Origin: Nitrospira defluvii
Lineage (GTDB): Bacteria > Nitrospirota > Nitrospiria > Nitrospirales > Nitrospiraceae
Reading direction: 5' to 3'
Assembly: GCA_011525625.1 (NCBI GenBank)
Contig: WYAX01000029.1
Location: 62,001 to 126,000, forward strand
DNA: 64,000 bases
In this document: one piece after another, positions 1 through 64,000 of the stretch
Layout of the letters: the number at the start of each line of letters is the position of its first letter
Position numbering within the stretch: the first letter of the stretch is position 1
The notes under the pieces: model-generated
What the model was told of the DNA's origin: nothing
What the model saw: the letters and a program-made list of their open reading frames with translations, nothing else
The model's database searches: none
Translations under genes and position numbers: made by a program

Positions 1-1
1 C

Positions 2-259
2 CGCTGGTGCACGGATGCCGTGATCGAAGAAACGGCCACGCATCGTGTGATCGGGGCTGTGTCGAAAGGCGGCAAAGAAGGGCACGTGACGGAGCGCGAG
101 GCCGCAGCGAAAGCTGTGCGCGTCATGCAGCAGGAGTTTTCCGCGGAGCTGGCCCGCTCCGTGGCCGCGCATATTTATGGAGAGGCGGATCTTCCGGCTG
201 CGGCCGCAGCGCCGTCCGGTTGTCCGAAGGAGACGGGGGCGTCGCCCCTCGGTCGATGA
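2..259 (+). CDS. 3' end of an unrecognised gene (partial)
   Basis: The reading frame is open from the window edge (first codon at 2) to a stop at 257-259, giving the last 85 residues of a protein that starts upstream. The visible part is an amphipathic, Ala/Glu-rich helical stretch followed by a proline/alanine-rich tail that looks disordered. I recognise no family motif. The in-frame ATG at 20 is unlikely to be a true start because coding character continues upstream of it. A 35-base gap separates it from the next gene, which has its own ribosome binding site. Confidence 0.5.
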   Translation, partial: RWCTDAVIEETATHRVIGAVSKGGKEGHVTEREAAAKAVRVMQQEFSAELARSVAAHIYGEADLPAAAAAPSGCPKETGASPLGR

Positions 260-294
260 CGGCGGTGCATTAACCACAGGAGAGAGGAGAGGAG

Positions 295-543
295 ATGCGT
301 AAAACAGGAACCCGGAAGGCGGGGGAGCAAGCCAACGGCGGACGCCGGTTGTCGAGCCAGGCGATGAAGAAGCGTCTGCGCGAGCGGTTGGCCGCCGATA
401 CGCAACAGGTGCTCAAGAGCGATTTGGTCAGTATTTTCCGCAAACAGGGCTACTACGAGGAACTGCCGCTGGATGAATTGCAGGATCGCCTTTCCAAGCT
501 CCAGTCGCCGCTGGCAGAGAGTCTCTTGAAGGGGAGGGTCTAG
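295..543 (+). CDS. Small basic protein paired with PIN-domain gene (putative antitoxin)
   Basis: An 82-residue, highly basic protein with no signal peptide or membrane segment. The first 40 residues are Arg/Lys-rich; the remainder is predicted helical. A strong purine-rich ribosome binding site (gagaggagaggag) precedes the ATG. The stop codon is one base before the start of the PIN-domain gene, so the two are probably translated together. Small gene upstream plus PIN gene downstream is the usual order of VapBC-type modules, which is the only reason to suggest an antitoxin role. I do not recognise a VapB DNA-binding fold in it, so a non-toxin role is possible. Confidence 0.6.
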   Translation: MRKTGTRKAGEQANGGRRLSSQAMKKRLRERLAADTQQVLKSDLVSIFRKQGYYEELPLDELQDRLSKLQSPLAESLLKGRV

Positions 544-544
544 G

Positions 545-988
545 ATGCCGTATTACTATTTCGACTCGACGGCGCTGGTGAAACGCTACAGCATGGAACG
601 CGGGACGCGGGTCGTCAACAAGCTCATGGTGAAGCGCGGGAAGGTGGCGATTCTTCCCATGTGGAGCGTGACGGAGCTGTACTCGGTCTTGTCCGTTCGC
701 GCGCAGCAAGGAGAAATCACCCGGGACGATTGTTATTCCGTCCTCTACAAGTTCGAGATGGAAGCCGCGCAAGGACTCTTTCAGTTCATCTCGCCGACGA
801 TGGAGACCTATCTGGCGGCAAGGGAACTGATTCTCGACTATCCGGCCCTGCGCTCTCCGCAGCTCTTGCATCTGGCCCTGGCATTGGAATTGAAACCGCT
901 CCGGCTGACGGTCGTCAGCGCGGATAAGCAGCTCTTGGCCGCCTGTCGCCCGGCGGGGTTGCATATCGTGAATCCCGAAGACGACTAG
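545..988 (+). CDS. PIN-domain protein (VapC-like)
   Basis: A 147-residue protein whose N-terminus (YYYFDSTALVKRY, Asp7) is the first PIN strand with its metal-binding aspartate. Glu44 in the WSVTEL segment matches the second acidic position, and Asp in VVSADKQLLAA matches the C-terminal one. PIN proteins of the VapC type are Mg-dependent ribonucleases that cleave RNA. The third acidic residue, normally in a D-A-L-H-L-A context, is replaced: the sequence reads SPQLLHLALAL, with Gln where Asp is expected. Activity may therefore be reduced or regulatory. The ATG follows a good GGGGAGGG site inside the end of the upstream gene. Confidence 0.8.
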   Translation: MPYYYFDSTALVKRYSMERGTRVVNKLMVKRGKVAILPMWSVTELYSVLSVRAQQGEITRDDCYSVLYKFEMEAAQGLFQFISPTMETYLAARELILDYPALRSPQLLHLALALELKPLRLTVVSADKQLLAACRPAGLHIVNPEDD

Positions 989-1066
989 CCGGTGCGGGCT
1001 GCGGACACAAGCCGCCGGCGGCGTCGTCATAGCGAGATGCGATCCGCTACCGTGATCGTTTACTCT

Positions 1067-1192
1067 GCAGGCCGTTCAAAAGGGCCGTTCAGCAAGGCCG
1101 CAGCAATGCGAGGAGGCGAGGCGTACCCTTGCGGTACGTTGAGCCTCGGAGCGATGCGAGAACGAAGCTGGCGGCCTTTTTCAACGGCTTGC
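1067..1192. repeat. Nested palindromic repeat (REP/BIME-like)
   Basis: A 126-bp sequence built as concentric inverted repeats. The outer arms 1067-1087 and 1172-1192 pair at about 18 of 21 positions, a middle arm AAGGCCGC(C)AGC pairs with GCTGGCGGCCTT, and the core CGTACC (1122-1127) pairs with GGTACG (1133-1138), flanked by GAGGC and GCCTC. It ends exactly at the stop codon of the minus-strand gene at 1192-1773 and would fold into one long stem in RNA. It could act as an interspersed repeat, a transcript-stabilising hairpin or a terminator. I saw no second copy in this window. Confidence 0.75.
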
Positions 1193-1773
1193 TACCTTGA
1201 GCAGCGAAAGTCCGCGTGCATCGATTCCAACAGAGTTGTCCAATCGTCCGTTGTCTGACGGACCGTGCCCAGACGAGCCGCATGCGCGTTCGTGGCAGGA
1301 GCCTGTACCTGCCGGTTGAGGCCCTCTTGCGCATGCTGCAGTTCGAGTTGCGCAAGTTGAAGGCTCCCGCAGACGCCTGCTGAGGCCGGGAGTTCCCCGC
1401 CGGCCCGCCTGAACAGGGCGATGGCGCGATAACCATGTTCCTGCGAGCGGTACAAATGTTCCGCGGTCTTGAAGGTGTGTTGCAACCCGGAGTCCGATTG
1501 GCGCTTGGCCAGTTGTCCCGCCATCAAGGCCGCTCGGCCCATGCTCATGGCCGCGCTCTCCGCGTCGTCATTGCCCATCGCGTCTTCGGCCTTGACTCGT
1601 AAGCGATCGAGTTCCGCCTCCTCCCCTATGACCTGAGCCTGTCCCATGCCTGCGACGGAGAGCACGCACAGCGCCACGAGGACCGGTGCGGCGACAACAC
1701 GCCTGTGCCGAATCCTGCCGGCGGTCGCGGCTCTTGCGCCTGTCCCCACGTCTCGATTCGCTTGATCGATCAA
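1192..1773 (-). CDS. Secreted helical repeat protein, unknown function
   Basis: A 193-residue protein with a basic N-region (RIRHRR), a hydrophobic segment (VVAAPVLVALCVLSVAG) and an A-Q-A type signal-peptidase site, so probably exported to the periplasm. The mature part is alpha-helical and rich in Ala, Glu, Gln and Leu, resembling short TPR-like or coiled-coil helices. The only start giving the full reading frame with a good ribosome site (GGGAG) is TTG at 1773; GTG at 1749 is an alternative. The stop codon abuts the palindromic repeat. No specific function can be assigned. Confidence 0.6.
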   Translation of the reverse strand: MIDQANRDVGTGARAATAGRIRHRRVVAAPVLVALCVLSVAGMGQAQVIGEEAELDRLRVKAEDAMGNDDAESAAMSMGRAALMAGQLAKRQSDSGLQHTFKTAEHLYRSQEHGYRAIALFRRAGGELPASAGVCGSLQLAQLELQHAQEGLNRQVQAPATNAHAARLGTVRQTTDDWTTLLESMHADFRCSR

Positions 1774-1959
1774 TTGGCAGCTCCCTGTAGCGTCATCCGG
1801 TTCGGATCGGCGTCGTTCTCATGGACACCCAACAGCGACGTCCGGGCCGGATTCGATCTGCTGGAGGTCGAGGATCGCAACGAGACCGGTCACTCTATAA
1901 CAATCCCGTCCGTCGGTTGCAAGTTGCGCCGGCCGGAGGGCCGTCCGTATAATCGCGCC

Positions 1960-2790
1960 ATGTTGACTGGACGGCAGATCGGATTTGTCGGCGGCGGCAA
2001 CATGGCCGAGGCCTTGCTGGCGGGCTTGTTGCGAAAAGGTCTGACTACGCCCGATCGTCTCGTCGTCAGCGACCCGCTCTCGTCCAGACGCGAACTCCTG
2101 AACCGGACCTTGGGCGTGGCCGTGACCGCCGACAACCACGTGGCGGTTCGAGGCGCCGACATCGTGGTGCTCTGTGTCGAGCCGCAGGTGCTCGACCACG
2201 TGCTTACTGAACTCGCGTCCTCGCTCCAGTCGAACCCGCTGCTCATCTCGGTCGCTGCCGGATATCCCTTGTCCCGCATACAAGACCGGCTTGCCGGAGC
2301 CGGCAGACTGCTCCGTGCCATGCCCAATACGCCATCGGCCATCGGAGTAGGCGTGACGGCGATGAGCCTGGTAGGGGGCTTGTCGGCGGCGGATCGTCAG
2401 GCAGCCGAGCAGGTGTTCGAATCGGTCGGCAGTGTCGTGGTGGTGGAGGAGCGGTTGATGGATGCCGTCACCGGTCTGAGTGGAAGCGGTCCGGCCTATG
2501 TGTTCGCCATGATCGAGGCCCTTGCCGACGGCGGAGTCTTGGCCGGATTGCCCAGGGGCACCGCGCAACAATTGGCGGCGCACACGGTCGCGGGCGCGGC
2601 TCGCATGGTGCTGGAGCAGGGGGAGCATCCGGCGGTGTTGAAAGACCGGGTGGCCTCGCCCGGCGGAACCACGATCGCCGGATTGTCTCGATTGGAGCAG
2701 GGGCGGTTGCGGGCGACTCTGATCTCGGCGGTTGAGTCGGCCACGCAACGGTCACAGGAATTGGGCCGGGCGGAAAGCGATCATCTCTAA
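1960..2790 (+). CDS. proC: Pyrroline-5-carboxylate reductase
   Basis: ProC reduces 1-pyrroline-5-carboxylate to L-proline with NAD(P)H, the last step of proline synthesis, in the cytoplasm. The N-terminal nucleotide-binding loop (IGFVGGGNMAEALL) starts at residue 7. The central AMPNTP motif, the GLSGSGPAYVF dimer/active-site helix and the C-terminal VASPGGTTIAGL signature are all intact. The length of 276 residues is normal. The open frame extends upstream to 1705, but homology begins at the ATG at 1960. The next small gene follows by 15 bases and may be cotranscribed. Confidence 0.97.
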   Translation: MLTGRQIGFVGGGNMAEALLAGLLRKGLTTPDRLVVSDPLSSRRELLNRTLGVAVTADNHVAVRGADIVVLCVEPQVLDHVLTELASSLQSNPLLISVAAGYPLSRIQDRLAGAGRLLRAMPNTPSAIGVGVTAMSLVGGLSAADRQAAEQVFESVGSVVVVEERLMDAVTGLSGSGPAYVFAMIEALADGGVLAGLPRGTAQQLAAHTVAGAARMVLEQGEHPAVLKDRVASPGGTTIAGLSRLEQGRLRATLISAVESATQRSQELGRAESDHL

Positions 2791-2805
2791 CAAGGAGCGC
2801 GTCTC

Positions 2806-3000
2806 GTGCAATATTGGGTGAAAATCGTGTTTGCCGACAATCAGGAACTGCTGGTGAAAGAGGCGATTCGTCACACGATCAGCGAGGACATGGAAGTGCT
2901 CGAAGTGGATACGGCCAAAGAAGTCATCATCGTGCCGATGAAGCAGATTAAGTACATCGCCTGCGATGCCACTGTTTTTGCTCAAAAATCAAAGACTTAG
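2806..3000 (+). CDS. Small conserved-looking protein; integration target, 3' end supplied by the element
   Basis: A 64-residue acidic protein starting at GTG 2806 with AAGGAG 9 bases upstream. It has no signal peptide or membrane segment and reads as alternating strands and helices; no function is recognised. The last 17 codons (from Lys49, KYIACDATVF) lie inside the integrated element. A second copy of this C-terminal coding segment stands at 8806-8856, reading KYIACDATVFAQKAKG-stop, and must be the original 3' end. The present protein ends AQKSKT instead, so integration kept the gene functional with conservative end changes. Downstream of proC by 15 bases. Confidence 0.8.
   Translation: MQYWVKIVFADNQELLVKEAIRHTISEDMEVLEVDTAKEVIIVPMKQIKYIACDATVFAQKSKT
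2949..2969. repeat. attL-like direct repeat
   Basis: The 21 bases beginning TAAGTACATC are identical to 8805-8825. They encode K-Y-I-A-C-D-A in the frame of the 64-residue target gene. Beyond the core the left side continues with partial similarity (matching codons for T-V-F-A-Q-K but different third bases), showing that the element carries its own version of the target gene's end. Confidence 0.85.
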
Positions 3001-4193
3001 GAGTTTTCGTGGGCTTTGGTCACGGTTTTGGTCACGGTTCCAGAACCGATTTTTAACGAATCCAGCTTATCGACCGCTTGCCGATTCCCGCCTGGAATCA
3101 GATGCCCATAGGTGTCACAGGTGATGGTAATCGACGCATGGCCCAGTTGTGCTTGGACGTATTTCAGGTTCTCCCCATTCGCGATGAGTCGGCTTGCATA
3201 GGTATGGCGGACACTATGCATATCCAGTCGTCGTAGTCCTGCCTTCGCGATCATCGGAAACCACAGTTTGTAGCGCAACCAATTTTCGGCCATATAACTG
3301 GGCTCCCGTCTGGTTCCGCCAAGGTTGCCTGGAAAGAGGATTTCAGTCGCTGGGTGTCCAGCGGCTGCCGCCTCCAGATCCTGTAGCTCGATCCATTCCG
3401 TCAGAGCCGTTGCGAGTCCCTGGGACATGTCCACCCGCCGGGCCTTCCCGTTCTTGGGTGTGCCCAGGATTCCGCGCGACCAGTTCCGTTGCACGTAGAT
3501 TGATCGGCTGTGAAAGTTCAGATCGCCCCGATGGAGTCCTAGCACTTCTCCGGCTCGGAGGCCGGTGCGAAAGAAGGTCAGGGCCATCGGGTAAAACAGC
3601 GGGCGTTCGCGTCGGACGGTCTCCAGCAACAAGCTTTCTTCTTCCGGCGTGAAGATCGCAAGTTCTGATTCCTCGATGGTCGCCGGCCGTTTCAGCAGTT
3701 TCCCGGAACGGAGGGCAGGATTATGAGTGATCAGCCCGTCTTCCACGGCTTCGGTCAATACCGCGCTGAGCGTGAGTAGCGCATTGAGAGCCGTATCGAA
3801 ATCGAGCCCCTTTTCAAGCAGCCCTGCGGCCCATGCTTTGATTCGGGGTCGTGAGATGGCGGAGAGTTGCGAAGTCCCAAAGGCGGGGAGGGCATGTTTT
3901 CGTAATCGCGACTCGTACGTCTTGATCGTCGTAACCTTCTTGCCGCGTGCGGGTTGGTTTTTGAGCCACGTCACGAAGTAATCTTTCAGGAGGATTGATT
4001 TTGTCTTTTTCGGTTTGGGAAAGAGTTTTCCCTCTCGTGCTTCGGCCTTCAACTTGCCATACAGCGTGCGTGCTTGGCTTTTGGTGTCGCACTTGTGCCA
4101 TGTCTGGCGTCCCTCTTCATAGACACGCACCCACCAGCCTTCCCGGCCTTTCCGCTGGGTAATCCCTCTATCCTTTCCCGCTTTTCTTGCCAT
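2997..4193 (-). CDS. Tyrosine-type site-specific recombinase/integrase
   Basis: A 398-residue integrase. The N-terminal third has an AP2-like/arm-binding segment (GWWVRVYEEGRQTWHKC) and a SAM-like core-binding domain (about residues 75-165). The catalytic domain shows all expected residues: Arg in TGLRAGEVLGL, Lys in NGKARRV, H-x-x-R in MHSVRHTY, His in QLGHASI and the nucleophile Tyr in CDTYGHL. The start is ATG 4193 with AAAGGAGG upstream; the longer open frame to 4415 is the shadow of the overlapping upstream gene. Its C-terminal codons (TVTKTVTK) form part of a 28-bp repeat found again at the right end. The stop overlaps the target gene's stop by 4 bases. Confidence 0.95.
   Translation of the reverse strand: MARKAGKDRGITQRKGREGWWVRVYEEGRQTWHKCDTKSQARTLYGKLKAEAREGKLFPKPKKTKSILLKDYFVTWLKNQPARGKKVTTIKTYESRLRKHALPAFGTSQLSAISRPRIKAWAAGLLEKGLDFDTALNALLTLSAVLTEAVEDGLITHNPALRSGKLLKRPATIEESELAIFTPEEESLLLETVRRERPLFYPMALTFFRTGLRAGEVLGLHRGDLNFHSRSIYVQRNWSRGILGTPKNGKARRVDMSQGLATALTEWIELQDLEAAAAGHPATEILFPGNLGGTRREPSYMAENWLRYKLWFPMIAKAGLRRLDMHSVRHTYASRLIANGENLKYVQAQLGHASITITCDTYGHLIPGGNRQAVDKLDSLKIGSGTVTKTVTKAHENS
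3016..3043. repeat. 28-bp end repeat, left copy
   Basis: Identical over 28 bases to 8661-8688, in the same orientation. Each copy contains two tandem TTGGTCACGGTT units. This copy lies inside the 3' end of the integrase gene, where it encodes TVTKTVTK. It could be an arm-type binding site for the integrase, or simply integrase coding sequence with the right copy a relic of another integrase gene. Confidence 0.75.
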
Positions 4194-4845
4194 GGCGGTC
4201 CTCCTTTCGTCGTGCGGTCTTGCGGTCAGTCTTCTGGCTGTCGCGCCACTTTCTCGCCGCGACGCGGTTTTGACAGCGGGGCTGACAGTACAGCTGGTCG
4301 CGTCTGATCGCGAAAAAGATCGTGGCGCATTCCGGACAACGCCGGATGTAGTCCCCCGTGTGGGCCAGGAGGTGGACAAACCGGTATTCAAACTCCTTCG
4401 CCTTGCGTTTCGCACTCACGATGACCGTCCCGGCCTCGTCAGAGCCCTCACCCGGCGACACCACGACCAGCGTCATCTGCGGAAACGTGAAGGCGGTGTA
4501 GCCTTCGTGCCAATAGAGCTCCAAGTGCTCCAGGACGGCAGCCTGAATGTCCAGGGCTTCTTTGCGACTGGGTATCGTCTGATAGTTCTTCGCGTGAGGC
4601 ACGCCCTCCACGCTCCAGCCACTCTCCGGGGCCACCATCCCGCCATAGCGCTCCCCCGTCTCATCGACAAAGGCCGCGACCTCAAACGCTACCAGCGTCC
4701 ATTCCGTGGGCGTCAAAGCCTCCAGATCGGTCTGTAAAAACCGGAGCACCCACCCCACGGCGCCATCCGGCATCGTCTGGATACGCTCCATCGCCTTCTG
4801 ATACTCCAGTTGAAAGTCCTGCTCTGCGTGCCCCTGTGCGCTCAT
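4168..4845 (-). CDS. CGNR-type zinc-finger protein
   Basis: A 225-residue protein. The C-terminal 55 residues contain a CxxC then YCxxxC-QNR zinc finger (RRCPECATIF, YCQPRCQNRVAARKWR), typical of CGNR-finger proteins, followed by a very basic tail likely to bind nucleic acid. The N-terminal 150 residues are predicted alpha/beta and unrecognised. The chosen start at 4845 (MSAQGH) has AAGGAG eight bases upstream; the frame is open to 4935. The stop lies 26 bases inside the integrase gene, so the two are translationally coupled and this protein may help control integration or excision. Common beside integrases of GC-rich islands; function is inference. Confidence 0.75.
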   Translation of the reverse strand: MSAQGHAEQDFQLEYQKAMERIQTMPDGAVGWVLRFLQTDLEALTPTEWTLVAFEVAAFVDETGERYGGMVAPESGWSVEGVPHAKNYQTIPSRKEALDIQAAVLEHLELYWHEGYTAFTFPQMTLVVVSPGEGSDEAGTVIVSAKRKAKEFEYRFVHLLAHTGDYIRRCPECATIFFAIRRDQLYCQPRCQNRVAARKWRDSQKTDRKTARRKEDRHGKKSGKG

Positions 4846-4987
4846 GCCTTCAGCTCCTTTTTCACGCTGACCCCTCCCTAAATTCCTGATCCCAACACCA
4901 CCGAAAAATGTGTCGTGCGAAAGGGCTCTCTGCACCGGAATGTGTTTGGCAAGTGTACCTCCGGCTTGTTAATGGGTGTCAAGAAGA

Positions 4988-5015
4988 ATCACGGCTCAAC
5001 AATATAAGCCGTGAT
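4988..5015. promoter_or_regulatory. Inverted repeat between divergent integrase and excisionase genes
   Basis: Perfect 9-bp arms ATCACGGCT (4988-4996) and AGCCGTGAT (5007-5015) separated by 10 bases, in the 202-bp divergent intergenic region of the element, 33 bases before the excisionase-like start. Position and symmetry fit an operator for a dimeric regulator; without a U-run it is a poor terminator. Confidence 0.5.
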
Positions 5016-5047
5016 CATTTTTGAACCATTCTTGAAGGAGGTGCCCG

Positions 5048-5257
5048 ATGGTCCCCAGTACAAAATTGATCACCATTCGAGAAGCGGCCAACCGGTTAGG
5101 GCTGAAGGAAAGCACGATCAGGAAATACATCCTGAATCGGCAGATTGCCTATGTGAAGCCGTCGGTGCGAGCCGTGAGGATTCCTATCGAAGAACTGGAA
5201 CGGATTCTGGCTGCCGGCCTGAGGCCGGCCATTCCTCAAGCGGAGGCTGCCCGATGA
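5048..5257 (+). CDS. Excisionase-like helix-turn-helix protein
   Basis: A 69-residue protein of the MerR/excisionase HTH_17 type: TIREAANRLGLKESTIRKYI forms the winged-helix recognition unit and RIPIEELERIL the following wing/helix. Such proteins bind att-site DNA and tilt tyrosine integrases toward excision, or act as repressors. The ATG has an excellent GAAGGAGG site. It is divergent from the integrase operon and overlaps the next gene by 4 bases (ATGA), so it starts a three-gene operon. Confidence 0.8.
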   Translation: MVPSTKLITIREAANRLGLKESTIRKYILNRQIAYVKPSVRAVRIPIEELERILAAGLRPAIPQAEAAR

Positions 5258-5967
5258 GCCGCTGGAAGGAGTTCCGGCGGGAGCCTGTCGCCGGGGAATG
5301 GACTAGGAAGCAGAAGCGGGGCTATCACCGCGTCCGGTCGCTACTCTGGTTCTGGGAATGCCACCAGTTCCAAGTGCTGTGGGTCACCCTCTCGACGGCA
5401 GAGGGCGGGGATGCCGAGAAGCTGACGTATCACCACAAGCAGCTGAGGCAACGCATCGAACGCCAGCTGGGGTTTCAGGGGTTGGAGTATTACCAGGTCC
5501 GAACGGAAGAAGGGCATGGGGTGCTCCATATCTTCTGGGCCTGGCGGGTGTCGGATGGGGAACGCGCTCGCCGCTTTTGGATCTCCCAGGAATGGCTGTC
5601 GGCGCAATGGCAAGCCCTCCACGGGGCTCCGGTCGTCTGGATCAAGGCGTATCAGCCCAGCCATCGTTCCCGGAACCGTCTCAGCCGCTACGTCATTAGC
5701 CAATATGTCCAGGATCAATGCGGCTACGTGAACATGTGCTGGTCCTGGAAACGGTCTCTGGGGTTCCCTATCAGCCGACTGTGGGAAGAGATGCGGTACC
5801 AATGGTCTACGAGGAACGCCTATCGCCGGATCAGGGGTGAGATCGAAATCCCAAAGATCGTCTTTCTGAAGACCTGGGAGGATCTGCTCTCGGGGCATCC
5901 CATCTGGTTTAGCGGCACCATTCTGCAACTCGTATTGGGGAAGGGGCTCGTCTACCAGGAGGTCTAA
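5254..5967 (+). CDS. Putative replication-initiator-like protein of the element
   Basis: A 237-residue basic, tryptophan-rich protein translated from an ATG overlapping the previous stop. The frame also runs upstream to 5011, but that part is the shadow of the HTH gene. The layout resembles rolling-circle replication-associated proteins: a VLWVTLSTAEGG strand, a helix, an EYYQVRTEEGHGVLHIFWAW strand pair where an HUH motif would lie (here only one His, H-I-F), and a later SRYVISQYV tyrosine helix and W-SW-RSLGFP segment. The second HUH histidine is missing, so either the assignment is wrong or the enzyme is altered. Unknown otherwise; it may be a DNA-binding accessory protein. Confidence 0.45.
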   Translation: MSRWKEFRREPVAGEWTRKQKRGYHRVRSLLWFWECHQFQVLWVTLSTAEGGDAEKLTYHHKQLRQRIERQLGFQGLEYYQVRTEEGHGVLHIFWAWRVSDGERARRFWISQEWLSAQWQALHGAPVVWIKAYQPSHRSRNRLSRYVISQYVQDQCGYVNMCWSWKRSLGFPISRLWEEMRYQWSTRNAYRRIRGEIEIPKIVFLKTWEDLLSGHPIWFSGTILQLVLGKGLVYQEV

Positions 5968-5969
5968 GG

Positions 5970-6212
5970 ATGATCTGGCATCGATGTAGTCTCAAGCAGC
6001 CCAGCCTGTTTGGTCCAGCCTGTTGCGGACGGGAAGCGACCACGTACGACCGGGCGAGGAAAGCCTGGCTCTGTCCTGAACATACCAAGGAACGACTCTG
6101 TGAATTCTGCCAGTCAGAACGGGCCTGGGCGAGACTCTGTTATGTCGTGGACGATGTCCTCAGTGAGGTCTGGCTCTGTGCGGATTGTGCGGGACTGACG
6201 CGGCGACGATGA
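5970..6212 (+). CDS. Small cysteine-rich (zinc-ribbon-like) protein
   Basis: An 80-residue protein with eight or so cysteines in pairs (ACCGRE, LCPEH, LCEFCQ, LCADCAG), consistent with one or two zinc ribbons. It begins 3 bases after the previous stop, preceded by AGGAGG, so it is the last gene of the HTH / Rep-like / zinc-ribbon operon. No enzymatic motif. Small zinc-ribbon proteins of this type accompany replication and integration genes in small islands; its role here is unknown. Confidence 0.6.
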   Translation: MIWHRCSLKQPSLFGPACCGREATTYDRARKAWLCPEHTKERLCEFCQSERAWARLCYVVDDVLSEVWLCADCAGLTRRR

Positions 6213-6540
6213 GACCATCAAATTAATGTGTCCCTGTCACCCGTCCACTATCCGCCACGGGTGAGAGGGAGCAATGCTCCTTCCTCGTACCAGGCGGCGA
6301 TGCGTCAGCTTGGCCGCCTCTCTGGTTGATCGTTGAGTACAAACACAGAATGAAGAACAGGGATACTGAAACCATGGGGAGAATTAAACGCAAAGATTCC
6401 GCCCAACGAGGCCGCCCGGCCGTTCCGGACCGATGGACCGGACGGCCGGGGGGATCGGGGGCGCAGCCCCCGCTTCACTTGATCTATATGGTCAAAGTAG
6501 GAAGCTTTTTTGTTGAAGTCTCGGCCACTAGGTAAATTAT
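6213..6540. other. Intergenic region with GC-rich hairpins
   Basis: No convincing gene. The open frame 6326-6535 (+) runs through two hairpins and has no ribosome site. The stretch changes from the GC-rich operon to the AT-rich cargo. The hairpins at 6415-6471 are the only clear structure. Confidence 0.5.
6415..6471. other. Two adjacent GC-rich hairpins (possible origin or terminator)
   Basis: The first hairpin has arms 6415-6428 and 6438-6450 that pair at 13 positions with one bulged base. Seven bases later, GGGGGC-GCA-GCCCCC (6457-6471) forms a perfect 6-bp stem. Neither is followed by a U-run, so a simple intrinsic terminator is unlikely. Their place behind the Rep-like gene and before the cargo fits a replication or transfer origin of the element; this is inference. 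Confidence 0.45.
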
Positions 6541-6619
6541 CTATGCCCCACTATTGACACACCATTTATTTTGCCGATAATAAGCAATAAAAATAGTCCA
6601 ATAGCACTAGTGGGGATAG
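6541..6619 (+). promoter_or_regulatory. Cargo-operon promoter bracketed by an inverted repeat
   Basis: A near-consensus sigma-70 promoter: TTGACA (6554-6559), 16-base spacer, GATAAT (6576-6581). It sits between arms CTAT(G)CCCCACTA (6541-6553) and TAGTGGGGATAG (6608-6619), which are inverted copies of each other over 12 bases apart from one extra G. The left arm abuts the -35 box and the right arm covers the ribosome-binding region of the first cargo gene at 6623. This arrangement suggests autoregulation, plausibly by one of the winged-helix-like cargo proteins. Confidence 0.65.
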
Positions 6620-6622
6620 CTA

Positions 6623-7000
6623 ATGGCGAAAGCAACTATTAAATCAAAAACGGGACTCGCAATAACGATTGAAGGAAATGATAGAGAAGTTGCCCATATT
6701 TTGAAGATTATCGAGCATGGCGACTCAGTTGGTCAGGGCAGGGGGGCGGCGACCAATGCCAAGGGATCTCACTCGCGAGGGGATGAGAAAAAGCGCTCCG
6801 CGACCTCCGATTTAATAATGGGATTAAAGGATGAGGGATTTTTTAATAAGCCAAGAGGGTTATCGGATATAGCAGGTTCATTGGAAGAAAAAGGTTACAT
6901 TTACCCCGTAACGACGTTATCAGGCGTAATGTTAGGTTTGGTTCAGAAGAGACTGTTGGGTCGGAAGAAAGTTGAAGGAAAGTGGGTATACGGAAAATGA
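6623..7000 (+). CDS. Cargo protein 1: small protein with C-terminal winged-helix-like domain
   Basis: A 125-residue basic protein, AT-rich relative to the host. The N-terminal 35 residues form a beta/alpha unit (TGLAITIEGNDREVAHILKI), then a Gly/Ser/Lys linker, then a conserved-looking domain at about 60-125 (DLIMGLKDEGFFNKP...). The same domain pattern, I-x-x-L-x-D-x-GFF-x-x-P, appears in the fourth cargo gene at 8262-8588, so the two are paralogous over this part. It ends with a predicted wing (KKVEGKWVYGK). First gene of the cargo operon, directly downstream of a strong bracketed promoter. Function unknown; DNA binding is inferred. Confidence 0.7.
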   Translation: MAKATIKSKTGLAITIEGNDREVAHILKIIEHGDSVGQGRGAATNAKGSHSRGDEKKRSATSDLIMGLKDEGFFNKPRGLSDIAGSLEEKGYIYPVTTLSGVMLGLVQKRLLGRKKVEGKWVYGK

Positions 7001-7061
7001 GCTCTGCAAATCCGGAGAGTATTTTTAAAACATATGAAAGAAGACTCTATGGGGATTGCAA

Positions 7062-7478
7062 ATGATAAAAGAGGAGATGTTGGCCAAGCTCGATCGCATT
7101 AAATCTCTTGCTGATGAAGTGATAGGCGAATTAAACGGAAAGCAGTCCGATCGGTCTAAGCCTCGTACAACTGGCGATAACAAGCACGTTCATGTGTCTT
7201 TTCATCCTAATACACTTGCTTTCATGAAACAGCATTCTCGAGGCTGCTCTGGACCGGAAAAGGTCACTCTCTTGTTGGCACGTTTGACTAAAGGAAACAT
7301 TGCCGAACAAGTCTCCTCCATAGAAATTGAAAAACAGTGGAACAAAATGAAGAGTGTCTTAGGAGGGAGATTTAATTCCGCGTATCTGAATAGAGCAAAA
7401 GCCAACGGGTGGATAGATAGCACTAAGCATGGAATCTACACGTTGACGAATGTATGGAATGAGGCTTTGAAAGCATAA
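7062..7478 (+). CDS. Cargo protein 2: small helical N-terminus plus winged-helix-like C-terminus
   Basis: A 138-residue protein from ATG 7062 (a TTG at 7056 is possible). The first 25 residues (EEMLAKLDRIKSLADEVI) are an amphipathic helix suited to oligomerisation, matching in style the N-terminus of cargo protein 4. After a charged linker, residues about 45-138 look like a winged helix ending YLNRAKANGWIDSTKHGIYTLT. No catalytic motif. The stop TAA is immediately followed by the ATG of the next gene, so the two are coupled. Unrecognised family. Confidence 0.65.
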   Translation: MIKEEMLAKLDRIKSLADEVIGELNGKQSDRSKPRTTGDNKHVHVSFHPNTLAFMKQHSRGCSGPEKVTLLLARLTKGNIAEQVSSIEIEKQWNKMKSVLGGRFNSAYLNRAKANGWIDSTKHGIYTLTNVWNEALKA

Positions 7479-8252
7479 ATGAGCCTTACTACTCTCAACC
7501 ACCTCCTAATCCCGTTTTTTGTCAAGAAGCACGTCGAGGCATCAACGCGCCATTTTGTGGGTATGGTCAAACATTTTGAGCTTCAGGAATGGGAAGACTG
7601 CATAGCAAAGGCTGGAAAATTTATTGAAGCCACTTTAAAGGCATTGTGGGTTCGCGCTGGAAAGACCGTGCCGGACGGAAGAGCTTTTAGCGCGGGCAGC
7701 CTGATTGATGGCTTGGGGCAGCTTTCCCAGGGATCTATTAGTGATTCCATTCGACTAACAATTCCGCGAGTAGGTCGTTTTGTTTATGAAGTCGCTAGTA
7801 ATCGTGGGGGAAGACACGATCCGAATGAAATTGACCCAAACGAAATGGATGCCAATGTCGTTACAATGAATTGTTCTTGGGTTCTAGCGGAGATGGTCAG
7901 GTGTGCTCAGCACGGGATTGTCGGTAGCGATGTGGCTAAGGTCATGGTGGACTCTCTGGTCAAGAAAAGGTATCCGCTCATTGAGGAAGTGGACGGTAGA
8001 ACATACTTCCACTTTCATGGAGCAAGCGCGGTCGATATTGCCCTGCTAGCGTTGGCACATGTATCGCCACGACGGATATCGTCTTCGGAGTTGTCTTTGC
8101 TGTTAAAAAGACATCGATTCTCAACCCAAAATGCCAGGGTCGCTGTTAGTCGAATTAGAAGATATGTGGATGAAGATGAAAATGGTGGAATGCGGCTATT
8201 AATACCAGGTCTTCGGAAAGCGGAGAATTTGAAGAATGGGCGGCAGACTTAA
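7479..8252 (+). CDS. Cargo protein 3: HEPN/Abi-C-like protein
   Basis: A 257-residue protein starting at the base after the previous stop. The N-terminal 140 residues are helical and end in a segment, YEVASNRGGRHDPNE...NCSWVLAEMVR, that resembles the C-terminal helices of Abi-C/HEPN-type abortive-infection proteins, where an R-N-x-G-x-x-H motif precedes a final helix. HEPN proteins are usually RNases; the exact R-x4-6-H spacing is not met here (R-G-G-R-H), so catalysis is uncertain. The remaining 110 residues look like another winged helix (SSSELSLLLKRHRFSTQNARVAVSRIRRYV). Predicted effector or sensor of the cargo module; inference. Confidence 0.55.
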   Translation: MSLTTLNHLLIPFFVKKHVEASTRHFVGMVKHFELQEWEDCIAKAGKFIEATLKALWVRAGKTVPDGRAFSAGSLIDGLGQLSQGSISDSIRLTIPRVGRFVYEVASNRGGRHDPNEIDPNEMDANVVTMNCSWVLAEMVRCAQHGIVGSDVAKVMVDSLVKKRYPLIEEVDGRTYFHFHGASAVDIALLALAHVSPRRISSSELSLLLKRHRFSTQNARVAVSRIRRYVDEDENGGMRLLIPGLRKAENLKNGRQT

Positions 8253-8261
8253 GGAGTTTAT

Positions 8262-8588
8262 ATGAGCGCAAATCCCTTGGAAGAAATCCTTGCGCGTTTA
8301 GACCGTCTTGAGAAGGTGGTTTTCCCCGCGTCGCCGAAGGTCAGGAGTGTTAAGAATCCATCGTCTGTAGCGGACAATGGCTTGCCCACCCATATACTAA
8401 AACTACGAGATCAGGGCTTTTTCCAAACACCCAAAACAATAAAAGAGGTTCACGGTAAGCTGGGATCTAGTTATCACTGCGAGGCAGATCGTGTAGCGAT
8501 GGCTTTATTGAGGCTCCAACGCAGAAAGGAGCTTCGAAAAGGTTCCAAGATCATAGGCAAAAGGAAGCAAGTCGCCTACATCTGGTAG
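8262..8588 (+). CDS. Cargo protein 4: paralogue of cargo protein 1 in its C-terminal domain
   Basis: A 108-residue protein. The N-terminal helix (NPLEEILARLDRLEKVVF) is a short coiled-coil, then a linker, then the domain shared with cargo protein 1 (HILKLRDQGFFQTPKTIKEV...RRKELRKG...KQVAYIW). It follows cargo protein 3 by 9 bases with AAGGAG-like sequence (taaggagttt) before the ATG. The combination of oligomerising helix, linker and winged-helix-like end is repeated in three proteins of this operon, suggesting a hetero-oligomer. No known family. Confidence 0.65.
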   Translation: MSANPLEEILARLDRLEKVVFPASPKVRSVKNPSSVADNGLPTHILKLRDQGFFQTPKTIKEVHGKLGSSYHCEADRVAMALLRLQRRKELRKGSKIIGKRKQVAYIW

Positions 8589-8660
8589 TCCACCCCTCGA
8601 TACCAACCCCGCGTTATATTCTCAGGCAGAAACTTTGGTCTTCCTCATATAAGTAGTTTC

Positions 8661-8688
8661 TTGGTCACGGTTTTGGTCACGGTTCCAG
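8661..8688. repeat. 28-bp end repeat, right copy
   Basis: Identical to 3016-3043. Read on the minus strand it encodes GTVTKTVTK followed four codons later by a stop (KLLI-TGA), as in the C-terminus of the integrase, but a stop codon lies just upstream in that frame. It may therefore be the relic of an earlier integrase gene end, or an arm-type binding site. Confidence 0.7.
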
Positions 8689-8804
8689 GTCAAATTTGGT
8701 CATAAATGGTCGCAACCAAGTTGGGGCGGCGATGGCCACTTTCTCTTTATATTTCATGGACTAGCGCGATAAATCGCAGTCAGTCGCAATTTGGGCCTTT
8801 CGAA

Positions 8805-8825
8805 TAAGTACATCGCCTGCGATGC
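8805..8825. repeat. attR-like direct repeat
   Basis: Perfect copy of 2949-2969. Codons continue in frame to TAG 8854-8856, giving the original end of the target protein. Confidence 0.85.
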
Positions 8826-8856
8826 GACGGTATTTGCGCAGAAGGCAAAAGGGTAG
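8806..8856 (+). pseudogene. Displaced original 3' end of the 64-residue target gene
   Basis: Seventeen codons including stop, reading KYIACDATVFAQKAKG, homologous to the last codons of the gene at 2806-3000. It has no start of its own and was cut off by the integration. Comparing the two ends shows two terminal residue changes brought in by the element. Confidence 0.8.
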
Positions 8857-8960
8857 GGGCGTGACGTTTTCCCAAAACGACGGCAATCTAAAGTTATAAC
8901 AATATGTCATAGTACGGCCCGCCGCCGACTCTGTAAATCGATGAACGGGCAGGGACCCAA

Positions 8961-10844
8961 ATGGACTCAGATCGCAACTCAGTCATAGAGCTCTTCAAAC
9001 CAGAGCGGCAATACTGTGTGCCATTCTATCAACGGGCATATGTTTGGAATCAGGAAGACCAATGGTCGCGCTTGTGGTCCGACATTCAGGAAAAGGCTGA
9101 GGCACGCCTTTCCGGCCTCACTGCCACGCCTCATTTCATGGGTGCCGTTGTTCTCGACCCCCAAGACCGCAAGAAACTCATCGGCGTTGAGAGGGTTCAC
9201 ATCATCGACGGCCAGCAACGCTTCACGACAATTCAATTTGCGCTCGCGGCGCTTTCAATTATGCTCCGCGCATGGGGGCACACCGATGTCCTCTCGGTCG
9301 TTGAGGCATGTCTGCGCAACTCCGATGAAAGGAATATGCGCAACAAGAAGTCTGAGGTTTTCAAAGTCTGGCCCACGTTCTACGACCGGAAGTCATACGC
9401 GCAGGCTATCCACGCAACGAAGCTCGACGATCTTCGGATCTCGTTTCCTGAACATTTTACACAGCAGAGAAGCCTCAAAAAGATTGGTGTGCGGCACCCG
9501 CCAGCGCTGGCCGCAATTTGGTATTTCGCAACACAAATGGACGCGTGGCTACCTAAGACGGGCAAGCCAGGCCAAGAATCCGACGAAGCCTTGGCCTCTG
9601 CCATCCTGGAGGACCTTGTCGTCGTCTCGATCACGCTGGATGCCGAAGATGACGCGCAAGTCATTTTCGAGACTCTCAATGGTCATGGCGTAGAGCTGAC
9701 GGCGAGGGACTTAATTCGCAACTATGTATTCCTTCGTGCCGAGGCGGAAGCAGTGGATGCGGAGAAGTTGTACCAAGAGCAATGGCGACGATATGAGAGC
9801 GATGGATGGAAACAGGATGAGCGGCGCGGTCGTCTCGTGCGGTCACGCGTTGAATGGTTTATCCAGACCGTTCTGCAGGCAGAGATGCGCGACGACATCG
9901 ACCAAGGGCGGATATATGCGGAATACCAACGCTATACACGCCAAACCAATCTGACCGCATCAGCGCAGTTGACGACCCTTGCCAACTATGCGGATGCATA
10001 TGAGGCCTTGCTCGATGGTGATGAGAGCAAGCCTATCGGACGCTTCGGCAGGCGCTACGCGCCGTGGGACGCGAGTACGACCTACGTGCTAGCTCTCGCA
10101 ATCGCAAAGAGCGGAGTCTCTGAACAAGAACAAGACGCCATGCTCGGCATGCTTGGTTCCTATCTTGTGCGCCGTGCTATCTGCGGCCTTACGAACAAAA
10201 ACTACAACAAGGTCTTTCTTCAACTGCTCAAAAACGTGAAAGGAAACCCGCTTGATCCTGAGAGTCTTCGTGACGCCGTCTCGGCATTCACTGGGGAGGC
10301 CACGCGCTTTCCCACAGACGATGAGTTTCGCGCAGCAATCCTCCGTGGTCCGATGTATCCGGGGCGTCTCGATGCGCCGAAGGTGCGGTCGATTCTTGTC
10401 GAGCTGGAGAATGAGCTACGGACCCAGCGTACGGAGGAACCTGTTGCTCCCGCGCTGGCAAACTTGGACATCGACCACCTGATGCCCCAGGAATGGCCTG
10501 CCTACTGGCCATTGATGGACGGAACGAGCGCGACTGCGCAGGAACTGGCTCAATCGCAGACTGCCCAGTGGGTTGATGAGAAGAAGTTGACGGACCGGCA
10601 GAACTCCTTGCTCGCACGCGAGGCTGCAATTCCAACGTTCGGTAATCTCACCTTGCTTCACTACGGGACTAACAGGGCTGCCAAGAATCGAGAGTTCGGA
10701 TTCAAGCGCGACCTGTTCTTGCAACATTCAAATCTACACCTGAACCGCGAAATACTGATTGCTGAAAAGTGGGACGAAGATAGCATCCTCAAGCGAGCGG
10801 AGGTGCTTAGTATTAATGCGCTCCGAATCTGGCCGGGGTTGTAG
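8961..10844 (+). CDS. GmrSD-type (DUF262-DUF1524) type IV restriction endonuclease
   Basis: A 627-residue single-chain enzyme of the GmrSD family, which cleaves modified (for example glucosylated hydroxymethylcytosine) phage DNA. The N-terminal DUF262 (GmrS) part has PFYQRAYVW near residue 23, IDGQQRFTT near 82 and FETLNGHGVELTARDLI, the ParB-like NTPase signatures. The C-terminal DUF1524 (GmrD) His-Me nuclease part has DIDHLMPQEW near residue 504 and the downstream FGNLTLLHYGTNRAAKNREFGFKR asparagine region. All key motifs look intact. A CAGGGA ribosome site precedes the ATG. It lies just outside the right repeat of the island, with no obvious partner gene. Confidence 0.9.
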   Translation: MDSDRNSVIELFKPERQYCVPFYQRAYVWNQEDQWSRLWSDIQEKAEARLSGLTATPHFMGAVVLDPQDRKKLIGVERVHIIDGQQRFTTIQFALAALSIMLRAWGHTDVLSVVEACLRNSDERNMRNKKSEVFKVWPTFYDRKSYAQAIHATKLDDLRISFPEHFTQQRSLKKIGVRHPPALAAIWYFATQMDAWLPKTGKPGQESDEALASAILEDLVVVSITLDAEDDAQVIFETLNGHGVELTARDLIRNYVFLRAEAEAVDAEKLYQEQWRRYESDGWKQDERRGRLVRSRVEWFIQTVLQAEMRDDIDQGRIYAEYQRYTRQTNLTASAQLTTLANYADAYEALLDGDESKPIGRFGRRYAPWDASTTYVLALAIAKSGVSEQEQDAMLGMLGSYLVRRAICGLTNKNYNKVFLQLLKNVKGNPLDPESLRDAVSAFTGEATRFPTDDEFRAAILRGPMYPGRLDAPKVRSILVELENELRTQRTEEPVAPALANLDIDHLMPQEWPAYWPLMDGTSATAQELAQSQTAQWVDEKKLTDRQNSLLAREAAIPTFGNLTLLHYGTNRAAKNREFGFKRDLFLQHSNLHLNREILIAEKWDEDSILKRAEVLSINALRIWPGL

Positions 10845-11040
10845 GGATCGCTTGGACTATCTACATTTTGGCGATGGCGCATCAGCGTTTTTTTGTGATT
10901 CTCGATAAGAAGGATGGTGGTTCGTTTTTCGTGATGCTCCGCTGTTCCTGTAAGCTTTACGTTCACGAAGGCACAGCTGGCAAAGAATCTCCAGCTCCTG
11001 CTGTTGCCGAGAAAAGTCTGGCAGCGTAGTGCCCGCTTGT

Positions 11041-12273
11041 CTACACCCGATCCCCGACCGGGTCCCATTCGTGGTCTCGCTCGACGGCGCTGGTCAGCCG
11101 TTCGAAAATATCCGGGATGGCGCCGGTGACCCGGCTCCAGTTCGAGATCATCGGGACCCCGAGCGGGTCTTCGAGAAACGCGTCCGTGGCGATCTTCATG
11201 CCCTTCAAAAACACTTCCACGGCCATTCGCTCTGCGTGCCGATCGAACTGCAGACTGTTGATGGCGGCATCGTTCTGATAGCGCGTGATGGCTTCCTGCG
11301 CCGACTGCAAATAGGTCGCGCGCAAGGTTTTGAGCACGCCCTCCGACAGCACCACGCCTTCGCTGGCCAGGTTTCGGAACAGCGACTTGGTGATGTCCAC
11401 ACACATTTTCTGCAGTCCCTGTTCGGCATTGTCCGCCGACAAACCTTGGTGCTTGTGTTCGTAGGCGTCGGCGATATCGGCTTGGCAAATTCGTCTGAGC
11501 GCGCAATTACGATAGATTTCGGAGAGGACGCCGACTTCCAACCCCCAGTCGCCGGGCACCCGGTTGATCCAGGCCAGATCGCGCACCATGGCAAATTCTC
11601 CCGCGAGCGGGTAGCGAAAGCTGTCGAGAAAGGTCAGCAACGGATGGACGCCGGCCACCTGCTGGAGGCTTCGAATCAGCGGGGTGAAATACAGGCGTGT
11701 CACGCGGCCGTGCAGGCGATTCGTCACCCGGCTGTAATAGCCCTTGCAGAATTCGTAACCGAGATTGGGGTTGACGATCGGATAGCAGAGTCGGGCGAGA
11801 TATTCGCGGTTATAGCTGAGAATGTCGCAGTCGTGCAGCGCGATGACGTTGCTCTGGCCACGAGCTAGTACGTAGCCGAAGGCCATCCAGCAGCCCCGGC
11901 CTTTGCCCTGCAATCCGGTGTCGAGTTCGGCATGGGCCAGCAGTTTGAGGATGTCCTGAATACCCGTCCCGTCGTTCCAAACGATCCGCACCCGTTGGGG
12001 CAGGACGGAGAAGAACTGTTTGGCCAGGCGAAACTCCAGGGCTGAGGCGCGATCCAATGAAATGACGATTTCGTTGACGTACCGGATGTCTTTGAGGACT
12101 TCGACGATGTGTTTGAGCGCGGGGTTCTCCAGCTCGGAATAGAGCGAGGGGAGGACCAGGGCGATCGGGTTCGTCGCCGCGTGCCGTTCCAGTTCCTTTT
12201 CGAGTTGGTCGAGATTAGGTGCGCCGATACGGTGCAAGACGGTGACAAGACCGTTCTGATGAAAATCGGACAT
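11041..12273 (-). CDS. Family-81-like glycosyltransferase (glucosyl-3-phosphoglycerate synthase-like)
   Basis: A 410-residue cytoplasmic GT-A glycosyltransferase. The metal-binding motif is HDCDI (in VIALHDCDILSYNREY), and the preceding GKGRGCWMAFGYVLA region is the sugar-nucleotide-binding part seen in glucosyl- or mannosyl-3-phosphoglycerate synthases. These make the precursor of the compatible solutes glucosylglycerate or mannosylglycerate from NDP-sugar and 3-phosphoglycerate. The start is ATG 12273 with GGAGGG upstream; the frame extends to 12315. No phosphatase partner is adjacent, so the substrate is not certain. Single gene with 130 bases to the next upstream gene on the same strand. 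Confidence 0.65.
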   Translation of the reverse strand: MSDFHQNGLVTVLHRIGAPNLDQLEKELERHAATNPIALVLPSLYSELENPALKHIVEVLKDIRYVNEIVISLDRASALEFRLAKQFFSVLPQRVRIVWNDGTGIQDILKLLAHAELDTGLQGKGRGCWMAFGYVLARGQSNVIALHDCDILSYNREYLARLCYPIVNPNLGYEFCKGYYSRVTNRLHGRVTRLYFTPLIRSLQQVAGVHPLLTFLDSFRYPLAGEFAMVRDLAWINRVPGDWGLEVGVLSEIYRNCALRRICQADIADAYEHKHQGLSADNAEQGLQKMCVDITKSLFRNLASEGVVLSEGVLKTLRATYLQSAQEAITRYQNDAAINSLQFDRHAERMAVEVFLKGMKIATDAFLEDPLGVPMISNWSRVTGAIPDIFERLTSAVERDHEWDPVGDRV

Positions 12274-12403
12274 GGTCCCTCCATTGCAGGGTTCGGGGCG
12301 GATACTGGTCAGCAAATACCCGGCACGGGTAGGGAGTGGTTCCGCCGTTCGCGGCGGGCACCGACCGTGCCGGGTGGGTGAATGTGCTGAGAGGAGATCG
12401 CTG

Positions 12404-13708
12404 TTACTGAGCCGGAGGCATCGCTTTGCTGGTGACGACCGACTTCACGATCTTGGCTCGCTTCACGGACTCCAGAAACCGGTCCGGCGGTTCAGGATGC
12501 GGCAGATTCACTTCGACGGAATACCAGCCGGACTTCATCGGGCCCTTTTTGATGCCGTTGATTTCCTGAACCAGCTCCTCGATGCTTTTTTCGGTGGTGC
12601 CGTCCTGGAATGCGACCCAGAACATAAAAGCCTGCCGATCCGCTTCGCGAATTGCGTCCGAGACCGGCACGGCGGTCGCGACCGGCGTGTCCTTCGGCGG
12701 ATCGTTCTTCGCCACGACCGTGGGTTTCGGGGCGGCGGCGTTGGCCTTGGCGACTTCCAACGATGTCAGCGCCAGCCTTGCATGTAGTTCGCGGTTGCGG
12801 CTTTCCAGCAGGGCCACCTGCTTGATCAGGGTTTCGTTCACCGACTTAATCGACTGCAGATCCTGCCGCACCATGTCACGATCGGCTTCGACCGCGCTGA
12901 CCGCCACGCGCATGCCGCTCTGGACTTCCTGGGCCACGTCGGTTTTGACGGTCTTGAGATCCTCCTGAACGGCCACCACCTGAGAGCTCAGCTTTTGCTG
13001 CGTACGCGCGACGGTGTCCACGAGCGTATTCAATTGCGCGATACGGTCCTGTTCCCCGCGGGATACGGCCATCGCTGCCGACTGGGCCTCGACCAGTTGC
13101 GCCAGCTGCCGATGCACCTGGTCGATCTGATCCTGCGTCGATTGCCGCGCCGCCATTTCTTCCTCTACTTGATGGGCGCGATCCTCGGAGCCCAGCCAAT
13201 TGGGGACCCGCTCAGCCAGCAGCGCCACGACACCCACGGCCAACACAATCTGAGCGAACGCGGTGGTCATGGTCCATACCGGAACCTTGGGGGCTGCGGT
13301 GGAGGGGGCGCCGGCCGGCAGTCCGATGGCGGAGGCCACCTGTGACCACCACCCCGGAGCGCCTTCGTAGCGCAACTGGAGCGAGCCGCCGTCGAAGTGG
13401 TTTTGCACGCTGAGGATCAGGCTGCCTTTGCCGACCGGCAGGCGCAGGTTTCGTTGGCCCGCTTCCGGAGCGACACAGCCACCCAACAGCACACCGGACT
13501 CGCTCCGGATTTCGAGGTGCTGAATGCTGCGATCCTTGGTCGTGCAGGCGAAGGCGGGGTTGGGCTCTGCACAGTTGATCGAGCCGACGCGCTCGTGGTT
13601 GACCAGCACCTGGAGAAATACAGGGCGTTCCTCAGCCGCGCGTCGCGGTTGATCATCCAGGGCGTCAAGCAGATGTGCGCGATAATCGTTGAGCTCTGGT
13701 GTGTCCAT
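12404..13708 (-). CDS. Single-TM coiled-coil protein following the sigma-like gene
   Basis: A 434-residue protein. Residues 1-130 form a soluble, beta-rich domain with several Cys, predicted to lie on the cytoplasmic side. A single membrane helix follows at about 147-167 (WTMTTAFAQIVLAVGVVALLA), then a long coiled coil (about 175-320) and a Pro/Ala/Thr linker with a final alpha/beta domain (about 345-434). This topology resembles transmembrane regulators such as anti-sigma factors. The upstream gene encodes a sigma-region-4-like protein and overlaps it by 44 bases, so an anti-sigma or signalling role is plausible but inferred. GGAGG precedes the ATG. Confidence 0.6.
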   Translation of the reverse strand: MDTPELNDYRAHLLDALDDQPRRAAEERPVFLQVLVNHERVGSINCAEPNPAFACTTKDRSIQHLEIRSESGVLLGGCVAPEAGQRNLRLPVGKGSLILSVQNHFDGGSLQLRYEGAPGWWSQVASAIGLPAGAPSTAAPKVPVWTMTTAFAQIVLAVGVVALLAERVPNWLGSEDRAHQVEEEMAARQSTQDQIDQVHRQLAQLVEAQSAAMAVSRGEQDRIAQLNTLVDTVARTQQKLSSQVVAVQEDLKTVKTDVAQEVQSGMRVAVSAVEADRDMVRQDLQSIKSVNETLIKQVALLESRNRELHARLALTSLEVAKANAAAPKPTVVAKNDPPKDTPVATAVPVSDAIREADRQAFMFWVAFQDGTTEKSIEELVQEINGIKKGPMKSGWYSVEVNLPHPEPPDRFLESVKRAKIVKSVVTSKAMPPAQ

Positions 13709-14627
13709 GTTGCCGTCCTCCCCGATCGCCGCCGAAGAGAGCCAGGACGCCTCCCTTTTTCAGCGGATGTATATGCAAATTGACCTGCGGCTTCGACCCG
13801 TTGCTCAGCTCGGCCTGCCGGTGATCGGCCACTTCCATGAAGCAGTCGCGGCAAAAGGCCAAGTGCCACACGCGGTAGTCGTGGCCGTAGTCATCGTGAA
13901 AGAGTTGTCCCCACTTCTGTTCCGACAGGCAGGGATAATGCTCCGGTTCACTTTTTCGATAATGCGATTGCAACACCGGCATCAGCCGGTCGACTTCGTT
14001 GTTCAGGTGGTCCGGTCTCGCGCGCAGTTCTTGTTCTAGTACCTCGATCTCGGACAGGCTCAACCCGGTTTCATTCATCGTGCGTTGCCAGCCCGACTGT
14101 CGCCAGCGTTCGAAGTTCTTGTAGACCCGCTGGCTTTCAGCCTGCCCAAAGCCCAGCAGCTTCACCACATGGGCCTGGCTGAATCCGTAGAAGTGGTAGA
14201 AGAGGGCGATCAATGCATCGCGGCTGACGACGGCGCGCGACGCCAAGCCATCGAGAAACCGTCCCACCGGGGTCAGCAGTTCCTTGTGGTAACACAAGGG
14301 GTCCGGTTGACTGAACGACTTCGCGATCAAGCTGTCCAGCAGGAAGAAGGGGCGGCAGGGGACTTCGGTGCGACCGAACACCACAAACCGTTCCACCAAC
14401 TCATAGCCCCAGCGGAGCGCCAATTTTTCGTGGGTGATGTCGTCGCCCCACTGGTTCGTTTCACGGAGGAAGCGCTTGGTTTGACTGGTCGCGCGGTCCA
14501 ACAATTCGGGGAGCGATTTCGTGACCAACTCGTCGAACTCGCGTTCCGTGGTCACAACATTGTTGAGGCGCGCGGAAAAAATCTGACCGTCTCGCATGGC
14601 CTTTCCATCCGGCATCTTGGACGTCAT
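13665..14627 (-). CDS. Sigma-region-4-like HTH protein with CxxC finger
   Basis: A 320-residue protein. A helix-turn-helix near residues 170-210 (LIALFYHFYGFSQAHVVKLLGFGQAESQRVYKNF) resembles sigma-70 region 4. The C-terminal part has an FCRDCF cysteine pair and several His residues that may bind zinc. The remainder is helical and not recognised. Three starts are possible (14627, 14615 and 14597, the last with GGAAAGG); 14627 is taken. It overlaps the downstream membrane coiled-coil gene by 44 bases, so both are coupled. Transcription regulation, perhaps as a divergent sigma factor, is an inference. Confidence 0.6.
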   Translation of the reverse strand: MTSKMPDGKAMRDGQIFSARLNNVVTTEREFDELVTKSLPELLDRATSQTKRFLRETNQWGDDITHEKLALRWGYELVERFVVFGRTEVPCRPFFLLDSLIAKSFSQPDPLCYHKELLTPVGRFLDGLASRAVVSRDALIALFYHFYGFSQAHVVKLLGFGQAESQRVYKNFERWRQSGWQRTMNETGLSLSEIEVLEQELRARPDHLNNEVDRLMPVLQSHYRKSEPEHYPCLSEQKWGQLFHDDYGHDYRVWHLAFCRDCFMEVADHRQAELSNGSKPQVNLHIHPLKKGGVLALFGGDRGGRQHGHTRAQRLSRTSA

Positions 14628-14872
14628 AGTGGCGAATTCCCCGACGAATGACAATTCGACAAGTCCGCCCCTAGAAGACCATATTTGTCCATGAGGGGTC
14701 AATGGGGGAAAAGGCCTCAACCCCGCACCGTATCAGGGTGAAACAGGCCTGGCGATTCGAGATCCGTGAAGCGTGAAGCGTCCCTTGTCATGATCCGCGC
14801 CCGGGCCGTCACGAGAGACGAACGACGTGTCACGGACGACGGGCGATGAGGGTGTGCGGTTTCCGCATCCTG

Positions 14873-16525
14873 CTACGGTCGGTCGGTAGAGAGTCGCTTG
14901 GCCAGTCGTCTGGCGAGGCGCATCATGGCCGGGGACCGGTCCGACGGATCGAGTAGGACATTGATGACATAGGGCTGGCTGGGGTCGGCCAACGCTTTGC
15001 CCAGGGTTTCGACGAATTCACCGTGGGTGGCGACCCTCGAGCCCTGTCCACCGCCGATGAGGTCGCAGATGCGTTCATAACGCCATTCGTGGATGTCATT
15101 GAACGGGCCTTCCAGGATCTCGCGTTCGGTGGAATAGCCGTGGTTGTTCAACACGATGACTACCGGCGCCTGCCGGTACCGAACCGCGGTGGCCAGTTCA
15201 GACCCGGTCATCTGAAAGGCCCCGTCTCCTACTAACACGATGGGTCGGAGGGACGGATCGGCGAATCCGGCCCCGATGGCGGCGGGGACAGCGAACCCCA
15301 TCGAGGTGTAGTAGGCAGGCGAGAGAAACTCAAACCGCCGGTGGACGTGGAGATCGACGGAGGCAAAGAGCGACTCCCCCACGTCGGCGATAACCAGCGT
15401 TTTTTCCTGCAGCACCGTGTCGAGATGCCGGAACACACCCAGCAAGCTCACGGCGGCGTGGGCGGGTGGCATGGGCTCCTCGGGCTTGGCGGTCGTCGGC
15501 AATTGCGGCGAAGGGAAGGAGGGCAGTGACGCGTTAGCCAGGCCCTTCACGAAATCCTCGAACAAAATCGAGTCATAGCGATGATGTTTGATCGCCACCC
15601 GATCCGCCGTCGCATGGATGGTGTGGCCGTCCGAGAAGAGGGCGCTGCGCGCATCTAAATCTTCGACATCGGAGAGAATCGACCCCAGGATCAGGAGGCA
15701 GTCGGTCTGGTTGACGAACTCCTTCACTTCATCGCGGGCGACCAGGCCGCTATACACGCCGACGTACAGGGGATGGTCTTCGCGAATGATCGACTTGCCG
15801 AGGAGCGTCGAGGCGATCGGCACATTCAATCGTTCGACGAGGGTGGTGAGCTCATCATGCAGTCCGAACCGGCCCACTTCGGCGCCGGCCAGAATCACCG
15901 GACGTTTGGCCGATTCCAACATGGTGCGAACTTCGGCCAAGGCTTCGCGCAAGGCGGCCTTGTCGGTCGGTTCGTCCACGGTGCTGGTCGTGTGGGAGGT
16001 GTATGCCAGCGGCACATGCACCATGTCGCGCGGAATTTCGAGATAGATCGGGCGTCGATAGCGCAGCAGGGCCGCGAAGGCGCGATCCATTTCACGCTCC
16101 GCCGTGACCGGGTCCTCTAGGCTGACCGCTGCGACTGTCATCTTCTCGAACACCTCGCGCTGTGTCGAAAACTCGCGCACCATGTGGTGGAGATAGGGGT
16201 TGCGGGCCCGCTCCGACAGCCCCGGCGATCCGGTGAGGAGCACGACCGGTGATCGTTCGGCATAGGCGCAGGCGATGGCGTTGACCGTGTTGAGTCCCCC
16301 GACGCAATAGGTGACGCAGAGGGCGCCGATGCCGTTGATGCGGGCGTAGGCGTCGGCGGCAAAGCCGGCGCAATCCTCGCGTGTCGTGGCCACGTGTTGG
16401 ATCGGCGAGGACTCCATGAGTTTATACAAGCCCAGGACATAGTCGCCGGGAATGCCGAACATATGGCGGACGCCCAACCGGTGAAGTCGATCGAGCACTG
16501 CGGTGCCGATAGTATGGGTGGTCAT
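14873..16525 (-). CDS. Thiamine-diphosphate-dependent 2-keto-acid decarboxylase
   Basis: A 550-residue enzyme of the pyruvate/indolepyruvate decarboxylase family. The N-terminal pyrimidine-binding domain has the activating glutamate in TTREDCAGFAADAYAR. The middle domain carries the linker (PVILAGAEVGRFG), and the C-terminal domain has the GDGAFQMTGSE...NNHGYSTE thiamine-diphosphate motif. It decarboxylates a 2-keto acid (pyruvate, indolepyruvate or a branched-chain acid) to an aldehyde and CO2 in the cytoplasm. Neither an aldehyde nor alcohol dehydrogenase is adjacent, so the true substrate cannot be told. Monocistronic, ending before a 150-base spacer. Confidence 0.88.
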   Translation of the reverse strand: MTTHTIGTAVLDRLHRLGVRHMFGIPGDYVLGLYKLMESSPIQHVATTREDCAGFAADAYARINGIGALCVTYCVGGLNTVNAIACAYAERSPVVLLTGSPGLSERARNPYLHHMVREFSTQREVFEKMTVAAVSLEDPVTAEREMDRAFAALLRYRRPIYLEIPRDMVHVPLAYTSHTTSTVDEPTDKAALREALAEVRTMLESAKRPVILAGAEVGRFGLHDELTTLVERLNVPIASTLLGKSIIREDHPLYVGVYSGLVARDEVKEFVNQTDCLLILGSILSDVEDLDARSALFSDGHTIHATADRVAIKHHRYDSILFEDFVKGLANASLPSFPSPQLPTTAKPEEPMPPAHAAVSLLGVFRHLDTVLQEKTLVIADVGESLFASVDLHVHRRFEFLSPAYYTSMGFAVPAAIGAGFADPSLRPIVLVGDGAFQMTGSELATAVRYRQAPVVIVLNNHGYSTEREILEGPFNDIHEWRYERICDLIGGGQGSRVATHGEFVETLGKALADPSQPYVINVLLDPSDRSPAMMRLARRLAKRLSTDRP

Positions 16526-16664
16526 AGCTGTCAGCCGCTCCCTGGTGGTTCACCGCTTGCTGTCTACGCTTCTCGCAGCAAACCATAGGTGTAGGGGAAG
16601 GTCAAGCGCTGCGTCTCCATTACGCCGTGAGACCGGACAGCGGTTGCTTCGCCGCGCCGTTTCA

Positions 16665-16680
16665 GGCACCCTCGGGTGCC
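16665..16680. terminator. Perfect stem-loop upstream of rlmI
   Basis: GGCACCC-TC-GGGTGCC is a 16-base perfect palindrome within a larger GC-rich imperfect hairpin. It lies between the divergent decarboxylase and rlmI genes, so it is not behind a gene end; it may be part of a REP-like repeat or a leader structure of rlmI. Confidence 0.4.
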
Positions 16681-16729
16681 CTGCGCTGCGCCGCGGCGAT
16701 GCCCTTTGCTACTGGATGGACGGAGTACC

Positions 16730-17926
16730 ATGACTCAACTTGTGACCGGTTCTACTGGAAAAGTTCTTCTCACTGCCGAGCGCGACCAGCCTCGCTACTA
16801 CGGTCATCTCTGGGTCTTCGATACCAATGTTGCCGACGTGCTGGGCACCCCGGCGCCCGGGGATCTGGTCGATGTCTACACATACCGGAAACGATTCCTG
16901 GGGCGTGGCCTGTTCAACCCCCATTCCAAAATCCGGGTCCGCCTGCTGACCTTCCAAGAGGAACCGGTCGACGAGGCGTTTTTTGCCGCGCGTCTCCGTG
17001 CCGCTGCGACGCTCCGTCGCACCGTGACGCCCCATGCGAATGCCTGTCGTCTGGTCCACGGCGAGAGCGATCTGTTGCCGGGTCTCGTGGTCGACCGTTT
17101 TGCCGATGTGGCGGTGATGCAAACCCTGGGCTACGGTATGGATGTGCGAAAGGAACTCTTGGGTGATGTGTTGATGCAGGAGGCGGGGGTGAAGACCGTC
17201 TATCTACGCAACGATGCGAAAAGCCGGGCGCTGGAGGGGCTGCCCTTGTCGAAAGGATTTCTTCGCGGCGAGGGGCCGACGACGGTGCAGATTCATGAGG
17301 GCAAGGCACAGTTTACGGTCGACATTGCGGAGGGACAAAAAACCGGATGGTTTTGCGATCAACGGGAGAATCGGCTGGCGGCGGCGGTCTATGCCAAGGG
17401 CAAGCGCGTATTGGAAGCGTTTTGTCATACCGGCGCGTTCGGTATGCAGGCCGCGCTTGCGGGGGCGCAATCCGTCGAAGGGCTGGATGTCAGTGCGGCG
17501 GCCGTGTCGTTGGCGCAGGCCCATGCGGAGCAGAACCATGTCGCGTCCATCTGCACCTACCGGCAGGCCGATGCCTTCGATGAACTGCGAGTGCTTGAAC
17601 GGAACCAGCAACGGTACGATGTGGTCATTCTCGATCCACCCGCGTTTGCGCGCAGCAAGAAGGCGGTGCCCCATGCGCTGGCCGGATACAAAGACGTCAA
17701 TTTGCGGGGCCTTCGGCTCTTACAAGCGGGTGGCGTGCTGGTCAGTTGTTCCTGCTCGCAACCGGTCACCGATGACGAGTTTTGGAAAATGCTTCAATCG
17801 GCCGCGCGCGATGCGCATCGACAAATCCGCCTCTTGGAACAACGCGGGCAGGGGCCGGACCATCCGGTGCTCGCCGGCATGCCGGAGACACGGTATTTGA
17901 AATGTCTCATCGTCCAGGTGTTGTAA
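16730..17926 (+). CDS. rlmI: 23S rRNA (cytosine-C5) methyltransferase, RlmI type
   Basis: A 398-residue class I S-adenosylmethionine methyltransferase. The N-terminal PUA-like domain recognises RNA, followed by an EEHB-type linker and the Rossmann domain (about residues 190-398). Motifs: RVLEAFCHTGAFGMQAALAGA (SAM binding), DVVILDPPAFARSK (DPPxF, motif IV) and SCSCSQPV (catalytic cysteine region). RlmI methylates C1962 of 23S rRNA. The frame opens at 16676 but the PUA-like start is ATG 16730 with GGAG upstream. The OPT transporter gene starts 4 bases after the stop, suggesting an operon. Confidence 0.92.
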   Translation: MTQLVTGSTGKVLLTAERDQPRYYGHLWVFDTNVADVLGTPAPGDLVDVYTYRKRFLGRGLFNPHSKIRVRLLTFQEEPVDEAFFAARLRAAATLRRTVTPHANACRLVHGESDLLPGLVVDRFADVAVMQTLGYGMDVRKELLGDVLMQEAGVKTVYLRNDAKSRALEGLPLSKGFLRGEGPTTVQIHEGKAQFTVDIAEGQKTGWFCDQRENRLAAAVYAKGKRVLEAFCHTGAFGMQAALAGAQSVEGLDVSAAAVSLAQAHAEQNHVASICTYRQADAFDELRVLERNQQRYDVVILDPPAFARSKKAVPHALAGYKDVNLRGLRLLQAGGVLVSCSCSQPVTDDEFWKMLQSAARDAHRQIRLLEQRGQGPDHPVLAGMPETRYLKCLIVQVL

Positions 17927-17930
17927 GGCC

Positions 17931-19934
17931 ATGAGGCGCGAGCCGGAGGCATTGACGGAGGCCGCGGACGTTCCGCTGGTTCCGCCGTCTGTGTCGCTGC
18001 CTGAGATCACGCCGAAAGCGGTGGTCCTGTCGGTGGTATTGGCCGCCGTGCTGGCGGGCGCAAATGCCTACCTCGGGCTGTTTGCAGGCATGACCGTGTC
18101 TGCCTCCATTCCTGCCGCCGTGGTGTCCATGGCGGTGCTGCGTCTCTTCCGCCAGTCGAACATTCTGGAAAACAACATCGTGCAGACGGCGGCCTCATCC
18201 GGCGAGGCGTTGGCGGCCGGGGTCATCTTCACGATTCCGGGTCTGGTCCTTCTCGGCTACTGGGAGTCCTTCGACTATTGGCAGACCGTGACCGTGTCAT
18301 TGGTGGGCGGGGTGCTGGGGGTGCTGTTCACCATTCCTCTGAGGCGCGCCTTGATCGTCCATGCCCGACTGCGGTTCCCCGAAGGCGTGGCTACGGCGGA
18401 AGTGTTGAAGGTAGGGGCGACCGCGGATGCGCAAGCGGGCGGGCCGGTTCGGTTGTTGCTGGCAGCCGCGGCGTTGGGCGGTGGATTTAAGTTTGCCGAA
18501 GGGGGATTCAAACTCTGGAGCGAATCGTTGGAAGGGGCGCTTCAGCTTGGCCGCTCGACATTCTATGGAGGGCTCAATCTGTCCCCCGCCCTGGTGGCGG
18601 TGGGGTATATCGTCGGTCTGCATACGGCCACCGTGGTGTTTCTCGGCGGAGCCATAGGCTGGCTGGTGCTGTTGCCGCTGCACCAGGCCATTGTGCCGCC
18701 GGCGGAGGCGCTCACGGGGGTGGCAGCCGCGAAGGCCACCTGGAGTGGTCAGATTCGTTACATTGGGATCGGCGCCATGCTGATCGGTGGCGTGTGGACG
18801 CTCATTCAAATTCGCGATCCGATCGTGCAGAGTCTGCAACAGTTGCTGGCGCTGTACCGGACTCGCAATGCCTCCCGTGCCCAGGGGGGCCTTCCACGGA
18901 CTGAGCAGGATGCGGGAGTTGTCTGGTTGATCGGCCTGACGGTCGCCTCGCTGCTTCCCATGTTGCTGTTGTATCGGGGGTTGCTGGGCCAGAGCTTGTG
19001 GGCTGGAATCGGCCTGACGCTGCTCATGGTCGTCGCGGCGTTTCTATTTTCCGCCGTGGCCGGGTACATGGCCGGCCTGGTGGGCAGTTCGAGCAATCCG
19101 GTCTCCGGCGTGACCATCGCGACCATCATGCTCGCCTCACTGCTGTTGCTGGGCATCATGGGGCAAGGTAATCCGGCCGGTCCGGCTGCGGCGTTGCTGG
19201 TCGGAGCGGTCGTCTGCTGTGCTGCTGCCATGGGCGGCGACAATATGCAGGATCTGAAGACCGGCCACTTGGTCGGCGCGACTCCCTGGAAACAGCAGGT
19301 GATGCAAGTCATTGGCGTGGCAACCGGTGCGGTCGTCATCGTGCCGGTCCTGTCATTGCTGCAGGCGAAGTATGGGATCGGGGAGGTCACGGAGGCCCAT
19401 CCCCATCCGCTCACGGCTCCTCAAGCCACGCTCATGGCGAAGCTGGCCAGCGGTGTGTTTGGTGGCTCGTTGCCCTGGCATCTGCTGGTGGTCGGCATGC
19501 TGCTGGGGGTGGCGGTCATTCTGTTGGACACCCGACAGGCCCGGCGGCAGGCTGAACTCCGGTTCCCCGTATTGGCCGTGGCACTGGGCATGTATCTGCC
19601 GCTGAAATTATCGGCCACCATCTTGATCGGAGGGTGTCTGGCAGAGTGGGTTCGAAAAAATCGATCGAGGTCAGAGGGGACGACGGAGGATCGGGGCCTG
19701 CTGTGCGCCGCTGGATTGGTCACGGGGGAAGCGCTGGTGGGGATTTTGTTAGCTCTGCCGATTGCGCTGAGTTCTGTCTGGCCCTCACTGTCGGGCGATC
19801 CGTTTCAGCTCTTTGTGGCCCCGCCATGGGGAGGCTGGCCTGGGCTCCTGGCCCTGGCCCTGGTCGGGCTGGTTCTCCTGCGATCCGCTCAATCGAGGGT
19901 TGCTAGTCGGAAGAGTCCTACGCCGAGAGGCTGA
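17931..19934 (+). CDS. OPT-family oligopeptide/metal-chelate transporter
   Basis: A 667-residue polytopic inner-membrane protein with about 14-16 hydrophobic segments over its length. The N-terminal ANAYLGLFAGMTVSASIPAAV and NILENNIVQTAASSGEALAAG segments are the hallmark of the OPT family, which carries oligopeptides or metal-siderophore complexes driven by protons. The GGDNMQDLKTGHLVGATPW segment in the second half is also typical. Length is normal. It follows rlmI by 4 bases. No substrate-specific neighbour is present, so the cargo is unknown. Confidence 0.93.
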   Translation: MRREPEALTEAADVPLVPPSVSLPEITPKAVVLSVVLAAVLAGANAYLGLFAGMTVSASIPAAVVSMAVLRLFRQSNILENNIVQTAASSGEALAAGVIFTIPGLVLLGYWESFDYWQTVTVSLVGGVLGVLFTIPLRRALIVHARLRFPEGVATAEVLKVGATADAQAGGPVRLLLAAAALGGGFKFAEGGFKLWSESLEGALQLGRSTFYGGLNLSPALVAVGYIVGLHTATVVFLGGAIGWLVLLPLHQAIVPPAEALTGVAAAKATWSGQIRYIGIGAMLIGGVWTLIQIRDPIVQSLQQLLALYRTRNASRAQGGLPRTEQDAGVVWLIGLTVASLLPMLLLYRGLLGQSLWAGIGLTLLMVVAAFLFSAVAGYMAGLVGSSSNPVSGVTIATIMLASLLLLGIMGQGNPAGPAAALLVGAVVCCAAAMGGDNMQDLKTGHLVGATPWKQQVMQVIGVATGAVVIVPVLSLLQAKYGIGEVTEAHPHPLTAPQATLMAKLASGVFGGSLPWHLLVVGMLLGVAVILLDTRQARRQAELRFPVLAVALGMYLPLKLSATILIGGCLAEWVRKNRSRSEGTTEDRGLLCAAGLVTGEALVGILLALPIALSSVWPSLSGDPFQLFVAPPWGGWPGLLALALVGLVLLRSAQSRVASRKSPTPRG

Positions 19935-19969
19935 TCCAAAGGATCGACCTGGCTGACGGTTGAATGGAA

Positions 19970-20452
19970 CTAGTCGCTGGGAGGCTCGAAATGTCCAGGC
20001 GGGCGGGATTGCCAGGGAACCGTGGCCTGCTTGGACTGTTTGACCAGACTGCGCAGACTCACTTCTGCAGCGCGGAGGAGTTTCGGCTCTCCGCTTTGGA
20101 TCAGCGCCGTGAGCAGCACGTACAGGGTACGGTCGTGGCCCGCGGCCAGGAGCAGTCTGTCCAACACCGGATCGGCACCCGTCAAGGTCGAGAGAGACAG
20201 CCCTTCCTCTTCATCGTCTCTGCAGAGGAGATCCAACTCACTGGGATGGATGAACAGCCAGGGGAGCGGAATCTTCAGCGCTCCGGCGAGCGCTTCGAGC
20301 GTCGAGGCGTTCGGATCGGCTAGTTCCGTCTCCAGCGACTCCAGAAGGCTTGCGTCAATGCCGGCTCGTTGGGCAAACGCCTGCTCGGAACATTTCTGAG
20401 ACAGCCTCCAGGCACGGATCAAGCTTCCAATGTGTGGCATGGCCGCGATCAT
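19970..20452 (-). CDS. XRE-family helix-turn-helix regulator
   Basis: A 160-residue protein from ATG 20452 (MIAAMPHIG; ATG 20440 also possible, the open frame extends to 20560 but that part lacks family similarity). Residues about 10-65 form a Cro/CI HTH (LIRAWRLSQK..EQAFAQRAGIDASLLESLE), followed by a short linker (ALKIPLPWLFIHPSELDLL). The C-terminal 70 residues are helical and may oligomerise. It is convergent with the OPT transporter gene (35 bases between stops), so it is not in an obvious operon with its target. Confidence 0.85.
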   Translation of the reverse strand: MIAAMPHIGSLIRAWRLSQKCSEQAFAQRAGIDASLLESLETELADPNASTLEALAGALKIPLPWLFIHPSELDLLCRDDEEEGLSLSTLTGADPVLDRLLLAAGHDRTLYVLLTALIQSGEPKLLRAAEVSLRSLVKQSKQATVPWQSRPPGHFEPPSD

Positions 20453-20616
20453 ACTGCATCGCGTTTCTGCCCTGCAACCCGTTGATTGTTTAGGTTGTTC
20501 CGCACTTGTCCGCAACATCAACGCCTTACGTCCCATTCTCCTAGGTAGAACAAACACCATGAAATCGGGTAGAATAGCTCGTTGGTATTGATATTCTCAG
20601 CGAGGAGGATCAGCCG

Positions 20617-20958
20617 ATGTTAGGAACCGACATTCGCGGCATCATGGCCGAAGAGGAAGAAGTCCAGCGGCGGCAGGAAGCCTTGCAGTCTTTGATGTCG
20701 ATGCGTGAGAAGCTCTTGCGGGAATCCTTGGAGGCGCGGATTAAGCGGGCACGTGGAACGGGAGACTGGACGAACCTGTCCCCGGCCGAATGCGCCAGTA
20801 TCTATAAGGAAGAACGGGTGCACCTTCGTGCGCAATTGGAGCGGCTGAAGGCCGAACGGGATCGTACGCGCGGCAAACTGTCGGCCCTCAAGCGGGCAAA
20901 GGTCCGTGCGCAACGCATCCGTGCTGCGGAAGCCGCGTCCGGCAAGAAACGCAAATAG
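20617..20958 (+). CDS. Small basic coiled-coil protein
   Basis: A 113-residue protein made of two long charged helices (residues 10-50 and 65-113) with a Lys/Arg-rich tail ending KKRK. There is no signal peptide or membrane segment. GCGAGGAGG precedes the ATG at 8 bases. The composition fits a nucleic-acid-associated or structural coiled coil; no known family is recognised. It reads toward the TrmH-type methyltransferase gene 60 bases downstream. Confidence 0.7.
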   Translation: MLGTDIRGIMAEEEEVQRRQEALQSLMSMREKLLRESLEARIKRARGTGDWTNLSPAECASIYKEERVHLRAQLERLKAERDRTRGKLSALKRAKVRAQRIRAAEAASGKKRK

Positions 20959-21018
20959 CGCCATGGCAGGGGCTCGGCCGGACGGGCCGGGCTCCCTGCC
21001 GCTTCGGCTCCTACCTGG

Positions 21019-21843
21019 GTGACTTTGACCTCCTTACTTCGTATCGTTTCACGTAACTTTCTCTCGCACATCCGGGACGTCATTAAGACCAAGCGGACCC
21101 GCGACCGCGAACGAGTCTTTGTGCTCGAAGGCACGAAGCCGATCGTGGAATTACTGCGTGCGTCTCCCAATCGATTTGTCTGTGTGATTGTGGCGCCGGG
21201 GTTTCTGGAGCGCCAATCGGAGGACATCAAGAATCTCTTTCTGGAAAGTCGGGTGACGCTCTATGGCTGTCCGGAGGACACGCTGGCGCAGTTGTCGCAG
21301 GTTGATACGTCCAACGGCGCCTTGGCGATCGTCCATCAACCGACGTGGGACCAGGCCGCCATTGTGGCACAGCCCAAGATTTTTGGCTTGTACGGCGATA
21401 TGCTGCAAGATCCGGCGAACATCGGCACGATCATTCGTACGGCAGCGGGGTTCAATGTCAGCGCCCTTTGGATGGCGCCCCATTCGGTTGATGTCTTTAA
21501 TCCGAAAGTCGTGCGCGGGACCGCCGGTACGCTCTTTCAGCTTCCGATTTTTTCTCACACCCCCGTGGAGCAGTTGCTCCAGCTTGGATGTACCATCATG
21601 GCAGCCGACGTTGAGGCCAGTGAGGGGACGGTCCCCATTCGATCGATCCGAACCTTACCGGCACGAACCGTCGTGGCCATCGGAAGTGAGAGTCGGGGAC
21701 TATCGGAGGCGGTGCTCCAGGCTGCGACGGTCCGCTTTACGATTCCGCTGCGGCCCGAGGTCGAGTCTCTCAATGCTGCCACCGCGGCCGCCATTGCACT
21801 CTTCCACTTTTCAGGCCTGCCGACCGCGGCTCCGCACTCCTGA
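21019..21843 (+). CDS. TrmH/SpoU-family RNA 2'-O-methyltransferase
   Basis: A 274-residue SPOUT methyltransferase beginning at GTG 21019. The N-terminal substrate-binding domain (VFVLEGTKPIVELL) precedes the SPOUT domain with motif 1 (LQDPANIGTIIRTAAGF), motif 2 (VVAIGSESRGLSEAV) and motif 3 (PLRPEVESLNAATAAAIALF), which together build the SAM-binding trefoil knot. Members modify ribose 2'-O positions of 23S rRNA (RlmB, TsnR) or tRNA (TrmH). The two-domain layout is nearest to RlmB/TsnR, but the exact nucleotide target cannot be told. Confidence 0.9.
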   Translation: MTLTSLLRIVSRNFLSHIRDVIKTKRTRDRERVFVLEGTKPIVELLRASPNRFVCVIVAPGFLERQSEDIKNLFLESRVTLYGCPEDTLAQLSQVDTSNGALAIVHQPTWDQAAIVAQPKIFGLYGDMLQDPANIGTIIRTAAGFNVSALWMAPHSVDVFNPKVVRGTAGTLFQLPIFSHTPVEQLLQLGCTIMAADVEASEGTVPIRSIRTLPARTVVAIGSESRGLSEAVLQAATVRFTIPLRPEVESLNAATAAAIALFHFSGLPTAAPHS

Positions 21844-21995
21844 GATCTCAGTTCTCTTACCTGACCGTTCGGTCCCAGTAAATCGGGTGACATCCTCATG
21901 GAGTGCACTGCCTGTAAGCCTCTGTCCTCCTTCCTTTTTCTGTCTGGTTTCCTTTACGATGGGTTGAGATTTCCGGAGAAGGACGACCCGGGCGG

Positions 21996-23357
21996 ATGAA
22001 AGAAAAAACCACGTTTCATTGTCAGACTTGCGGCCATCAGGCGCCGCGTTGGCTCGGTCGCTGTCCGGACTGCGGGGGCTGGAATAGCTTCAAGGAAGAA
22101 CGGGTGGCCTCGGCTCCCAAAGGTCGGCAAAGCCTGGTGAAAGCGGCCGTGGCCGTCGCCACTCCCATTTCCGACATCGAAATCGTGGGTGAGCCCAGAC
22201 GGAGCACTGGGCTGGGAGAATTCGACCGTGTGTTGGGCGGCGGGGTGGTGCCCGGCTCCGTCATGTTGATCGGCGGCGATCCCGGGATCGGCAAGACGAC
22301 GTTATTGCTCCAGGCGCTGCCGTTGCTGGCAGAGGCGGGTGAGCAAGTCTTGTACGTATCAGGCGAAGAGTCCCCCCGGCAGATCAAGATGCGAGGGCAG
22401 CGTCTTGGCATCGACGGCAAGCATCTGTTGATCCTGGGGGAAACCTCGCTCGAACAAATTCTGAAAGCCATTCAGGAGGTGAAGCCGGCGGCCGTTGTCG
22501 TCGATTCGATTCAGACGGTCTACACCGAACAACTCACCTCGGCCCCCGGAAGTATCAGCCAGGTGCAGGAAGTGGCCGGTCAGTTGATGTGGTTTGCCAA
22601 GCGAAACAACGTGCCGGTGTTTATCATCGGGCATGTCACGAAAGAGGGGGCGATTGCGGGCCCGCGTTTGCTGGAGCACATCGTCGATACGGTGCTGTAC
22701 TTCGAGGGCGACAAAAGTCATAGCTTCCGCATATTGCGCGCGGTGAAAAACCGGTTCGGGTCCACGAACGAGATCGGAGTGTTCGAAATGAAGGACGGCG
22801 GGTTGGAGGAAGTCAGCAATCCGTCCGAACTGTTTCTGGCCGAGCGGCCTCAGCGCAGCACCGGCTCTGTGGTGGTGTCCAGCCTGGAAGGCACGCGGCC
22901 GATTCTCGTCGAACTCCAGGCACTGGTGTCGAGCACCAATTATCCCATGCCCAAGCGGATGGCCAACGGGGTGGAAGCCAACCGTCTCTCGCTGCTGCTG
23001 GCGGTGATGGAAAAGCGGCTGGGCATGCATCTCTCCGGGCAGGATGTCTATGTGAACGTCGTGGGCGGCATTCATATCGACGAACCGGCGATTGATTTGG
23101 GGATTGTCGCCGCCGTGACTTCGAGTCTGCGCGAGTGTCCGATCGATTTTACGACGCTGGTGATGGGCGAAGTGGGCCTCGGCGGCGAGGTACGGGCCAT
23201 CAGTCAGGCGGAATTGCGTATTCGTGAGGCGGCGAAGATGGGCTTTAAACGGTGTCTCCTGCCGGAGCGGAATGTCGCGAAGCTGGACCCTGTAGAGGGC
23301 ATTGAATTGGTCGGCATCAGAGAAGTGGGAGATGCATTGGATGTGGTCCTGGCGTGA
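21996..23357 (+). CDS. radA: DNA repair protein RadA
   Basis: A 453-residue RadA (Sms), a hexameric ATPase that drives branch migration of recombination intermediates. It has the N-terminal zinc finger (CQTCG...CPDCGGWN), Walker A GDPGIGKTT near residue 95, a Walker B in AAVVVDSIQT, the RadA-specific KNRFGSTNEIG motif, and the C-terminal Lon-protease-like domain (VNVVGGIHIDEPAIDLG). Length is normal. The next gene's frame begins in its final codons, so it is the head of a run with the lipoprotein, tsaB and rimI. Confidence 0.97.
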   Translation: MKEKTTFHCQTCGHQAPRWLGRCPDCGGWNSFKEERVASAPKGRQSLVKAAVAVATPISDIEIVGEPRRSTGLGEFDRVLGGGVVPGSVMLIGGDPGIGKTTLLLQALPLLAEAGEQVLYVSGEESPRQIKMRGQRLGIDGKHLLILGETSLEQILKAIQEVKPAAVVVDSIQTVYTEQLTSAPGSISQVQEVAGQLMWFAKRNNVPVFIIGHVTKEGAIAGPRLLEHIVDTVLYFEGDKSHSFRILRAVKNRFGSTNEIGVFEMKDGGLEEVSNPSELFLAERPQRSTGSVVVSSLEGTRPILVELQALVSSTNYPMPKRMANGVEANRLSLLLAVMEKRLGMHLSGQDVYVNVVGGIHIDEPAIDLGIVAAVTSSLRECPIDFTTLVMGEVGLGGEVRAISQAELRIREAAKMGFKRCLLPERNVAKLDPVEGIELVGIREVGDALDVVLA

Positions 23358-23374
23358 GGGACGTAACACGTAAG

Positions 23375-24223
23375 ATGGCATACGTGAAGCGGGCGCGCCA
23401 CTTCGTCTGTGCCCTCCTGCTGTGCAGCCTCACGGTTTCCGGCTGTGCGCTGTTCGGCCCGAGTGAGACGGTCGTTCTCAAACAGGCGACGGCCGAACAA
23501 CTCACTGCGCTGTTGCAGGAGCAGGCGGGAGAGGTGCGCACAATCAAGGGACTTTTCAGCGCCAAAATCACCGGCGGTATTCTCCCGATCGGCCAGCGCG
23601 TCCAGGGCACCGTGTTTTATCAGCGTCCGAATGCCATCCGGTTGCGGGGGTTTTCGGCGGTGGGCAGTGAAATTTTCGAGTTCGTGCAAATTGAGGATCA
23701 GTTCAAGCTTCGCCTCCCCACCATGGGACGGGAAGTGACCGGTCGTCCGTCCGAGGCCGATCAACTCGGGAAGCTCACGCGTCCGTTTCAGTTGAGTGTC
23801 TGGGCCATGAGCGGCATTACCGGTACGCAGGCTGTGGGGCCGCAGGAACAGGTTCGTGTGGCGGAAGATGGCACTCGCTATCGACTCGATGTGTTGACAG
23901 CGGCGGGGCCGAACGGCGCGGCACCATTTGTCAGCCGGCGCATCTGGTTCGATCGCCGGAATTTGCTGGTGGTGCAGGAAGAACGGCTGACGCCGACCGG
24001 TGAAATCGAAGCCACGATGCAGTTTGATGACTATCGTGCGGTCGGGGCTGCGCCGGAGGTGGCCCCGACGTCGAACGAGCAGTCCCCTCCCGGCGACAAG
24101 CGCATCATGCGCCCGTTTGTCATTCGAATGACCGACGGCCAAGGTTCAGGCAGTCTCCAGGTCACGTTTCACGAGTTGGTGCCGAATGAGCCGATCAAGC
24201 CGGGCGAACTGGGTCGGGTATGA
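23375..24223 (+). CDS. LolB/DUF4292-like outer-membrane lipoprotein
   Basis: A 282-residue lipoprotein from ATG 23375 (a GTG at 23354 overlapping the radA stop is an alternative). The signal peptide ends in the lipobox TVSGC. The mature domain has the half-barrel pattern of LolB/LppX-type proteins: GLFSAKITGG, QGTVFYQRPNAIRLRGF and a final RIWFDRRNLLVVQEERLTPTGEIEATMQFDDY strand series. Proteins of this fold bind lipids or lipoproteins in the periplasm. It overlaps tsaB by 4 bases and follows radA, so it is cotranscribed with housekeeping genes. Confidence 0.75.
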   Translation: MAYVKRARHFVCALLLCSLTVSGCALFGPSETVVLKQATAEQLTALLQEQAGEVRTIKGLFSAKITGGILPIGQRVQGTVFYQRPNAIRLRGFSAVGSEIFEFVQIEDQFKLRLPTMGREVTGRPSEADQLGKLTRPFQLSVWAMSGITGTQAVGPQEQVRVAEDGTRYRLDVLTAAGPNGAAPFVSRRIWFDRRNLLVVQEERLTPTGEIEATMQFDDYRAVGAAPEVAPTSNEQSPPGDKRIMRPFVIRMTDGQGSGSLQVTFHELVPNEPIKPGELGRV

Positions 24224-25041
24224 CGGCGCCATCGGCGGAACATCTGCTGGCGGTTGAGACCGCGACGGCCTGGCAAAGCGTGGCTTTGTTGCGCGGTGAG
24301 CGGGTTGCGGCCTTGGCCGAACAGGACGCAGCCGGCTCTCACGCGCGGTCGCTGATGGGCGCCATCGACCGTGTGTTGGGCGAAGCGGGCCTCCGGTTGA
24401 CGGATCTCCAGGGAATGGCCGTGTCGATCGGGCCCGGCTCGTTTACCGGACTCCGTGTCGGGCTGGCGACTATGCTGGGGTTTCGCGCGGTGCTGGGGAC
24501 GTCCATCATTCCGGTGCCGACGCTGGAAGCGATGGTGTGGAACCTGCGTGATGTGTCAGGGGTGCTGGTCCCGGTGCTCAAGAGTCGTCACAACGAGGTC
24601 TATTGGGCTGCCTATGAGTGGCAGCCCGGACAAGGATTGCGGACACATATCGCCGAACAGGTCGGGCCACCGTCTTCCGTGGCCCGGGCATGCAAGGATG
24701 TGGCGGGCGTCACGCTGTTTGGCGACGGCTGGCAGGCCTATGGGCAGGAAATCCGTCAGGCCGTGGAGGCGATGGGTGTGATAGTGCGGGAAGTCGATGC
24801 GGACCGTCAGCGTCCTTCGGCGGTCAGTGTCGGCCTGGCGGCGCGACTGCGCCGGGCGACGGGTCAGGTTGGAGAAGAGGCGTTGGTTCCGCGGTACGTG
24901 CAACGCACGGAAGCGGAGATCAAGTTCGACGAACTGCAAGGCGTCTCGGCGCTCGAGCGGCGGCGGGAACGGGTGGCCAAGAAGCTGGCCCAGAGGACAA
25001 CGGGCCGCCGCAGCGGCCGTGATTCGCAAGCCAAGCAATAG
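24220..25041 (+). CDS. tsaB: tRNA threonylcarbamoyladenosine biosynthesis protein TsaB
   Basis: A 273-residue member of the ASKHA fold that partners TsaD in making t6A at position 37 of ANN-decoding tRNAs. Visible signatures are LAVETATAWQSVAL (first phosphate-like loop), HARSLMGAI, the SIGPGSFTGLRVGLATMLG segment specific for TsaB, and VPVLKSRHNEVYWA. The C-terminus is extended and Arg-rich (about 30 residues). The ATG overlaps the preceding stop (ATGA). RimI, which often neighbours TsaB, follows after 27 bases. Confidence 0.94.
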   Translation: MTAPSAEHLLAVETATAWQSVALLRGERVAALAEQDAAGSHARSLMGAIDRVLGEAGLRLTDLQGMAVSIGPGSFTGLRVGLATMLGFRAVLGTSIIPVPTLEAMVWNLRDVSGVLVPVLKSRHNEVYWAAYEWQPGQGLRTHIAEQVGPPSSVARACKDVAGVTLFGDGWQAYGQEIRQAVEAMGVIVREVDADRQRPSAVSVGLAARLRRATGQVGEEALVPRYVQRTEAEIKFDELQGVSALERRRERVAKKLAQRTTGRRSGRDSQAKQ

Positions 25042-25068
25042 GCCGAGAAGGCAAACCGGGCGCTGAAT

Positions 25069-25569
25069 ATGGCATTGGATTCGGTCATCATAGAGCCGGC
25101 AACCGCCGAGGTGTTGGATGAAGTCTTGGCCATCGAACAGGCTTGCTTCTCGGCCCCCTGGACGCGCAAAATGTTGGCGGCGGAATTGTCCGGCAATCAG
25201 TTTGCGCGCTTTCTGATCGCGAAATGTCTCGATCCGCACTCAGGGGCGCTCGTGATTTCCGGGTATTTCTGTTACTGGATTGTCTTCGAGGAACTACGGT
25301 TGATGAACCTGGCGGTACTCGCCCCGTTTCGCCGGCGACGGGTGGCGAGCAAACTCGTGTGTACGGCGATTCGGGCCGGTGTCGAGCGCGGGGCGAATCG
25401 GGCGATGTTGGAAGTGCGGGCGTCCAACCAGGAGGCCCGTGCCCTATATGAGCGGCTGGGGTTTCGTCGGACGGCCATCCGTGCGCGGTATTATGTGAAA
25501 CCTGAAGAAGACGCGGTGCTGATGGAACTGGCGCCGCTGGAGGTGAGTGCTTTGTGCGGGCAGCCCTGA
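25069..25569 (+). CDS. rimI: Ribosomal protein S18-alanine N-acetyltransferase (RimI)
   Basis: A 166-residue GNAT acetyltransferase. The acetyl-CoA loop is atypical but recognisable (LAPFRRRRVASKLV, in place of Q/RxxGxG/A), followed by ALYERLGFRR and the C-terminal YYVKPEEDAVLMEL typical of RimI. RimI acetylates the N-terminal alanine of ribosomal protein S18. Location right behind tsaB supports the call. Confidence 0.9.
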   Translation: MALDSVIIEPATAEVLDEVLAIEQACFSAPWTRKMLAAELSGNQFARFLIAKCLDPHSGALVISGYFCYWIVFEELRLMNLAVLAPFRRRRVASKLVCTAIRAGVERGANRAMLEVRASNQEARALYERLGFRRTAIRARYYVKPEEDAVLMELAPLEVSALCGQP

Positions 25570-25641
25570 GAGCTGATTCTCCGGGCGGCGGGTAACACGA
25601 CGGTCATCCACGAACGTATGTAGTCAACCAGGAGGTGCGAC

Positions 25642-25857
25642 ATGCAGACGGAGACGGCGATCACTGAGCGGTTACGGCAGTCCAACACAGAGTTCCGGGC
25701 ACTAGAAGAATCTCACCATCGCCTCGATGCGGAGCTTGCCGACCTCCAGCGGCGGCATGTGCTCACGCCGGCCGAAGAAGTGCTGAAGAAACAACTGCAA
25801 AAAGAGAAGTTGGCCACCAAGGACAAGATCGCCGAGCTCATTCGGGCCTCGCGGTAA
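25642..25857 (+). CDS. DUF465/YdcH-type small coiled-coil protein
   Basis: A 71-residue protein with the helix-turn-helix hairpin of the DUF465 family: a first helix (FRALEESHHRLDAELADLQRR), a TPAEE turn and a second helix (VLKKQLQKEKLATKDKIAELI). CCAGGAGG precedes the ATG. Function of the family is unknown; such proteins are cytoplasmic and often highly expressed. Confidence 0.85.
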   Translation: MQTETAITERLRQSNTEFRALEESHHRLDAELADLQRRHVLTPAEEVLKKQLQKEKLATKDKIAELIRASR

Positions 25858-25956
25858 CGCGGGGCGGAGATCCCGTGCCCAACTCGTCGTGCCCCTCCGC
25901 GCGGGTAGAGCCTGATGCGACGAGGCGGAGCGACGGGGCATTCATTCAGACAGGCA

Positions 25957-26727
25957 ATGCTCGCACCACTGGCCGCCCATATTCAGTCGCTGAAGAAGCG
26001 GCTGCTGATCATCGCGGTGACCTTGGGGGTCGCGTTTGCGACGGCGTTTGCCTACTCCGCGGACATGGTTGCCTGGCTGAACCGGCCGTTTCCCAATCAG
26101 TTGGTGTTCTACGGACCGACGGAGGCTCTGTTCGCCTCGATCAAGGTCTCGTTCCTCGCCGGCATCATCCTGAGCCTGCCGGTCGTCTTTTATCAGTGTT
26201 GGAAGTTCATCGAACCGGCGTTGCTCCCTAAGGAGCAACGCTGGGCCATTCCCCTGTTCCTCCTGGCCGCCTTGTTGTTTGCGCTTGGCCTCGTCTTCTG
26301 CAACCTTGTCATCCTGCCGCTGGTTATCGACTTCTTCGTCAGCTTCGGTATGGATCGCGACATTACGCCGGCGCTGGGGGTGGGAACCTACATCGACTTC
26401 AACGTCAAATTTCTGCTGATCTTCGGCTGCGCCTTCGAATTGCCGCTGGTGTTGACGTTGCTGTCGAGGGTCGGGGTGGTTTCGGCAGCGGCGCTGGCCC
26501 ACTATCGCAAACATGCCATTATGGCGGCGCTGATCATCTCGGCCGTCGTGACGCCGGATGCCACGTTGTTCACGATGTTGCTGATGGCGGTCCCGCTCAT
26601 GGTACTCTATGAGATCGGGATCATCGGCGCCAAGATCTTCGGGCGGGCGACAGGCCCGGCGCCCGACATGAATTTGCCGCTCGACCCTGATATACCCATT
26701 GGCACCGCCGGTCATCGCGTCCGTTGA
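25957..26727 (+). CDS. tatC: Twin-arginine translocase subunit TatC
   Basis: A 256-residue inner-membrane protein with six predicted transmembrane helices. The N-terminus LAAHIQSLKKRLL corresponds to the TatC H-x-x-E-L-R-x-R-L region with E and R replaced (Q-S-L-K-K), and the YQCWKFIEPALLPKEQR loop corresponds to the F(Y)QxWxFxxPGL motif that binds twin-arginine signal peptides. TatC is the receptor of the Tat export pathway. ATG 25957 is chosen because family similarity begins there; ATG 25915 gives 14 extra residues. No tatA or tatB lies nearby. Confidence 0.9.
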   Translation: MLAPLAAHIQSLKKRLLIIAVTLGVAFATAFAYSADMVAWLNRPFPNQLVFYGPTEALFASIKVSFLAGIILSLPVVFYQCWKFIEPALLPKEQRWAIPLFLLAALLFALGLVFCNLVILPLVIDFFVSFGMDRDITPALGVGTYIDFNVKFLLIFGCAFELPLVLTLLSRVGVVSAAALAHYRKHAIMAALIISAVVTPDATLFTMLLMAVPLMVLYEIGIIGAKIFGRATGPAPDMNLPLDPDIPIGTAGHRVR

Positions 26728-26761
26728 TCCGGCGTTCACAATTTGAAAAGGGTGGCTCACT

Positions 26762-27838
26762 ATGCTGCGTCACATTATTGTGCTGACGGCGCTCTCGGTC
26801 GGCAGTCTGCAGGGGGTCGCGCAGGCGGTTTCCTTTTCGGGCGGCAATGAGAGCGGCGGGTCCTTGAAATTGGAACAGGCGCATCCGGGCCAGGAGCCGG
26901 CAGGGTCTGCCGACATCGGCAATACGAGCATTCAGGCGTTGGCCGCCGGCGCCGGCGGGGTGATCTACGCCGGATCGTTCGGAATGGGTATTTTCCGCAG
27001 CGGTGACCGAGGCGCCTCCTGGGCATCGGCCAACGACGGCCTGACGGATCCGTTCGTGTTATGCCTCACCACCGGAAAAGACGGGGCCATCTATGCGGGC
27101 ACGTTTCGAGGCGGCGTCTTCCGTTCTCGCGACGCCGGAAAAACCTGGCAGGCGATCAACAACGGGCTGAAGCGCCTCGAAATTAAAGCCTTGATGATGG
27201 ATCCCAAAGGACTCTACGCCGGGACCGGAGATGGGGTGTATCTCTTGAATGCCGCACAGGATCAATGGAAGACGGTGAGTGCCGGATTGGATGAAATTCT
27301 CGTGCATGCCTTGGCGCGGACGAACGACGGGACGCTCTATGCCGGTACGTCCGGGAAGGGCGTACACAGTTATAAGGAGCGAAGTGCGGGATGGACGCGT
27401 CTCCGGCAGGGCTTGAAGGACCATGAAGGCCTTGTGGAGAACTTTATTCGCGTGTTGGCTGTCGACAAGGAACAGGGTGTGTACGCGGGTACGTTCGACG
27501 GCGGGGTGTTCCGGAGCGGCGACGGCGGCAAAACCTGGTTGCCGATCAGCCGGGCCCTCCCGAACGATTCGATCCGGGGACTGATCAGCAACGAGCGCGG
27601 GGTCTATGTCGCGACGGGTCGGGGCATTTTCAAGACCGTCGATAAGGGGCGGCAATGGGTGCCGTTGAACAAGGGCCTGAGCAATTTGTCGGTGCAGGTG
27701 TTGATCGAGGGCGAACAAGGCGGCTTCTATGCCGGTACCAGCTCCGGGGTCTATCGCAGCGACGATGACGGCCTCACCTGGACGGCCGTGAGCCAAGGAT
27801 TGGAAGGGGAGAGCATCGCGCCCTTCAAGTTTAACTGA
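26762..27838 (+). CDS. Secreted BNR-repeat (sortilin/Ycf48-like) beta-propeller protein
   Basis: A 358-residue protein with an N-terminal signal peptide (cleavage after AQA). The mature part contains at least six repeats of the type Y-A-G-T-x-x-G-V-F-R-S-x-D-x-G-x-x-W, the Asp-box (BNR) that builds sialidase/Ycf48-like beta propellers. This protein is predicted periplasmic or surface exposed. Function is not determined by the fold; possibilities include protein assembly or ligand binding. A GAAAAGGGT site precedes the ATG. The cyclophilin gene follows by 18 bases. Confidence 0.85.
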   Translation: MLRHIIVLTALSVGSLQGVAQAVSFSGGNESGGSLKLEQAHPGQEPAGSADIGNTSIQALAAGAGGVIYAGSFGMGIFRSGDRGASWASANDGLTDPFVLCLTTGKDGAIYAGTFRGGVFRSRDAGKTWQAINNGLKRLEIKALMMDPKGLYAGTGDGVYLLNAAQDQWKTVSAGLDEILVHALARTNDGTLYAGTSGKGVHSYKERSAGWTRLRQGLKDHEGLVENFIRVLAVDKEQGVYAGTFDGGVFRSGDGGKTWLPISRALPNDSIRGLISNERGVYVATGRGIFKTVDKGRQWVPLNKGLSNLSVQVLIEGEQGGFYAGTSSGVYRSDDDGLTWTAVSQGLEGESIAPFKFN

Positions 27839-27856
27839 GCGAGGAAAGGATACGAG

Positions 27857-28366
27857 ATGTCGGCACAACCCAGTTCACCACAAGCCACCATTACCGTGAC
27901 GTCGAAGAACGAGCCGTGGGGCCAGATTGTCCTGCGATTTTTTCCGGACGTGGCGCCGAATCATGTGAAGAATTTCGTCGATCTGGCCAAACAGGGGTTC
28001 TACAACGGCACCACCTTTCATCGGGTCATTCCCGGATTCATGATTCAGGGCGGCGACCCCAACAGCAAGAATCCGGATCGTGCGACGCACGGCATGGGAG
28101 GACCAGGCCATAAGGTGAATGCCGAGTTCAACAGTAAGCCGCACAAGCGAGGCACTCTCTCCATGGCCCGCGCCAACGACCCGAACAGCGCCGGATCGCA
28201 GTTTTTCATCTGCGTGAACGATGCCAACTTTCTGGATTGGCAGTACACGGTGTTCGGCGAAGTGCAGAGCGGGCTTGAGGTGGTCGACAAGGTCGTGTCG
28301 GCCAAACGCGATGGACGCGACAATCCGCTGGAGCGTGTCGAAATGACGGTGACGATCACGGAATAG
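27857..28366 (+). CDS. ppiB: Peptidyl-prolyl cis-trans isomerase (cyclophilin)
   Basis: A 169-residue cyclophilin without a signal peptide, so cytoplasmic. Conserved active-site elements are FHRVIPGFMIQGGDP (catalytic Arg), the GTLSMAR and SAGSQFFI segments and the late FLDWQYTVFGEV. It speeds prolyl isomerisation during protein folding. Begins 18 bases after the BNR-repeat gene with GAGGAAAGGA upstream. Confidence 0.95.
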   Translation: MSAQPSSPQATITVTSKNEPWGQIVLRFFPDVAPNHVKNFVDLAKQGFYNGTTFHRVIPGFMIQGGDPNSKNPDRATHGMGGPGHKVNAEFNSKPHKRGTLSMARANDPNSAGSQFFICVNDANFLDWQYTVFGEVQSGLEVVDKVVSAKRDGRDNPLERVEMTVTITE

Positions 28367-28399
28367 GGGACGTGAGAAGGAAGACGTGAAACGGCGCAC

Positions 28400-29122
28400 G
28401 TGAAGAGAGAAGATTCACAAGGAGGGGGGCGGCGCGGGCGCCGGTTCGCGCGCTACGTGTCACCAATCGGGCTATACGCCGCAGCGGTGCTTGCCGCTGC
28501 GGGTTGTGCCATTCCTCAGGTCCCGTCGAGGACCGTCTACGAAGATCCCGTCAATTTCGTCAGACTGGAGTTGGATGCGAATGTGTTGCCGGAATGGCCG
28601 CCCGGACATTTCACGCATCCGGTTCAGTTTTCTCCTGAACAGATCCGGCGTGTGTTGATGGGCCTGACCGTGCAAGAGCACCGGACGGCGCTGCAACGCT
28701 GGCTTGGGGGCGAACCGCGGCGGGTGCCCATGTTTCGTGACGCAGAGATCGCTATTCTGGTGCCGCAACTGGTCGAGGCGTTGCGGCTGGCCAAGGAAAA
28801 CGAACGGGTCACGTATTACCTGAGCCAGCCGCAGACCTCGATCAAGCGCATCATCACCTCAGGCGGACTCTATGTCCGGGGGACCGAACTCCACTTCATT
28901 CTCGGGAACTGGCAGACCCTCTACGGTATTCCGGCCTACGGCATGATCTACGATCGGCGCTATCCGATGAACCCGATCATCTCCAAAGGTTTCGACCTGT
29001 TCTTCGACTTGGATCAAGCCAGGGTGCAGCAGACCACCAGCATCTGGGATTCGCTCCTCGCCAACACCAAAGACGAGCTGGTTATCGATCTCGCGATCGT
29101 GTTTCCCGGCCAACCGGTCTAG
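28400..29122 (+). CDS. Lipoprotein of unknown function
   Basis: A 240-residue protein beginning at GTG 28400. A basic N-region (GRRGRRFARY) and hydrophobic stretch end in the lipobox LAAAGC, so it is lipidated. The mature part is alpha/beta with no recognised motif; a region around residues 135-180 (TSGGLYVRGTELHFILGNWQTLYGIPAYG) looks like a strand-rich core. A homologous family seems likely in related bacteria but I cannot name it. It follows the cyclophilin gene by 33 bases. Confidence 0.75.
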   Translation: MKREDSQGGGRRGRRFARYVSPIGLYAAAVLAAAGCAIPQVPSRTVYEDPVNFVRLELDANVLPEWPPGHFTHPVQFSPEQIRRVLMGLTVQEHRTALQRWLGGEPRRVPMFRDAEIAILVPQLVEALRLAKENERVTYYLSQPQTSIKRIITSGGLYVRGTELHFILGNWQTLYGIPAYGMIYDRRYPMNPIISKGFDLFFDLDQARVQQTTSIWDSLLANTKDELVIDLAIVFPGQPV

Positions 29123-29128
29123 CCCGGA

Positions 29129-29317
29129 CTATTCATGACCGCCCGCTCCGGCGTCCGATCCTCTCGCCCGGCGGGGCTTTTCTCGCTCGGCCTCCTCGAC
29201 GGACTGCCAGCACGCCTGCGTCGGCCTCACGTGCGAGAAGCCCCGGCGGGCTTCGGTCTCAAACGCTTCGCGAAGGCATTCATGAATAATCCGGGCTAGG
29301 CTGAAACACGCATCCAT
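29129..29317 (-). CDS. Possible small protein
   Basis: A 62-residue open frame (start ATG 29317; 29350 also possible) with codon choice like the host. Its N-terminal half is an amphipathic helix and the C-terminal half is charged and probably disordered. It fills most of the 311-base gap between the lipoprotein and TolC-type genes and is convergent with the former. No ribosome site or family is recognised, so it may be spurious. Confidence 0.3.
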   Translation of the reverse strand: MDACFSLARIIHECLREAFETEARRGFSHVRPTQACWQSVEEAEREKPRRARGSDAGAGGHE

Positions 29318-29433
29318 TGTGAAGCGGGACGACACGTCGCCACGCATCATGCTTCCCGCCGACCCTCATGGGAGGAGATACGAACGACGCTTGACGAACC
29401 ACGAGACCCGCTTCGGCCGCGCCTCACCGCGAT

Positions 29434-30852
29434 CTAATCGGCCGGGTGCGGCCCCACTGCGTCCGGTGAAGGGGCGCTGGCGCGGCTCAGCAGTAGAATG
29501 CGCCCTGTGTCGTCGCCCTGGGAGGTATACGCGAGGGTGACCTCTGCGATCTTGTAGTCGTACTGCGTTTCCGCCAGCCGCGTTTGTGCCGCGGTGAGTG
29601 CCACTTCCGATTGTGTGACCTCCACCACCGTTCCCAAGCCGAGTTTGTAGCGCTGTTTCGAGAGCTGTAACGCTTCCTGCGCGGTCTTGACCTGTTCTTC
29701 CGCCAACGTGATTTGCTGCGCGAAGGTGAGGGTGTCGAGGTAGGCGTTGGTCACCTGCTGGGTCAACGCCTGCTCGATGTTGGTGGTGGCGGCGGAGGCA
29801 GCCTGCCGATTGGCGCTGGCCTCGACCACCTGGTTTTCGATGAGGAAGCCGGTGAAGAGCGGCATGGACACCATGGCACCGGCCATCCACCACCCGCCGG
29901 TCTGTTGATTCTGGCGAGGATCGAAGGGATCGAACGTCCCGCCGCTGGCAATCGCCGACACCGTCGGCAGGTATTGGCGTTTGGTCGCCGTCAGTCTGGC
30001 GTCGGCCGAAGCGGTCTGCTCCTTGGCGCGTTTGACTTCCGGATGTGAGAGGCTTTCCGTGACCAGGGTGTCGAGTGTCTTTTGCGGACGCACATCCACC
30101 GAAATGTCTTCGAGGACATAGTCGTCTCCCCCTGTGATTCCCATGGTCCGGTTGAGATCGGCAAAGCTGGCTTTGAGATCGTTCCGGCTGCGCACCAGGA
30201 GCGATTGCGCGTTGACCAGTTCGACCCGTGCCAGATCGAAGTCGAGCTTTGATTTCAGTTGTTGCCGGTAGAGGGTCTCGATCTGCCCGGCGATGAGGCC
30301 CCGTTCCCGCACCGTTTCTTCGGCGATCTGGACCAGCCGTTTCCGCTTAAGACTGTTGAGGTAGGCGCGTTGCACGTAGAGCAAGACGAGCGCGCGTCGC
30401 GCGTTCACATCCTGGCCCTGGGCACGTTCCGCGAGCTTGTTCGACTCGACGAGGTTGCTGGTGTAGCCGAAGTCATAGATACGTTGATTCGCGATGACCC
30501 CGCCGGTAAAGGTGCTTTGGTTTTCCCGAAGGAGTCCGCCACCGACCATAAAGCGCGGATTGCTGACCCCGGCGCCGGCGATGGTATTCGCATTCGCATA
30601 GACCTGCGGATAGTAGAGCGAACGCGCCTGCTCGGTACGTGCTTCGGAGGCTTTCAAGTTCGCGGTACCTTCGAGCAGCATCGGATGGTTTTTTACGGCA
30701 ATATCGACGGCGCGCTGCACGCCGAGCACAGTTCCGCGGGGCAGCGACTCGAGCTGTTCCGCGTCTTGGGCCCTGGCGGCCAGGGCGGGCAGCAGGGTCA
30801 ACGCCGTTGTCGCCAGTGTCAGGAGCATCGTGGTAGGCCATATGCGGCTCAT
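29434..30852 (-). CDS. TolC-family outer-membrane efflux protein
   Basis: A 472-residue outer-membrane factor. An N-terminal signal peptide ends ARA-QDAE. Two homologous halves of long helices and beta strands follow, with TolC-type segments such as NHPMLLEGTANLKASEA, QRIYDFGYTSN, LSHPEVKRAKEQ and YKLGLGTVVEVTQSEVAL. It forms the outer-membrane channel of a tripartite efflux pump. Its start overlaps the adaptor gene's end by 4 bases; together with the permease and response regulator upstream it forms a single operon. Confidence 0.93.
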   Translation of the reverse strand: MSRIWPTTMLLTLATTALTLLPALAARAQDAEQLESLPRGTVLGVQRAVDIAVKNHPMLLEGTANLKASEARTEQARSLYYPQVYANANTIAGAGVSNPRFMVGGGLLRENQSTFTGGVIANQRIYDFGYTSNLVESNKLAERAQGQDVNARRALVLLYVQRAYLNSLKRKRLVQIAEETVRERGLIAGQIETLYRQQLKSKLDFDLARVELVNAQSLLVRSRNDLKASFADLNRTMGITGGDDYVLEDISVDVRPQKTLDTLVTESLSHPEVKRAKEQTASADARLTATKRQYLPTVSAIASGGTFDPFDPRQNQQTGGWWMAGAMVSMPLFTGFLIENQVVEASANRQAASAATTNIEQALTQQVTNAYLDTLTFAQQITLAEEQVKTAQEALQLSKQRYKLGLGTVVEVTQSEVALTAAQTRLAETQYDYKIAEVTLAYTSQGDDTGRILLLSRASAPSPDAVGPHPAD

Positions 30853-32147
30853 GAACGTTCTCCCTGTTTCTGCGAGGTCTCGTTGGGGGCCGAAGGCGGC
30901 GGCGGTGGCGTGCCGCCGGGGACGCGCCGCTCGAACTTCTGTTGAGATGGTGTGGCATCGGGCAGATTAAACGGCGACGCTTGGACCGGTGTGCCGTCCA
31001 GCAGACGTCGTTTTCCGACGGCGACGACATCTTCGTGTCCCTGAAGACCGGAGGTGATTTCCATCCACCGGCCGTCGCTGATGCCCGTCTGAACCGGGAC
31101 CGACGTGACCTTGCCGTCTTCGACAATGAAGACCGACTTGCCTTTGGGCGTGCTGTTCACGGCCTGCGGCGGTACGACCAGGGCTTGGGGAATCTCTCGC
31201 AGCCCCAATGAGACCTCGGCAAAGGTGCCTGGCCGGAGGGCATGGTCTCTGTTCGGTAAATCGATTTCGACAAGCAGACTTCGTGTTGCGGGATCGAGCG
31301 CCAGAGTGGAACGGGTTACGACGCCGCTGAACGACCGGCTGGGGAGCTCCGCGACCCTCACGGTGGCGGTGGTTTTTCCGGGCAAGACCCAGGGGCTATC
31401 GTCCTGTGGGACGTTCGCATAGACTCGAACCGTATCGAGATCCATGATCGTAAACAACGGAATCGCGTTGGTGGCCGAGGAGGTCGCGATCTGGATCAAG
31501 GAGCCCGGGTCGGCGAAGCGGGCGGTGACGACGCCGTCATAGGGCGCGCGGACTTTTGTATAGTCGCGCATCACAATCCGCTGTTCCATCAGATGCCGGG
31601 CCCCCTGATACGCCGCTTCCGCCACGTCCACGTCCTGCTTAGCGATGACGTCGGGCGACTCGTTCCACACCTTGTCGAGCCGTTCATAGGTCAGTTTCTT
31701 GATTTTGTAGTCCGACACCGCCTGCTGGTACTGCTCTTCCACTTCAGGCGCGTCGATGACGGCGACCACTTCGTTCTTTTTCACCGCGTCGCCTTTGTCC
31801 GGGCCGATCCATTTCAAATAGCCGGAGACTTTGGCGTACAGCGTGGTTTGGTACAACGGCGAGACGTTGGCCGGCAGTTTGATCGTATAGACCAGGTCTC
31901 GGCGGGTCGGTTTGGTGACCTGCACATCGACCGGTGCGGAGTCCCCTTCCGAGCGACTCTGCCCGGCCGACGGTTCCGATTGAGCCGTTACGGAGGGTGT
32001 TGCCGGATCCGAGGGGGGAGTCGATTCATCTCCTTGCCAGTACAGGTAGGCGCCGATAGCCAGGACGAGAAGCGCACCGGTTCCGATCCAGAGGGGCATA
32101 CGGGTCGAAGGTTGCACCAGAGCGGGCGGGACTACCTGATCGGTCAT
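30849..32147 (-). CDS. RND efflux periplasmic adaptor (membrane fusion protein)
   Basis: A 432-residue HlyD/AcrA-type adaptor. A single N-terminal membrane anchor (TGALLVLAIGAYLYW) leads to the lipoyl/barrel-sandwich half (VSPLYQTTLYAKVSGYLKWIG...GDAVKKNEVVAVID), a coiled-coil hairpin (about residues 115-180), the second lipoyl half (VRAPYDGVVTARFADPGSLI) and beta-barrel/membrane-proximal domains. It connects the RND permease to the outer-membrane channel. It overlaps the genes on both sides by 4 bases. Confidence 0.93.
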   Translation of the reverse strand: MTDQVVPPALVQPSTRMPLWIGTGALLVLAIGAYLYWQGDESTPPSDPATPSVTAQSEPSAGQSRSEGDSAPVDVQVTKPTRRDLVYTIKLPANVSPLYQTTLYAKVSGYLKWIGPDKGDAVKKNEVVAVIDAPEVEEQYQQAVSDYKIKKLTYERLDKVWNESPDVIAKQDVDVAEAAYQGARHLMEQRIVMRDYTKVRAPYDGVVTARFADPGSLIQIATSSATNAIPLFTIMDLDTVRVYANVPQDDSPWVLPGKTTATVRVAELPSRSFSGVVTRSTLALDPATRSLLVEIDLPNRDHALRPGTFAEVSLGLREIPQALVVPPQAVNSTPKGKSVFIVEDGKVTSVPVQTGISDGRWMEITSGLQGHEDVVAVGKRRLLDGTPVQASPFNLPDATPSQQKFERRVPGGTPPPPPSAPNETSQKQGERS

Positions 32148-35100
32148 CGAATTTCCTCCGGCGTCGCGGGTGCGGACGAAGACTCAAGGGACCGTACCCG
32201 TCGACTGAGCACGAGTGAGTGCATGATGGGAACAACCAACAACGTCATGATCGTGCTGACCGCCAACCCGCCGACGACCGCCCGCGCCAAGGGCACCATC
32301 GTCTCATTGCCCTCGCCGAACCCGAGGGCCAGCGGCAGCAGGCCGAGAATCGTCGCCAAGGCCGTCATGATGATCGGGCGAATGCGTCGGCGACCCGCTT
32401 CGAGCACGGCATGTTCGGCCGTGGCTCCGTGACGGACCATGCGATTGGCAAAATCGACTAAGAGAATGCTGTTCGAGACCACGATCCCCATCATCATCAA
32501 CGTGCCGATCATCGACTCGACGTTGACCGACGTGTTCGTGAGGTGCAGGGTGAGCACGGTGCCGATCCAGCCCAACGGAACCGCTACCAGGATAATCAGC
32601 GGGTCGATGAAGGAGCGGAAGAGTGCGACCATGACCAGGTAGATCAGCACGACGGCGAGGGGAAGCGCCAAGGCGAAGTTCTGAATTGCGGCCCGCATGT
32701 TGGCCACCTCGCCGCGTAACCGCACCGTGACGTCCTTCGGCAGTTGGATGCCGGCCAGTACCTGCTCGATGTCTTTGGCGACCCGGCCCAGGTCGTTGCC
32801 GACCGGTGTGACCAGGACGTTGATCAATCGAGAGAGATCGTAATGATCGACCGAATCGGGGCCGGTTTTAAATTTCAGAGAGGCCACGTCCCGCAGCATG
32901 ACGGGAGGCCCTCGCCGGTCGTCGCCCGATGCGTAATAGCCGCTCGTCAGTTCCATCTGCCGCCCCGCGAACGGTGTGTTCTGGAGGGCCAGACTGGAAC
33001 CGGGCATGCCGCCGCCGGTGAGGCTGGCCGTCGGCAGCAGCGGTGTGCGGGCGCCGATGATCGGAATGTTCAGCAAGTCTTCCGTGGTGGTGAGGGATTG
33101 CTCCGGATACTGGGCCAGCAGAAAATATCCATTGGCGGTCTTGGGATCCAGCCAGTAGTTGGGGGAGAGGGCGATGTTCGAGCTGATGCCGGTCACCACG
33201 TCCACCACGACACGGTTCTGGTTGATGCCGTAGTAGGCGGCTTTGGTGCGATCTACATCGATATGTAGTTCGGGATAACTCTTGCCTTGCTTGATCCGCA
33301 CATCGACCGTGTTGGGTACCTGTGCGATCCGTTGTTGGATTTGCTCCGCGACCTGTCTGATGACATCGAGTTTCGGACCCTTCACCTGAATGTCGATCGG
33401 GGCCTTGAGGCCGAAATTCAACACGTCGCTGATGATGCCTCCGGTTTGAAACGCGATTTCGACGCCCGGCAAGGAGGCGCTCAATCGCTTGCGCAGGTCC
33501 GCAATGTAGTCGTCCGTGTGGCCCTGGTGACCGGTGGCCAGATTGACGAGCACGAAGGCCGTATGGTTGCCCGTGTTCGGCGCAAAGCGGGCGGCATCGC
33601 CGTAGTAGAGTCCGGTGTTCGAGATGACTTCCTCAAGGTCGTCCTTGGGGATCGTGTCGTGCACGAGTTGTTCGATTTGCGCCACGATCGCCGTGGTCTT
33701 TTCGATGCGCGAACCTTCCGGCGCTATCACCGACATGGTGAAATTGCCCGCATCCACCTTGGGGAAGAATTCTGTATGGAGCCGCGGCAACAGAAAGACG
33801 CCGGTACCGACCAGGGCGAGCATGGCCAGGCCGATGACCACCGGTTTGAACCGCACCCCGGCCCTGAGCATCGGTTCATAGATCGCCAGCACATGCCGAA
33901 ACCATCCCTCGTCGGCCGAGGCCTCATGATCGGAAGACGTCGCATGTCCGGCCCGGTAGAGCCAGGCCAGGACGACCGGTGTCACCGACATGGACACGAC
34001 ATAGTCGGCCAGCATGGCAAAGGCCACCGTCATGGCCAGCGGCACAAACAGGTACTTCACGATGCCGGTGAAAAACATGATCGGCAAGTAGACGATCAGG
34101 ATGCAGATCGTGGCCACGAGAATGGGCAGCGTCAATTCCATCGCGCTGTCTTCAGCCGCCGAGCGTCCGTCTTTGCCCATCTCCAAATGCCGGTGCAGGT
34201 TTTCCTGTACCACGATGTTGTTGTCCAGCAAGGTGCCGATCACCAGCGCGAGTCCGCCCAACGTCATCAAGTTCACGCTTTGTCCGGTCAGATAGAGGGC
34301 CACCAGCGCGGCGGTCAAAGAGAGAGGAATGGCCAAGCCGACGACGAGCGCGGCTTTGATACTCGCGAGAAAAATGAAAATCATGAGGCCGGCCAGACTT
34401 GCGCCCAGAAGGCCCTCTTTCTGTAAGTTGGCGATGGCCTGGCGGATGTAGAGCGACTGATCGTAAATGAACTTGATGGCAGTCCCGGACGGAATCTCCG
34501 TGAGCTTGGAGAGCTTCGCGCGAATGCCGTCGGTCACTTCCAACGTGTTGGCGCCTTCCTGTCGGGTGATAGGAATGTAGGTCGCCTCGCGCCCGTTTAC
34601 CCGCACGATCGACGTCTGGACAGCGGCGCTGTCGGCGGCGGTGCCGATGTCGCGGATCAGCACCGGCGTGCCGTTGACGATCTTGATGGGAATGTCGTTG
34701 ATCTTGTCCACCGCCTCTACGAGGCTGTTGGAGTAGACGTAATAATCGAGGTCGCCGATCTTAATGTTGCCGGCCGGGATGATCGCGCTCTGCGCGTTGA
34801 GCGCAGAGACCACCTCGGACGGAGAGACCCCGCGCGCGAGCAGTCGTTGTTGGTCGAGAAAGACCGTGATCTGCCTGACCTTCCCGCCCAAGGGCGGACC
34901 GAAGGAAATGCCGGGGATGGTTGCGATTTGGTTGCGCACGTTGAAATAGGCCAGATCGCGAATTTCTTTCGGGCCAAGGGTCTCACTGGAGATGGATAAA
35001 TGCCCGATCGGGAGACTCGAGACCCCGAACTTAAAGACGGACGGCGGGTAGACGCCGGGCGGCAGGAGGCGAATGATGCTGTAGGCCAGGCTGGTCAGCT

Positions 35101-35416
35101 CCGACTGCGCCGCGTCGATGCCGTAGTCGGGTTGAAAGAAGACCTTGATGTAACTCATGCCGGAGAGCGATTGGGATTCGATATGTTCGACGTAACTCGC
35201 CTCGACAAACCGTTGTTCCATCTTGAGCGTGATGGCGCCTTCCATTTCGGTGGGACTCATGCCGCGGTAAAACGTGGTCACGAGGATCGAGGGCAATTTG
35301 ATCTCGGGGAAGATGTCCACGCGCATCTTCTGATAGGACACCGCGCCCAGGATCATCGCGATCATGCAGATCGCAAAGACCGCGTAGGGATTCTTGAGGG
35401 CTGCACGGGTCAGCAT
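32144..35416 (-). CDS. RND-family efflux permease
   Basis: A 1090-residue proton-driven inner-membrane transporter of the AcrB/CzcA superfamily: twelve transmembrane helices with two large periplasmic loops. The first TM segment and the periplasmic porter start (DIFPEIKLPSILVTTFYRGMSPTEME) and the proton-relay TM4 (LVIGTLLDNNIVVQENLHRHLE) are typical. TM4 has the D-N-N pattern rather than the D-D of multidrug HAE1 pumps. Substrate cannot be told. It overlaps the adaptor gene by 4 bases and the response-regulator gene by 7 bases. Confidence 0.93.
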   Translation of the reverse strand: MLTRAALKNPYAVFAICMIAMILGAVSYQKMRVDIFPEIKLPSILVTTFYRGMSPTEMEGAITLKMEQRFVEASYVEHIESQSLSGMSYIKVFFQPDYGIDAAQSELTSLAYSIIRLLPPGVYPPSVFKFGVSSLPIGHLSISSETLGPKEIRDLAYFNVRNQIATIPGISFGPPLGGKVRQITVFLDQQRLLARGVSPSEVVSALNAQSAIIPAGNIKIGDLDYYVYSNSLVEAVDKINDIPIKIVNGTPVLIRDIGTAADSAAVQTSIVRVNGREATYIPITRQEGANTLEVTDGIRAKLSKLTEIPSGTAIKFIYDQSLYIRQAIANLQKEGLLGASLAGLMIFIFLASIKAALVVGLAIPLSLTAALVALYLTGQSVNLMTLGGLALVIGTLLDNNIVVQENLHRHLEMGKDGRSAAEDSAMELTLPILVATICILIVYLPIMFFTGIVKYLFVPLAMTVAFAMLADYVVSMSVTPVVLAWLYRAGHATSSDHEASADEGWFRHVLAIYEPMLRAGVRFKPVVIGLAMLALVGTGVFLLPRLHTEFFPKVDAGNFTMSVIAPEGSRIEKTTAIVAQIEQLVHDTIPKDDLEEVISNTGLYYGDAARFAPNTGNHTAFVLVNLATGHQGHTDDYIADLRKRLSASLPGVEIAFQTGGIISDVLNFGLKAPIDIQVKGPKLDVIRQVAEQIQQRIAQVPNTVDVRIKQGKSYPELHIDVDRTKAAYYGINQNRVVVDVVTGISSNIALSPNYWLDPKTANGYFLLAQYPEQSLTTTEDLLNIPIIGARTPLLPTASLTGGGMPGSSLALQNTPFAGRQMELTSGYYASGDDRRGPPVMLRDVASLKFKTGPDSVDHYDLSRLINVLVTPVGNDLGRVAKDIEQVLAGIQLPKDVTVRLRGEVANMRAAIQNFALALPLAVVLIYLVMVALFRSFIDPLIILVAVPLGWIGTVLTLHLTNTSVNVESMIGTLMMMGIVVSNSILLVDFANRMVRHGATAEHAVLEAGRRRIRPIIMTALATILGLLPLALGFGEGNETMVPLARAVVGGLAVSTIMTLLVVPIMHSLVLSRRVRSLESSSAPATPEEIR

Positions 35417-35835
35417 GCGGCCATCCGTTTGCTGTAGTTGTGGACCAACCAGAACTTCCAGAGATGCAAGGCGAGCGTGACCAAGTCGTTGAATTGTCCC
35501 GGCTTCACCACGTAGCCGTTGGCTCCGGCTTGGTAGCAGGCGTGCACATCGAGGGGATCATCGGAACTGGTGAGGATCACCACGGGAATGTGGGCAAGTC
35601 CCAGATCCTGCTTCAGTTGTGTCAGGACATCCGTTCCGCGCTCGCCCCGCAGTTTGAGGTCGAGCAGAATTAAGTTGGGCTCATCGCCGGTGGCGTGATC
35701 GCGCAAGGAGGATAGGGCCGCGCTGCCGCTTTCGGCTATCTCCAACCGTCCGGTGAAACCAGCCTGGGTCAGAGCCTGCCGAAACAGTTCGCATTCGCCT
35801 GTGCTGTCGTCGATGAGGAGAATGGATGCGGTCAT
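35410..35835 (-). CDS. Single-domain response regulator (first gene of the RND operon)
   Basis: A 141-residue receiver domain with no output domain. The acidic pocket is IDD near residue 8-9, the phospho-acceptor Asp is in NLILLDLKL, Thr in VVILTSSDD and Lys in GYVVKPGQF. The start is ATG 35835 with AGGAGT upstream; the frame extends to 35931. Its stop overlaps the permease start by 7 bases, so it is translated together with the RND pump. Rcp1-like single-domain receivers usually work in phosphorelays or bind a partner, so it may couple a histidine kinase to the pump. The partner kinase is not adjacent. Confidence 0.9.
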   Translation of the reverse strand: MTASILLIDDSTGECELFRQALTQAGFTGRLEIAESGSAALSSLRDHATGDEPNLILLDLKLRGERGTDVLTQLKQDLGLAHIPVVILTSSDDPLDVHACYQAGANGYVVKPGQFNDLVTLALHLWKFWLVHNYSKRMAAC

Positions 35836-35992
35836 GGTACTCCTGCTCAACAAGCCTGTACCCGCCTTTTGCAGAGATCGTTCCTCACGCGATGACTGCG
35901 CGCCCGTGGCCGGAAACGCCTGCACAACCAATAGGTTCAGTTCGGCAGCTGACCGGATGCATATGAGGCGGTCGATGGAGAGGGCGAGGGAG

Positions 35993-36031
35993 TCTGGAGA
36001 AACTCCTCAGTCTCTGTGGAATTTCTCCAGA
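35993..36031. promoter_or_regulatory. Inverted repeat between the CZB gene and the response-regulator gene
   Basis: Perfect 10-bp arms TCTGGAGAAA (35993-36002) and TTTCTCCAGA (36022-36031) with a 19-base loop, located 22 bases after the stop of the CZB gene and 158 bases before the response-regulator start on the minus strand. It may end CZB transcription or serve as an operator for the RND operon. Confidence 0.4.
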
Positions 36032-36053
36032 GCCCGAAGCGTGGGGAGCCTGG

Positions 36054-36428
36054 CTAAGCGGCCTTGGCCGTAGTCTTCTTCCACTCCATCATCTTGGCCG
36101 TCAATGTGGACGAGGCGGCCGTGTAGTCGCCTTTGAACCCGATCGACGCTTCCGCCCCGGCCTTATCTCCCGCTTGTACTTTGGTGACGACCGTCGCCGC
36201 GACCTTATGAAACGCCTTGTGCAGCTCCAGGATCTCCTTGTAGTAGGGATCGTTGGCGACCGGAGAGCCGGCTAGGCTGTAGAGCCACTTGCCGAACTCA
36301 CAGCGGTTATCCACACCGACCTCGGCCGGAACGAGCGCCAGTGTCCCGTCGATGTTTTGTCGCAGTTTGACCTTCCATGCTCCATGCGCGCCGATTGCCT
36401 TGTCGATCTGCTCAACGATGTGTGACAT
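36054..36428 (-). CDS. CZB-domain (chemoreceptor zinc-binding) protein
   Basis: A 124-residue stand-alone CZB domain. The zinc-binding pattern is visible: an N-terminal His (AHGAWKVKLRQ), the NRCEFGKWLYS cysteine motif and ELHKAFHKVA histidines. CZB domains bind Zn tightly and are known from chemoreceptors and diguanylate cyclases, where zinc or hypochlorite changes their state. Here it is a free-standing protein with AGGAGG before the ATG at 36428; the frame to 36770 is a shadow. Probably a soluble sensor for an unlinked partner. Confidence 0.88.
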   Translation of the reverse strand: MSHIVEQIDKAIGAHGAWKVKLRQNIDGTLALVPAEVGVDNRCEFGKWLYSLAGSPVANDPYYKEILELHKAFHKVAATVVTKVQAGDKAGAEASIGFKGDYTAASSTLTAKMMEWKKTTAKAA

Positions 36429-36755
36429 ACCGCCTCCTGAGGATAATAGGGAACTCCATGTACCCTGTCGGAATGGAGAAGAGGAATCTTGAGGTCGCAG
36501 ACGACAGGGGTGCTGGAGGTGATCGGGTTTACTCGCGTACCGGGTGGTCTCGGAAGGCCCGCGCAGTTCGGCGGACGGCGCGTTCACGCGCGTGGGACCT
36601 CTGCGGCAACCCCGACCAGGTCTGTGCCGACCGACGACCAGGGCCTTTCCTAGGCCGGTCGTTGGGTCGAAACGGGTAGCATGACAGCAGGCGCTCGGAA
36701 GAGCCCGGACGGTATAGATCCGATCCGACGGTCGCTCCAGGAGGGAAGGGCCATC
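36429..36755. other. Divergent intergenic region
   Basis: Between the CZB gene (minus) and the first MFS gene (plus). No gene is supported. It must hold both promoters; I saw no consensus pair I trust. Confidence 0.5.
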
Positions 36756-38018
36756 ATGTCGGCACCGCAACCAACCTCAAGCACGAGTCGCGGATGGCGT
36801 CTGATCAACACCAGGGACTTCGGCTTGCTGTGGTGGGGGCAAACTACCTCGCAAATCGGCGAGGGCCTCAACAGGGTGGCGCTCCTTTGGTTTGTGTACG
36901 AGTTGACCGGCTCGGCCATGAAGATGACGATGGTCGGACTTCTCCAGACCATTCCGCCGCTGGTGTTCGGGCCGCTCATCGGGGTCTATCTGGACCGGTT
37001 GCCCAAGAAGGCCGTGATGGTGTGGGTCGATCTGGTTCGTGCGCTGCTCACCGTCCTCATTCCCGTACTGTATGCTCTGGACACGTTATCGATCGAGGGA
37101 CTCTACGGGTTGATATTCCTGACCTCGGTCGTCTCTACAGTTTTCGGTCCCGCGCTGGTGTCCGCCGTGCCCTTGCTCGTGCGGCCGTCCGAGCTGATGT
37201 CGGCGAATGCGTTGATTCAGGGCACGAACAACATCGGGATGTTATTGGGACCGGCCATCAGCGGGATCATGATCGCCCTCATCGATGCGGAAAACGTGTT
37301 GTTCGTCAATTCCGCCACGTTCCTCATCTCCGCCTTCTGTCTCATGCCGATTCGTTTTGCCGTCAGTCACCGGAGAACAGTGGAAGGGGCGTCTTCCGTC
37401 TGGGAGGAACTTCGCGGGGGATTTCGTTTCGTATTCGCGCAGCGGTCCATGGTCTTCACGTTGGTCATCATTTCTTCCCTCTACAATCTTGGGGTGAGTG
37501 CCTTCGTCTTTATTTTGCCGGTGTACGCCAAAGAGTTTCTTCAGGTTGGCCCCGTTCAATTGGGCTGGTTGTGGTCTGCCTTGGGCGTGGGCATGTTGGC
37601 CGCGTCCACCTGGCTGGCCTGGAGGAAACAGAGCGACATGCAGGGGCGACTGCGTATCGTCGTCCGTGGCATGACCATCGGCGGGCTGGCGGTGTGTAGT
37701 CTGAGCCTCCTGGAAACTCCGCTGGTGGCCGCGGGCATCGTCGTGATTGTCGGCGGCAGCACGGCCGTGCTCAATCCGATCGTCTGGGCGCTGTTGCAGG
37801 AGGTGACGCCTGAACACCTGATCGGCCGCGTCCTCACGACGTTCAGCGTGGGGTCCATGGCGTCGGCCATGGCCGGGATGACGGGATTCGGGTGGGTGGC
37901 CGACGCAATCGGCCCCGCCGCGAGCCTGGTGGGATTGGGGCTGGTGCTCTTGCTCACCGCGGCCGTGGCGGTTCCTTGTGCGCGCAGGGCTTGTGTTCCT
38001 CCTGCCCTGCGAACGTGA
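36756..38018 (+). CDS. MFS transporter (EntS-like), copy 1
   Basis: A 420-residue major-facilitator protein with about 12 hydrophobic helices. Conserved parts include DFGLLWWGQTTSQIGEGLNRVALLWFVYELTG, the loop 2-3 motif GVYLDRLPKKAVM and SANALIQGTNNIGMLLGPAISG, characteristic of the MFS_3 / enterobactin-exporter-type group. ATG 36756 is preceded by AGGAGGGAAGG. It is a paralogue of the following gene. Substrate unknown; it is probably a drug or metabolite exporter. Confidence 0.92.
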   Translation: MSAPQPTSSTSRGWRLINTRDFGLLWWGQTTSQIGEGLNRVALLWFVYELTGSAMKMTMVGLLQTIPPLVFGPLIGVYLDRLPKKAVMVWVDLVRALLTVLIPVLYALDTLSIEGLYGLIFLTSVVSTVFGPALVSAVPLLVRPSELMSANALIQGTNNIGMLLGPAISGIMIALIDAENVLFVNSATFLISAFCLMPIRFAVSHRRTVEGASSVWEELRGGFRFVFAQRSMVFTLVIISSLYNLGVSAFVFILPVYAKEFLQVGPVQLGWLWSALGVGMLAASTWLAWRKQSDMQGRLRIVVRGMTIGGLAVCSLSLLETPLVAAGIVVIVGGSTAVLNPIVWALLQEVTPEHLIGRVLTTFSVGSMASAMAGMTGFGWVADAIGPAASLVGLGLVLLLTAAVAVPCARRACVPPALRT

Positions 38019-38175
38019 GCAGCGCTGCGGTTGGTGACCGAATCCCTCCCCGCGCCTAGCCCATGTGCAGGGGCGGCACGCCGGGCATGGCGTGGAAGGA
38101 CCATGCGTGGGACACGCCTCCTCGACATCTCTTCCTGCTGATTCCTCACCTCACGCAAACGTTTATACTGGCGAC

Positions 38176-39423
38176 ATGGCCGAAGCCCCCCGGTGGCTGC
38201 TCACGCGCGACTTTCGCCTCATGTGGTGGAGTCAGGTGCTGTCCCAGGTTGCTGAAGGCGTCAGCAAGCTGGCGTTGCTCTGGTTTGTCTATGCGGTGAC
38301 CGGGTCGCCGCTCAAGACGACCGTCATCGGCCTGCTGCTGACCCTGCCGCCGATTCTCTTCGGCCCGTTCATCGGCGTCGTCGTCGACCGATTCCCGAAG
38401 AAGGTGATTTTGATCGGCAGCGATCTGGCGAGGGGGGTGCTGATCGGCGTCATTCCCTGCCTGGTGTCAGTGGAGCATTTCACGGTCGCCTCGCTCTATG
38501 GGCTGACGTTTCTCTACGGTGTCGCCACCGCGTTGTTTGTGCCCACGCTGTCCTCCGTCGTTCCCTTCATGGTCAACCGTCCACAGTTCACTGCGGCCAA
38601 TGCGCTGCTCCAGAGTACGACCAGCATCGGCATCATCCTTGGGCCCGCTGCAAGCGGACTCGGCATTGCGTTTTCCGGTTCGCAGGATGTGCTGTGCATC
38701 AATGCGCTGACCTATTTTGCGTCGGCGGCCTGCCTGTTACCCATCCGGTTGCATGGCCAGGAGAAGCGGGAGCCCTCGTCCCTTGCGGAGGAGAGGCGAT
38801 TCTTCGGGCAGCTGCTCGAAGGGATGCGATGGGCGTTGGTCAGCCGGCAGGCCATTCTGGTGCTGATTGTCCTCGCATCGGTCTACACATTCGGCAGCGG
38901 CGCATTCACCACACTGTTTCCTGTGTTCGGCCGCCACCTGCTCGGACTCGGACCGGTGGAGATCGGCTATCTCTGGTCGTGGCTCGGGACTGGGTTGCTC
39001 CTCGCGTCGATCGGATTGGTGCGCGTGAGTGCGTGGGACCTTGCGCGTCGGCTCTCAGTGATTGCGATCTCCAGCGCACTGGCGGGGGTGGCGCTGGTCG
39101 GCGTGACATGGACGCAAGATGTGCGGATCGCCTCACTGCTCGTGGCCTGCGTCGGCCTCGGCTTCGGCACCTGGACACCCATCGCCTGGGGCATCATTCA
39201 AGAAGTCGCCCCGCCGGGATTGGTCGGGCGGGTCATGGCGGTATACACAGCGGTGGCCACGGCCACCTCCATGCTCGGTATGACGGTGTTCGGTTGGGTC
39301 GCGGAGTCGTTCGGCTCCGTCCCCAGTGTCCTCGGGATCGGTGTGGTGATGGGTGTGCTGGCTGGTGGGACGGTATGGTTCAGGGGGCAGGTGGGTGGGG
39401 ATCGCGATGAGCTAAAGCAGTAG
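38176..39423 (+). CDS. MFS transporter (EntS-like), copy 2
   Basis: A 415-residue paralogue of the gene just upstream, with the same landmarks (TRDFRLMWWSQVLSQVAEGVSKLALLWFVYAVTG, GVVVDRFPKKVIL, AANALLQSTTSIGIILGPAASG). The shared regions are similar but clearly diverged, so the duplication is old. ATG 38176 is used because similarity with copy 1 begins near it; the open frame to 38065 is not supported. There is a 157-base spacer between the two copies. It is the last gene before the accessory block. Confidence 0.92.
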   Translation: MAEAPRWLLTRDFRLMWWSQVLSQVAEGVSKLALLWFVYAVTGSPLKTTVIGLLLTLPPILFGPFIGVVVDRFPKKVILIGSDLARGVLIGVIPCLVSVEHFTVASLYGLTFLYGVATALFVPTLSSVVPFMVNRPQFTAANALLQSTTSIGIILGPAASGLGIAFSGSQDVLCINALTYFASAACLLPIRLHGQEKREPSSLAEERRFFGQLLEGMRWALVSRQAILVLIVLASVYTFGSGAFTTLFPVFGRHLLGLGPVEIGYLWSWLGTGLLLASIGLVRVSAWDLARRLSVIAISSALAGVALVGVTWTQDVRIASLLVACVGLGFGTWTPIAWGIIQEVAPPGLVGRVMAVYTAVATATSMLGMTVFGWVAESFGSVPSVLGIGVVMGVLAGGTVWFRGQVGGDRDELKQ

Positions 39424-39802
39424 CCAATCACGATGCCTTAGTGGCGCAATCACACTTCACGATGAAAGACGGTTGTCTCCGCTGATCGAAGGTCGTTCGC
39501 CTCGCCGCCCCGCCGATTCTTCCGGATCTTCCATTCCACCAGCCAAGATCTTCCAAATTCGACCTCAGAAAATTTCCCTCCCTTACTTCCTCGGCTTTCT
39601 TTCCGACGCGATCTCAATGCGATGAGGAACCTACGGGAAGTCATGGGAATCATACCTAACGTGTCTGAAGAATGGTGGTATTTCAATGTATTGTAGGGCC
39701 ATTCGGACGTATTGCGACTGCGTAGTATTTCGTCTACAAGATCTCCCGATTTATCAACCGGTCAGCCTTGAATTCCTAATCGTATATGAATTGAGGAGGC
39801 CT
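39424..39802. other. AT-richer intergenic region at the left edge of the accessory block
   Basis: Composition drops here relative to the upstream MFS gene. A minus-strand open frame (39450-39686) has no good start or family. A weak promoter-like pair TTGCGA (39712-39717) with a TACAAG 17 bases later could drive the DUF2235 gene. No insertion-sequence ends or direct repeats were seen. Confidence 0.4.
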
Positions 39803-41380
39803 ATGTCTCGGAACTTGGTGGTTTGCTGTGATGGCACAGGCAATATCTGGGGCAATAATCACGATACGAATGTTGTGAAGCTTGTTCGGCTGCTTCAGAG
39901 AAACACCCAGCAGATTCTCTACTATGATCCCGGCGTTGGGACCAGCGACACCTACCCAGCGATAGGCTGGACCAATCGATTAAAGGTTCGTGCCAATCAA
40001 GTGCTTGGATTGGCGCTTGGAGGAGGTGTCTATGAAAATATCGGTGGAGCTTATGGATTCCTCGTGGATCACTACCAACCCGGTGACCGTTTGTTCTTCT
40101 TTGGTTTTTCACGCGGAGCATTTACCGCACGTTGTGTGGCTGGAATGGTGAATCTATTTGGCATTGTATCTCGTGGGTCTGAGCAGATGATTCCAACCAT
40201 GACACGCATATACTTTCAGCCCATCGAAGGTGTTGGGGTTACGGGGAAAGATCGAAAGAGTTATGGCGATGATATACGCGCAGCGTTTGCACGTGAGGGA
40301 CAGGATGCGCGGGTGCATTTCTTGGGAGTATGGGACACCGTTAGTACTGTCGGTGGGCTTCCGTGGTCCAAGAAGAACATTTCGAGCTCCGGAAAAATTC
40401 AGGGGAAAAGCTACAATCACGTTCGACATGCTGTAGCGCTTCACGAGTATCGGTATCCCTACGCCCCACGCCTGTTTTCCGAGCCCTGCTTCGAAAATGA
40501 GAATGCCTCATTGAAACAGTACTATTTTGCAGGCGCTCACAGTGATGTTGGAGGCTCTTACGATGAGGACGGGCTCTCAGATTGCAGTTTGAAATGGATG
40601 GTTGAGGAGGCGATTGCCAAAGGCTTGCAGTGTGATCAAACTTTGATTGACAAGATTCAGCCCAACCCATTGGCTCTGGCTCATGATCAACCCTTTAGAC
40701 AGTCTTTGTGGGCGCTTTCAGGCTTACAAACCCGTCTCCTTTCGCAGATTGTTCCCAAGCATGAATCGCTGAAGGCCCGCGAACGCGCCCTGAAATCCAC
40801 AACGAGTCCGAAGACAGAATGGACACCGTTATTACGTAACCCTAGGGTGGCTGGTTCAGCCGGAATTGTACTTGTGATGCTGTCTGTCCTCTACCTGCTT
40901 GGAAGCTGGGCTTGTTTGAATATCTGTGACGGAGAATTTAATTTCGCCATCCTCAGATCACTCATTGAAGGCAGGGGTGGGTGGGATGTTTTTAGTACGG
41001 TCAACACCGAACGCATGACCCTGCGTTACACAGCAGATTTAATTTTTATCGTCGCCTATACGTATATGATCTGTTGGCTTCTCGTATATGCACGACGTGC
41101 CCTTGCTGAACGAAGCGCAAGCGCTGACGTGCATCAATTCGCCCAATGGGCAGGATTACTTCCATTGTGGACCCTCATTGGGAGCGACGTCATCGAAAAT
41201 CTGGCAACGCTGTATCTCACGAGCCAGCCAGCAGGTGTTCGCGAAACTCACGTTGTTTTATTGTACGGGCTGGGATTCTTTACTGGCATAAAGCTGTTTG
41301 CCATGGTGGCGCTCGTCGGATATTTCGTCTGGCTTGGAGCAAATTTGGCTTCTCATCCAAGGTTGTTCCGTTATGTTTGA
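39803..41380 (+). CDS. DUF2235 alpha/beta-hydrolase with C-terminal membrane helices
   Basis: A 525-residue protein. Residues 1-340 match DUF2235, the Tle1-like phospholipase family: N-terminal LVVCCDGTGN, nucleophile elbow GFSRGA with Ser103, and later HFLGVWDTV and AGAHSDVGG segments that contain the acid and other catalytic-region residues. Residues about 350-525 hold four predicted membrane helices, unusual for a plain DUF2235 enzyme. It probably hydrolyses lipids at the inner membrane. ATG 39803 has GAGGAGG upstream. GC is lower than in host genes. First gene of the accessory block; the small 2-TM gene follows by 35 bases. Confidence 0.85.
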   Translation: MSRNLVVCCDGTGNIWGNNHDTNVVKLVRLLQRNTQQILYYDPGVGTSDTYPAIGWTNRLKVRANQVLGLALGGGVYENIGGAYGFLVDHYQPGDRLFFFGFSRGAFTARCVAGMVNLFGIVSRGSEQMIPTMTRIYFQPIEGVGVTGKDRKSYGDDIRAAFAREGQDARVHFLGVWDTVSTVGGLPWSKKNISSSGKIQGKSYNHVRHAVALHEYRYPYAPRLFSEPCFENENASLKQYYFAGAHSDVGGSYDEDGLSDCSLKWMVEEAIAKGLQCDQTLIDKIQPNPLALAHDQPFRQSLWALSGLQTRLLSQIVPKHESLKARERALKSTTSPKTEWTPLLRNPRVAGSAGIVLVMLSVLYLLGSWACLNICDGEFNFAILRSLIEGRGGWDVFSTVNTERMTLRYTADLIFIVAYTYMICWLLVYARRALAERSASADVHQFAQWAGLLPLWTLIGSDVIENLATLYLTSQPAGVRETHVVLLYGLGFFTGIKLFAMVALVGYFVWLGANLASHPRLFRYV

Positions 41381-41415
41381 ACGAAGCCGCACTGACGATA
41401 GAAAGGGATCAGACC

Positions 41416-41856
41416 ATGGAGCAAGAACAAAGGCCTATACCGCCAGAGGTTGAGCAACGTTTGAAAACATGGATGCGTATGTGGAGAGTGTTTCTTCATG
41501 CTCACTATTCATTGGGAATAGTGGGAGTATTGTCGAGCACTCTCGCTGCGGCCCTTCCAAAACAAAATGACATATGGTCTGGGCTTATCCCAATTAACGC
41601 CGTATCTTTTTTTGCCGTCATTTCTGCGTGTTGTTTTGCCATCATCGGTTTTGTTGCGCCTGATAAGCGCTATATCGGCCTGATCCGGGCCTGGCGTGCG
41701 CTTGATGTAGCGCTTGCCAGATATCGGCGAGGACTAATCACGGTGGAGCAATTGTTTGAGACATTAGAACAGTGCGAGACACTAGCCACTGAACCATCTC
41801 GGCATGAATCGTCCTTGGATAAACTCGATCTTCCCGCTGCGGAAGGCAAATTATAG
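41416..41856 (+). CDS. Small two-TM protein (SLATT-like)
   Basis: A 146-residue protein with a short N-terminal helix, two membrane helices (about residues 28-50 and 58-82) separated by a tight turn, and a C-terminal helical domain (RYIGLIRAWRALDVALARYRRG..EQLFETLEQCETL). This topology and the R-A-W-R-A-L-x-x-A-L-x-R-Y pattern resemble SLATT-type two-TM effectors predicted to perforate membranes in CBASS-like and SLOG-linked systems. Assignment is by pattern only. The ATG at 41416 has GAAAGGGAT upstream. Confidence 0.5.
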   Translation: MEQEQRPIPPEVEQRLKTWMRMWRVFLHAHYSLGIVGVLSSTLAAALPKQNDIWSGLIPINAVSFFAVISACCFAIIGFVAPDKRYIGLIRAWRALDVALARYRRGLITVEQLFETLEQCETLATEPSRHESSLDKLDLPAAEGKL

Positions 41857-42233
41857 CCCCAGCAATTGGGCAAGATGAGATTGCCCTGTAGGTACACAAT
41901 ATGCCGGTGCCATTCTCCGCTGAAAGTCTGACCTTACAGCTGAAATTAGTCTCGTCGCAGTCAAACGTTAACTGCAATGGAACATTTCTTGGATCATCCT
42001 TCAGAATCAGCCCACTGTGGCCAGCCCCGACCGAGGCGTTGCGCGTCGCCGAATGTGCTAAATGTGTGTTCTACCACGCCCTTAGGGCTCGCCTATCGGT
42101 CGCCTCATTCAATCTGCGTATAAGTGGTTACTCTGTGCGAATTGATAGCCAGAGGCGCGAGGTCCCGTATTCATTGCCTATTCCAGTGTTTGTATTGCAG
42201 TGAGAGTCTTTGGCAAAAAGGGAGGTGGCCACA
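41857..42233. other. Intergenic region inside the accessory block
   Basis: An open frame of 100 codons (41901-42203, +) has no ribosome site, no homologous feel and atypical composition; I treat it as chance. The region probably carries the promoter of the protease-hydrolase gene. Nothing else is recognisable. Confidence 0.4.
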
Positions 42234-44171
42234 ATGCCTGTCATTAGATTCCCCGCTGGGGACAAGGATGTACGGCTGCGTACGTTGGATGTTCGAGCCG
42301 ACGATTCCGATGCTCGAGATTATATCTTTCAACCGAGCCTCACCCTGCTCCCTGAAGAGAAGCACCCACTTGCTGGTATCCCTGTGCTCGACCAGAGGCA
42401 GGAGGGCGCATGTGTTGGATTTGCGTTGGCCACGGTGATCAATATCAGCATGCGTGCGCGTGGCGAAAATCGCCGCTCGGGACGGTTTAACCAAGTCAGC
42501 GCGCGGATGCTGTACGAGATCGCTAAACGGTACGATGAGTGGAAAGGCGAACATTACGATGGGACCAGCCCCCGTGGTGCCATGAAGGGCTGGCATCACC
42601 ATGGGGTGGCTTCGGAAAAGGTCTGGTCGTCAAAAGGGAAGCTCGCGAAAAGCGGTTTGTGGGTTACTGACCGATCTTTCACGGTTGCTAGAGCTGAGGA
42701 GGCGAAACGGCGTCCCATTGGCGCCTACTATCGTCTCATCGACAGCGATGTCGGGAATGTGCAGGCGGCGCTTGTCGAAGGAGATGCCGTTCTCGCGTCA
42801 GCCTGGGTCCACGACGGCTGGGATCAGGAGAATGTGAAGATGCGTCGACGTATTGCCTATCCGACCATTCGCTTTCAAGCGAGATCGAAGGGGCTCCATG
42901 CCTTTGCGATGGTGGGATATACAGCGGACGGATTCATTATCCAGAACTCCTGGGGACGCAGTTGGGGAAAGAACGGTCTAGCTTTGTTGCACTATGAAGA
43001 TTGGATGGAGCATCGACAGGACGCCTGGGTATCCAGGCCAGGACCCGAGACCAGAGACTCCAAAGGACGACCGGCTGTCTTTGTGGCGGGCTTTGCCGGT
43101 TCGTCTATCCCGCTCGGCAAGGATACGCAGGTACGGAGTTCTGGTGACGGCCTCGAACTCAGCGATCCGGAGGTCCTGTCCCATCTGATCAATACGGGCG
43201 ATCGGGGAGCGCTTTCGACCGGCGGATCATTAACGACCTGCCCTGCTCAGTTACCTGGAATGGCTCAGCGAGCGCTTGCCGCTCCAAAACTGAATGATGG
43301 ATATCACCACGTGATGCTATATGCGCACGGTGGGCTTAATTCGGAAACATATGCCATTACTGTCGCGAATCGCATCTGGGGAATCGCCAAGAGCCAGGGC
43401 ATCTGCCCCTATTTGTTCATTTGGGAGAGTAGCTGGGATGAATCGCTTATGGGATATCTCCGAAGTGAAGATGATCAGGCGGGGCCTGCGGGATTCAGAT
43501 TTGGGGATGCTTGGAGCAAGTTCAAGGAAAGCCTAGGAAAGGTCGTCAGAGAGGGGCAAGAGTGGATGGGAGAACAACTCGCTCCTGCCGTGCGCACTGC
43601 CTTTTGGAACGAAATGAAAGGCCGCTGCGAGGGCGCCACAAAGACAAACGGAGGCGTAAAACTGTTTCTTGATCAATTGTTCAAGGCCATGCAGACAACA
43701 CCAGGTGAACGGTACAAGATTCATTTGGTTGGCCATAGCGCGGGGTCCATCCTGCACGGGTTCTTGTACGAGAATGTGCTACGGGACAGACTGCCGGATA
43801 TGCCAAACGTTTCCTTGGCGTCGATTCAGTTTCTCGCGCCGGCAATCTCCATAGCTCGCGCGAAGCAGGCATTTGGTTCTGGAAACAGTAAGGCGGTCCC
43901 CGAATCAAACTTTCTGGTGCATACATTGGCGCCCAAAGATGAGGCGTCCGATAGCATCGTCCTATACCCCAGTTCTCTACTGACTTATGTGGCAGATCAC
44001 CTGGAGGGTTCCACTCGGGTCCCTGTCCTTGGAATTAGGGATGATTTTGAGTCGGGAGGTGTGACCTTTGCCACTGGTCGGTACGCCACCGCTTCTCATC
44101 GCCATGGAGAATTCGATGATAAGGGACATGAAATTGAAGATGTGATCCAAGCGATAGGGGATGCCCGGTAG
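42234..44171 (+). CDS. Papain-like (C1A) protease fused to an alpha/beta-hydrolase
   Basis: A 645-residue two-enzyme fusion. The N-terminal part (about 35-270) is a C1A cysteine-peptidase domain without its propeptide: Gln and Cys in LDQRQEGACVGFALAT (Cys60), His222 in GLHAFAMVGYT and Asn238 in IIQNSWGRSWGKNG form the catalytic set. The C-terminal part (about 360-645) is an alpha/beta hydrolase with YAHGGLNSE and the nucleophile elbow VGHSAGS (Ser502). There is no signal peptide. ATG 42234 is preceded by GGGAGGT. A protease domain may activate or regulate the lipase-like domain. Its neighbours are a DUF2235 hydrolase and membrane proteins. Confidence 0.85.
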   Translation: MPVIRFPAGDKDVRLRTLDVRADDSDARDYIFQPSLTLLPEEKHPLAGIPVLDQRQEGACVGFALATVINISMRARGENRRSGRFNQVSARMLYEIAKRYDEWKGEHYDGTSPRGAMKGWHHHGVASEKVWSSKGKLAKSGLWVTDRSFTVARAEEAKRRPIGAYYRLIDSDVGNVQAALVEGDAVLASAWVHDGWDQENVKMRRRIAYPTIRFQARSKGLHAFAMVGYTADGFIIQNSWGRSWGKNGLALLHYEDWMEHRQDAWVSRPGPETRDSKGRPAVFVAGFAGSSIPLGKDTQVRSSGDGLELSDPEVLSHLINTGDRGALSTGGSLTTCPAQLPGMAQRALAAPKLNDGYHHVMLYAHGGLNSETYAITVANRIWGIAKSQGICPYLFIWESSWDESLMGYLRSEDDQAGPAGFRFGDAWSKFKESLGKVVREGQEWMGEQLAPAVRTAFWNEMKGRCEGATKTNGGVKLFLDQLFKAMQTTPGERYKIHLVGHSAGSILHGFLYENVLRDRLPDMPNVSLASIQFLAPAISIARAKQAFGSGNSKAVPESNFLVHTLAPKDEASDSIVLYPSSLLTYVADHLEGSTRVPVLGIRDDFESGGVTFATGRYATASHRHGEFDDKGHEIEDVIQAIGDAR

Positions 44172-44247
44172 TGAATGCTATGAATCGTTTGGCATGGTTC
44201 TGAGTCTTGGCGAGGGACTGAAATGGACGATTGTACCCTGTAGGCAT

Positions 44248-44265
44248 CTGAGCTTCGAAGCTCAG
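44248..44265. terminator. Perfect palindrome after the protease-hydrolase gene
   Basis: CTGAGCTTCGAAGCTCAG is an 18-base perfect palindrome, 76 bases after the stop and 55 bases before the next start. As RNA it forms a stable 6-8 bp hairpin. With no U-run it is a weak terminator candidate; an operator for the next gene is equally possible. Confidence 0.4.
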
Positions 44266-44319
44266 CAGAGGCTTCGACGGCCTAGATCTTGGTGCTACCG
44301 GACAATGACGAGGTGATCT

Positions 44320-45258
44320 ATGGACGAGTCAACGCAGGTGATTAGCTCTGAACTAAGGGAAGCACGAGAAGCAGCTAGAGGTGCGGTGATTGCTTATAGA
44401 GGGCAATTTGAGCAGTCTGTTAGCGTGAGTCGGGGTATGTCGGCTCCTCTCGATGAGGAGCTGATCAAAGTTGTGATAAGAAAGTTCGGCGACCTAGAAG
44501 CCAGGGCTGAAAAAGCCGCAACGGAAACCGAGTTGGAACAGATAGAGGATGAGGCTGCAATCTCGTATCGGCTCCGTGCATATACTTTCGCCTTGCCTGA
44601 GATCCCGATACAAGGTGCAAGTGTGTTGAGTAACATGGAGCAGTGGACACTTCCTGCGTCTGCTCTGGAGATTTTAAAGAAAGAGGTGGTCTCAGAGCTC
44701 AAGTCGACCGATCTTCAAAAGTCTCGTGCTGCACTTCATGCTTTGTTTAAAGAGTATGACGAGTGGAGTGAGTACCAGGACAATTACAATAGGGAGATGA
44801 GTCGGCTGACTTGGTGGCTTACCGGTGGAATTGCAGGGTCTCTATCGTTGGCGTTGACATGCCTTTCCCATGGCTTTGTCTCTTTCGGGGTTGCGTTTGC
44901 CGGTATTACTGGATCCTGCGTAAGTGTCATTTCGAAAATACCAAGCGTAATCGTGTCGGGAGATTCGGCTCCATATCACCGAAGCGCGATCCGGAGGCTT
45001 GCTACGGGGTTTGTTGCAAGTATGGTAGGTGTAGGTGTTCTGCTATCTGGCATGGTGCCGATTAGCCTGCCAGGCGGAGAAACGTTTCAGGATATAATCG
45101 CCGGTCTATCTGGTGCCTCTGCGAGTTCCACGAAGAGTTTGTCGAATATAATACAGGTGTTTGAGGCTTTAGCAATTGTCACCCTCTTGGGAATAAGTGA
45201 GCGAGCACTTACGACCTTTGATGAGAAAATATTTCAAGCGAAGGACCCAAAGTCATAG
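44320..45258 (+). CDS. Helical membrane protein of unknown function
   Basis: A 312-residue protein. Residues 1-160 are soluble and helical, with charged coiled-coil-like segments (ARAEKAATETELEQIEDE). Two or three membrane helices follow at about 166-205 and 227-250, and a hydrophobic helix near 285-300. The C-terminal tail is cytoplasmic or periplasmic. The layout, a helical domain followed by membrane spans, resembles predicted membrane effectors, but no family is recognised. It is the last gene of the accessory block, with lower GC than the following host genes. Confidence 0.6.
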   Translation: MDESTQVISSELREAREAARGAVIAYRGQFEQSVSVSRGMSAPLDEELIKVVIRKFGDLEARAEKAATETELEQIEDEAAISYRLRAYTFALPEIPIQGASVLSNMEQWTLPASALEILKKEVVSELKSTDLQKSRAALHALFKEYDEWSEYQDNYNREMSRLTWWLTGGIAGSLSLALTCLSHGFVSFGVAFAGITGSCVSVISKIPSVIVSGDSAPYHRSAIRRLATGFVASMVGVGVLLSGMVPISLPGGETFQDIIAGLSGASASSTKSLSNIIQVFEALAIVTLLGISERALTTFDEKIFQAKDPKS

Positions 45259-45591
45259 GATAACCTCGTCATTACGTGGGCGGAATTGTGCCTTGGATGT
45301 TGCCCCTTCAACGTGAGAGCATCCTTGAGCGGCTGTTGGCGTCTGGTGCTTCATTAACTGACCGCCTTGGCGGACGTGACGGAAACTCATGCTATTGAAA
45401 CCTCGAGAGGAAGGCGGTGTCGTGCATGGGGAGCAATGGTGGTTGGCCTGAGGGCCACCTCTCTGGGCGCCAGGTAGTTTCTCGCGTTGCCTTTTGTTCC
45501 ATGCAATCTCTCAAATATTAGTATTCAGGCATGTAAGGGATGCCCGTTAGTGTTCAGTATGGCTGGTGTCCGGACGTGCGCGGCCATCCCA
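45259..45591. other. Intergenic region at the right edge of the accessory block
   Basis: No gene is supported. A small palindrome (CCGCCTTGGCGG, 45362-45373) would give a CUUG-type tetraloop hairpin and may end transcription of the membrane-protein gene. No direct repeat matching the left edge of the block was seen. Confidence 0.4.
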
Positions 45592-46074
45592 TTACTCCTC
45601 AAACGTCCCGGTCCCGCAGCCCAGCCCACCGTATACCATCCCGAAATATCCGCAGTAGGCGCCGCCTTTAAACGCCCAGTCTCGACGCGTGGCTTGCTCA
45701 ACCTGGCCTTCGTGAACGACGAACGACACCGTTTGTGGCCCCACCGGAACCATCGCGGGCAGGGGGACCACCACAAGGTAGAGCACCAGGCCTGCCCACC
45801 GGAGGCCGGGTGTCTTGTATATCCACTCATGTTTCCCGTCCTCCCGCCGGTCGATTCGATCCGGCTCGCCCCACGCACTGCGCAGGTCGGCAGCTGAGGT
45901 AATTTCGGCGACGGGCGTTACCTTGTGAAGGTCGAGCGCTCCTCTGGTTGGATGGATAGTCGGGTGTTCTCTGGATTCGGTGCGGCTTCCCAGCGTCCAT
46001 GCGCCCAGGCCGATGCAGCCTTGAATCGAGAGGGCCGTCACAAAGCAGAAGATAAGCTTCAGAGATCTACACAT
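45592..46074 (-). CDS. SmpA/OmlA-like lipoprotein
   Basis: A 160-residue protein with a lipobox (LSIQGC) after a short signal sequence. The mature part has the pattern of SmpA/OmlA-type domains: a helix ending SAADLRSAWGEPDRID, then a strand EWIYKT. A hydrophobic Gly-rich stretch (LRWAGLVLYLVVVPLPAMVP) in the middle is unusual and may be a membrane segment, followed by a Gly/Tyr-rich end (GGAYCGYFGMVYGGLGCG). GGAAAGG precedes the ATG. Function unknown; convergent with the accessory block. Confidence 0.7.
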   Translation of the reverse strand: MCRSLKLIFCFVTALSIQGCIGLGAWTLGSRTESREHPTIHPTRGALDLHKVTPVAEITSAADLRSAWGEPDRIDRREDGKHEWIYKTPGLRWAGLVLYLVVVPLPAMVPVGPQTVSFVVHEGQVEQATRRDWAFKGGAYCGYFGMVYGGLGCGTGTFEE

Positions 46075-46260
46075 GGTTGCCTTTCCGTGATGATGCGAAG
46101 CCGCAGCCTACTCAGGTCCTCATCACAAAACAAGGCGGGTGGGCGGGAGTCGCGTTGTGCCCCGGGACTGGAAGTGAAGTGATCCACCCTCGTCCCCTCC
46201 CAAGGTAGGATACCGCTCAGCCGGTGCCTCTCGATAGGATCCGTCGACAAGGAGGTTGAC

Positions 46261-46641
46261 ATGGCACCTCGTCGGTATGTCCGAACCTACTACCGGTTTC
46301 CGCTGCAGTACCCTGTAATCTTCGGGGGAGCGCCGTTTGTCGGCGAAGGGGTATTGAGCAACTTGTCGTTAAAAGGGTGCTCGGTGACGTGCGATCGGGA
46401 AGCCCTGTGTGGAAGCGAGGTGCGGGTGAGCATGTTGCTCAACAACGAACCGCCGGCCTTGCCGGTCGAACTCGGCACCATCAAATGGGTCAAAGGGAAT
46501 CAGTTCGGCGTGGAGTTTCAGCGCGTACCGGTGGACGCCCAGCAACGGCTGAATCGACTGTTGCGGCTGGAATTGATCGAATGGCTGGAAAAACGCCATC
46601 GTCGCGGTTCGTCATCCGGCTCGGGCCGCCAAGAGTACTGA
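46261..46641 (+). CDS. PilZ-domain protein
   Basis: A 126-residue protein made of a single PilZ beta-barrel. The N-terminal RRYVRTYYRFPLQYPV fits the first arginine motif (R-x-x-x-R) and NLSLKG fits the second (D/N-x-S-x-x-G), here with Asn in place of Asp. PilZ domains bind cyclic di-GMP and act on motility, exopolysaccharide or gene expression. The Asn substitution is seen in functional and non-functional members, so binding is likely but not sure. AAGGAGG stands just before the ATG. Confidence 0.88.
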   Translation: MAPRRYVRTYYRFPLQYPVIFGGAPFVGEGVLSNLSLKGCSVTCDREALCGSEVRVSMLLNNEPPALPVELGTIKWVKGNQFGVEFQRVPVDAQQRLNRLLRLELIEWLEKRHRRGSSSGSGRQEY

Positions 46642-46843
46642 CCTCCTGTTTCCCAGGTTTCTCCCTCGTCCACTGCCGACTCAACAGTTCCTGCCTCGCT
46701 CCACGGATTCCATCAAGCCGACTAGCTCCGTCCGGTTCACCCGAAACCATGGAGTCGGTCGCGCGATTCCTGTACACTGAGGTTCGTAGCGGCAGATACG
46801 GTCTCGGTGCGTCGGTTGAACGCCGGCGGCGCCGTCTCGCACT

Positions 46844-49800
46844 GTGCCGATGCATCGCTCGCCGATGGAGCCCATGGCTTCAGAACCGATCTCGCCAGAC
46901 GCTCAGATGCTCAACGAGTCCCGCCAGGGCCCTCTCTCCTGGTGGTCCCACTTTGCTGAAAGGCATCCCACCCTGCTGACGGCCGTCGTGCTTGGCATTG
47001 CGACCGGACTGCGTATGGCCCTCACTCCCCTCTGGGGATCCGGCTACACCTTCATTACGTACTATCCTGCGATTATGTTCGTGGCGGTGGCCTGCGGATG
47101 GCGCCATGGTACCGGTGCCACGCTGGTGTCGGCGACCCTGTCCGGTTGGTTTTTTCTTGATGTGCAGGGATCGGTCCGTGAACAGCAAGCGGCTCTGGCC
47201 ATCTTCATCGCCGCGAATCTCATCATCGTATCCCTGTCCGAAGCGATCACACGGGCGCGTCTTCGCGCGCAGGCCGAGACCACGCAGGTGCGGGCTGAGG
47301 AACAGCACTTGAGACTGGAAATCGAGGCTCGCGCTCAGGCGGAAGAACGGGTGCGCGCGAGCCAGCGCCAGATGCAATTCGTCACGGATCATGCTCCGGT
47401 CCTTATTGCGCAATGCGGCACAGACTCCCGGTACCGGTTCGTCAATCGGCAATACGCGGAGTTGTTGGGGCGAACGCCGGAGCAGCTCATCGGCCGGCAT
47501 CCGAGCGAGGTCCTGGCGGCGGAGGTCTACCAGCAGTCGGCGTCATACATGGCGGAAGCCCTCGCCGGGCGACAGGTGCGGTTCGATCAACAGTTTCCGG
47601 GCACCAACTCCGGCAGCCGGCTCTTGCAAGTCACCTATGCGCCGGAGTGCGACGAGCGAGGAACGGTCACGGGATGTATCGCCGCGATTGTCGATATCAC
47701 CGAGCGAAAACGGGCGGAAGAGGCGCGTGCGATGCTGGCGGCCATTGTGGAGTCGTCGGAAGATGCCATCGTCAGCAAGGATTTGAACGGAATCATCACC
47801 AGCTGGAATCGCGGGGCCGAACGACTATACGGATACAGTCAACAGGAAGCGGTCGGGCGGCCGGTGACCATGCTGGTGCCGGAAGACCGGCTCGATCACG
47901 AGGTGCCGATTCTCGAGCAGATCGGCCGGGGCGAGGCGGTTCAGCAATATGAAACCGAGCGACGGAGAAAGGACGGCACGCGCATCCATATTGCCCTGAC
48001 GGTGTCGGCCATTCGCAATGATGAAGGGCGGATCGTGGGAGTGTCGAAAGTCGCCCACGATATTACCGAACGCCAACAGGCTGAGGCCGCGTTGCGGGAA
48101 AGTGAAGAACGACTCCGTCTCTTCATCGAACATGCGCCCGCGGCGATCGCGATGTTCGACCGGCAGATGCGATACGTCGCGGTGAGCCGGCGGTGGTTGG
48201 CGGACTATGGACTCGAAGGGGAGGTCTTGGGGCGCAGTCACTATGATGTCTTTCCGGATGTTCCGGACGGATGGCGGAGGGCGCATCAGCAAGGCTTGGC
48301 TGGAATGGTCATGCGTGCCGAGGAAGACCGGTTCGAGCGTTCAGACGGGACGGTCTTTTGGATTCGATGGGAGATTCACCCCTGGCGGGACAAGTCAGGC
48401 GGCATCGGCGGCATCATTATTTTTGCCGAAGATATCACCGACGGAAGAATGGCGGAGCAGGCGCTGCGCGAAAGCGAAGCCCAGCATCGAGCCACCTTCG
48501 ACAACGCAGCGGTCGGCATCGCGCATGTGGGGCTGGATGGACGCTGGCTGCGTTGCAACGATGCCGTCTGCGCACTGACCGGTTATTCACGAGCAGAACT
48601 GTTGGGCAAAACCTTTGCCGACATCACGTACCCGGAGGACCTTGAGCCGGACTGGGCGGCAGTGCGCCGGTTGCTCACTGGTGAGATCGAGACCTTCTCC
48701 ATGGAAAAGCGCTACATCCGGAAAGACGGCTCGCTGATCTGGGTGCATTTGACCGTGTCCTTGCTGCGCGATGCGCAGGGTTGTCCCCAACAGTTCATTT
48801 CGATCGTGCAGGATATCCAAAGCCGGAAGGAAGCCCAGTCGCAATTGCTGCAGCTCGCAGACGACTTGGAGCGGCGTGTCGAGGAACGAACGCGGGAATT
48901 GGCCGATTCGCAAGACAGGCTGCGTGCCCTGACGACCGACCTGAATCTCGCCGAGCATCGTATCCGCAAGCAGCTCGCCACCGATTTGCATGACTATCTC
49001 GCGCAGTTGCTGGTCCTGAGCCGTATCAAGTTGGGGCAGGCCAAATTAGAAGAGGTGACGCCGGCGGCGGCTCAGGCGATGACGGACGTGCAAGAGGTGA
49101 TGGACCAGGCGCTGGCGTACACAAGGACGTTGGTGGCGCAGCTCAGCCCTCCGATTCTGAATGAGTTCGGCCTGCTCATGGCGTTGCGGTGGCTGGCGGA
49201 TCGGATGCAGCGTGAGCTGACGGTGGTGCTGGAGTCGGAGACGATCACGGAGAGTCTTCCGTTGTCCGAAGAGCAATCGGTGCTGCTGTTTCAGTCCGTC
49301 CGCGAACTCTTGATGAACATCGTGAAGCATGCGGGAACATCCGAAGCCCGGATCACGGTGGCCCAGTCTGAAGCGTCCCTGTCTATCACGGTGTCCGACC
49401 GCGGTGCCGGTTGCGATCCAGTGGCGGCCGAAACGGGGCTTGAGGCAGGGTTTGGGCTGTTCAGCATCCGCGAGCGGATGAAGGCGCTTGGTGGATCGTT
49501 CGACGTCCAGTCGATGCCGGGTGAAGGCACGATCGCCATCCTGACCTTGCCCCTGGATCGTGAATCGCTACCTCCGGTGAAACCTGTAGCCGAGTCGGCC
49601 GCGCAAGCGGCCCTGACCGACGCGTTGTCTTTCGAAGCAGAGACTCCTGGAGTCCAACGATCAGGCCACGTACCCTCGCTCATGCGTTCGAAGATCCGGG
49701 TCGTGCTGGTGGATGATCATCAGATGTTGCGTCAGGGGATCCGGACCATCGTCAACGGGCATCCGCAACTGGAGGTGGTCGGCGAGGCAGGCGACGGGCT

Positions 49801-50128
49801 GGAGGCTATCGAATTGGTCCGTGTCCTGAAGCCCAACGTGGTCGTGATGGATGTCAACATGCCCCGCTGTGACGGGGTACAGGCGACTAAACGGATCAAG
49901 GAGGAATGCCCGGAGATCCATATTCTCGCCTTGTCCATGCACAGTTCGTCGGATATGTTCGAGCGGATGAAGCAGGCCGGCGCGTGTGGCTATCTCACCA
50001 AGGAGAGCGCAGGGGGACGATTATGTCAGGCGATCGTCGACGCGACGGTCGGTGTGGAGTCGTCGAGTGAAGCGCGGCCTATTCACGGCCGCGGTGAAAC
50101 GAATCGGCGGGGCGACATTGTTTCATGA
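46844..50128 (+). CDS. Hybrid sensor histidine kinase: DUF4118-like membrane domain, four PAS, NarX-type kinase, receiver
   Basis: A 1094-residue signalling protein. Residues about 25-130 hold several membrane helices of the DUF4118/KdpD type. Four PAS/PAC domains follow (about 165-690), each ending with an ERKRAEE-like linker. The kinase part is NarX/HisKA_3 type, phospho-acceptor His near residue 715 in LATDLHDYLAQ, with an ATPase domain near 815-910. The C-terminal receiver (about 947-1065) has VLVDDHQ, VVVMDVNMP and YLTKES, without a DNA-binding domain. The order kinase-then-NarL-like receiver in one chain is uncommon. The start is ambiguous (GTG 46844 or ATG at 46850, 46865 or 46874). 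Its end overlaps the convergent receiver gene by 6 bases. Confidence 0.92.
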   Translation: MPMHRSPMEPMASEPISPDAQMLNESRQGPLSWWSHFAERHPTLLTAVVLGIATGLRMALTPLWGSGYTFITYYPAIMFVAVACGWRHGTGATLVSATLSGWFFLDVQGSVREQQAALAIFIAANLIIVSLSEAITRARLRAQAETTQVRAEEQHLRLEIEARAQAEERVRASQRQMQFVTDHAPVLIAQCGTDSRYRFVNRQYAELLGRTPEQLIGRHPSEVLAAEVYQQSASYMAEALAGRQVRFDQQFPGTNSGSRLLQVTYAPECDERGTVTGCIAAIVDITERKRAEEARAMLAAIVESSEDAIVSKDLNGIITSWNRGAERLYGYSQQEAVGRPVTMLVPEDRLDHEVPILEQIGRGEAVQQYETERRRKDGTRIHIALTVSAIRNDEGRIVGVSKVAHDITERQQAEAALRESEERLRLFIEHAPAAIAMFDRQMRYVAVSRRWLADYGLEGEVLGRSHYDVFPDVPDGWRRAHQQGLAGMVMRAEEDRFERSDGTVFWIRWEIHPWRDKSGGIGGIIIFAEDITDGRMAEQALRESEAQHRATFDNAAVGIAHVGLDGRWLRCNDAVCALTGYSRAELLGKTFADITYPEDLEPDWAAVRRLLTGEIETFSMEKRYIRKDGSLIWVHLTVSLLRDAQGCPQQFISIVQDIQSRKEAQSQLLQLADDLERRVEERTRELADSQDRLRALTTDLNLAEHRIRKQLATDLHDYLAQLLVLSRIKLGQAKLEEVTPAAAQAMTDVQEVMDQALAYTRTLVAQLSPPILNEFGLLMALRWLADRMQRELTVVLESETITESLPLSEEQSVLLFQSVRELLMNIVKHAGTSEARITVAQSEASLSITVSDRGAGCDPVAAETGLEAGFGLFSIRERMKALGGSFDVQSMPGEGTIAILTLPLDRESLPPVKPVAESAAQAALTDALSFEAETPGVQRSGHVPSLMRSKIRVVLVDDHQMLRQGIRTIVNGHPQLEVVGEAGDGLEAIELVRVLKPNVVVMDVNMPRCDGVQATKRIKEECPEIHILALSMHSSSDMFERMKQAGACGYLTKESAGGRLCQAIVDATVGVESSSEARPIHGRGETNRRGDIVS

Positions 50129-50494
50129 TCGGCGAGGTAGTTGTTCGGCCAGCACGTCGAAGAGCTTTTCCGGCACCAGCTCCTTCGGTAGGAACGCGTT
50201 TGCGCCGACGGCCCGCAGAGCCGCTTCGACTTCTCGGCTGGTATGGCAGGACATCCCGATCACCACGGTATTCGGGAGAAGCGCTCGGATGCGTCGTGTG
50301 GCTTCGACCCCATCCATGCGCGCCATCCCTACGTCCATCAGGACCACTGCAGGGCGAAGGGTCTGAGCCAGTTGCGAGGCGGCGATGCCGTCGGCTGCTT
50401 CGCCGACGACCTGAAATCCCGGCCGCTTGTTCAAGATGGTTCGCAAGGCATCTCGCAATTGCTGGTTGTCGTCGACGACGAGGATGTCGATCAT
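50123..50494 (-). CDS. Stand-alone receiver-domain response regulator
   Basis: A 123-residue receiver with VVDDNQQ at the N-terminus, phospho-acceptor in AVVLMDVGM, a Ser in GMSCHTS (where Thr or Ser is normal) and Lys in AFLPKEL. It has no output domain. The start chosen is ATG 50494; the frame extends to 50842. It converges with the hybrid kinase and overlaps it by 6 bases. It resembles the kinase's own C-terminal receiver, which suggests that it may compete for or relay the kinase's phosphate; this is inference. Confidence 0.88.
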   Translation of the reverse strand: MIDILVVDDNQQLRDALRTILNKRPGFQVVGEAADGIAASQLAQTLRPAVVLMDVGMARMDGVEATRRIRALLPNTVVIGMSCHTSREVEAALRAVGANAFLPKELVPEKLFDVLAEQLPRRS

Positions 50495-50741
50495 GGAGCG
50501 CCTCAGTCGGGAGGAGAGAAGGACTGTCATGGTTAGGCTAACACAAGTCCGACAGGACACGAACGATATTGTGGAAGTCGTCGGACGTGACTGCTCCGCC
50601 GCCGTTCTTGACGGCCTTCCCTGCGCGGTGTAGGGTCCCGTCAGTTCCTGGATTGAACAGCCGGCGCGCCCGGCGCCACGAGTGGCAATGGAACAGCGGC
50701 AGTGGCGGACGGCGACGGAAAAGAGAGGAGCAGGAGTACAC

Positions 50742-52007
50742 ATGGGAACAGGTGAGCGGCGACCGGTTGTAGCAATCTTAGTGGGTGGCGGGCCGGCCCC
50801 CGGGATCAACAGCGTCATCGGCGCTGCGACGATTCGCAGCATTCTCGGCGGGTGCGAGGTGATCGGAGTTCAGGACGGGTTCAAGTGGATCATGGCGGGC
50901 AACAAGGACAAGATCAAACGCCTCTCCATCGAGGATATCAGCCGCATCCATTTCAGCGGCGGTTCCTACCTGGGGACGGCGCGCGCCAACCCGACGCAAA
51001 AACCGGAATACCTGGAGGCCTGTCTGGCCAGTCTCGGCGCGTTGGGTGTGACGAGGCTGATCACGATCGGCGGAGACGATACGGCGTTTTCCGCGCTCAG
51101 ATTGGAGCAGCGGGCGCAAGGACGACTCCAGGTGGTGCATGTCCCGAAAACGATCGACAACGATCTCGACCTGCCGCATGGGATTCCGACATTCGGCTTT
51201 CAGACGGCCCGGCACATCGGTGTGGAGTTGGTCAAAAGTTTGATGGTCGATGCGGAGACGACCTCTCGCTGGTATTTCGTGGTGACCATGGGGCGCAAGG
51301 CCGGTCATCTGGCCTTAGGCATCGGCAAGGCCGCCGGTGCGACGTTGACGATCATTCCGGAAGAGTTTCGCCGGAAGCCCATTCGCCTGAAGACGCTGGT
51401 GGATATCCTGGTAGCGGCCTTTATCAAGCGGCTCGCGGCCGGTCGTTCGGACGGAGTGGCGGTGTTGGCGGAAGGGCTGGTCGAATTTCTCGATCAACAG
51501 GACTTGAACGGTCTGGACGATGTCGAGCGTGATCAGCATGGGCATGTGCGCCTGGCCGAGGTCAATTTCGGCGTCGTGCTGAAGCGCGCGGTGGAACGGG
51601 AACTGCGTACCTTCGGCGTGAAGACGACCATCGTCGAGAAAAACATCGGCTATGAGCTGCGGTGCGCGGACCCGATTTCGTTCGACATGGAATATACCAG
51701 AGACCTTGGTTATTGCGCGGCGCAGTTTCTGCTGGAGGGCGGCAACGCCGCCATGGTGTCGATTCAAAACGGCCGGTTTATTCCGATTCCGTTCGCCGAC
51801 ATTTTGGATCCGGCGACCGGCCGCACCAGGGTGCGCATGGTGGATGTCGAATCCGAATCCTACGTCATCGCCCGACGCTATATGATTCGACTCTCCCAGG
51901 AAGACTTGAGCCATCCGCAGGACGTGGTACGTTTGGCCACGGCGGCGGGCATGGCGGAAGACGATTTCAGGAAGCGATTCGAGTATCTGGTGGACAAGGA
52001 TGTGTAA
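50742..52007 (+). CDS. pfp: 6-phosphofructokinase, probably pyrophosphate dependent
   Basis: A 421-residue member of the PfkA family. It transfers a phosphoryl group to fructose 6-phosphate to give fructose 1,6-bisphosphate. Landmarks are VGGGPAPGINSVIGA, GGDDT (110-114), PKTIDNDLDL (Lys136), the MGRKAGHLALGIG sugar-phosphate motif and IPEEF. Asp at the second GGDD position and Lys in PKTIDND are the residues that distinguish PPi-dependent from ATP-dependent enzymes (GGDG, PGTIDND), so PPi is the likely donor and the reaction is reversible. ATG 50742 has GAGGAGCAGGAG upstream. The aldose epimerase gene follows after 50 bases. Confidence 0.92.
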   Translation: MGTGERRPVVAILVGGGPAPGINSVIGAATIRSILGGCEVIGVQDGFKWIMAGNKDKIKRLSIEDISRIHFSGGSYLGTARANPTQKPEYLEACLASLGALGVTRLITIGGDDTAFSALRLEQRAQGRLQVVHVPKTIDNDLDLPHGIPTFGFQTARHIGVELVKSLMVDAETTSRWYFVVTMGRKAGHLALGIGKAAGATLTIIPEEFRRKPIRLKTLVDILVAAFIKRLAAGRSDGVAVLAEGLVEFLDQQDLNGLDDVERDQHGHVRLAEVNFGVVLKRAVERELRTFGVKTTIVEKNIGYELRCADPISFDMEYTRDLGYCAAQFLLEGGNAAMVSIQNGRFIPIPFADILDPATGRTRVRMVDVESESYVIARRYMIRLSQEDLSHPQDVVRLATAAGMAEDDFRKRFEYLVDKDV

Positions 52008-52057
52008 GGCCGGCCCCGCCGACAAGGCGACAAGGCCGAGGCATCTCCGGAGGTGTC

Positions 52058-53020
52058 ATGGCGTCGAGCCTCAGTCCTGATACGGAAATTCAACTTACCT
52101 TCGAGCGACAGCGGGCTTGGCTGTCGCCCTGGGGTGCCTCATTGCGGCGCTACGCAGTGGTGCATGCCGGCGGTGGCCAAACCGACATCGTCTGGGGGTA
52201 TTCCGGCGGCGCGAACAAGAAAGGCGGGCAGGGGGATGTGCTCATTCCCTTTCCAGGCCGCGTGGCCGAGGGGCGGTATCGTTTCAACGGGCAGAATCTG
52301 CAACTCGAACGGAACGATAAGGAGGGCCCGAACGCGATCCATGGATTCGTGCGCGCCCTGCCGTGGACGGTGCAGCAGGCCGGACCGGGCGAGGTGACGT
52401 TTGGAGTGCGGTTGGATGCGGCGACCTATGGCCCTCGCGGGTATCCTTTTTCGCTTGCGGTCGAAGTGAGGTATCGCCTCGATGCGGAGGGATTGACCTG
52501 CGCCTTTTCCGTGCGGAATGTCGGTCGGTCGGCGGCGCCGGTCGGTGTGGGGTTCCATCCCTATTTCACCGTAGGCACCCCGCTGGTCGATCTCGCGGAG
52601 GCCAGGATTCCGGCGACCGGCTATCTGGAATTTAACGAGAGGCTCGTGCCGACGGGCAGGGTGGTGGACGCGCGTGGAACGGAATGGGACTACCGCACGT
52701 ATCGAGCGATCGGCTCGCGGCGTTTCAACCACTGTTATCTCGGCTTGGAACGCGGCGACGATGGGCTCGCCGTGGCTTCATTGCGGCACCCGGTCACGGG
52801 GACGACGGTCGACGTCGTGATGGACCAGGCGTTTTCCGCGATAGTCGTGTACACCGGAGATGCGATTGCCGATGCGCCGCGGCGCGCCCTGGCGATCGAG
52901 CCGATGACCTGCGCGACCGACGCCTTCAACCACCCCGAATGGGGGCTGAAACGACTGCTTCCCGACGATACCTTCACCGGCCGATACCGGGTGACTGCCT
53001 CTCTGGGCTCAGGCAAGTAG
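52058..53020 (+). CDS. Aldose 1-epimerase (galactose mutarotase family)
   Basis: A 320-residue beta-sandwich epimerase. Conserved pieces include PFPGRVAEGRYRFNGQ, NAIHGFVR (catalytic His region) and VGVGFHPYFTVG (second His), with IEPMTCATDAFNHPE carrying the C-terminal catalytic Glu. It equilibrates alpha and beta anomers of aldoses or acts on a hexose 6-phosphate. The start is ATG 52058 with CGGAGGT upstream; the frame runs upstream to 51662 in another reading frame of the phosphofructokinase. Position behind the kinase suggests a role in sugar metabolism. Substrate is not determined. Confidence 0.9.
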   Translation: MASSLSPDTEIQLTFERQRAWLSPWGASLRRYAVVHAGGGQTDIVWGYSGGANKKGGQGDVLIPFPGRVAEGRYRFNGQNLQLERNDKEGPNAIHGFVRALPWTVQQAGPGEVTFGVRLDAATYGPRGYPFSLAVEVRYRLDAEGLTCAFSVRNVGRSAAPVGVGFHPYFTVGTPLVDLAEARIPATGYLEFNERLVPTGRVVDARGTEWDYRTYRAIGSRRFNHCYLGLERGDDGLAVASLRHPVTGTTVDVVMDQAFSAIVVYTGDAIADAPRRALAIEPMTCATDAFNHPEWGLKRLLPDDTFTGRYRVTASLGSGK

Positions 53021-53050
53021 CCGGCTCTTCCATTGTTGGGCTCTCTGCGA

Positions 53051-54835
53051 CTACGACGACCTGCTTGGTTCGACAATGCGGAAGCGCACTTCATCGACCT
53101 GGGTATAGGCCGATGTCTCCTCTCCCGCGAATAACCCGCATCGGTAGAGGCCCGGCGTCCATCCCGTAGCCGGGCGCGGGAGCAGGAAATAGCCGGACTG
53201 ATCGTTGGTCGACATGATCAGGCGGTCTTGCGCCACAGCGGGCTGAGCACCGGCTAGTTCGGCTTTCTCCTTGAAGCAGCGCGCGGCAAGGGGAACCTCG
53301 TCATACGAGGCGGTGACCAACCCGAAGACAAGATAGATGTCCGGTTGATTCGCGGGGAAGCTGATTCCCGGGTCCAGCGGAATAAAGTCATGGGCTCCGG
53401 TCGGGGAATCATCGCGCATGACCCGCTGGGCCGGGATGACGAATCGGAACCAGGCAAAGTCGGCGTCGCGACCGACCAGTGAGGCCGCCGTGTCCAGCGT
53501 GTTTTGCGGTTTCAGGTGCTCCCTGGCTTTCGCCGCCAGTTCGGCTTCCGGCGGGGTGGATGCGGCGGCAGCGTCCGCCTGCGCAGTCGCGGCTGCCGCT
53601 CGGGCTTCGGCCTCGACTTCTTTGGCAAACTCTGGAACATGCGGTCGAATCTTGTCTAGCCAATGCGTCAGCCTGGTTTTATCCAAGATGCGAGTGCCGG
53701 AAGGCAGTTGGACTTCTCGCGTCGATTTTTCAAATTCGATGGTTGCATTGTAGAGCGTGGTGAATTGGATGTAGGCCTCCTCCCAGCGTCCGAGTTCGAC
53801 CAGGCACTGGCCCATGCGAAATGCCGTAGTCGTCTGGTCCTCGTCGGTCGGGTCGAGTTCCGCGGCAGGCTGTGAGAAGGCAAGCGCCTCCTTGCACCTC
53901 CCAAGCCCCATTAGGATCAAACTCAAGTGCTGAGTGGCATAGGGATCCATCGGATTGAGGCGCAAGAGTTCGCGGTACACCGGTTCGGCTTCTTGAAATC
54001 GTCCGGCTTCGAACAGCCGGTATCCTTCGGCGCGAATCATCGACCAATCCCGCAGTTGTTTCGGGTTCGCATCCGGCGTCATCACCGGGGAAAACCGTCG
54101 GCCTCGTTCCGTAGAGCCGAAGAATAACGTGAGCAGATTTTTGGCGGAGAGCTCAAGCGGCGAGCCCGGTGCCACCCGTTCGAGCACGAATTGCACGTCC
54201 CGCTCCGCGCCTTCGTAATCCAGAAGGTCGAACCGTGCCCGGGCCAGCGCCAAACGCCAGTTGAGCATGTCCGGGCCGAGGTCCACAGCTTGCTTGGAGG
54301 CCGCGAAGGCTTCCTCCAGCCGGTCCAGTTTCCGGAGTTCGCGGGCGAGGCGCAGATAGATGAGCGGATTGTGCGGGTCGATGCCGGCAATGCGCTGCAG
54401 TTCGGTGATGGCTTCCTCGGCCTGTCCCGACCGTACCAGCACGCTCCATCTGGCCCACCGGACGTTCAACGCGGTGGGAAGACTGGCGAGGACCGTGTCG
54501 TAGGATTGAAGCGCAGCTTCCGTTTGCCGCGACGTGGCCAACATATCCCCCCGGAGTTGATGGAGCGCCAGGGCTTGGGGGTGGTTCTGAAGTCCCTGGT
54601 CCAGAATGTCGAGCGCGAGGTCTAACGTGCCCTGTTCCCAGGCGGCCTTGGCATGTTGGGCGATTTGACGTTCCGCCTGTGGGGGCTCGGTCGCGAGCGC
54701 CGGAGTCGCCGCGCCAATCGCACAGGGGAGGAAGAGCAGTGAAAGAACTCTCGACAGATGGAGAGGTGTCGTCGCACTGGTTTTGCCGCTCGTTCGAGGG
54801 AGAGCGGTCTCGCACGCCGTATATGTGCTCATCAT
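53051..54835 (-). CDS. Secreted TPR-repeat protein
   Basis: A 594-residue exported protein (signal peptide with hydrophobic SLLFLPCAIGAATP and an ALA-TEP site). About eight TPR motifs (roughly residues 55-390) carry typical alpha-helical repeats such as LDLALDILDQGLQNHPQALALHQLRGDML. A Glu/Ala-rich helical linker follows, and the C-terminal 150 residues form a strand-rich domain (WFRFVIPAQRVMRDD...GYFLLPRPATGWTPGLYRCGLF) that looks like an immunoglobulin-like fold. TPRs mediate protein-protein contact, so this is likely a periplasmic scaffold. The start is the first of two adjacent ATGs. It converges with the epimerase gene. Confidence 0.82.
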   Translation of the reverse strand: MMSTYTACETALPRTSGKTSATTPLHLSRVLSLLFLPCAIGAATPALATEPPQAERQIAQHAKAAWEQGTLDLALDILDQGLQNHPQALALHQLRGDMLATSRQTEAALQSYDTVLASLPTALNVRWARWSVLVRSGQAEEAITELQRIAGIDPHNPLIYLRLARELRKLDRLEEAFAASKQAVDLGPDMLNWRLALARARFDLLDYEGAERDVQFVLERVAPGSPLELSAKNLLTLFFGSTERGRRFSPVMTPDANPKQLRDWSMIRAEGYRLFEAGRFQEAEPVYRELLRLNPMDPYATQHLSLILMGLGRCKEALAFSQPAAELDPTDEDQTTTAFRMGQCLVELGRWEEAYIQFTTLYNATIEFEKSTREVQLPSGTRILDKTRLTHWLDKIRPHVPEFAKEVEAEARAAAATAQADAAAASTPPEAELAAKAREHLKPQNTLDTAASLVGRDADFAWFRFVIPAQRVMRDDSPTGAHDFIPLDPGISFPANQPDIYLVFGLVTASYDEVPLAARCFKEKAELAGAQPAVAQDRLIMSTNDQSGYFLLPRPATGWTPGLYRCGLFAGEETSAYTQVDEVRFRIVEPSRSS

Positions 54836-55082
54836 GTGTATCTCTGGTGGAGGTGAATAAACGATTCCCACGTCTGTAACGATTAGAGGCACCGTCGGCC
54901 GGAAGGATTCGTGGTCGATCGGTCTCCTACCCGTGACCATCCATCTTACTGTATGAAGGATGGTGGCTGCGAGATGGCCCGGTGGGCCTGCGCGGCAGTG
55001 AAGGCGGTGGGCCCGGTAGGGGGGGCGACCGATGCACGTCAGGACGACGATGGGCGACCGCGTGCGGAGCCGGCGGCGTGGC

Positions 55083-56645
55083 TCAGCGGACGTTGACGAA
55101 TCGGCCCTGGGCCATGGCGCGGAGGTGAGCAATCTCCTCGCTCCTGGTGACGGAGAGCGGGACGGTCTGAGTCAGTTCTTCGAGTAACAGGTCGGTGGTC
55201 AGCGCCTGCTTGCGGTACAACGCGCGATAGAGGGCGGCGACCACGGCCTGTTCGATTTCCGATCCGCTGAATCCTGTACTGGCGTCGACGATCTGCTTCA
55301 GATCGACTCGGGTATGATCCTGTTTGCGGAGGCCCAGGTGAATGGTCCAGATGGCCGTGCGTTCTATGGCGTCCGGGAGGTCCACGAAGAAGATTTCATC
55401 GAACCGGCCTTTGCGCAGCAGTTCCGGCGGCAGCGACGTGAGAGTATTGGCCGTGGCGACCACAAAGACCTCCTGACGTTTCTCCTGCAGCCAGGTCAGA
55501 AACGCTCCGAAGAGGCGCCGGCTCAGGCCCGCGTCCGCATCAGCGCTCCCTCCACCAGCCACCATAGCCTTTTCGATCTCGTCGATCCACAACACGATCG
55601 GTGAGAGCGATTCCGCCATGTCGATCGCCTTGCGAAAGTTCTTCTCCGATTCGCCGACGAATTTGTCGAATAGTCGACCTGCGTCGAGTTTCAGCAGCGG
55701 CAGGTGCCATTCGCGCGCAATCGCTTTGGCCGCCAGCGATTTGCCGCACCCGGGGACCCCCACCAACATGATGCCGCGCGGCGGGCTCAGATTGAGGGCT
55801 TTGGCTTCGGCCGTGAAGCCCACTTTCGCCCGTTCCAGCCAGGATTTCAAATTGACGAATCCGCCCAGTTCGAAACGATTGTCTTCCAGCGGATAATATT
55901 CGAGCAGACCCCCGTCCCTAATCGCCTGGACCTTTCGCTTCACGATGGTCTGCACGTCGTCCGCGGAGAGAGTACCGTCTTCGACGATGCATTGAGTCAC
56001 GACCTGACGGGCCTGATGGAGAGTCAATCCCTGGAGTGCGCGGAGGATCGCCTCCCGTTCCTGTGCGGAGGGCCCGCTGTCCGCCCCCTTGGATGTGCTC
56101 ATGGAATTGAGCAGGCTCTGGACGACGGTTGTCGAGGCGGGGCGGCGAGCGGCCGTTCTGGTGCCCAACGACTGCAAGACCGTCTGGAGCATCGCCTGCA
56201 GTTCATCGCGACCCGGCAGGTGCAGGTCGAGCCGGACGGCGATGTGTTCCAGATCGGGAGGCAGAGTAATAGGATGACCGGTCAACAGGCACGTGGATCG
56301 GGAGCGGCCATAGGCGGCGGCCACCTCGCGCAGTTGGCGAGCCGCGGCGGCGTCCTGGAGGTGCGGCGTCAAATCTTTGAGCCAGAAGATCGCTTCGACG
56401 GTCAATCCGTTGAGATGCTGGAGGAGCGCCGACGGAGCGGCGGTGAGTTTGTTGACGGTCTGGGAGTCGTCGCACCGCGTCAGGCCGCGGGTGATCGACC
56501 ATTCGAACAGTGGCATCCGTTCTTGCGCCGCCACGGACTGGAGGAGGGCGAACACGCGCTCCTCTTCCACCGTTTCGATCACGATAAGCGGATGGGCGGA
56601 GCGAATGAGAGTACGGAGATCGTGCACGCTGGTGGAGACCGGCAT
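55083..56645 (-). CDS. Ycf46-like AAA+ ATPase
   Basis: A 520-residue AAA+ protein. The N-terminal 240 residues are the degenerate domain typical of Ycf46-like ATPases ([17 protein letters not shown]). The AAA module has Walker A GVPGCGKS, Walker [12 protein letters not shown], sensor-1 VVATANTL and arginine finger GRFDEIFFV. Ycf46 proteins of cyanobacteria are linked to stress and carbon use; the general role is unfolding or remodelling of proteins. The gene is 100 bases downstream of the J-domain/ERCC4 gene on the same strand, so the two may be cotranscribed. Confidence 0.9.
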
Positions 56646-56745
56646 AGATGCGACATGCTATCACGAGGTCGACTCCTCACCAAGCAAAGGGGCGATTGCG
56701 GGCCAGTGCGAGGGGATGCGCAGACGGACCTGTTCGACACGCCTG

Positions 56746-57606
56746 TCAGGCATCGTTCTCCGTGAGGCACCGACCGAGTCCCTGTTGTTCGGCGAGATAG
56801 TAGGCGTAATGGATCGCGGCCAGATTGGCGACTCGTTCCTCGGCGTCGTCTCGACTCTCGGCATGGACAATCTGTATCCCGAATCGCGCCGTGACGGAAT
56901 CGAGAAAATCTATCAAGCCGTTGCGATGATACTGCCCCAGTCGTCCGCCGCCGCGGTTGACCTGAATCGCGCCTTCGATGACGAGAAAACGGTGAGGGAT
57001 CGCACAGAGCGGTTCGAGTTCGCGGAGAAATTGCGGGCGGTTGTCCGACGGATTCGAAAAAATGGTATTGAACTCTTCCGCGCGCCGGCGTTCGACGCGG
57101 AAGATCTCGGGGGCTTCCGCGATGGCGTAGTCCCCGGCCGGCAGGGCCTGTGTCCGCGTTCCGGCGATCCGGATGAGTCCCTTGAAGTCATAGGGCTGCG
57201 TTTCGTGCACATCGACGAGGAGGTGGATGGCGGGGACCATGATTTTTGGATGACTGAACCGGGTCACGTTCAGCATCGTTTGCGGTCCTCGCAATTCTTG
57301 GCGGGGGCGTACGGCCGGTTGCGGACGAGCCGCCGGAGAATGGCGCGGAGGGGGAGGCGCCGCTGAAGGATGGTGTCGTTCGGCATCGTAGCGGGCGCGG
57401 GAGGTTGGGTCGCTGAGCGTTTGATAGGCCTGATTGATCAACTGGGTGCGGGTTTCGGCTTTTCGGTGCAGCGTGGGCGAATGCACAAACCGATCGGGAT
57501 GCCACACCTGCATCTGTTCATGCCAGGCGCGCTTAATCTCAATGTCCGTCGCGTCGGAGCCAAGTTCCAGGACGGCGTAGTAGTCGGCGGTGCGTCTGTT
57601 CTGCAT
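56746..57606 (-). CDS. J-domain protein fused to an ERCC4-like nuclease domain
   Basis: A 286-residue protein. Residues 7-76 form a DnaJ-type J domain with the diagnostic HPD (36-38). After a Pro/Arg-rich linker (80-108), residues 120-285 follow the ERCC4/XPF nuclease layout: LLVDVHETQPYDF (131-141), then GDY (158-160), VERRR (171-175) in place of V-E-R-K, and FLVIEGAI. The catalytic GD-x(n)-ER-K-x3-D is conserved except Lys174Arg and the final Asp replaced by Glu. This pairing of Hsp70-recruiting and nuclease domains is unusual. ATG 57606 has AGGGA upstream. The Ycf46-like ATPase gene follows. Confidence 0.8.
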   Translation of the reverse strand: MQNRRTADYYAVLELGSDATDIEIKRAWHEQMQVWHPDRFVHSPTLHRKAETRTQLINQAYQTLSDPTSRARYDAERHHPSAAPPPPRHSPAARPQPAVRPRQELRGPQTMLNVTRFSHPKIMVPAIHLLVDVHETQPYDFKGLIRIAGTRTQALPAGDYAIAEAPEIFRVERRRAEEFNTIFSNPSDNRPQFLRELEPLCAIPHRFLVIEGAIQVNRGGGRLGQYHRNGLIDFLDSVTARFGIQIVHAESRDDAEERVANLAAIHYAYYLAEQQGLGRCLTENDA

Positions 57607-57834
57607 CGGTGTCCCTGCGCGATCGAAGTGTAGCGGAGTGCGATGGAAAACAGCTAGCCTGCATGATTCATGAGTGCTTCTGCCGGCTGCGGCCTCGCCG
57701 GAGGCCTGTTCCGAACAGCTTACGCACAATGGTGCGCGTGGCGTTGCGATCTGCCATTGTGTGAGCGTTCGAGGCGGTGTATCGTAGGTCGGAGGCGGCC
57801 GGGTGTTCTTTTCATTTCAGCGGAGGCGAGGCGC

Positions 57835-58854
57835 ATGATCTTGGTGACGGGGGGTGCCGGCTATATCGGTTCGCATACCTGTGTGGAACTGCTCAATGCC
57901 GGCTCGGCGGTGACGGTCTTCGACAACTTCTCCAACAGCCATCCTGAGGCCTTGGCGCGCGTGCAACGGATCACCGGGAAATCTCTTCGCGTGGTGCATG
58001 GCGACCTTCGGGATCGGGCGGCCCTGGTCGCGGCACTTCGGGAGAGCGGGGCCACGTCGGTCATCCATTTCGCAGGATTGAAAGCCGTGGGTGAATCGGT
58101 TCAACAGCCGCTGGCCTATTACGACAACAACGTGGTGGGCTCCCTGCGTCTGTTGGAGGCGATGAAAGAGTGCGGAGTGACCAACCTGGTCTTCAGTTCT
58201 TCCGCGACCGTGTACGGTGAACCGCAGCGGTTGCCGTTGACCGAGGACCACCCCCTGTCCGCCACGAATCCCTATGGCCGGACGAAGTTGATGGTAGAAG
58301 AGATGTTGCGCGATGTGCAGAAGAGCGACGCATCCTGGCGAATCTGTATCCTACGCTACTTCAATCCGGTAGGGGCCCATGCCAGCGGATTGATCGGCGA
58401 AGATCCCCAGGGCATGCCGAATAACCTGCTTCCGTTTGTGGCGCAGGTGGCGGTCGGTCGGCGCGAACATCTGAACGTCTGGGGGAATGATTATGCCACC
58501 CCCGACGGCACCGGGGTTCGCGACTACATTCACGTGGTGGACCTGGCGTTCGGGCATTTGAAAGCGCTGGAGGCCTTGGATCGGTTGGAACGCCCAGGAG
58601 AATGTTTGACGGTGAATCTCGGCACCGGGAACGGATACAGCGTGCTGGACATCGTCCGTGCCTTTGAGAAGGCCAGTGGGAAGCCGGTGCCCTACAAGGT
58701 TGCGCCGAGGCGCCTGGGCGATGTGGCCTCCTGTTATGCCGATCCGGGGTATGCACTCAAATCGTTGGAGTGGCGGGCCGCTCGCGGGTTGGACGAGATG
58801 TGTGCCGATGCCTGGCGTTGGCAGCGGACCAATCCCAACGGCTACGCGGGCTGA
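57835..58854 (+). CDS. galE: UDP-glucose 4-epimerase
   Basis: A 339-residue extended SDR. The N-terminal nucleotide loop is [10 protein letters not shown], the catalytic pair [10 protein letters not shown]...[11 protein letters not shown] gives the Ser and Tyr-x-x-x-Lys, and [11 protein letters not shown] is typical of GalE. It interconverts UDP-glucose and UDP-galactose for envelope polysaccharides. ATG 57835 has CGGAGG upstream. The upstream frame to 57670 is not supported. Divergent from the J-domain/ERCC4 gene. Confidence 0.96.
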
Positions 58855-58931
58855 TCGCCAAGGTTTGGGTGTGAGACAGGGTGCCTGCCCGCTCCTGCGG
58901 TGTCCCGTCGATGAGTGCGCACGAGGAAATC

Positions 58932-60149
58932 ATGAATCGAGTATCAGGCGAGTCCCGCCAGGGTCATGGCCTCGACGAGAAGGTCCGTCTACGGCTCTGG
59001 GCCATCGGCATCGGAGTAACGGTCTCCGGGCTTGCGCTCGTGGTGCCGGTGCAGGCAGATCATCGAGAGCATGCGCCTCATACCGACTCCCGGGGTCATG
59101 AGGTCACAGGAGAGGGGCAGGCCATTCCCGGTGCTTCATTTCGCGTCTTTTGGGGCACGGGCAAGGACACGCTTGAAGCGAGTGGATTGACGGCCGATGA
59201 TCAGGCTGCAGTCCTGCAGACCGTGGTGGATGCCTTTGCCTTCATGTTGCAGCATCGGACCGACTATCCGCGATTCGATGAAAGTCTCACCAAATCGGCG
59301 CTCCAGCAGGTGGTGATCGAACCCATCGTGGTCAATGACGAGGGAAAGACCTTTCCCTTTCTCGTCACTCGCACCAAAGAACCGGGACGGGTCATCCTGC
59401 TGATCAGCGCGGCCTCGCTCAAAGAGAAGGGATATCTCCATCATCCGGACAGCCTGGGTCCGGTACTGGCGAGAGAGTTTCACTGGGTGGTGAGTAAAGC
59501 CGATACTGCGCCCAAGGCGAAGATGCTCGCGGCGGAACGTGATCTGAAGCAGGCGCCCATTCTGACGGACCGGGAGATCCAGCAGCTCTCCGCGCAGGAA
59601 CGGACGCAGTTGCTACAGGCCCTCTTTGAAACCTACCTGAAAACGGTCGACGATCTGAACAGTCTCGACGGCCAACCCTATTTTGAAGTCGGCGCGAAGA
59701 CGCCGATTCCACCGACACAGCAGGATTCGACGACCAAACTATACGAGATTCGGGTTCGAGAGGCACTACAGCACATCGTGCGGGAGCCCTATTTCCAGGA
59801 GCATACGCCGAAGGCAGTCACACACTTACTCAATGGAAGAGTCTGGACGGTGGCCTTCGTGAAGATCGATCAGCGCGATTGGGCGACTCGCACGAGAGTC
59901 CTGCCGGAAGAGAAGGCTGTGGTGGTCGGTATGCGAAACCAACGGCTGCAGCCGGCTGCTGTTCTTGTGAACGTCCATCGCCTGGCTGCGCCGGACGATC
60001 CCTTTTACCCCGACGCCCAAGGGCTACCGATGGGTGCGTTGTCCACCGATCAGCTCGCGCGCGTGATTGCGCGGGAGATTCAGTACAATATTCTAGAAAA
60101 ATCTCAGAGCGGCCACACCGCCCAGGATGCGCTCACCGCTCCCAAGTGA
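58932..60149 (+). CDS. Secreted protein of unknown function
   Basis: A 405-residue exported protein with a signal peptide (KVRLRLWAIGIGVTVSGLALVVPVQA-D). The mature part is alpha/beta with charged segments and no known catalytic motif; there is no cysteine or clear metal site. Two starts upstream (GTG 58881, ATG 58911) are less likely than ATG 58932, which has GAGGAAAT before it. It follows galE by 77 bases and precedes the convergent small secreted protein. I cannot assign a function. Confidence 0.65.
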   Translation: MNRVSGESRQGHGLDEKVRLRLWAIGIGVTVSGLALVVPVQADHREHAPHTDSRGHEVTGEGQAIPGASFRVFWGTGKDTLEASGLTADDQAAVLQTVVDAFAFMLQHRTDYPRFDESLTKSALQQVVIEPIVVNDEGKTFPFLVTRTKEPGRVILLISAASLKEKGYLHHPDSLGPVLAREFHWVVSKADTAPKAKMLAAERDLKQAPILTDREIQQLSAQERTQLLQALFETYLKTVDDLNSLDGQPYFEVGAKTPIPPTQQDSTTKLYEIRVREALQHIVREPYFQEHTPKAVTHLLNGRVWTVAFVKIDQRDWATRTRVLPEEKAVVVGMRNQRLQPAAVLVNVHRLAAPDDPFYPDAQGLPMGALSTDQLARVIAREIQYNILEKSQSGHTAQDALTAPK

Positions 60150-60177
60150 GAGGCGAGGCTAGGGAGATGTCCGCAGT

Positions 60178-60849
60178 CTATGGCGCGATGGCTTGGACTG
60201 CGTCGTCTTTCGTGTAGCGGACGCTCTCCACCTGAAACGATGGCATTCCGATTGGAGCTATCGTGACGTGTTGAAGGTGGCCAGGCCGCAAGTGAATGCG
60301 TTGGATCACCTGCGCAAACAGGGCGTCGTCGTCGCGGTTGTGGCGTATTTTCGAGAGATGCAGGTTGGCGTAGACATGCCCTTCCGCCATGCAGGCATAG
60401 ATGCTCTTCTGGTCCAAACGTACGCCGTGCACACGGTGCAGGGTATATTCAAGCGTTTGGACAGCGGGCGTGGTGGTGATCACGATATCGTGTCCCCGGC
60501 TGACGGCCGATCCCCGACGCAGCCGACGCAATCTGTCGACGCACCCGTCGGCGGAGGCTGTGCCCGGTATCGGTTCCATCGAGATCGAGAGGTTCAAACC
60601 GGTAGCCGGGTGTGAGACGGTGATATAGCGCCGCCCGTCCGCTTTGATCTGATCCCGTTCGATCCGGAATCCCTGAAACTCGATGGCCAGCTCAACGCTG
60701 CTCATCGATTCCGCCGGAGGGTGGTGCACGTCCGGCTCTGCAAAGGCCTGCGGCATGCCGATCGCTCCCACAAGCCATGCCATGCAGAGACTGAGGATCG
60801 AGCACGAGAGACTGTTCAGGTGCGCGGTTGCGGTGTGTCGGGTGATCAT
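60178..60849 (-). CDS. Small secreted protein of unknown function
   Basis: A 223-residue protein with a signal peptide (SILSLCMAWLVGAIGMPQAFA-EP). The mature domain is alpha/beta with two cysteines (DGCVDRLRRL and IYACMAEGHVY) that may form a disulphide, but no further motif is recognised. AAGGAG precedes ATG 60849; the frame to 61059 is not supported. It converges with the previous gene and may share a periplasmic role with it. Confidence 0.65.
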   Translation of the reverse strand: MITRHTATAHLNSLSCSILSLCMAWLVGAIGMPQAFAEPDVHHPPAESMSSVELAIEFQGFRIERDQIKADGRRYITVSHPATGLNLSISMEPIPGTASADGCVDRLRRLRRGSAVSRGHDIVITTTPAVQTLEYTLHRVHGVRLDQKSIYACMAEGHVYANLHLSKIRHNRDDDALFAQVIQRIHLRPGHLQHVTIAPIGMPSFQVESVRYTKDDAVQAIAP

Positions 60850-61100
60850 GGTTGCTCCTTCGCGCGAAAGTGTCGGTACGTATGGCCAGTGTAGGTCGAA
60901 CCGAAGCGCATCCCAAGCGAATTGCTCATTCCTGCGTCGTTCGGCGAGGGATGATACGTAGGTATTCGACCTTGAGCAGGTTGCACGGTGTCTCGGCCGG
61001 GTGTGGAATGGGAAAAGGTTTTGTCGTCGCACCCGTTGCCGGTACACTAGGGGAGACAAGCGGTCTCTTCCCTACGGTCAGCCCCGTATATCTCTCGATC

Positions 61101-61730
61101 ATGCCGCCACTCCTCCGACGTCGCCCGACTGTGAGTTGGTTCTGTGCCGGCACGGCCTTGTCTGCCCTCTGTTTTTGGTCTCTGTCGTCCTGGTTCACCA
61201 TTGCCAACGACTGGCTGGGCCTTCGGATCACCTACGACACCAGACCGTGGTGGCTGGTCTCTGCCATGACGACGGCTTCTCTGCTGCCCTGGCTGTCGCT
61301 GGGGCTGGTGGTGCTGCTGAGGCGGTGGCGGGGGGCTGCGTACAGGGCGACGGCCTTCGGGTCCGGGATTCTGGCGCCGTATCTCCTGGCGATAGGGTGC
61401 CTGTTGCTTCTGCCGACGCTGGACGATCATTGGCATCGGCGCGGATTCGACGCTGCTCTGTGGAAGGCGAATCGGGCGGCAGATCCGCTCTGGCCGGACC
61501 GTCTCTGCATGGTCGACGATCTGCTCGCACACGTCACGTTCGTCGGTCTGCCGCAGGAGCATGTGGTCGAACTACTCGGGCCTGGTGACAGGGATCGTGC
61601 CCGGAGCGGGTGGGATGTGGTGTATGAGTTGGGACCGCAGCGAGGCGCGTTCCGGATGGATAAAGAATCGTTGGCCATGCGGTTTAGCCGGGACGGCCGG
61701 GTAGTGGAGTCTCGAATTCTGGTCGACTAG
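61101..61730 (+). CDS. Membrane protein of unknown function
   Basis: A 209-residue protein with three predicted membrane helices in its N-terminal 115 residues (about 11-32, 52-72 and 88-106) and a soluble C-terminal domain of about 90 residues. A VEL-LGPGDRDRARSGWDVVYELGP segment resembles small outer-membrane-lipoprotein-like folds of the SmpA type (helix, then G-x-P/A-x-x-x, then strand). Start codons: ATG 61101 (no clear ribosome site) or ATG 61008. No partner is adjacent. Confidence 0.6.
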   Translation: MPPLLRRRPTVSWFCAGTALSALCFWSLSSWFTIANDWLGLRITYDTRPWWLVSAMTTASLLPWLSLGLVVLLRRWRGAAYRATAFGSGILAPYLLAIGCLLLLPTLDDHWHRRGFDAALWKANRAADPLWPDRLCMVDDLLAHVTFVGLPQEHVVELLGPGDRDRARSGWDVVYELGPQRGAFRMDKESLAMRFSRDGRVVESRILVD

Positions 61731-62139
61731 CGGCTGCGGTGATGACCCCTCTGCGGGCGCCAGACTCCTTTCCCGCCTCCCCCCTGCCACACTCCTCGCA
61801 TCGACCGGTTGCCGGTTTTCAGGTCGTCGGCGCCGGTCCGGGGGGGTAGGCTTCCTCTGGCGGATTCGGACGTTTCATGTAGTCGGATTCAATTAGGATG
61901 TCCCATGTGGATCTACAAAGTCGGGTAAATCGTCCCGCTCCGTGGTTTTCTGTGCTTCTTGTCTTGACCTCACCTCCGACTGCGTGTATTTTTCGCGCCT
62001 AAATTTTCTATATACGTATTCTTGCGTTGTACGCAGGGTTCAGCTGGTGGAACGAGTAGGGATGGCTTTCTACTCGGCGGAGCGTGGCCGGCCTCCGTTG
62101 CACATCAGCGGCGGCCCCTGTTTGGATGAGGAGGGATGA
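61731..62139. other. Long upstream region of the GH20-like gene
   Basis: No gene is supported. It carries the best sigma-70 promoter of the right half of the window (61964-61992) and a 148-base leader before the ATG at 62140. Two short open frames have no starts of interest. Confidence 0.5.
61964..61992 (+). promoter_or_regulatory. Sigma-70-like promoter of the GH20-like lipoprotein
   Basis: TTGACC (61964-61969), a 17-base spacer and TATTTT (61987-61992). The -35 box matches 5 of 6 consensus bases and the -10 box 4 of 6. Confidence 0.5.
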
Positions 62140-63201
62140 ATGAGCCGTGTTGTCGGGCTCTGGTGTATGTTGGTGACCCTCTGGGCCGGATGCGGAACGG
62201 CAGATGCCGCGATAGAGTCCTCTTCAGGATCCGGCGAAGAGACGATGCGAATCATGTATGTTTCCCTGGCCGGGACCGACCCGCTGGAGCGTGCGCGTGA
62301 ACTGGTGAATACGGCGCAGGCAGCGGGATTTACCGCGATTCAGGTGTTGCTGGCCGATGGGGTGCAATTCGACCATGCGCCCTGGAAGCCGGCGAAGGGG
62401 GCATGGACCAAAGCGGAATTTCTGTCGTGGGCGGCCTATGCCCGTGCTCACGGACTGGAGGTGATTCCGGAGGTCAAACTGCTCACCCATCAGGAACAGT
62501 TTTTTCAAAAGCGTTATCCCACCCTCATGTTTAATTCCGTGTCCTACGATCCGCGGAAAGATGAGACCTATACGGTCGTCTTTGCCTTTCTCGATGAGGT
62601 GATCGAGGCCTTGCATCCCAAGGCGATCCATATCGGACATGACGAGGCGTTCGGATGGACGGTCGGGCAGGTCTCAAAATGGTTGAAGTTCGGGGAGAGT
62701 ATGATTCCCGCGGACCTGTTCATGCGGGATGTGCGGCGGGTTCATGCCTATCTGACGGCGAAAGGCATCGGGACCTGGATGTGGGCCGACATGCTCTTGA
62801 GCCCGGCGGAGTTTCCCGGCCTTCCGACACGACATCTGCACGGGGTCGCGGCCGGGTACGGCAAACCGCTTCGTGACCAGCTCCCACGAGATATCGTGAT
62901 GTGCGAATGGCATTATGGGGAAGCGCAGGCACAGTTTCCGTCGATGGCCGCGATGCAGAGGGAGGGATTTCGGGTGATCGGTGCGACCTGGAAACAAGAG
63001 GCGACGATGCGCAGCGTCAGCCGCTATGCCTTGTCCCGGCGTGCCTATGGCCTGATGGCGACGACCTGGCTCCATGTGCGACAGAGCGACACCGAGCTGG
63101 TCAAGTGGATTATCCAGGCCTCCGGCGCGCTATTCCGGAATCCCGATGCGGTCGTTCCGCCGATGCCCGCCTCCGTCGGCACTTCCAAGGGGCGCGGATA
63201 G
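62140..63201 (+). CDS. GH20-like glycosidase lipoprotein
   Basis: A 353-residue lipoprotein: signal sequence ending in the lipobox LWAGC. The mature part follows the catalytic barrel of glycoside hydrolase family 20 (beta-N-acetylhexosaminidases): YARAHGLEVIPEVKLLTH as strand 3, then AIHIGHDEAFGW with the D-E pair used in substrate-assisted catalysis, GTWMWADMLL and later TTWLHVR. The usual N-terminal non-catalytic GH20b domain is absent, and the enzyme is short. GAGGAGG precedes ATG 62140. Activity on beta-hexosaminides in the envelope is likely but not certain. Confidence 0.75.
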   Translation: MSRVVGLWCMLVTLWAGCGTADAAIESSSGSGEETMRIMYVSLAGTDPLERARELVNTAQAAGFTAIQVLLADGVQFDHAPWKPAKGAWTKAEFLSWAAYARAHGLEVIPEVKLLTHQEQFFQKRYPTLMFNSVSYDPRKDETYTVVFAFLDEVIEALHPKAIHIGHDEAFGWTVGQVSKWLKFGESMIPADLFMRDVRRVHAYLTAKGIGTWMWADMLLSPAEFPGLPTRHLHGVAAGYGKPLRDQLPRDIVMCEWHYGEAQAQFPSMAAMQREGFRVIGATWKQEATMRSVSRYALSRRAYGLMATTWLHVRQSDTELVKWIIQASGALFRNPDAVVPPMPASVGTSKGRG

Positions 63202-63562
63202 AAGACCGGCCTCTGCGCCTGCCCCCGATGAGCCAACGACATGCCTCTCCCGGTCGAGACCCAGTTCTGAACGTCTGCCCCCCACACGTCCTTCTCCGGT
63301 CGCTCGTGGCTGTCGTCGATGTCTCCAAGCCAGGGCTGCCCCCGTCATCCAGGCCACGGTTGTAAGTTCAGCCGTCACGATGCCGGTCTTCCTGCATGCG
63401 AGCTGCGGCGATGCGGAACGCCATGCTGCAGAGAGACGGGAGTGGACCGCGCCGGTCCGGAACACGTAGAATGCGCCTCCGCCCTGTCCGCGCCGCCGGG
63501 ATCACGCGGGCGAGGGCACGGCGGGTTCGGAGCAATCGTGTAATGACTAGGAAGGGATCGTC
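63202..63562. other. Intergenic region before ychF
   Basis: No convincing gene in 361 bases. The open frames here (plus and minus) overlap in all frames and lack ribosome sites. No hairpin I trust. Confidence 0.4.
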
Positions 63563-64000
63563 ATGAGTGTGAAATGTGGAATCGTCGGGCTGCCGAACGT
63601 GGGCAAGTCCACCCTCTTCAACGCGCTGACCAAGTCGGGGATTGCGGCGGAGAATTACCCGTTCTGTACCATTGAACCGAATATCGGAGTGGTGGAAGTC
63701 CCCGATGCGAGAATGCAGGCGCTGGCGGATATCGTCAAGCCGCAGCGGATGCAGTATGCCACGACCGAGTTTGTGGACATTGCCGGCTTGGTCGCCGGGG
63801 CCTCCAAGGGCGAAGGCTTGGGCAACCAGTTTCTCGCCAATATTCGTGAAACCGACGGGATCGTCAATGTGGTGCGCTGTTTTGAGGACGACAATGTCGT
63901 CCACGTGGCGGGCAAGGTCGATCCGATCTCCGATATTACCACGATCGTGACGGAGCTCGCGCTGGCCGACCTGACGACTGTTGAAAAGGCGCAGGAACGG
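63563..64000 (+). CDS. ychF: Redox-regulated ATPase/GTPase YchF, 5' part
   Basis: The first 146 residues of a YchF/OLA1-type P-loop protein that runs past the end of the window. Motifs: G1 [10 protein letters not shown]2 region [11 protein letters not shown] and G3 DIAGLV. YchF prefers ATP over GTP and associates with ribosomes and stress responses. The ATG at 63563 is preceded by AGGAAGGGAT. Confidence 0.95.

Follow-up and report, generated by a model that had tools for sequence, protein, structure and literature searches.

What does an AT-rich operon of four small genes, carried by a mobile element of Nitrospira defluvii, do for its host? The DNA that we analyzed (GCA_011525625.1, contig WYAX01000029.1, positions 62,001 to 126,000 of the forward strand; all 64,000 nucleotides are called the window) had been interpreted in a sequence-only reading as containing, at 6541-8588, an AT-richer four-gene operon that could be an unrecorded defence module. 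Four co-directional open reading frames, A to D, were found there (Table 1). The G+C content of the region is 0.455 vs 0.593 for the whole window, and only one of 1240 sliding 2048-bp windows, which overlaps the cargo, was equally low. C starts at 7479, directly after the B stop (7478), and a gap of 9 nt separates C from D; an alternative TTG start at 7056 would lengthen B from 138 aa (ATG 7062) to 140 aa. The claim of a strong promoter agrees with the site preceding A. The total of five promoter-like sites between 6200 and 9000 is not above that of shuffled sequences (mean, 3.9; sd, 1.9), so only the strong site counts. Comparison with a near-identical copy (locus L009) gave 19 synonymous and 14 non-synonymous differences over A-D and a dN/dS of 0.21 (A, 0.16; B, 0.68; C, 0.17; D, 0.10, with few changes per gene). 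The four genes thus appear to be under purifying selection.

Table 1. Features of the element and its cargo operon in the window.
Feature	Position	Strand	Basis
Left attachment repeat, 3' end of the gene for a 64-aa protein (2806-3000)	2946-2993	+	48 nt, 83% identical to 8802-8849
Integrase-like protein, 472-aa ORF, true start probably further in	2997-4415	-	By reading; same ORF in L009
Element gene, 255 aa, cysteine pairs C-terminally	4168-4935	-	Weak PHROG HNH-endonuclease match (7.4e-4); conserved in L009
Excisionase-like HTH_17 protein	5048-5257	+	Pfam HTH_17 5.8e-9, TIGR01764 3.2e-9, PHROG 66 6e-8
Hallmark protein of the element family, 237 aa	5254-5967	+	No Pfam match (longer ORF scanned)
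Small zinc-ribbon-like protein, end of shared backbone	5970-6212	+	Weak YjdM zinc-ribbon match (0.0035, below curated cut-off); in L009
Promoter-like site of cargo operon, TTGACA-16-GATAAT	6554-6581	+	11/12 positions match
Gene A, 125 aa: N-terminal beta-beta-alpha (low confidence), predicted C-terminal winged helix ~50-125	6623-7000	+	AF2, VIA
Gene B, 138 aa: helix at the N terminus, C-terminal half conserved; reads as winged-helix-like	7062-7478	+	Sequence
Gene C, 257 aa: predicted HEPN 8-147, beta hairpin 168-177, winged helix 178-257	7479-8252	+	AF2, VIA, alignment
Gene D, 108 aa: coiled-coil-like helix at the N terminus, C-terminal part with the GFF motif	8262-8588	+	Orthologues
Right attachment repeat, element end	8802-8849	+	48-nt repeat

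The HEPN-like helices in the third protein, on which the sequence-only reading had staked its proposal beforehand, appear in the AF2 model of C (pLDDT 84.6) and in its VIA matches, and the helical part ends at about residue 147. The best structural match was the HEPN protein 2hsb (Z 12.7, 3.4 Å, 124 residues), although a VIA Z below ~13 may reflect merely a common helical bundle. Residues 8-147 also resemble 3o10, 1o3u, 1wol, and 4nqf, and 7 of the first 12 matches carry HEPN or Csm6 titles. A Foldseek search with the model returned no significant E-value (best 0.32), and the Pfam HEPN profile was weakly reached by 3 of 24 C proteins (best E 0.048). On the predicted model, C has the HEPN four-helix fold, followed by a winged helix with a tri-helical core and a wing, which the earlier tally of winged-helix proteins had missed. 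The likeness to Abi-C drawn there did not extend to the family itself: the 24 C proteins between them reached 11 Pfam families at E 0.1, and neither Abi_C (PF14355) nor Ymh (PF09509) was one of these, assuming that the Pfam copy includes both. Abi_C is a helical domain with an R...H motif, and it is in this that C resembles Abi_C and Ymh. The consulted part of a survey of the HEPN superfamily counts Ymh as HEPN (PMC3710099, Anantharaman et al. 2013).

The alignment of C proteins, from which the 131-aa partial sequence of L039 (G721) was excluded, shows R109, H113, W134, E138, and R141 to be invariant in all 24; L006 (G177), which runs antisense within a pilus-type gene, was rejected as a spurious relative. 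The R and H of the motif sit in an interhelix loop. C has its predicted fold in common with the HEPN superfamily, and in all 15 aligned relatives outside the clade of the window Rx6H is retained, the R being followed by N or S. The window clade (support 98/99) differs: in 9/9 members A or V stands at the arginine position and R directly precedes H (NRGxRH). C of the window reads A106-S-N-R109-G-G-R112-H113, with no R at the canonical HEPN place, and thus does not show the motif of active HEPN RNases, Rx4-6H with a polar residue after the R. The acidic motif also departs, being ExxR in the C family and Ex3[KR] in the consulted part of the survey, where the combination of a C-terminal winged helix and an array of small partners is not described (PMC3710099).

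For the small protein A (pLDDT 67; residues 61-90 at 83-84), VIA matched the AF2 model to 3mwm (Z 9.7, 1.6 Å, 67 residues); residues 50-125 are predicted to form a winged helix, which bears out by folding this member of the proposed winged-helix set. Orthologues of A are 33-40% identical. B and D probably end in a winged-helix-type unit as well, judging from their sequences. B is 31-41% identical to six proteins encoded directly upstream of C relatives and, among the loci covered, was found only with C of the NRGxRH clade, where it is present wherever the sequence upstream of C was available; because this co-occurrence is confined to a single clade, it counts as one event and provides no independent evidence. 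D has orthologues in L025, L026, and L044 (26-33% identical). The GFF motif noted earlier in the first and fourth proteins is present (IMGLKDEGFF at 65-74 of A, ILKLRDQGFF at 45-54 of D). The direct match between A and D was not significant (E 0.27, one genome searched), and the link is made by a third protein, from L010, which is 35% identical to D and 28% to A. In L053, a GFF-motif domain (E 3e-12) reads as fused behind another type of small protein. Pfam gave only weak matches for 36 small proteins, and no ATPase was found among the genes of the module.

Does this gene set recur? All four genes occur together elsewhere, as the earlier proposal demanded, but the order is not fixed: L009, a near-identical element, has A-B-C-D, whereas L025 and L026, from two other Nitrospirota genomes, encode the orthologues as A-D-B-C. 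Related gene sets are present in L010, L011, L043, L044, L053, and L054, and C is accompanied by a single small protein at nine other loci. Overall, C has from one to four small partners at loci that include Acidobacteria, Alphaproteobacteria, and others; the window, L010, L011, L025, and L026 have three or four. At all 18 loci measured, drawn from the 24 with a C protein (ids denoting the same locus counted once, ORF starts taken as listed), the small gene runs up to C, overlapping it by at most 47 nt or stopping at most 15 nt short of it. A nucleotidyltransferase-like gene was noticed by reading 3' of C in one relative, L029. No matches were obtained in viral contigs searched with C and two C alignments, in phage records searched with two C proteins, or in plasmids searched with D, and a fold search of BFVD gave nothing at E 0.001 or better. 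A match of A to a Phyllobacterium plasmid (E 0.005) was set aside, with no C gene annotated or noticed adjoining it.

The expectation of synteny within defence islands received no general support. Outside the element, the neighbours of C operons, as far as their ORF starts were read, are mostly housekeeping-like genes. PADLOC matches among 56 flank proteins pooled across loci were mixed; TIR-TM (6.5e-61), type IV restriction (6.9e-85), DrmD (1.5e-47), and PD-Lambda-5_B (6.5e-40) were each matched once. A flank match to mad3 is probably UvrA, and the mad3 model rings in 14/14 control genomes. We therefore do not take defence islands in other phyla as general support.

In the window, A-D are the cargo of a 5.86-kb integrative element between 48-nt direct repeats, in agreement with the claim that the operon lies inside integrated DNA. 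The assignment rests on the repeats at the target gene, the excisionase-like gene, and a gene read as an integrase. The hallmark protein, perhaps related to replication, is present in 29 of 175 genomes of its own family, and as many as 6 matches occur in one genome. The type IV restriction enzyme (8961-10844), which had been placed next to the operon, lies beyond the right repeat and was not found at the other 55 element loci scanned; GmrSD was accordingly rejected as a partner of the operon, and the defence reading rests on the cargo of sister elements instead.

Sister elements are common in the genus. From 56 element loci, which are part of the hallmark-protein matches, we kept 33 complete elements; 23 were on short contigs or showed no clear pair of repeats. 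For L009 the ends were placed by hand at its contig ends, and for L104 by its second-best repeat. The elements share a backbone of ~3.2 kb and differ in cargo. The 64-aa gene is also the target in L085, L102, L104, and L113, other targets read as tRNA ends, and five complete elements at the insertion gene of the window have five different contents. Sister cargo often matches defence families such as Upx, type IIG RM, DRT UG14, and PDC-S46. Ten large cargo proteins all matched PADLOC at 1e-5 or better, a result for a chosen set: it held the nine largest of 57 representatives and a 386-aa ATPase, taken in place of the next in size, a 492-aa protein that reads as a histidine kinase. Five of the matches (Upx, type IIG RM, PDC-S46, DRT UG14, and PDC-S06) cover at least nine tenths of both protein and model; the other five are partial, some to general ATPase models, and a match to PDC-S65 spans about three quarters of the model. 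As a control, ten window ORFs from beyond 14.7 kb were taken, the largest there, chosen by size alone and perhaps including false ORFs; one of them matched PADLOC (a partial AAA match). The 57 representatives have at least 180 aa, exclude cluster c0 (ORFs joined via the shared post-backbone stretch), and probably include some antisense ORFs; in a scan of them, 25 of 199 families were listed by member count, and mad3 matches were discounted. Not all cargo is defensive: a response regulator, a histidine kinase, and a partner, by reading, recur in six elements, L117 cargo reads as transport proteins, and L085 holds only short ORFs. The A-D module itself is in 2/33 complete elements.

None of the four proteins received a name from Pfam, NCBIfam, PADLOC, or PHROGs, consistent with the claim that the module is unrecorded. 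In PADLOC-DB 2.0.0, A, C, and D had no match at E 1, and B matched weakly to mad3 (0.0035) and AbiEi (0.036); kinship of B with mad3/MADS was rejected given the promiscuity of that model. The 24 C proteins are likewise unnamed in Pfam, NCBIfam, and PADLOC, the last giving weak matches (best 3.9e-5, to NDT_II-A in 2/24). In MNT-HEPN toxin-antitoxin modules, a HEPN-fold protein is encoded beside a small nucleotidyltransferase partner. The arrangement of C directly beside a small gene is similar, but its partners are of winged-helix type, and no minimal nucleotidyltransferase adjoins C, as far as the element genes were scanned with Pfam or read. In Tn7-like and other mobile elements that carry defence systems, the mobility backbone is shared and the cargo, which includes defence genes, varies, according to the consulted part of the source (PMC8649781). 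The element family of the window resembles them in this and differs in its integrase-type backbone of ~3.2 kb and in its targets, the 64-aa gene or tRNA-end-like sites.

Recurrence in distant bacteria, the lack of a library name, and defence genes in the same slot of sister elements make the operon a good candidate for a defence system not yet on record, and the sequence-only reading is partly supported. We give a probability of about 0.5 to A-D being an abortive-infection-type module that belongs to a family of modular operons, with a HEPN effector held by small winged-helix proteins. C, in which a winged helix follows the HEPN-fold domain, would be the likely effector; A, B, and D, with a beta-beta-alpha or coiled-coil start and a winged-helix-type end, may assemble via their N-termini, use their winged helices to bind DNA, and keep the HEPN domain inactive. 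Infection or entry of foreign DNA might alter the complex, and C could then pair with itself and cleave RNA, which would halt growth of the infected cell. The missing canonical arginine, the non-defence cargo, the housekeeping-like neighbours outside the element, and the presence of the module in few elements speak against this explanation.

The same HEPN fold and mobile carrier would suit a toxin-antitoxin module, with C as the toxin and the small winged-helix proteins as antitoxin(s) and a repressor retaining the element. The small gene directly 5' of C at every measured locus and the nine loci with one partner fit this arrangement; three or four partners exceed the ordinary need of a two-gene system, however, and addiction is less expected for the many relatives amid apparent chromosomal housekeeping genes, so that we consider it unlikely. 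Such neighbours, together with predicted winged helices in both folded members, A and C, and the loss of the canonical arginine in the window clade, would fit a DNA-binding regulatory or chromatin-like complex acting on host or mobile-element transcription, with C as a HEPN scaffold that has lost catalysis. That role would leave unexplained why Rx6H is kept with N or S throughout the aligned relatives outside the clade and why R109 and H113 do not vary among the 24 aligned proteins, and we regard it as quite improbable. That the operon directly follows the shared backbone could mean that it serves the element itself, in excision, replication, or exclusion of rivals, and is neither defence nor toxin. 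Yet 31/33 complete elements do without it, and no such backbone was noticed beside C relatives in other phyla in the stretches read, which leaves this explanation with very little likelihood.

The abortive-infection reading has a bolder form, which we offer tentatively and with considerable doubt: HEPN immunity of a new class, with an assembly of several distinct small winged-helix proteins that would sense foreign DNA or its replication state and gate the HEPN effector, the catalytic arginine having been relocated from Rx6H to NRGxRH in the B-associated clade. If true, this would add a multi-subunit kind of HEPN module, in whose gene set no ATPase was found and which the libraries searched do not detect; in one clade it would also reveal a change of the active site, made by nature and open to testing by single substitutions. 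The Nitrospirota element is of use in itself: its backbone and ends are clear, and its variable slot mixes known defence genes with unknown ones, which makes the unnamed cargo a short list of candidates.

Four cargo genes, A to D, follow a single good promoter-like site, and their stretch has a G+C content of 0.455 versus 0.593 for the window, an equally low value occurring in 1 of 1240 windows. Compared with the copies at L009, a locus from another genome, the genes gave a dN/dS of 0.21. Searches of Pfam, NCBIfam, PADLOC and PHROGs with the four proteins returned few, weak matches and no family name, and 36 small proteins of the operon family had only weak matches in Pfam, a few to winged-helix families. 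Structure prediction covered C and A. The predicted fold of C (AlphaFold2, 8 sequences; pLDDT 84.6, pTM 0.63) resembles HEPN domains at residues 8-147 (2hsb, Z 12.7, 3.4 Å, 124 residues; 3o10, Z 11.7; 1o3u, Z 11.4) and winged helices at 178-257 (1tbx, Z 9.4; 4rs8, Z 9.0); Foldseek alone gave no significant match to this model. The model of A (pLDDT 67) places a beta-beta-alpha unit at the N terminus and a winged helix at residues 50-125 (Z 9.7 to 3mwm).

Features and their positions in the window or in loci (L-numbers) from other genomes
Locus	Positions	Strand	Feature
Window	6623-8588	+	four genes: A 6623-7000, B 7062-7478, C 7479-8252, D 8262-8588
Window	2946-2993 and 8802-8849		48-nt direct repeat, 83% identity between copies
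Window	8961-10844		GmrSD type IV enzyme (PADLOC 2.4e-188)
Window	55086-56645		AAA ATPase, sole PADLOC-matching control ORF (partial IetA match, 1.5e-27)
L102	4349-5964		two proteins, 287 and 219 aa, without assigned function
L053	4697-5380		GFF-motif domain fused behind a different small-protein type, directly upstream of C relative
L052	4761-6805		C relative interrupted by insertion-sequence-like DNA (by reading); small partner gene persists upstream
L007	5925-6173		short protein, lone beta-beta-alpha by reading, just downstream of C relative
L029	8054-8566		nucleotidyltransferase-like gene (by reading), downstream of C relative

Using C or its alignment as query, and counting the starting genome of each search, we found 3 real relatives, plus one match judged spurious, among 245 genomes of the phylum; relatives also occur in 5 of the family's 175 genomes, in 10 of 396 genomes from the phylum to which an Acidobacteria MAG belongs (one partial), in 2 of 95 from that of a Rokubacteria MAG and in 3 of 96 from the order that includes an alphaproteobacterial MAG. 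A genome-contig scan gave seven, overlapping these sets, and one lies on a Natronomonas plasmid (L007). The gene order is A-D-B-C in L025 and L026 and D-B-C in L044; B and C follow a wHTH-type protein and a GFF protein (a small protein with the motif shared by A and D) in L010, three small proteins in L011, and another small protein in L043, where a further small gene lies downstream. In L054, A and two other small proteins precede C, and in L053 a wHTH-type protein together with a fused one does so. A single small protein accompanies C in L014, L028, L029, L045-L049 and L051. Based on the listed ORF starts, which are mostly those of the longest ORFs (a later one was chosen for L010), the small gene overlapped C by up to 47 nt or lay within 15 nt of it at all 18 loci measured. 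The other six of the 24 C loci are L009, which resembles the window, L012, which ends at a contig edge, L027, whose C contains an internal stop, L007, with no small partner gene upstream of C, L050, whose layout is ambiguous, and L052, whose C is the interrupted one.

Alignment of C with its 23 relatives revealed R109, H113, W134, E138 and R141 as invariant in all 24; the loop with the invariant R and H adjoins the least confident stretch of the model (block 111-120, pLDDT 55). Position 106 is arginine in 15 proteins, giving Rx6H followed by N or S, as described for HEPN RNases (PMC3710099). The other nine have alanine or valine there, and these nine and no others have arginine at 112. They form one clade (98/99) in a tree from which the motif columns had been left out, and B is present in the eight members with upstream sequence and in 0 of 15 other loci. 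Hence, the presence of B and the arginine change are one evolutionary event. The sequences suggest that the arginine function moved together with the gain of a new subunit; alternatively, the altered site of this clade is weakened or dead.

We read the four genes as a candidate abortive-infection system; a toxin-antitoxin system and a regulatory complex are the rival readings. Outside the element, the neighbours of C operons are by reading mostly housekeeping genes, which counts against abortive infection. Comparing 56 flank proteins with PADLOC gave matches of mixed kinds to 33 families (25 listed, one protein each), among which those to TIR-TM, a type IV restriction enzyme, DrmD and PD-Lambda-5_B may mark genuine neighbours with a role in defence. 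The mad3 match is probably UvrA, since this model gave matches in 14 of 14 control genomes. Searches of phage records with two C proteins yielded no relatives. Among the open-licence matches listed, titles and abstract starts describe neither such an operon nor Nitrospira defence elements, and the available parts of PMC3710099, PMC13092281 and PMC12839542 do not describe the operon; a description in papers beyond this literature is possible.

The repeats bound 5.86 kb of DNA, and the left one falls in a 64-aa gene, at its 3' end. Between them are genes for integrase-like and excisionase-like proteins, for a hallmark protein of 237 aa and for a small zinc-ribbon-like protein, followed by A-D. 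The GmrSD enzyme lies just beyond the right repeat, outside the element, and was not found in the other 55 element loci scanned. L009 is one copy of the element: both ends of its 6804-bp contig fall within the window's repeat, and it carries the window's backbone and A-D with an additional stretch between them. Its hallmark is 96.6% identical to the window's and its MAG is titled Nitrosomonas, so the contig may be misbinned.

Among the family's 175 genomes, 29 have the hallmark (24 of the 29 listed from the same genus), and the window's own genome has six matches. From 56 loci (the window, L009 and 54 others) we kept 33 elements with both ends. Their lengths range from 4.9 to 10.7 kb around a median of 8.0 kb, and in 21 of them the repeats are 45 nt or longer and 95% or more identical. 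Among the 32 repeat pairs listed, 27 resemble tRNA 3' ends by reading and the other five are located within the 64-aa gene. Every element at that gene differs in content: the window carries A-D, L113 carries PDC-S46, L104 a 1019-aa protein that partially matches PDC-S33, L102 two proteins and L085 short ORFs only. The L102 pair, occupying the chromosomal site of the window's module, is possibly a further candidate system. A sixth locus with the 64-aa gene, L135, has no complete element there.

We compared ten large cargo proteins (the nine largest of 57 representatives, the tenth by size being swapped for a 386-aa ATPase) with the ten largest window ORFs beyond 14.7 kb, chosen by size only. 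All ten cargo proteins matched PADLOC models at 1e-5 or better, versus one control ORF with a partial AAA match. Five matches cover nine tenths or more of both the protein and the model, namely Upx (2.6e-151), type IIG RM (0), PDC-S46 (2.9e-255), DRT UG14 (5.9e-198) and PDC-S06 (7.5e-63); PDC-S65 (7.2e-54) is covered to about three quarters, and the remaining four are partial or weaker. By reading, some cargo is unlike defence genes: six elements carry a response-regulator and kinase set and L117 transport proteins. Relatives of A-D occur in 2 of the 33 complete elements, the window and L009. This Nitrospirota family (window 2946-8849, L085-L138) combines an integrase-type backbone and targets in the 64-aa gene or resembling tRNA ends with a cargo slot that varies and is rich in defence genes; some of the cargo sets, several in number, are unnamed. 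Given the PADLOC matches and the kinase and transport cargo, the slot looks enriched for defence yet not confined to it.

What the first reader, a model, noticed from the sequence alone, without database searches (positions are those of the whole stretch)
42234..44171. Protease-hydrolase fusion with both catalytic sets intact
Cys60, His222, Asn238 of a C1A domain and Ser502 of a GHSAGS elbow coexist in one 645-residue chain without a signal peptide or protease propeptide. An intracellular papain-like domain in bacteria is unusual, and the fusion suggests that one domain controls the other.
Basis: partly seen in the sequence, partly recalled or inferred. Interest (0 to 1): 0.72.

Follow-up and report, generated by a model that had tools for sequence, protein, structure and literature searches.

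The report
Papain protease fused to lipase-like hydrolase
A Nitrospira gene makes one protein that joins a papain-type protein-cutting enzyme to a lipase-like enzyme; relatives in other bacterial groups keep the protease intact, sometimes swap it for a caspase, and in some lineages lose the lipase's active site while keeping its shell, which suggests the two halves act as a pair.

Summary
ORF 42234-44171 (+), 645 aa, without signal peptide or TM segment, carries Cys60, His222, Asn238 (plus Gln54) in a xylellain-type C1A domain, and Ser502 (GHSAG), HGG365-367, Glu570/Asp573 and His624 in an alpha/beta-hydrolase domain. Both folds are predicted; both domains are under purifying selection. The fusion is not unique: it is an old, transferable family in about 5% of sampled Nitrospirota genomes and on rhizobial, burkholderial, verrucomicrobial and one viral contig. 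The protease triad is kept in all 42 members of the clade examined. Hydrolase residues are lost in one alphaproteobacterial branch (one or two events), where a GDSL-lipase-caspase gene sits next door or a trypsin is fused in front. The same hydrolase family, without papain, is fused to a caspase in a cyanobacterium and a verrucomicrobial genome. So protease-hydrolase coupling is real, but who controls whom is not shown. An intracellular bacterial C1A is not unusual, and a short N-terminal segment may act as proregion. Best reading: a latent two-enzyme effector, similar in logic to published caspase/hydrolase conflict systems. New variant of a known kind.

The parts
42220..42228 (+). Shine-Dalgarno-like GGGAGGTGG before ATG 42234
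   Evidence: sequence
42234..44171 (+). C1A protease - alpha/beta hydrolase fusion, 645 aa (P0001), stop included
42234..42383 (+). N-terminal segment, residues 1-50, with D23..D26.R28D29 motif shared with xylellain; possible built-in proregion (inferred)
   Evidence: low model confidence at residues 1-28
42291..43058 (+). C1A (papain-fold) domain, residues 20-275
   Evidence: 3ois_A Z 27.2, rmsd 3.6, 242 aligned
42411..42413 (+). Cys60 codon (nucleophile); Gln54 (oxyanion) six residues before
42897..42899 (+). His222 codon
42945..42947 (+). Asn238 codon, in NSWG
43059..43157 (+). Variable linker, residues 276-308: low conservation, pLDDT under 50 over 280-308
43161..44168 (+). alpha/beta-hydrolase domain, residues 310-645
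43326..43334 (+). HGG 365-367, HSL-like oxyanion motif (role inferred)
43737..43739 (+). Ser502 codon, nucleophile elbow GHSAG
43941..43952 (+). Glu570 to Asp573, candidate acids after strand 560-564
44103..44105 (+). His624 codon, candidate catalytic His after strand 614-617
39803..41380 (+). Neighbour: DUF2235/Tle1-like alpha/beta hydrolase with C-terminal TM segments (P0002); link to the fusion not shown
41416..41856 (+). Neighbour: small TM protein, no family (P0003)
44320..45258 (+). Neighbour: 312-aa protein with several TM peaks, no family (P0004)

Best explanation
A leaderless, soluble two-enzyme protein in which a xylellain-type papain protease and a lipase/esterase-like alpha/beta hydrolase act as one module. 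Shown by sequence and models: both folds, both catalytic sets, purifying selection, a variable linker, and recurrence of the same hydrolase family with another cysteine protease (caspase). Inferred: the N-terminal segment keeps the protease latent; on an unknown trigger the protease becomes active, cuts at the linker and/or cell proteins, and the hydrolase attacks ester lipids or envelope esters, as an accessory conflict or cell-damage effector. The hydrolase shell also has a non-catalytic role (substrate or membrane docking, or a check on the protease), because it is kept after its catalytic residues are lost.
For: (1) C1A triad kept in every fusion checked: 27/27 and 19/19 rows of a second set, six of which are also in the 27. 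(2) dN/dS 0.07-0.12 in both domains. (3) Same hydrolase family fused to caspase, no papain: Kovacikia Amidase_2-ABH-C14 and a verrucomicrobial ABH-C14. (4) Hydrolase site dead but domain retained where a GDSL-caspase gene is adjacent (S. meliloti, terangae, chiapasense, mexicanum, Rhizobium CC1099, Palleronia) or a trypsin is fused (Paracoccus x2, Roseivivax). (5) Published: caspases in VMAP systems always have an alpha/beta-hydrolase neighbour (PMC7159879). (6) Linker poorly conserved and predicted disordered. (7) Sporadic: 4 intact copies in 29 genomes of the genus and one decayed, with phyla mixed in the tree.
Against: No conserved operon partner in Nitrospirota, no PADLOC hit, no known trigger, no activity data. 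Loss of the hydrolase triad with an intact C1A shows the protease does not need a catalytic hydrolase partner, which weakens a simple 'protease activates lipase' scheme. Linker cleavage is not tested. The GDSL-caspase association is confined to Alphaproteobacteria. The conflict role rests on rhizobial neighbours (caspase, trypsin, YLATT, peptidoglycan hydrolases), not on the Nitrospira locus.
Confidence: 0.4

Rival explanations
1. Accessory degradative enzyme: two hydrolases fused for convenience in protein and ester turnover, both always active, no regulation between domains.
For: Variable gene neighbourhoods in Nitrospirota; own genome has hydrolase-family lipoproteins without any protease; C1A-only relatives exist.
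Against: Repeated pairing with cysteine proteases of two clans and retention of a dead hydrolase shell are not expected of a casual fusion.
Confidence: 0.3
2. Injected or released antibacterial effector (leaderless cargo of a contractile or phage-like delivery system), where the papain domain is a processing or toxin domain and the hydrolase a lipase toxin.
For: Upstream neighbour DUF2235 is Tox-ABhydrolase-1/Tle1-like, described as mainly T6SS-delivered (PMC3482391); rhizobial neighbours include PG amidase and CHAP proteins with PG-binding domains; C1A relatives on viral contigs; papain-like processing peptidases are known in polymorphic toxins.
Against: No delivery module, marker domain or immunity-type gene conserved next to the fusion; hydrolase-family relatives with lipobox-like signals use ordinary export; the DUF2235 neighbour is absent at the closest homologue's locus.
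Confidence: 0.15
3. The hydrolase domain is the regulator: it binds a lipid or acyl ligand and gates the protease, its own catalysis being secondary.
For: C1A catalysis is invariant whereas hydrolase catalysis is dispensable but the domain stays.
Against: Hydrolase triad conserved in all but one alphaproteobacterial branch; the hydrolase also occurs with caspase or alone.
Confidence: 0.15

Closest known systems
Xylellain (PDB 3ois, Xylella fastidiosa; bacterial C1A)
   Same: C1A fold and triad, no I29 proregion, N-terminal D..D.RD motif; best sequence match E 1.2e-8 and structure match Z 27.2, rmsd 3.6, 242 aligned
   Different: Stand-alone about 290-aa protease; no hydrolase domain; 22-24% identity
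alpha/beta hydrolase - caspase pairs of VMAP ternary conflict systems (Kaur et al. 2020, PMC7159879)
   Same: A cysteine protease consistently paired with an alpha/beta hydrolase
   Different: Caspase not papain, separate genes, with MoxR, vWA and VMAP components that were not seen near the window gene
alpha/beta-hydrolase lipases/esterases (Bacillus lipase A 1i6w, TesA 6fvj, PlaB 6zti; weak Pfam relatives DUF900, DUF676)
   Same: Fold, Ser-acid-His order, GxSxG
   Different: Low identity, no family-level match; long helical insertion 431-468; fused to a protease
Polymorphic-toxin processing peptidases, papain-like or caspase-like (PMC3482391)
   Same: Peptidase just upstream of another enzyme domain in one chain
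   Different: No delivery domain, repeats or immunity gene found here

Membership tests
Peptidase family C1A (PF00112) | Score above Pfam gathering cut-off | tested here: met
   27.3 bits against 20.7
Peptidase family C1A (PF00112) | Cys-His-Asn with oxyanion Gln, in papain order | tested here: met
   Q54, C60, H222, N238 invariant
Peptidase family C1A (PF00112) | Papain fold | tested here: met
   AF2 model; top 50 rows are C1A enzymes, Z 20.8-27.2
Peptidase family C1A (PF00112) | Proteolytic activity | not testable with these tools
   no bench data
Xylellain-type bacterial C1A | No signal peptide, short N-terminal segment in place of I29 proregion | tested here: met
   no hydrophobic N-terminus; D..D.RD motif aligned with 3ois; no I29 hit
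Xylellain-type bacterial C1A | N-terminal segment occupies the active-site cleft | tested here: inconclusive
   VIA aligns residues from 4-10 with procathepsin proregions but pLDDT is 30-50 there
alpha/beta-hydrolase superfamily | alpha/beta-hydrolase fold | tested here: met
   pLDDT 85.5; top 50 VIA rows alpha/beta hydrolases, Z 10.4-11.9; Foldseek alone gives only E 0.01-0.08
alpha/beta-hydrolase superfamily | Nucleophile elbow, then acid, then His after the expected strands | tested here: met
   S502 after strand 494-501, E570/D573 after 560-564, H624 after 614-617
Known lipase family (DUF900, DUF676, Tle1-like) | Family-level profile match for this protein | tested here: inconclusive
   none for P0001; a distant fusion L046 hits DUF900 just above cut-off
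VMAP/MoxR-vWA caspase-hydrolase conflict system | MoxR, vWA and VMAP genes next to the pair | tested here: not met
   scanned neighbours are MFS, DUF2235, TM proteins, histidine kinase, epimerase, TPR, and an AAA ATPase 11 kb away; not every ORF of the window was scanned
VMAP/MoxR-vWA caspase-hydrolase conflict system | Same hydrolase family as the published one | not tested
   published sequences not compared
Known anti-phage defence system | PADLOC model match | tested here: not met
   no hit for P0001-P0004

The most novel reading that the evidence does not exclude
A general bacterial effector logic couples one cysteine protease to one lipid hydrolase, in which papain and caspase are interchangeable protease partners and alpha/beta and GDSL lipases interchangeable hydrolase partners; the Nitrospira protein is the minimal single-chain form, with the protease gating or releasing the lipase.
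Probability: 0.25. Interest if true: 0.75.

Novelty: new variant of a known kind. Interest (0 to 1): 0.5.

Why it matters
Bacterial caspase - alpha/beta-hydrolase pairings in conflict systems are known here only from published comparative genomics. A single 645-aa chain holding a protease and a hydrolase, with natural variants in which one catalytic site has died or the protease has been swapped, is a compact system in which the coupling can be tested directly by point mutation. It would also place a papain-family enzyme among bacterial protease-lipase effectors.

Tried and rejected
Operon partner: neighbours clustered over about 40 loci; none conserved in Nitrospirota. DUF2235, P0003 and P0004 as obligate partners: absent at the closest homologue's locus, which has a different 460-aa TM protein there. 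Known defence system: PADLOC negative. Recent plasmid mobility of the window locus: no near DNA match in plasmids. Phage gene: the phages collection gives only weak C1A matches; one IMG/VR contig has a full fusion, two have close stand-alone C1A. Promoter and terminator scan uninformative. The xylellain structure paper is not held; its claim of an 'intriguing activation mechanism' is known only from its title in the reference list of PMC10380794. Literature searches for a C1A - alpha/beta-hydrolase fusion found none; the library lacks most subscription journals. One versus two losses of hydrolase catalysis: the quick tree counts one change, with the relevant fork unresolved.

Full report
WHAT IS THERE. 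The frame 42234-44171 (+) encodes 645 residues. A GGGAGGTGG at 42220-42228 supports the ATG at 42234. There is no hydrophobic segment. The window lies in a 4.6-Mb genome whose best relatives are Nitrospira MAG contigs.

DOMAINS. Pfam Peptidase_C1 covers residues 50-253 above its cut-off; nothing else hits. By sequence the nearest solved protein is xylellain, 3ois, E 1.2e-8, aligned from residue 23, so the N-terminal D..D.RD motif is shared. An AlphaFold2 model from 21 window and locus sequences has mean pLDDT 74.9 and pTM 0.54, so the domain arrangement is not reliable. Its N-terminal half matches xylellain at Z 27.2, rmsd 3.6, 242 aligned. Several procathepsins align from residue 4-10 on, i.e. 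over their proregions, but residues 1-28 have low confidence, so a built-in proregion is only a suggestion. The C-terminal domain folded alone gives pLDDT 85.5 and pTM 0.87. Foldseek E-values are weak (0.01 and up), but all top 50 re-aligned chains are alpha/beta hydrolases, Z 10.4-11.9. S502, E570/D573 and H624 follow the strands expected for nucleophile, acid and histidine; HGG365-367 resembles the oxyanion motif of HSL-type esterases (motif role from general knowledge).

FAMILY. P0001 relatives occur in 39 of 396 Nitrospirota genomes, about 20 of them full-length fusions. In 29 genomes of the genus 4 have an intact copy and one a decayed one; the decayed copy sits in flanks 86-96% identical to a genome with an intact gene. 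Full fusions are also on rhizobial, Microvirga, Ideonella and Eleftheria replicons, on a contig of a record titled Verrucomicrobia and in a second genome of that phylum, and on one IMG/VR contig. A tree of the C1A domain puts 42 rows (40 fusions and two viral stand-alone C1A proteins) in one clade (support 100) apart from C1A-only Nitrospirota proteins, with phyla intermingled: one fusion origin, horizontal transfer, and loss of the hydrolase half in the two viral copies is the simplest reading.

BOTH SITES ARE MAINTAINED, BUT NOT EQUALLY. In 27 full-length proteins C60, H222 and N238 are invariant, as are Q54 and W240; S502, H365 and H501 fail only in S. meliloti, and H624 fails there and is a gap in the truncated L048. 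dN/dS to the two nearest homologues is 0.075 (C1A) and 0.067-0.116 (hydrolase). A second set of plasmid and viral loci keeps the C1A triad in 19 of 19, whereas the hydrolase triad is gone in nine: four Sinorhizobium, Rhizobium CC1099, Palleronia, two Paracoccus and Roseivivax. The losses fall in one alphaproteobacterial branch, as one or two events.

PARTNER SWAPS. Six of the nine dead-hydrolase genes lie directly beside a gene for a GDSL-lipase - caspase fusion (in Palleronia across the plasmid origin). Its GDS and caspase Cys motifs are intact in all of them (the GHG motif was not found by pattern in Rhizobium CC1099). The other three carry a trypsin domain in front (shown by Pfam for L115; L166 and L167 are annotated as trypsin-like). 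Conversely, the same hydrolase family without any papain domain is fused to a caspase in Kovacikia (Amidase_2 - hydrolase - C14) and in a verrucomicrobial genome (hydrolase - C14). R. leguminosarum 248 has an intact-hydrolase fusion and a GDSL-caspase gene in the same island, with YLATT and trypsin genes. Kaur et al. 2020 report that caspases in VMAP systems always have an alpha/beta-hydrolase neighbour (PMC7159879). The protease-hydrolase pairing is therefore more than a single odd fusion.

WHAT THE HYDROLASE MAY DO. More distant relatives in Nitrospirota, including this genome, are hydrolase-only proteins with lipobox-like signals, and two from the verrucomicrobial set are fused to an MGDG-synthase-like glycosyltransferase. 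This points to lipid or envelope esters, weakly. In this genome a second hydrolase-family gene also lies within 5 kb of DUF2235 genes, one of them 63% identical to the DUF2235 neighbour in the window; this was noticed after the fact.

MECHANISM. Shown: fused enzymes, conserved sites, unequal constraint, partner swaps, a poorly conserved and disordered linker at 276-308. Inferred: latency by the N-terminal segment, activation by an unknown signal, cleavage at the linker or of cell proteins, lipid-ester attack, and a non-catalytic role of the hydrolase shell. The direction of control is open: an invariant protease with dispensable hydrolase catalysis fits 'hydrolase shell guides protease' at least as well as 'protease releases lipase'.

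VERDICT. Observation confirmed; interpretation partly supported. An intracellular bacterial C1A is not unusual (35 of 198 Nitrospirota genomes encode a C1 domain, although those were not sorted by export signal; PMC10380794 describes leaderless forms). New variant of a known kind: protease-hydrolase coupled effectors, here with papain in place of caspase.

Noticed in passing
window 39803-41380: DUF2235/Tle1-like alpha/beta hydrolase with C-terminal TM segments; its only close relatives (63%) in the genus are an own-genome paralogue and one in G145, in a locus that also holds a lipoprotein DUF2235 and a hydrolase-family lipoprotein.
   Followed up: partly
L168 (own genome C6:222000-238000) 3215-11079: Run of same-strand genes: hydrolase-family lipoprotein, DUF2235 lipoprotein, two putative lipoproteins, TM DUF2235 protein; near-identical run in genome G145 (L169).
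   Followed up: partly
window 8961-10841: GmrSD-type (DUF262) restriction endonuclease gene with both N and C domains.
   Followed up: no
L039 4964-7006, 10948-12861; L035 3201-5111: Rhizobial caspase-FGE and GDSL-lipase-caspase fusion proteins around the papain-hydrolase gene; the GDSL-caspase protein is found nearly full length on 11 plasmids.
   Followed up: partly
L115 581-7849; L166 from 9436; L167 1-5373: A giant (over 2000 aa) protein of no known family is encoded divergently next to trypsin-papain-dead-hydrolase genes in two Paracoccus and one Roseivivax plasmid.
   Followed up: partly
L156 4038-6929; L157 2791-5403: MGDG-synthase-like glycosyltransferase fused to a distant relative of the hydrolase, in genomes of the verrucomicrobial set.
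   Followed up: no
L060 around 8448-8736: Decayed copy of the fusion (N-terminal part with stops) in a genome whose flanks are nearly identical to one with an intact gene: the gene is dispensable.
   Followed up: yes
window 41416-41856 and 44320-45258: Two membrane proteins of no known family flank the fusion; another membrane protein lies at that place in the closest homologue's locus (L041).
   Followed up: partly
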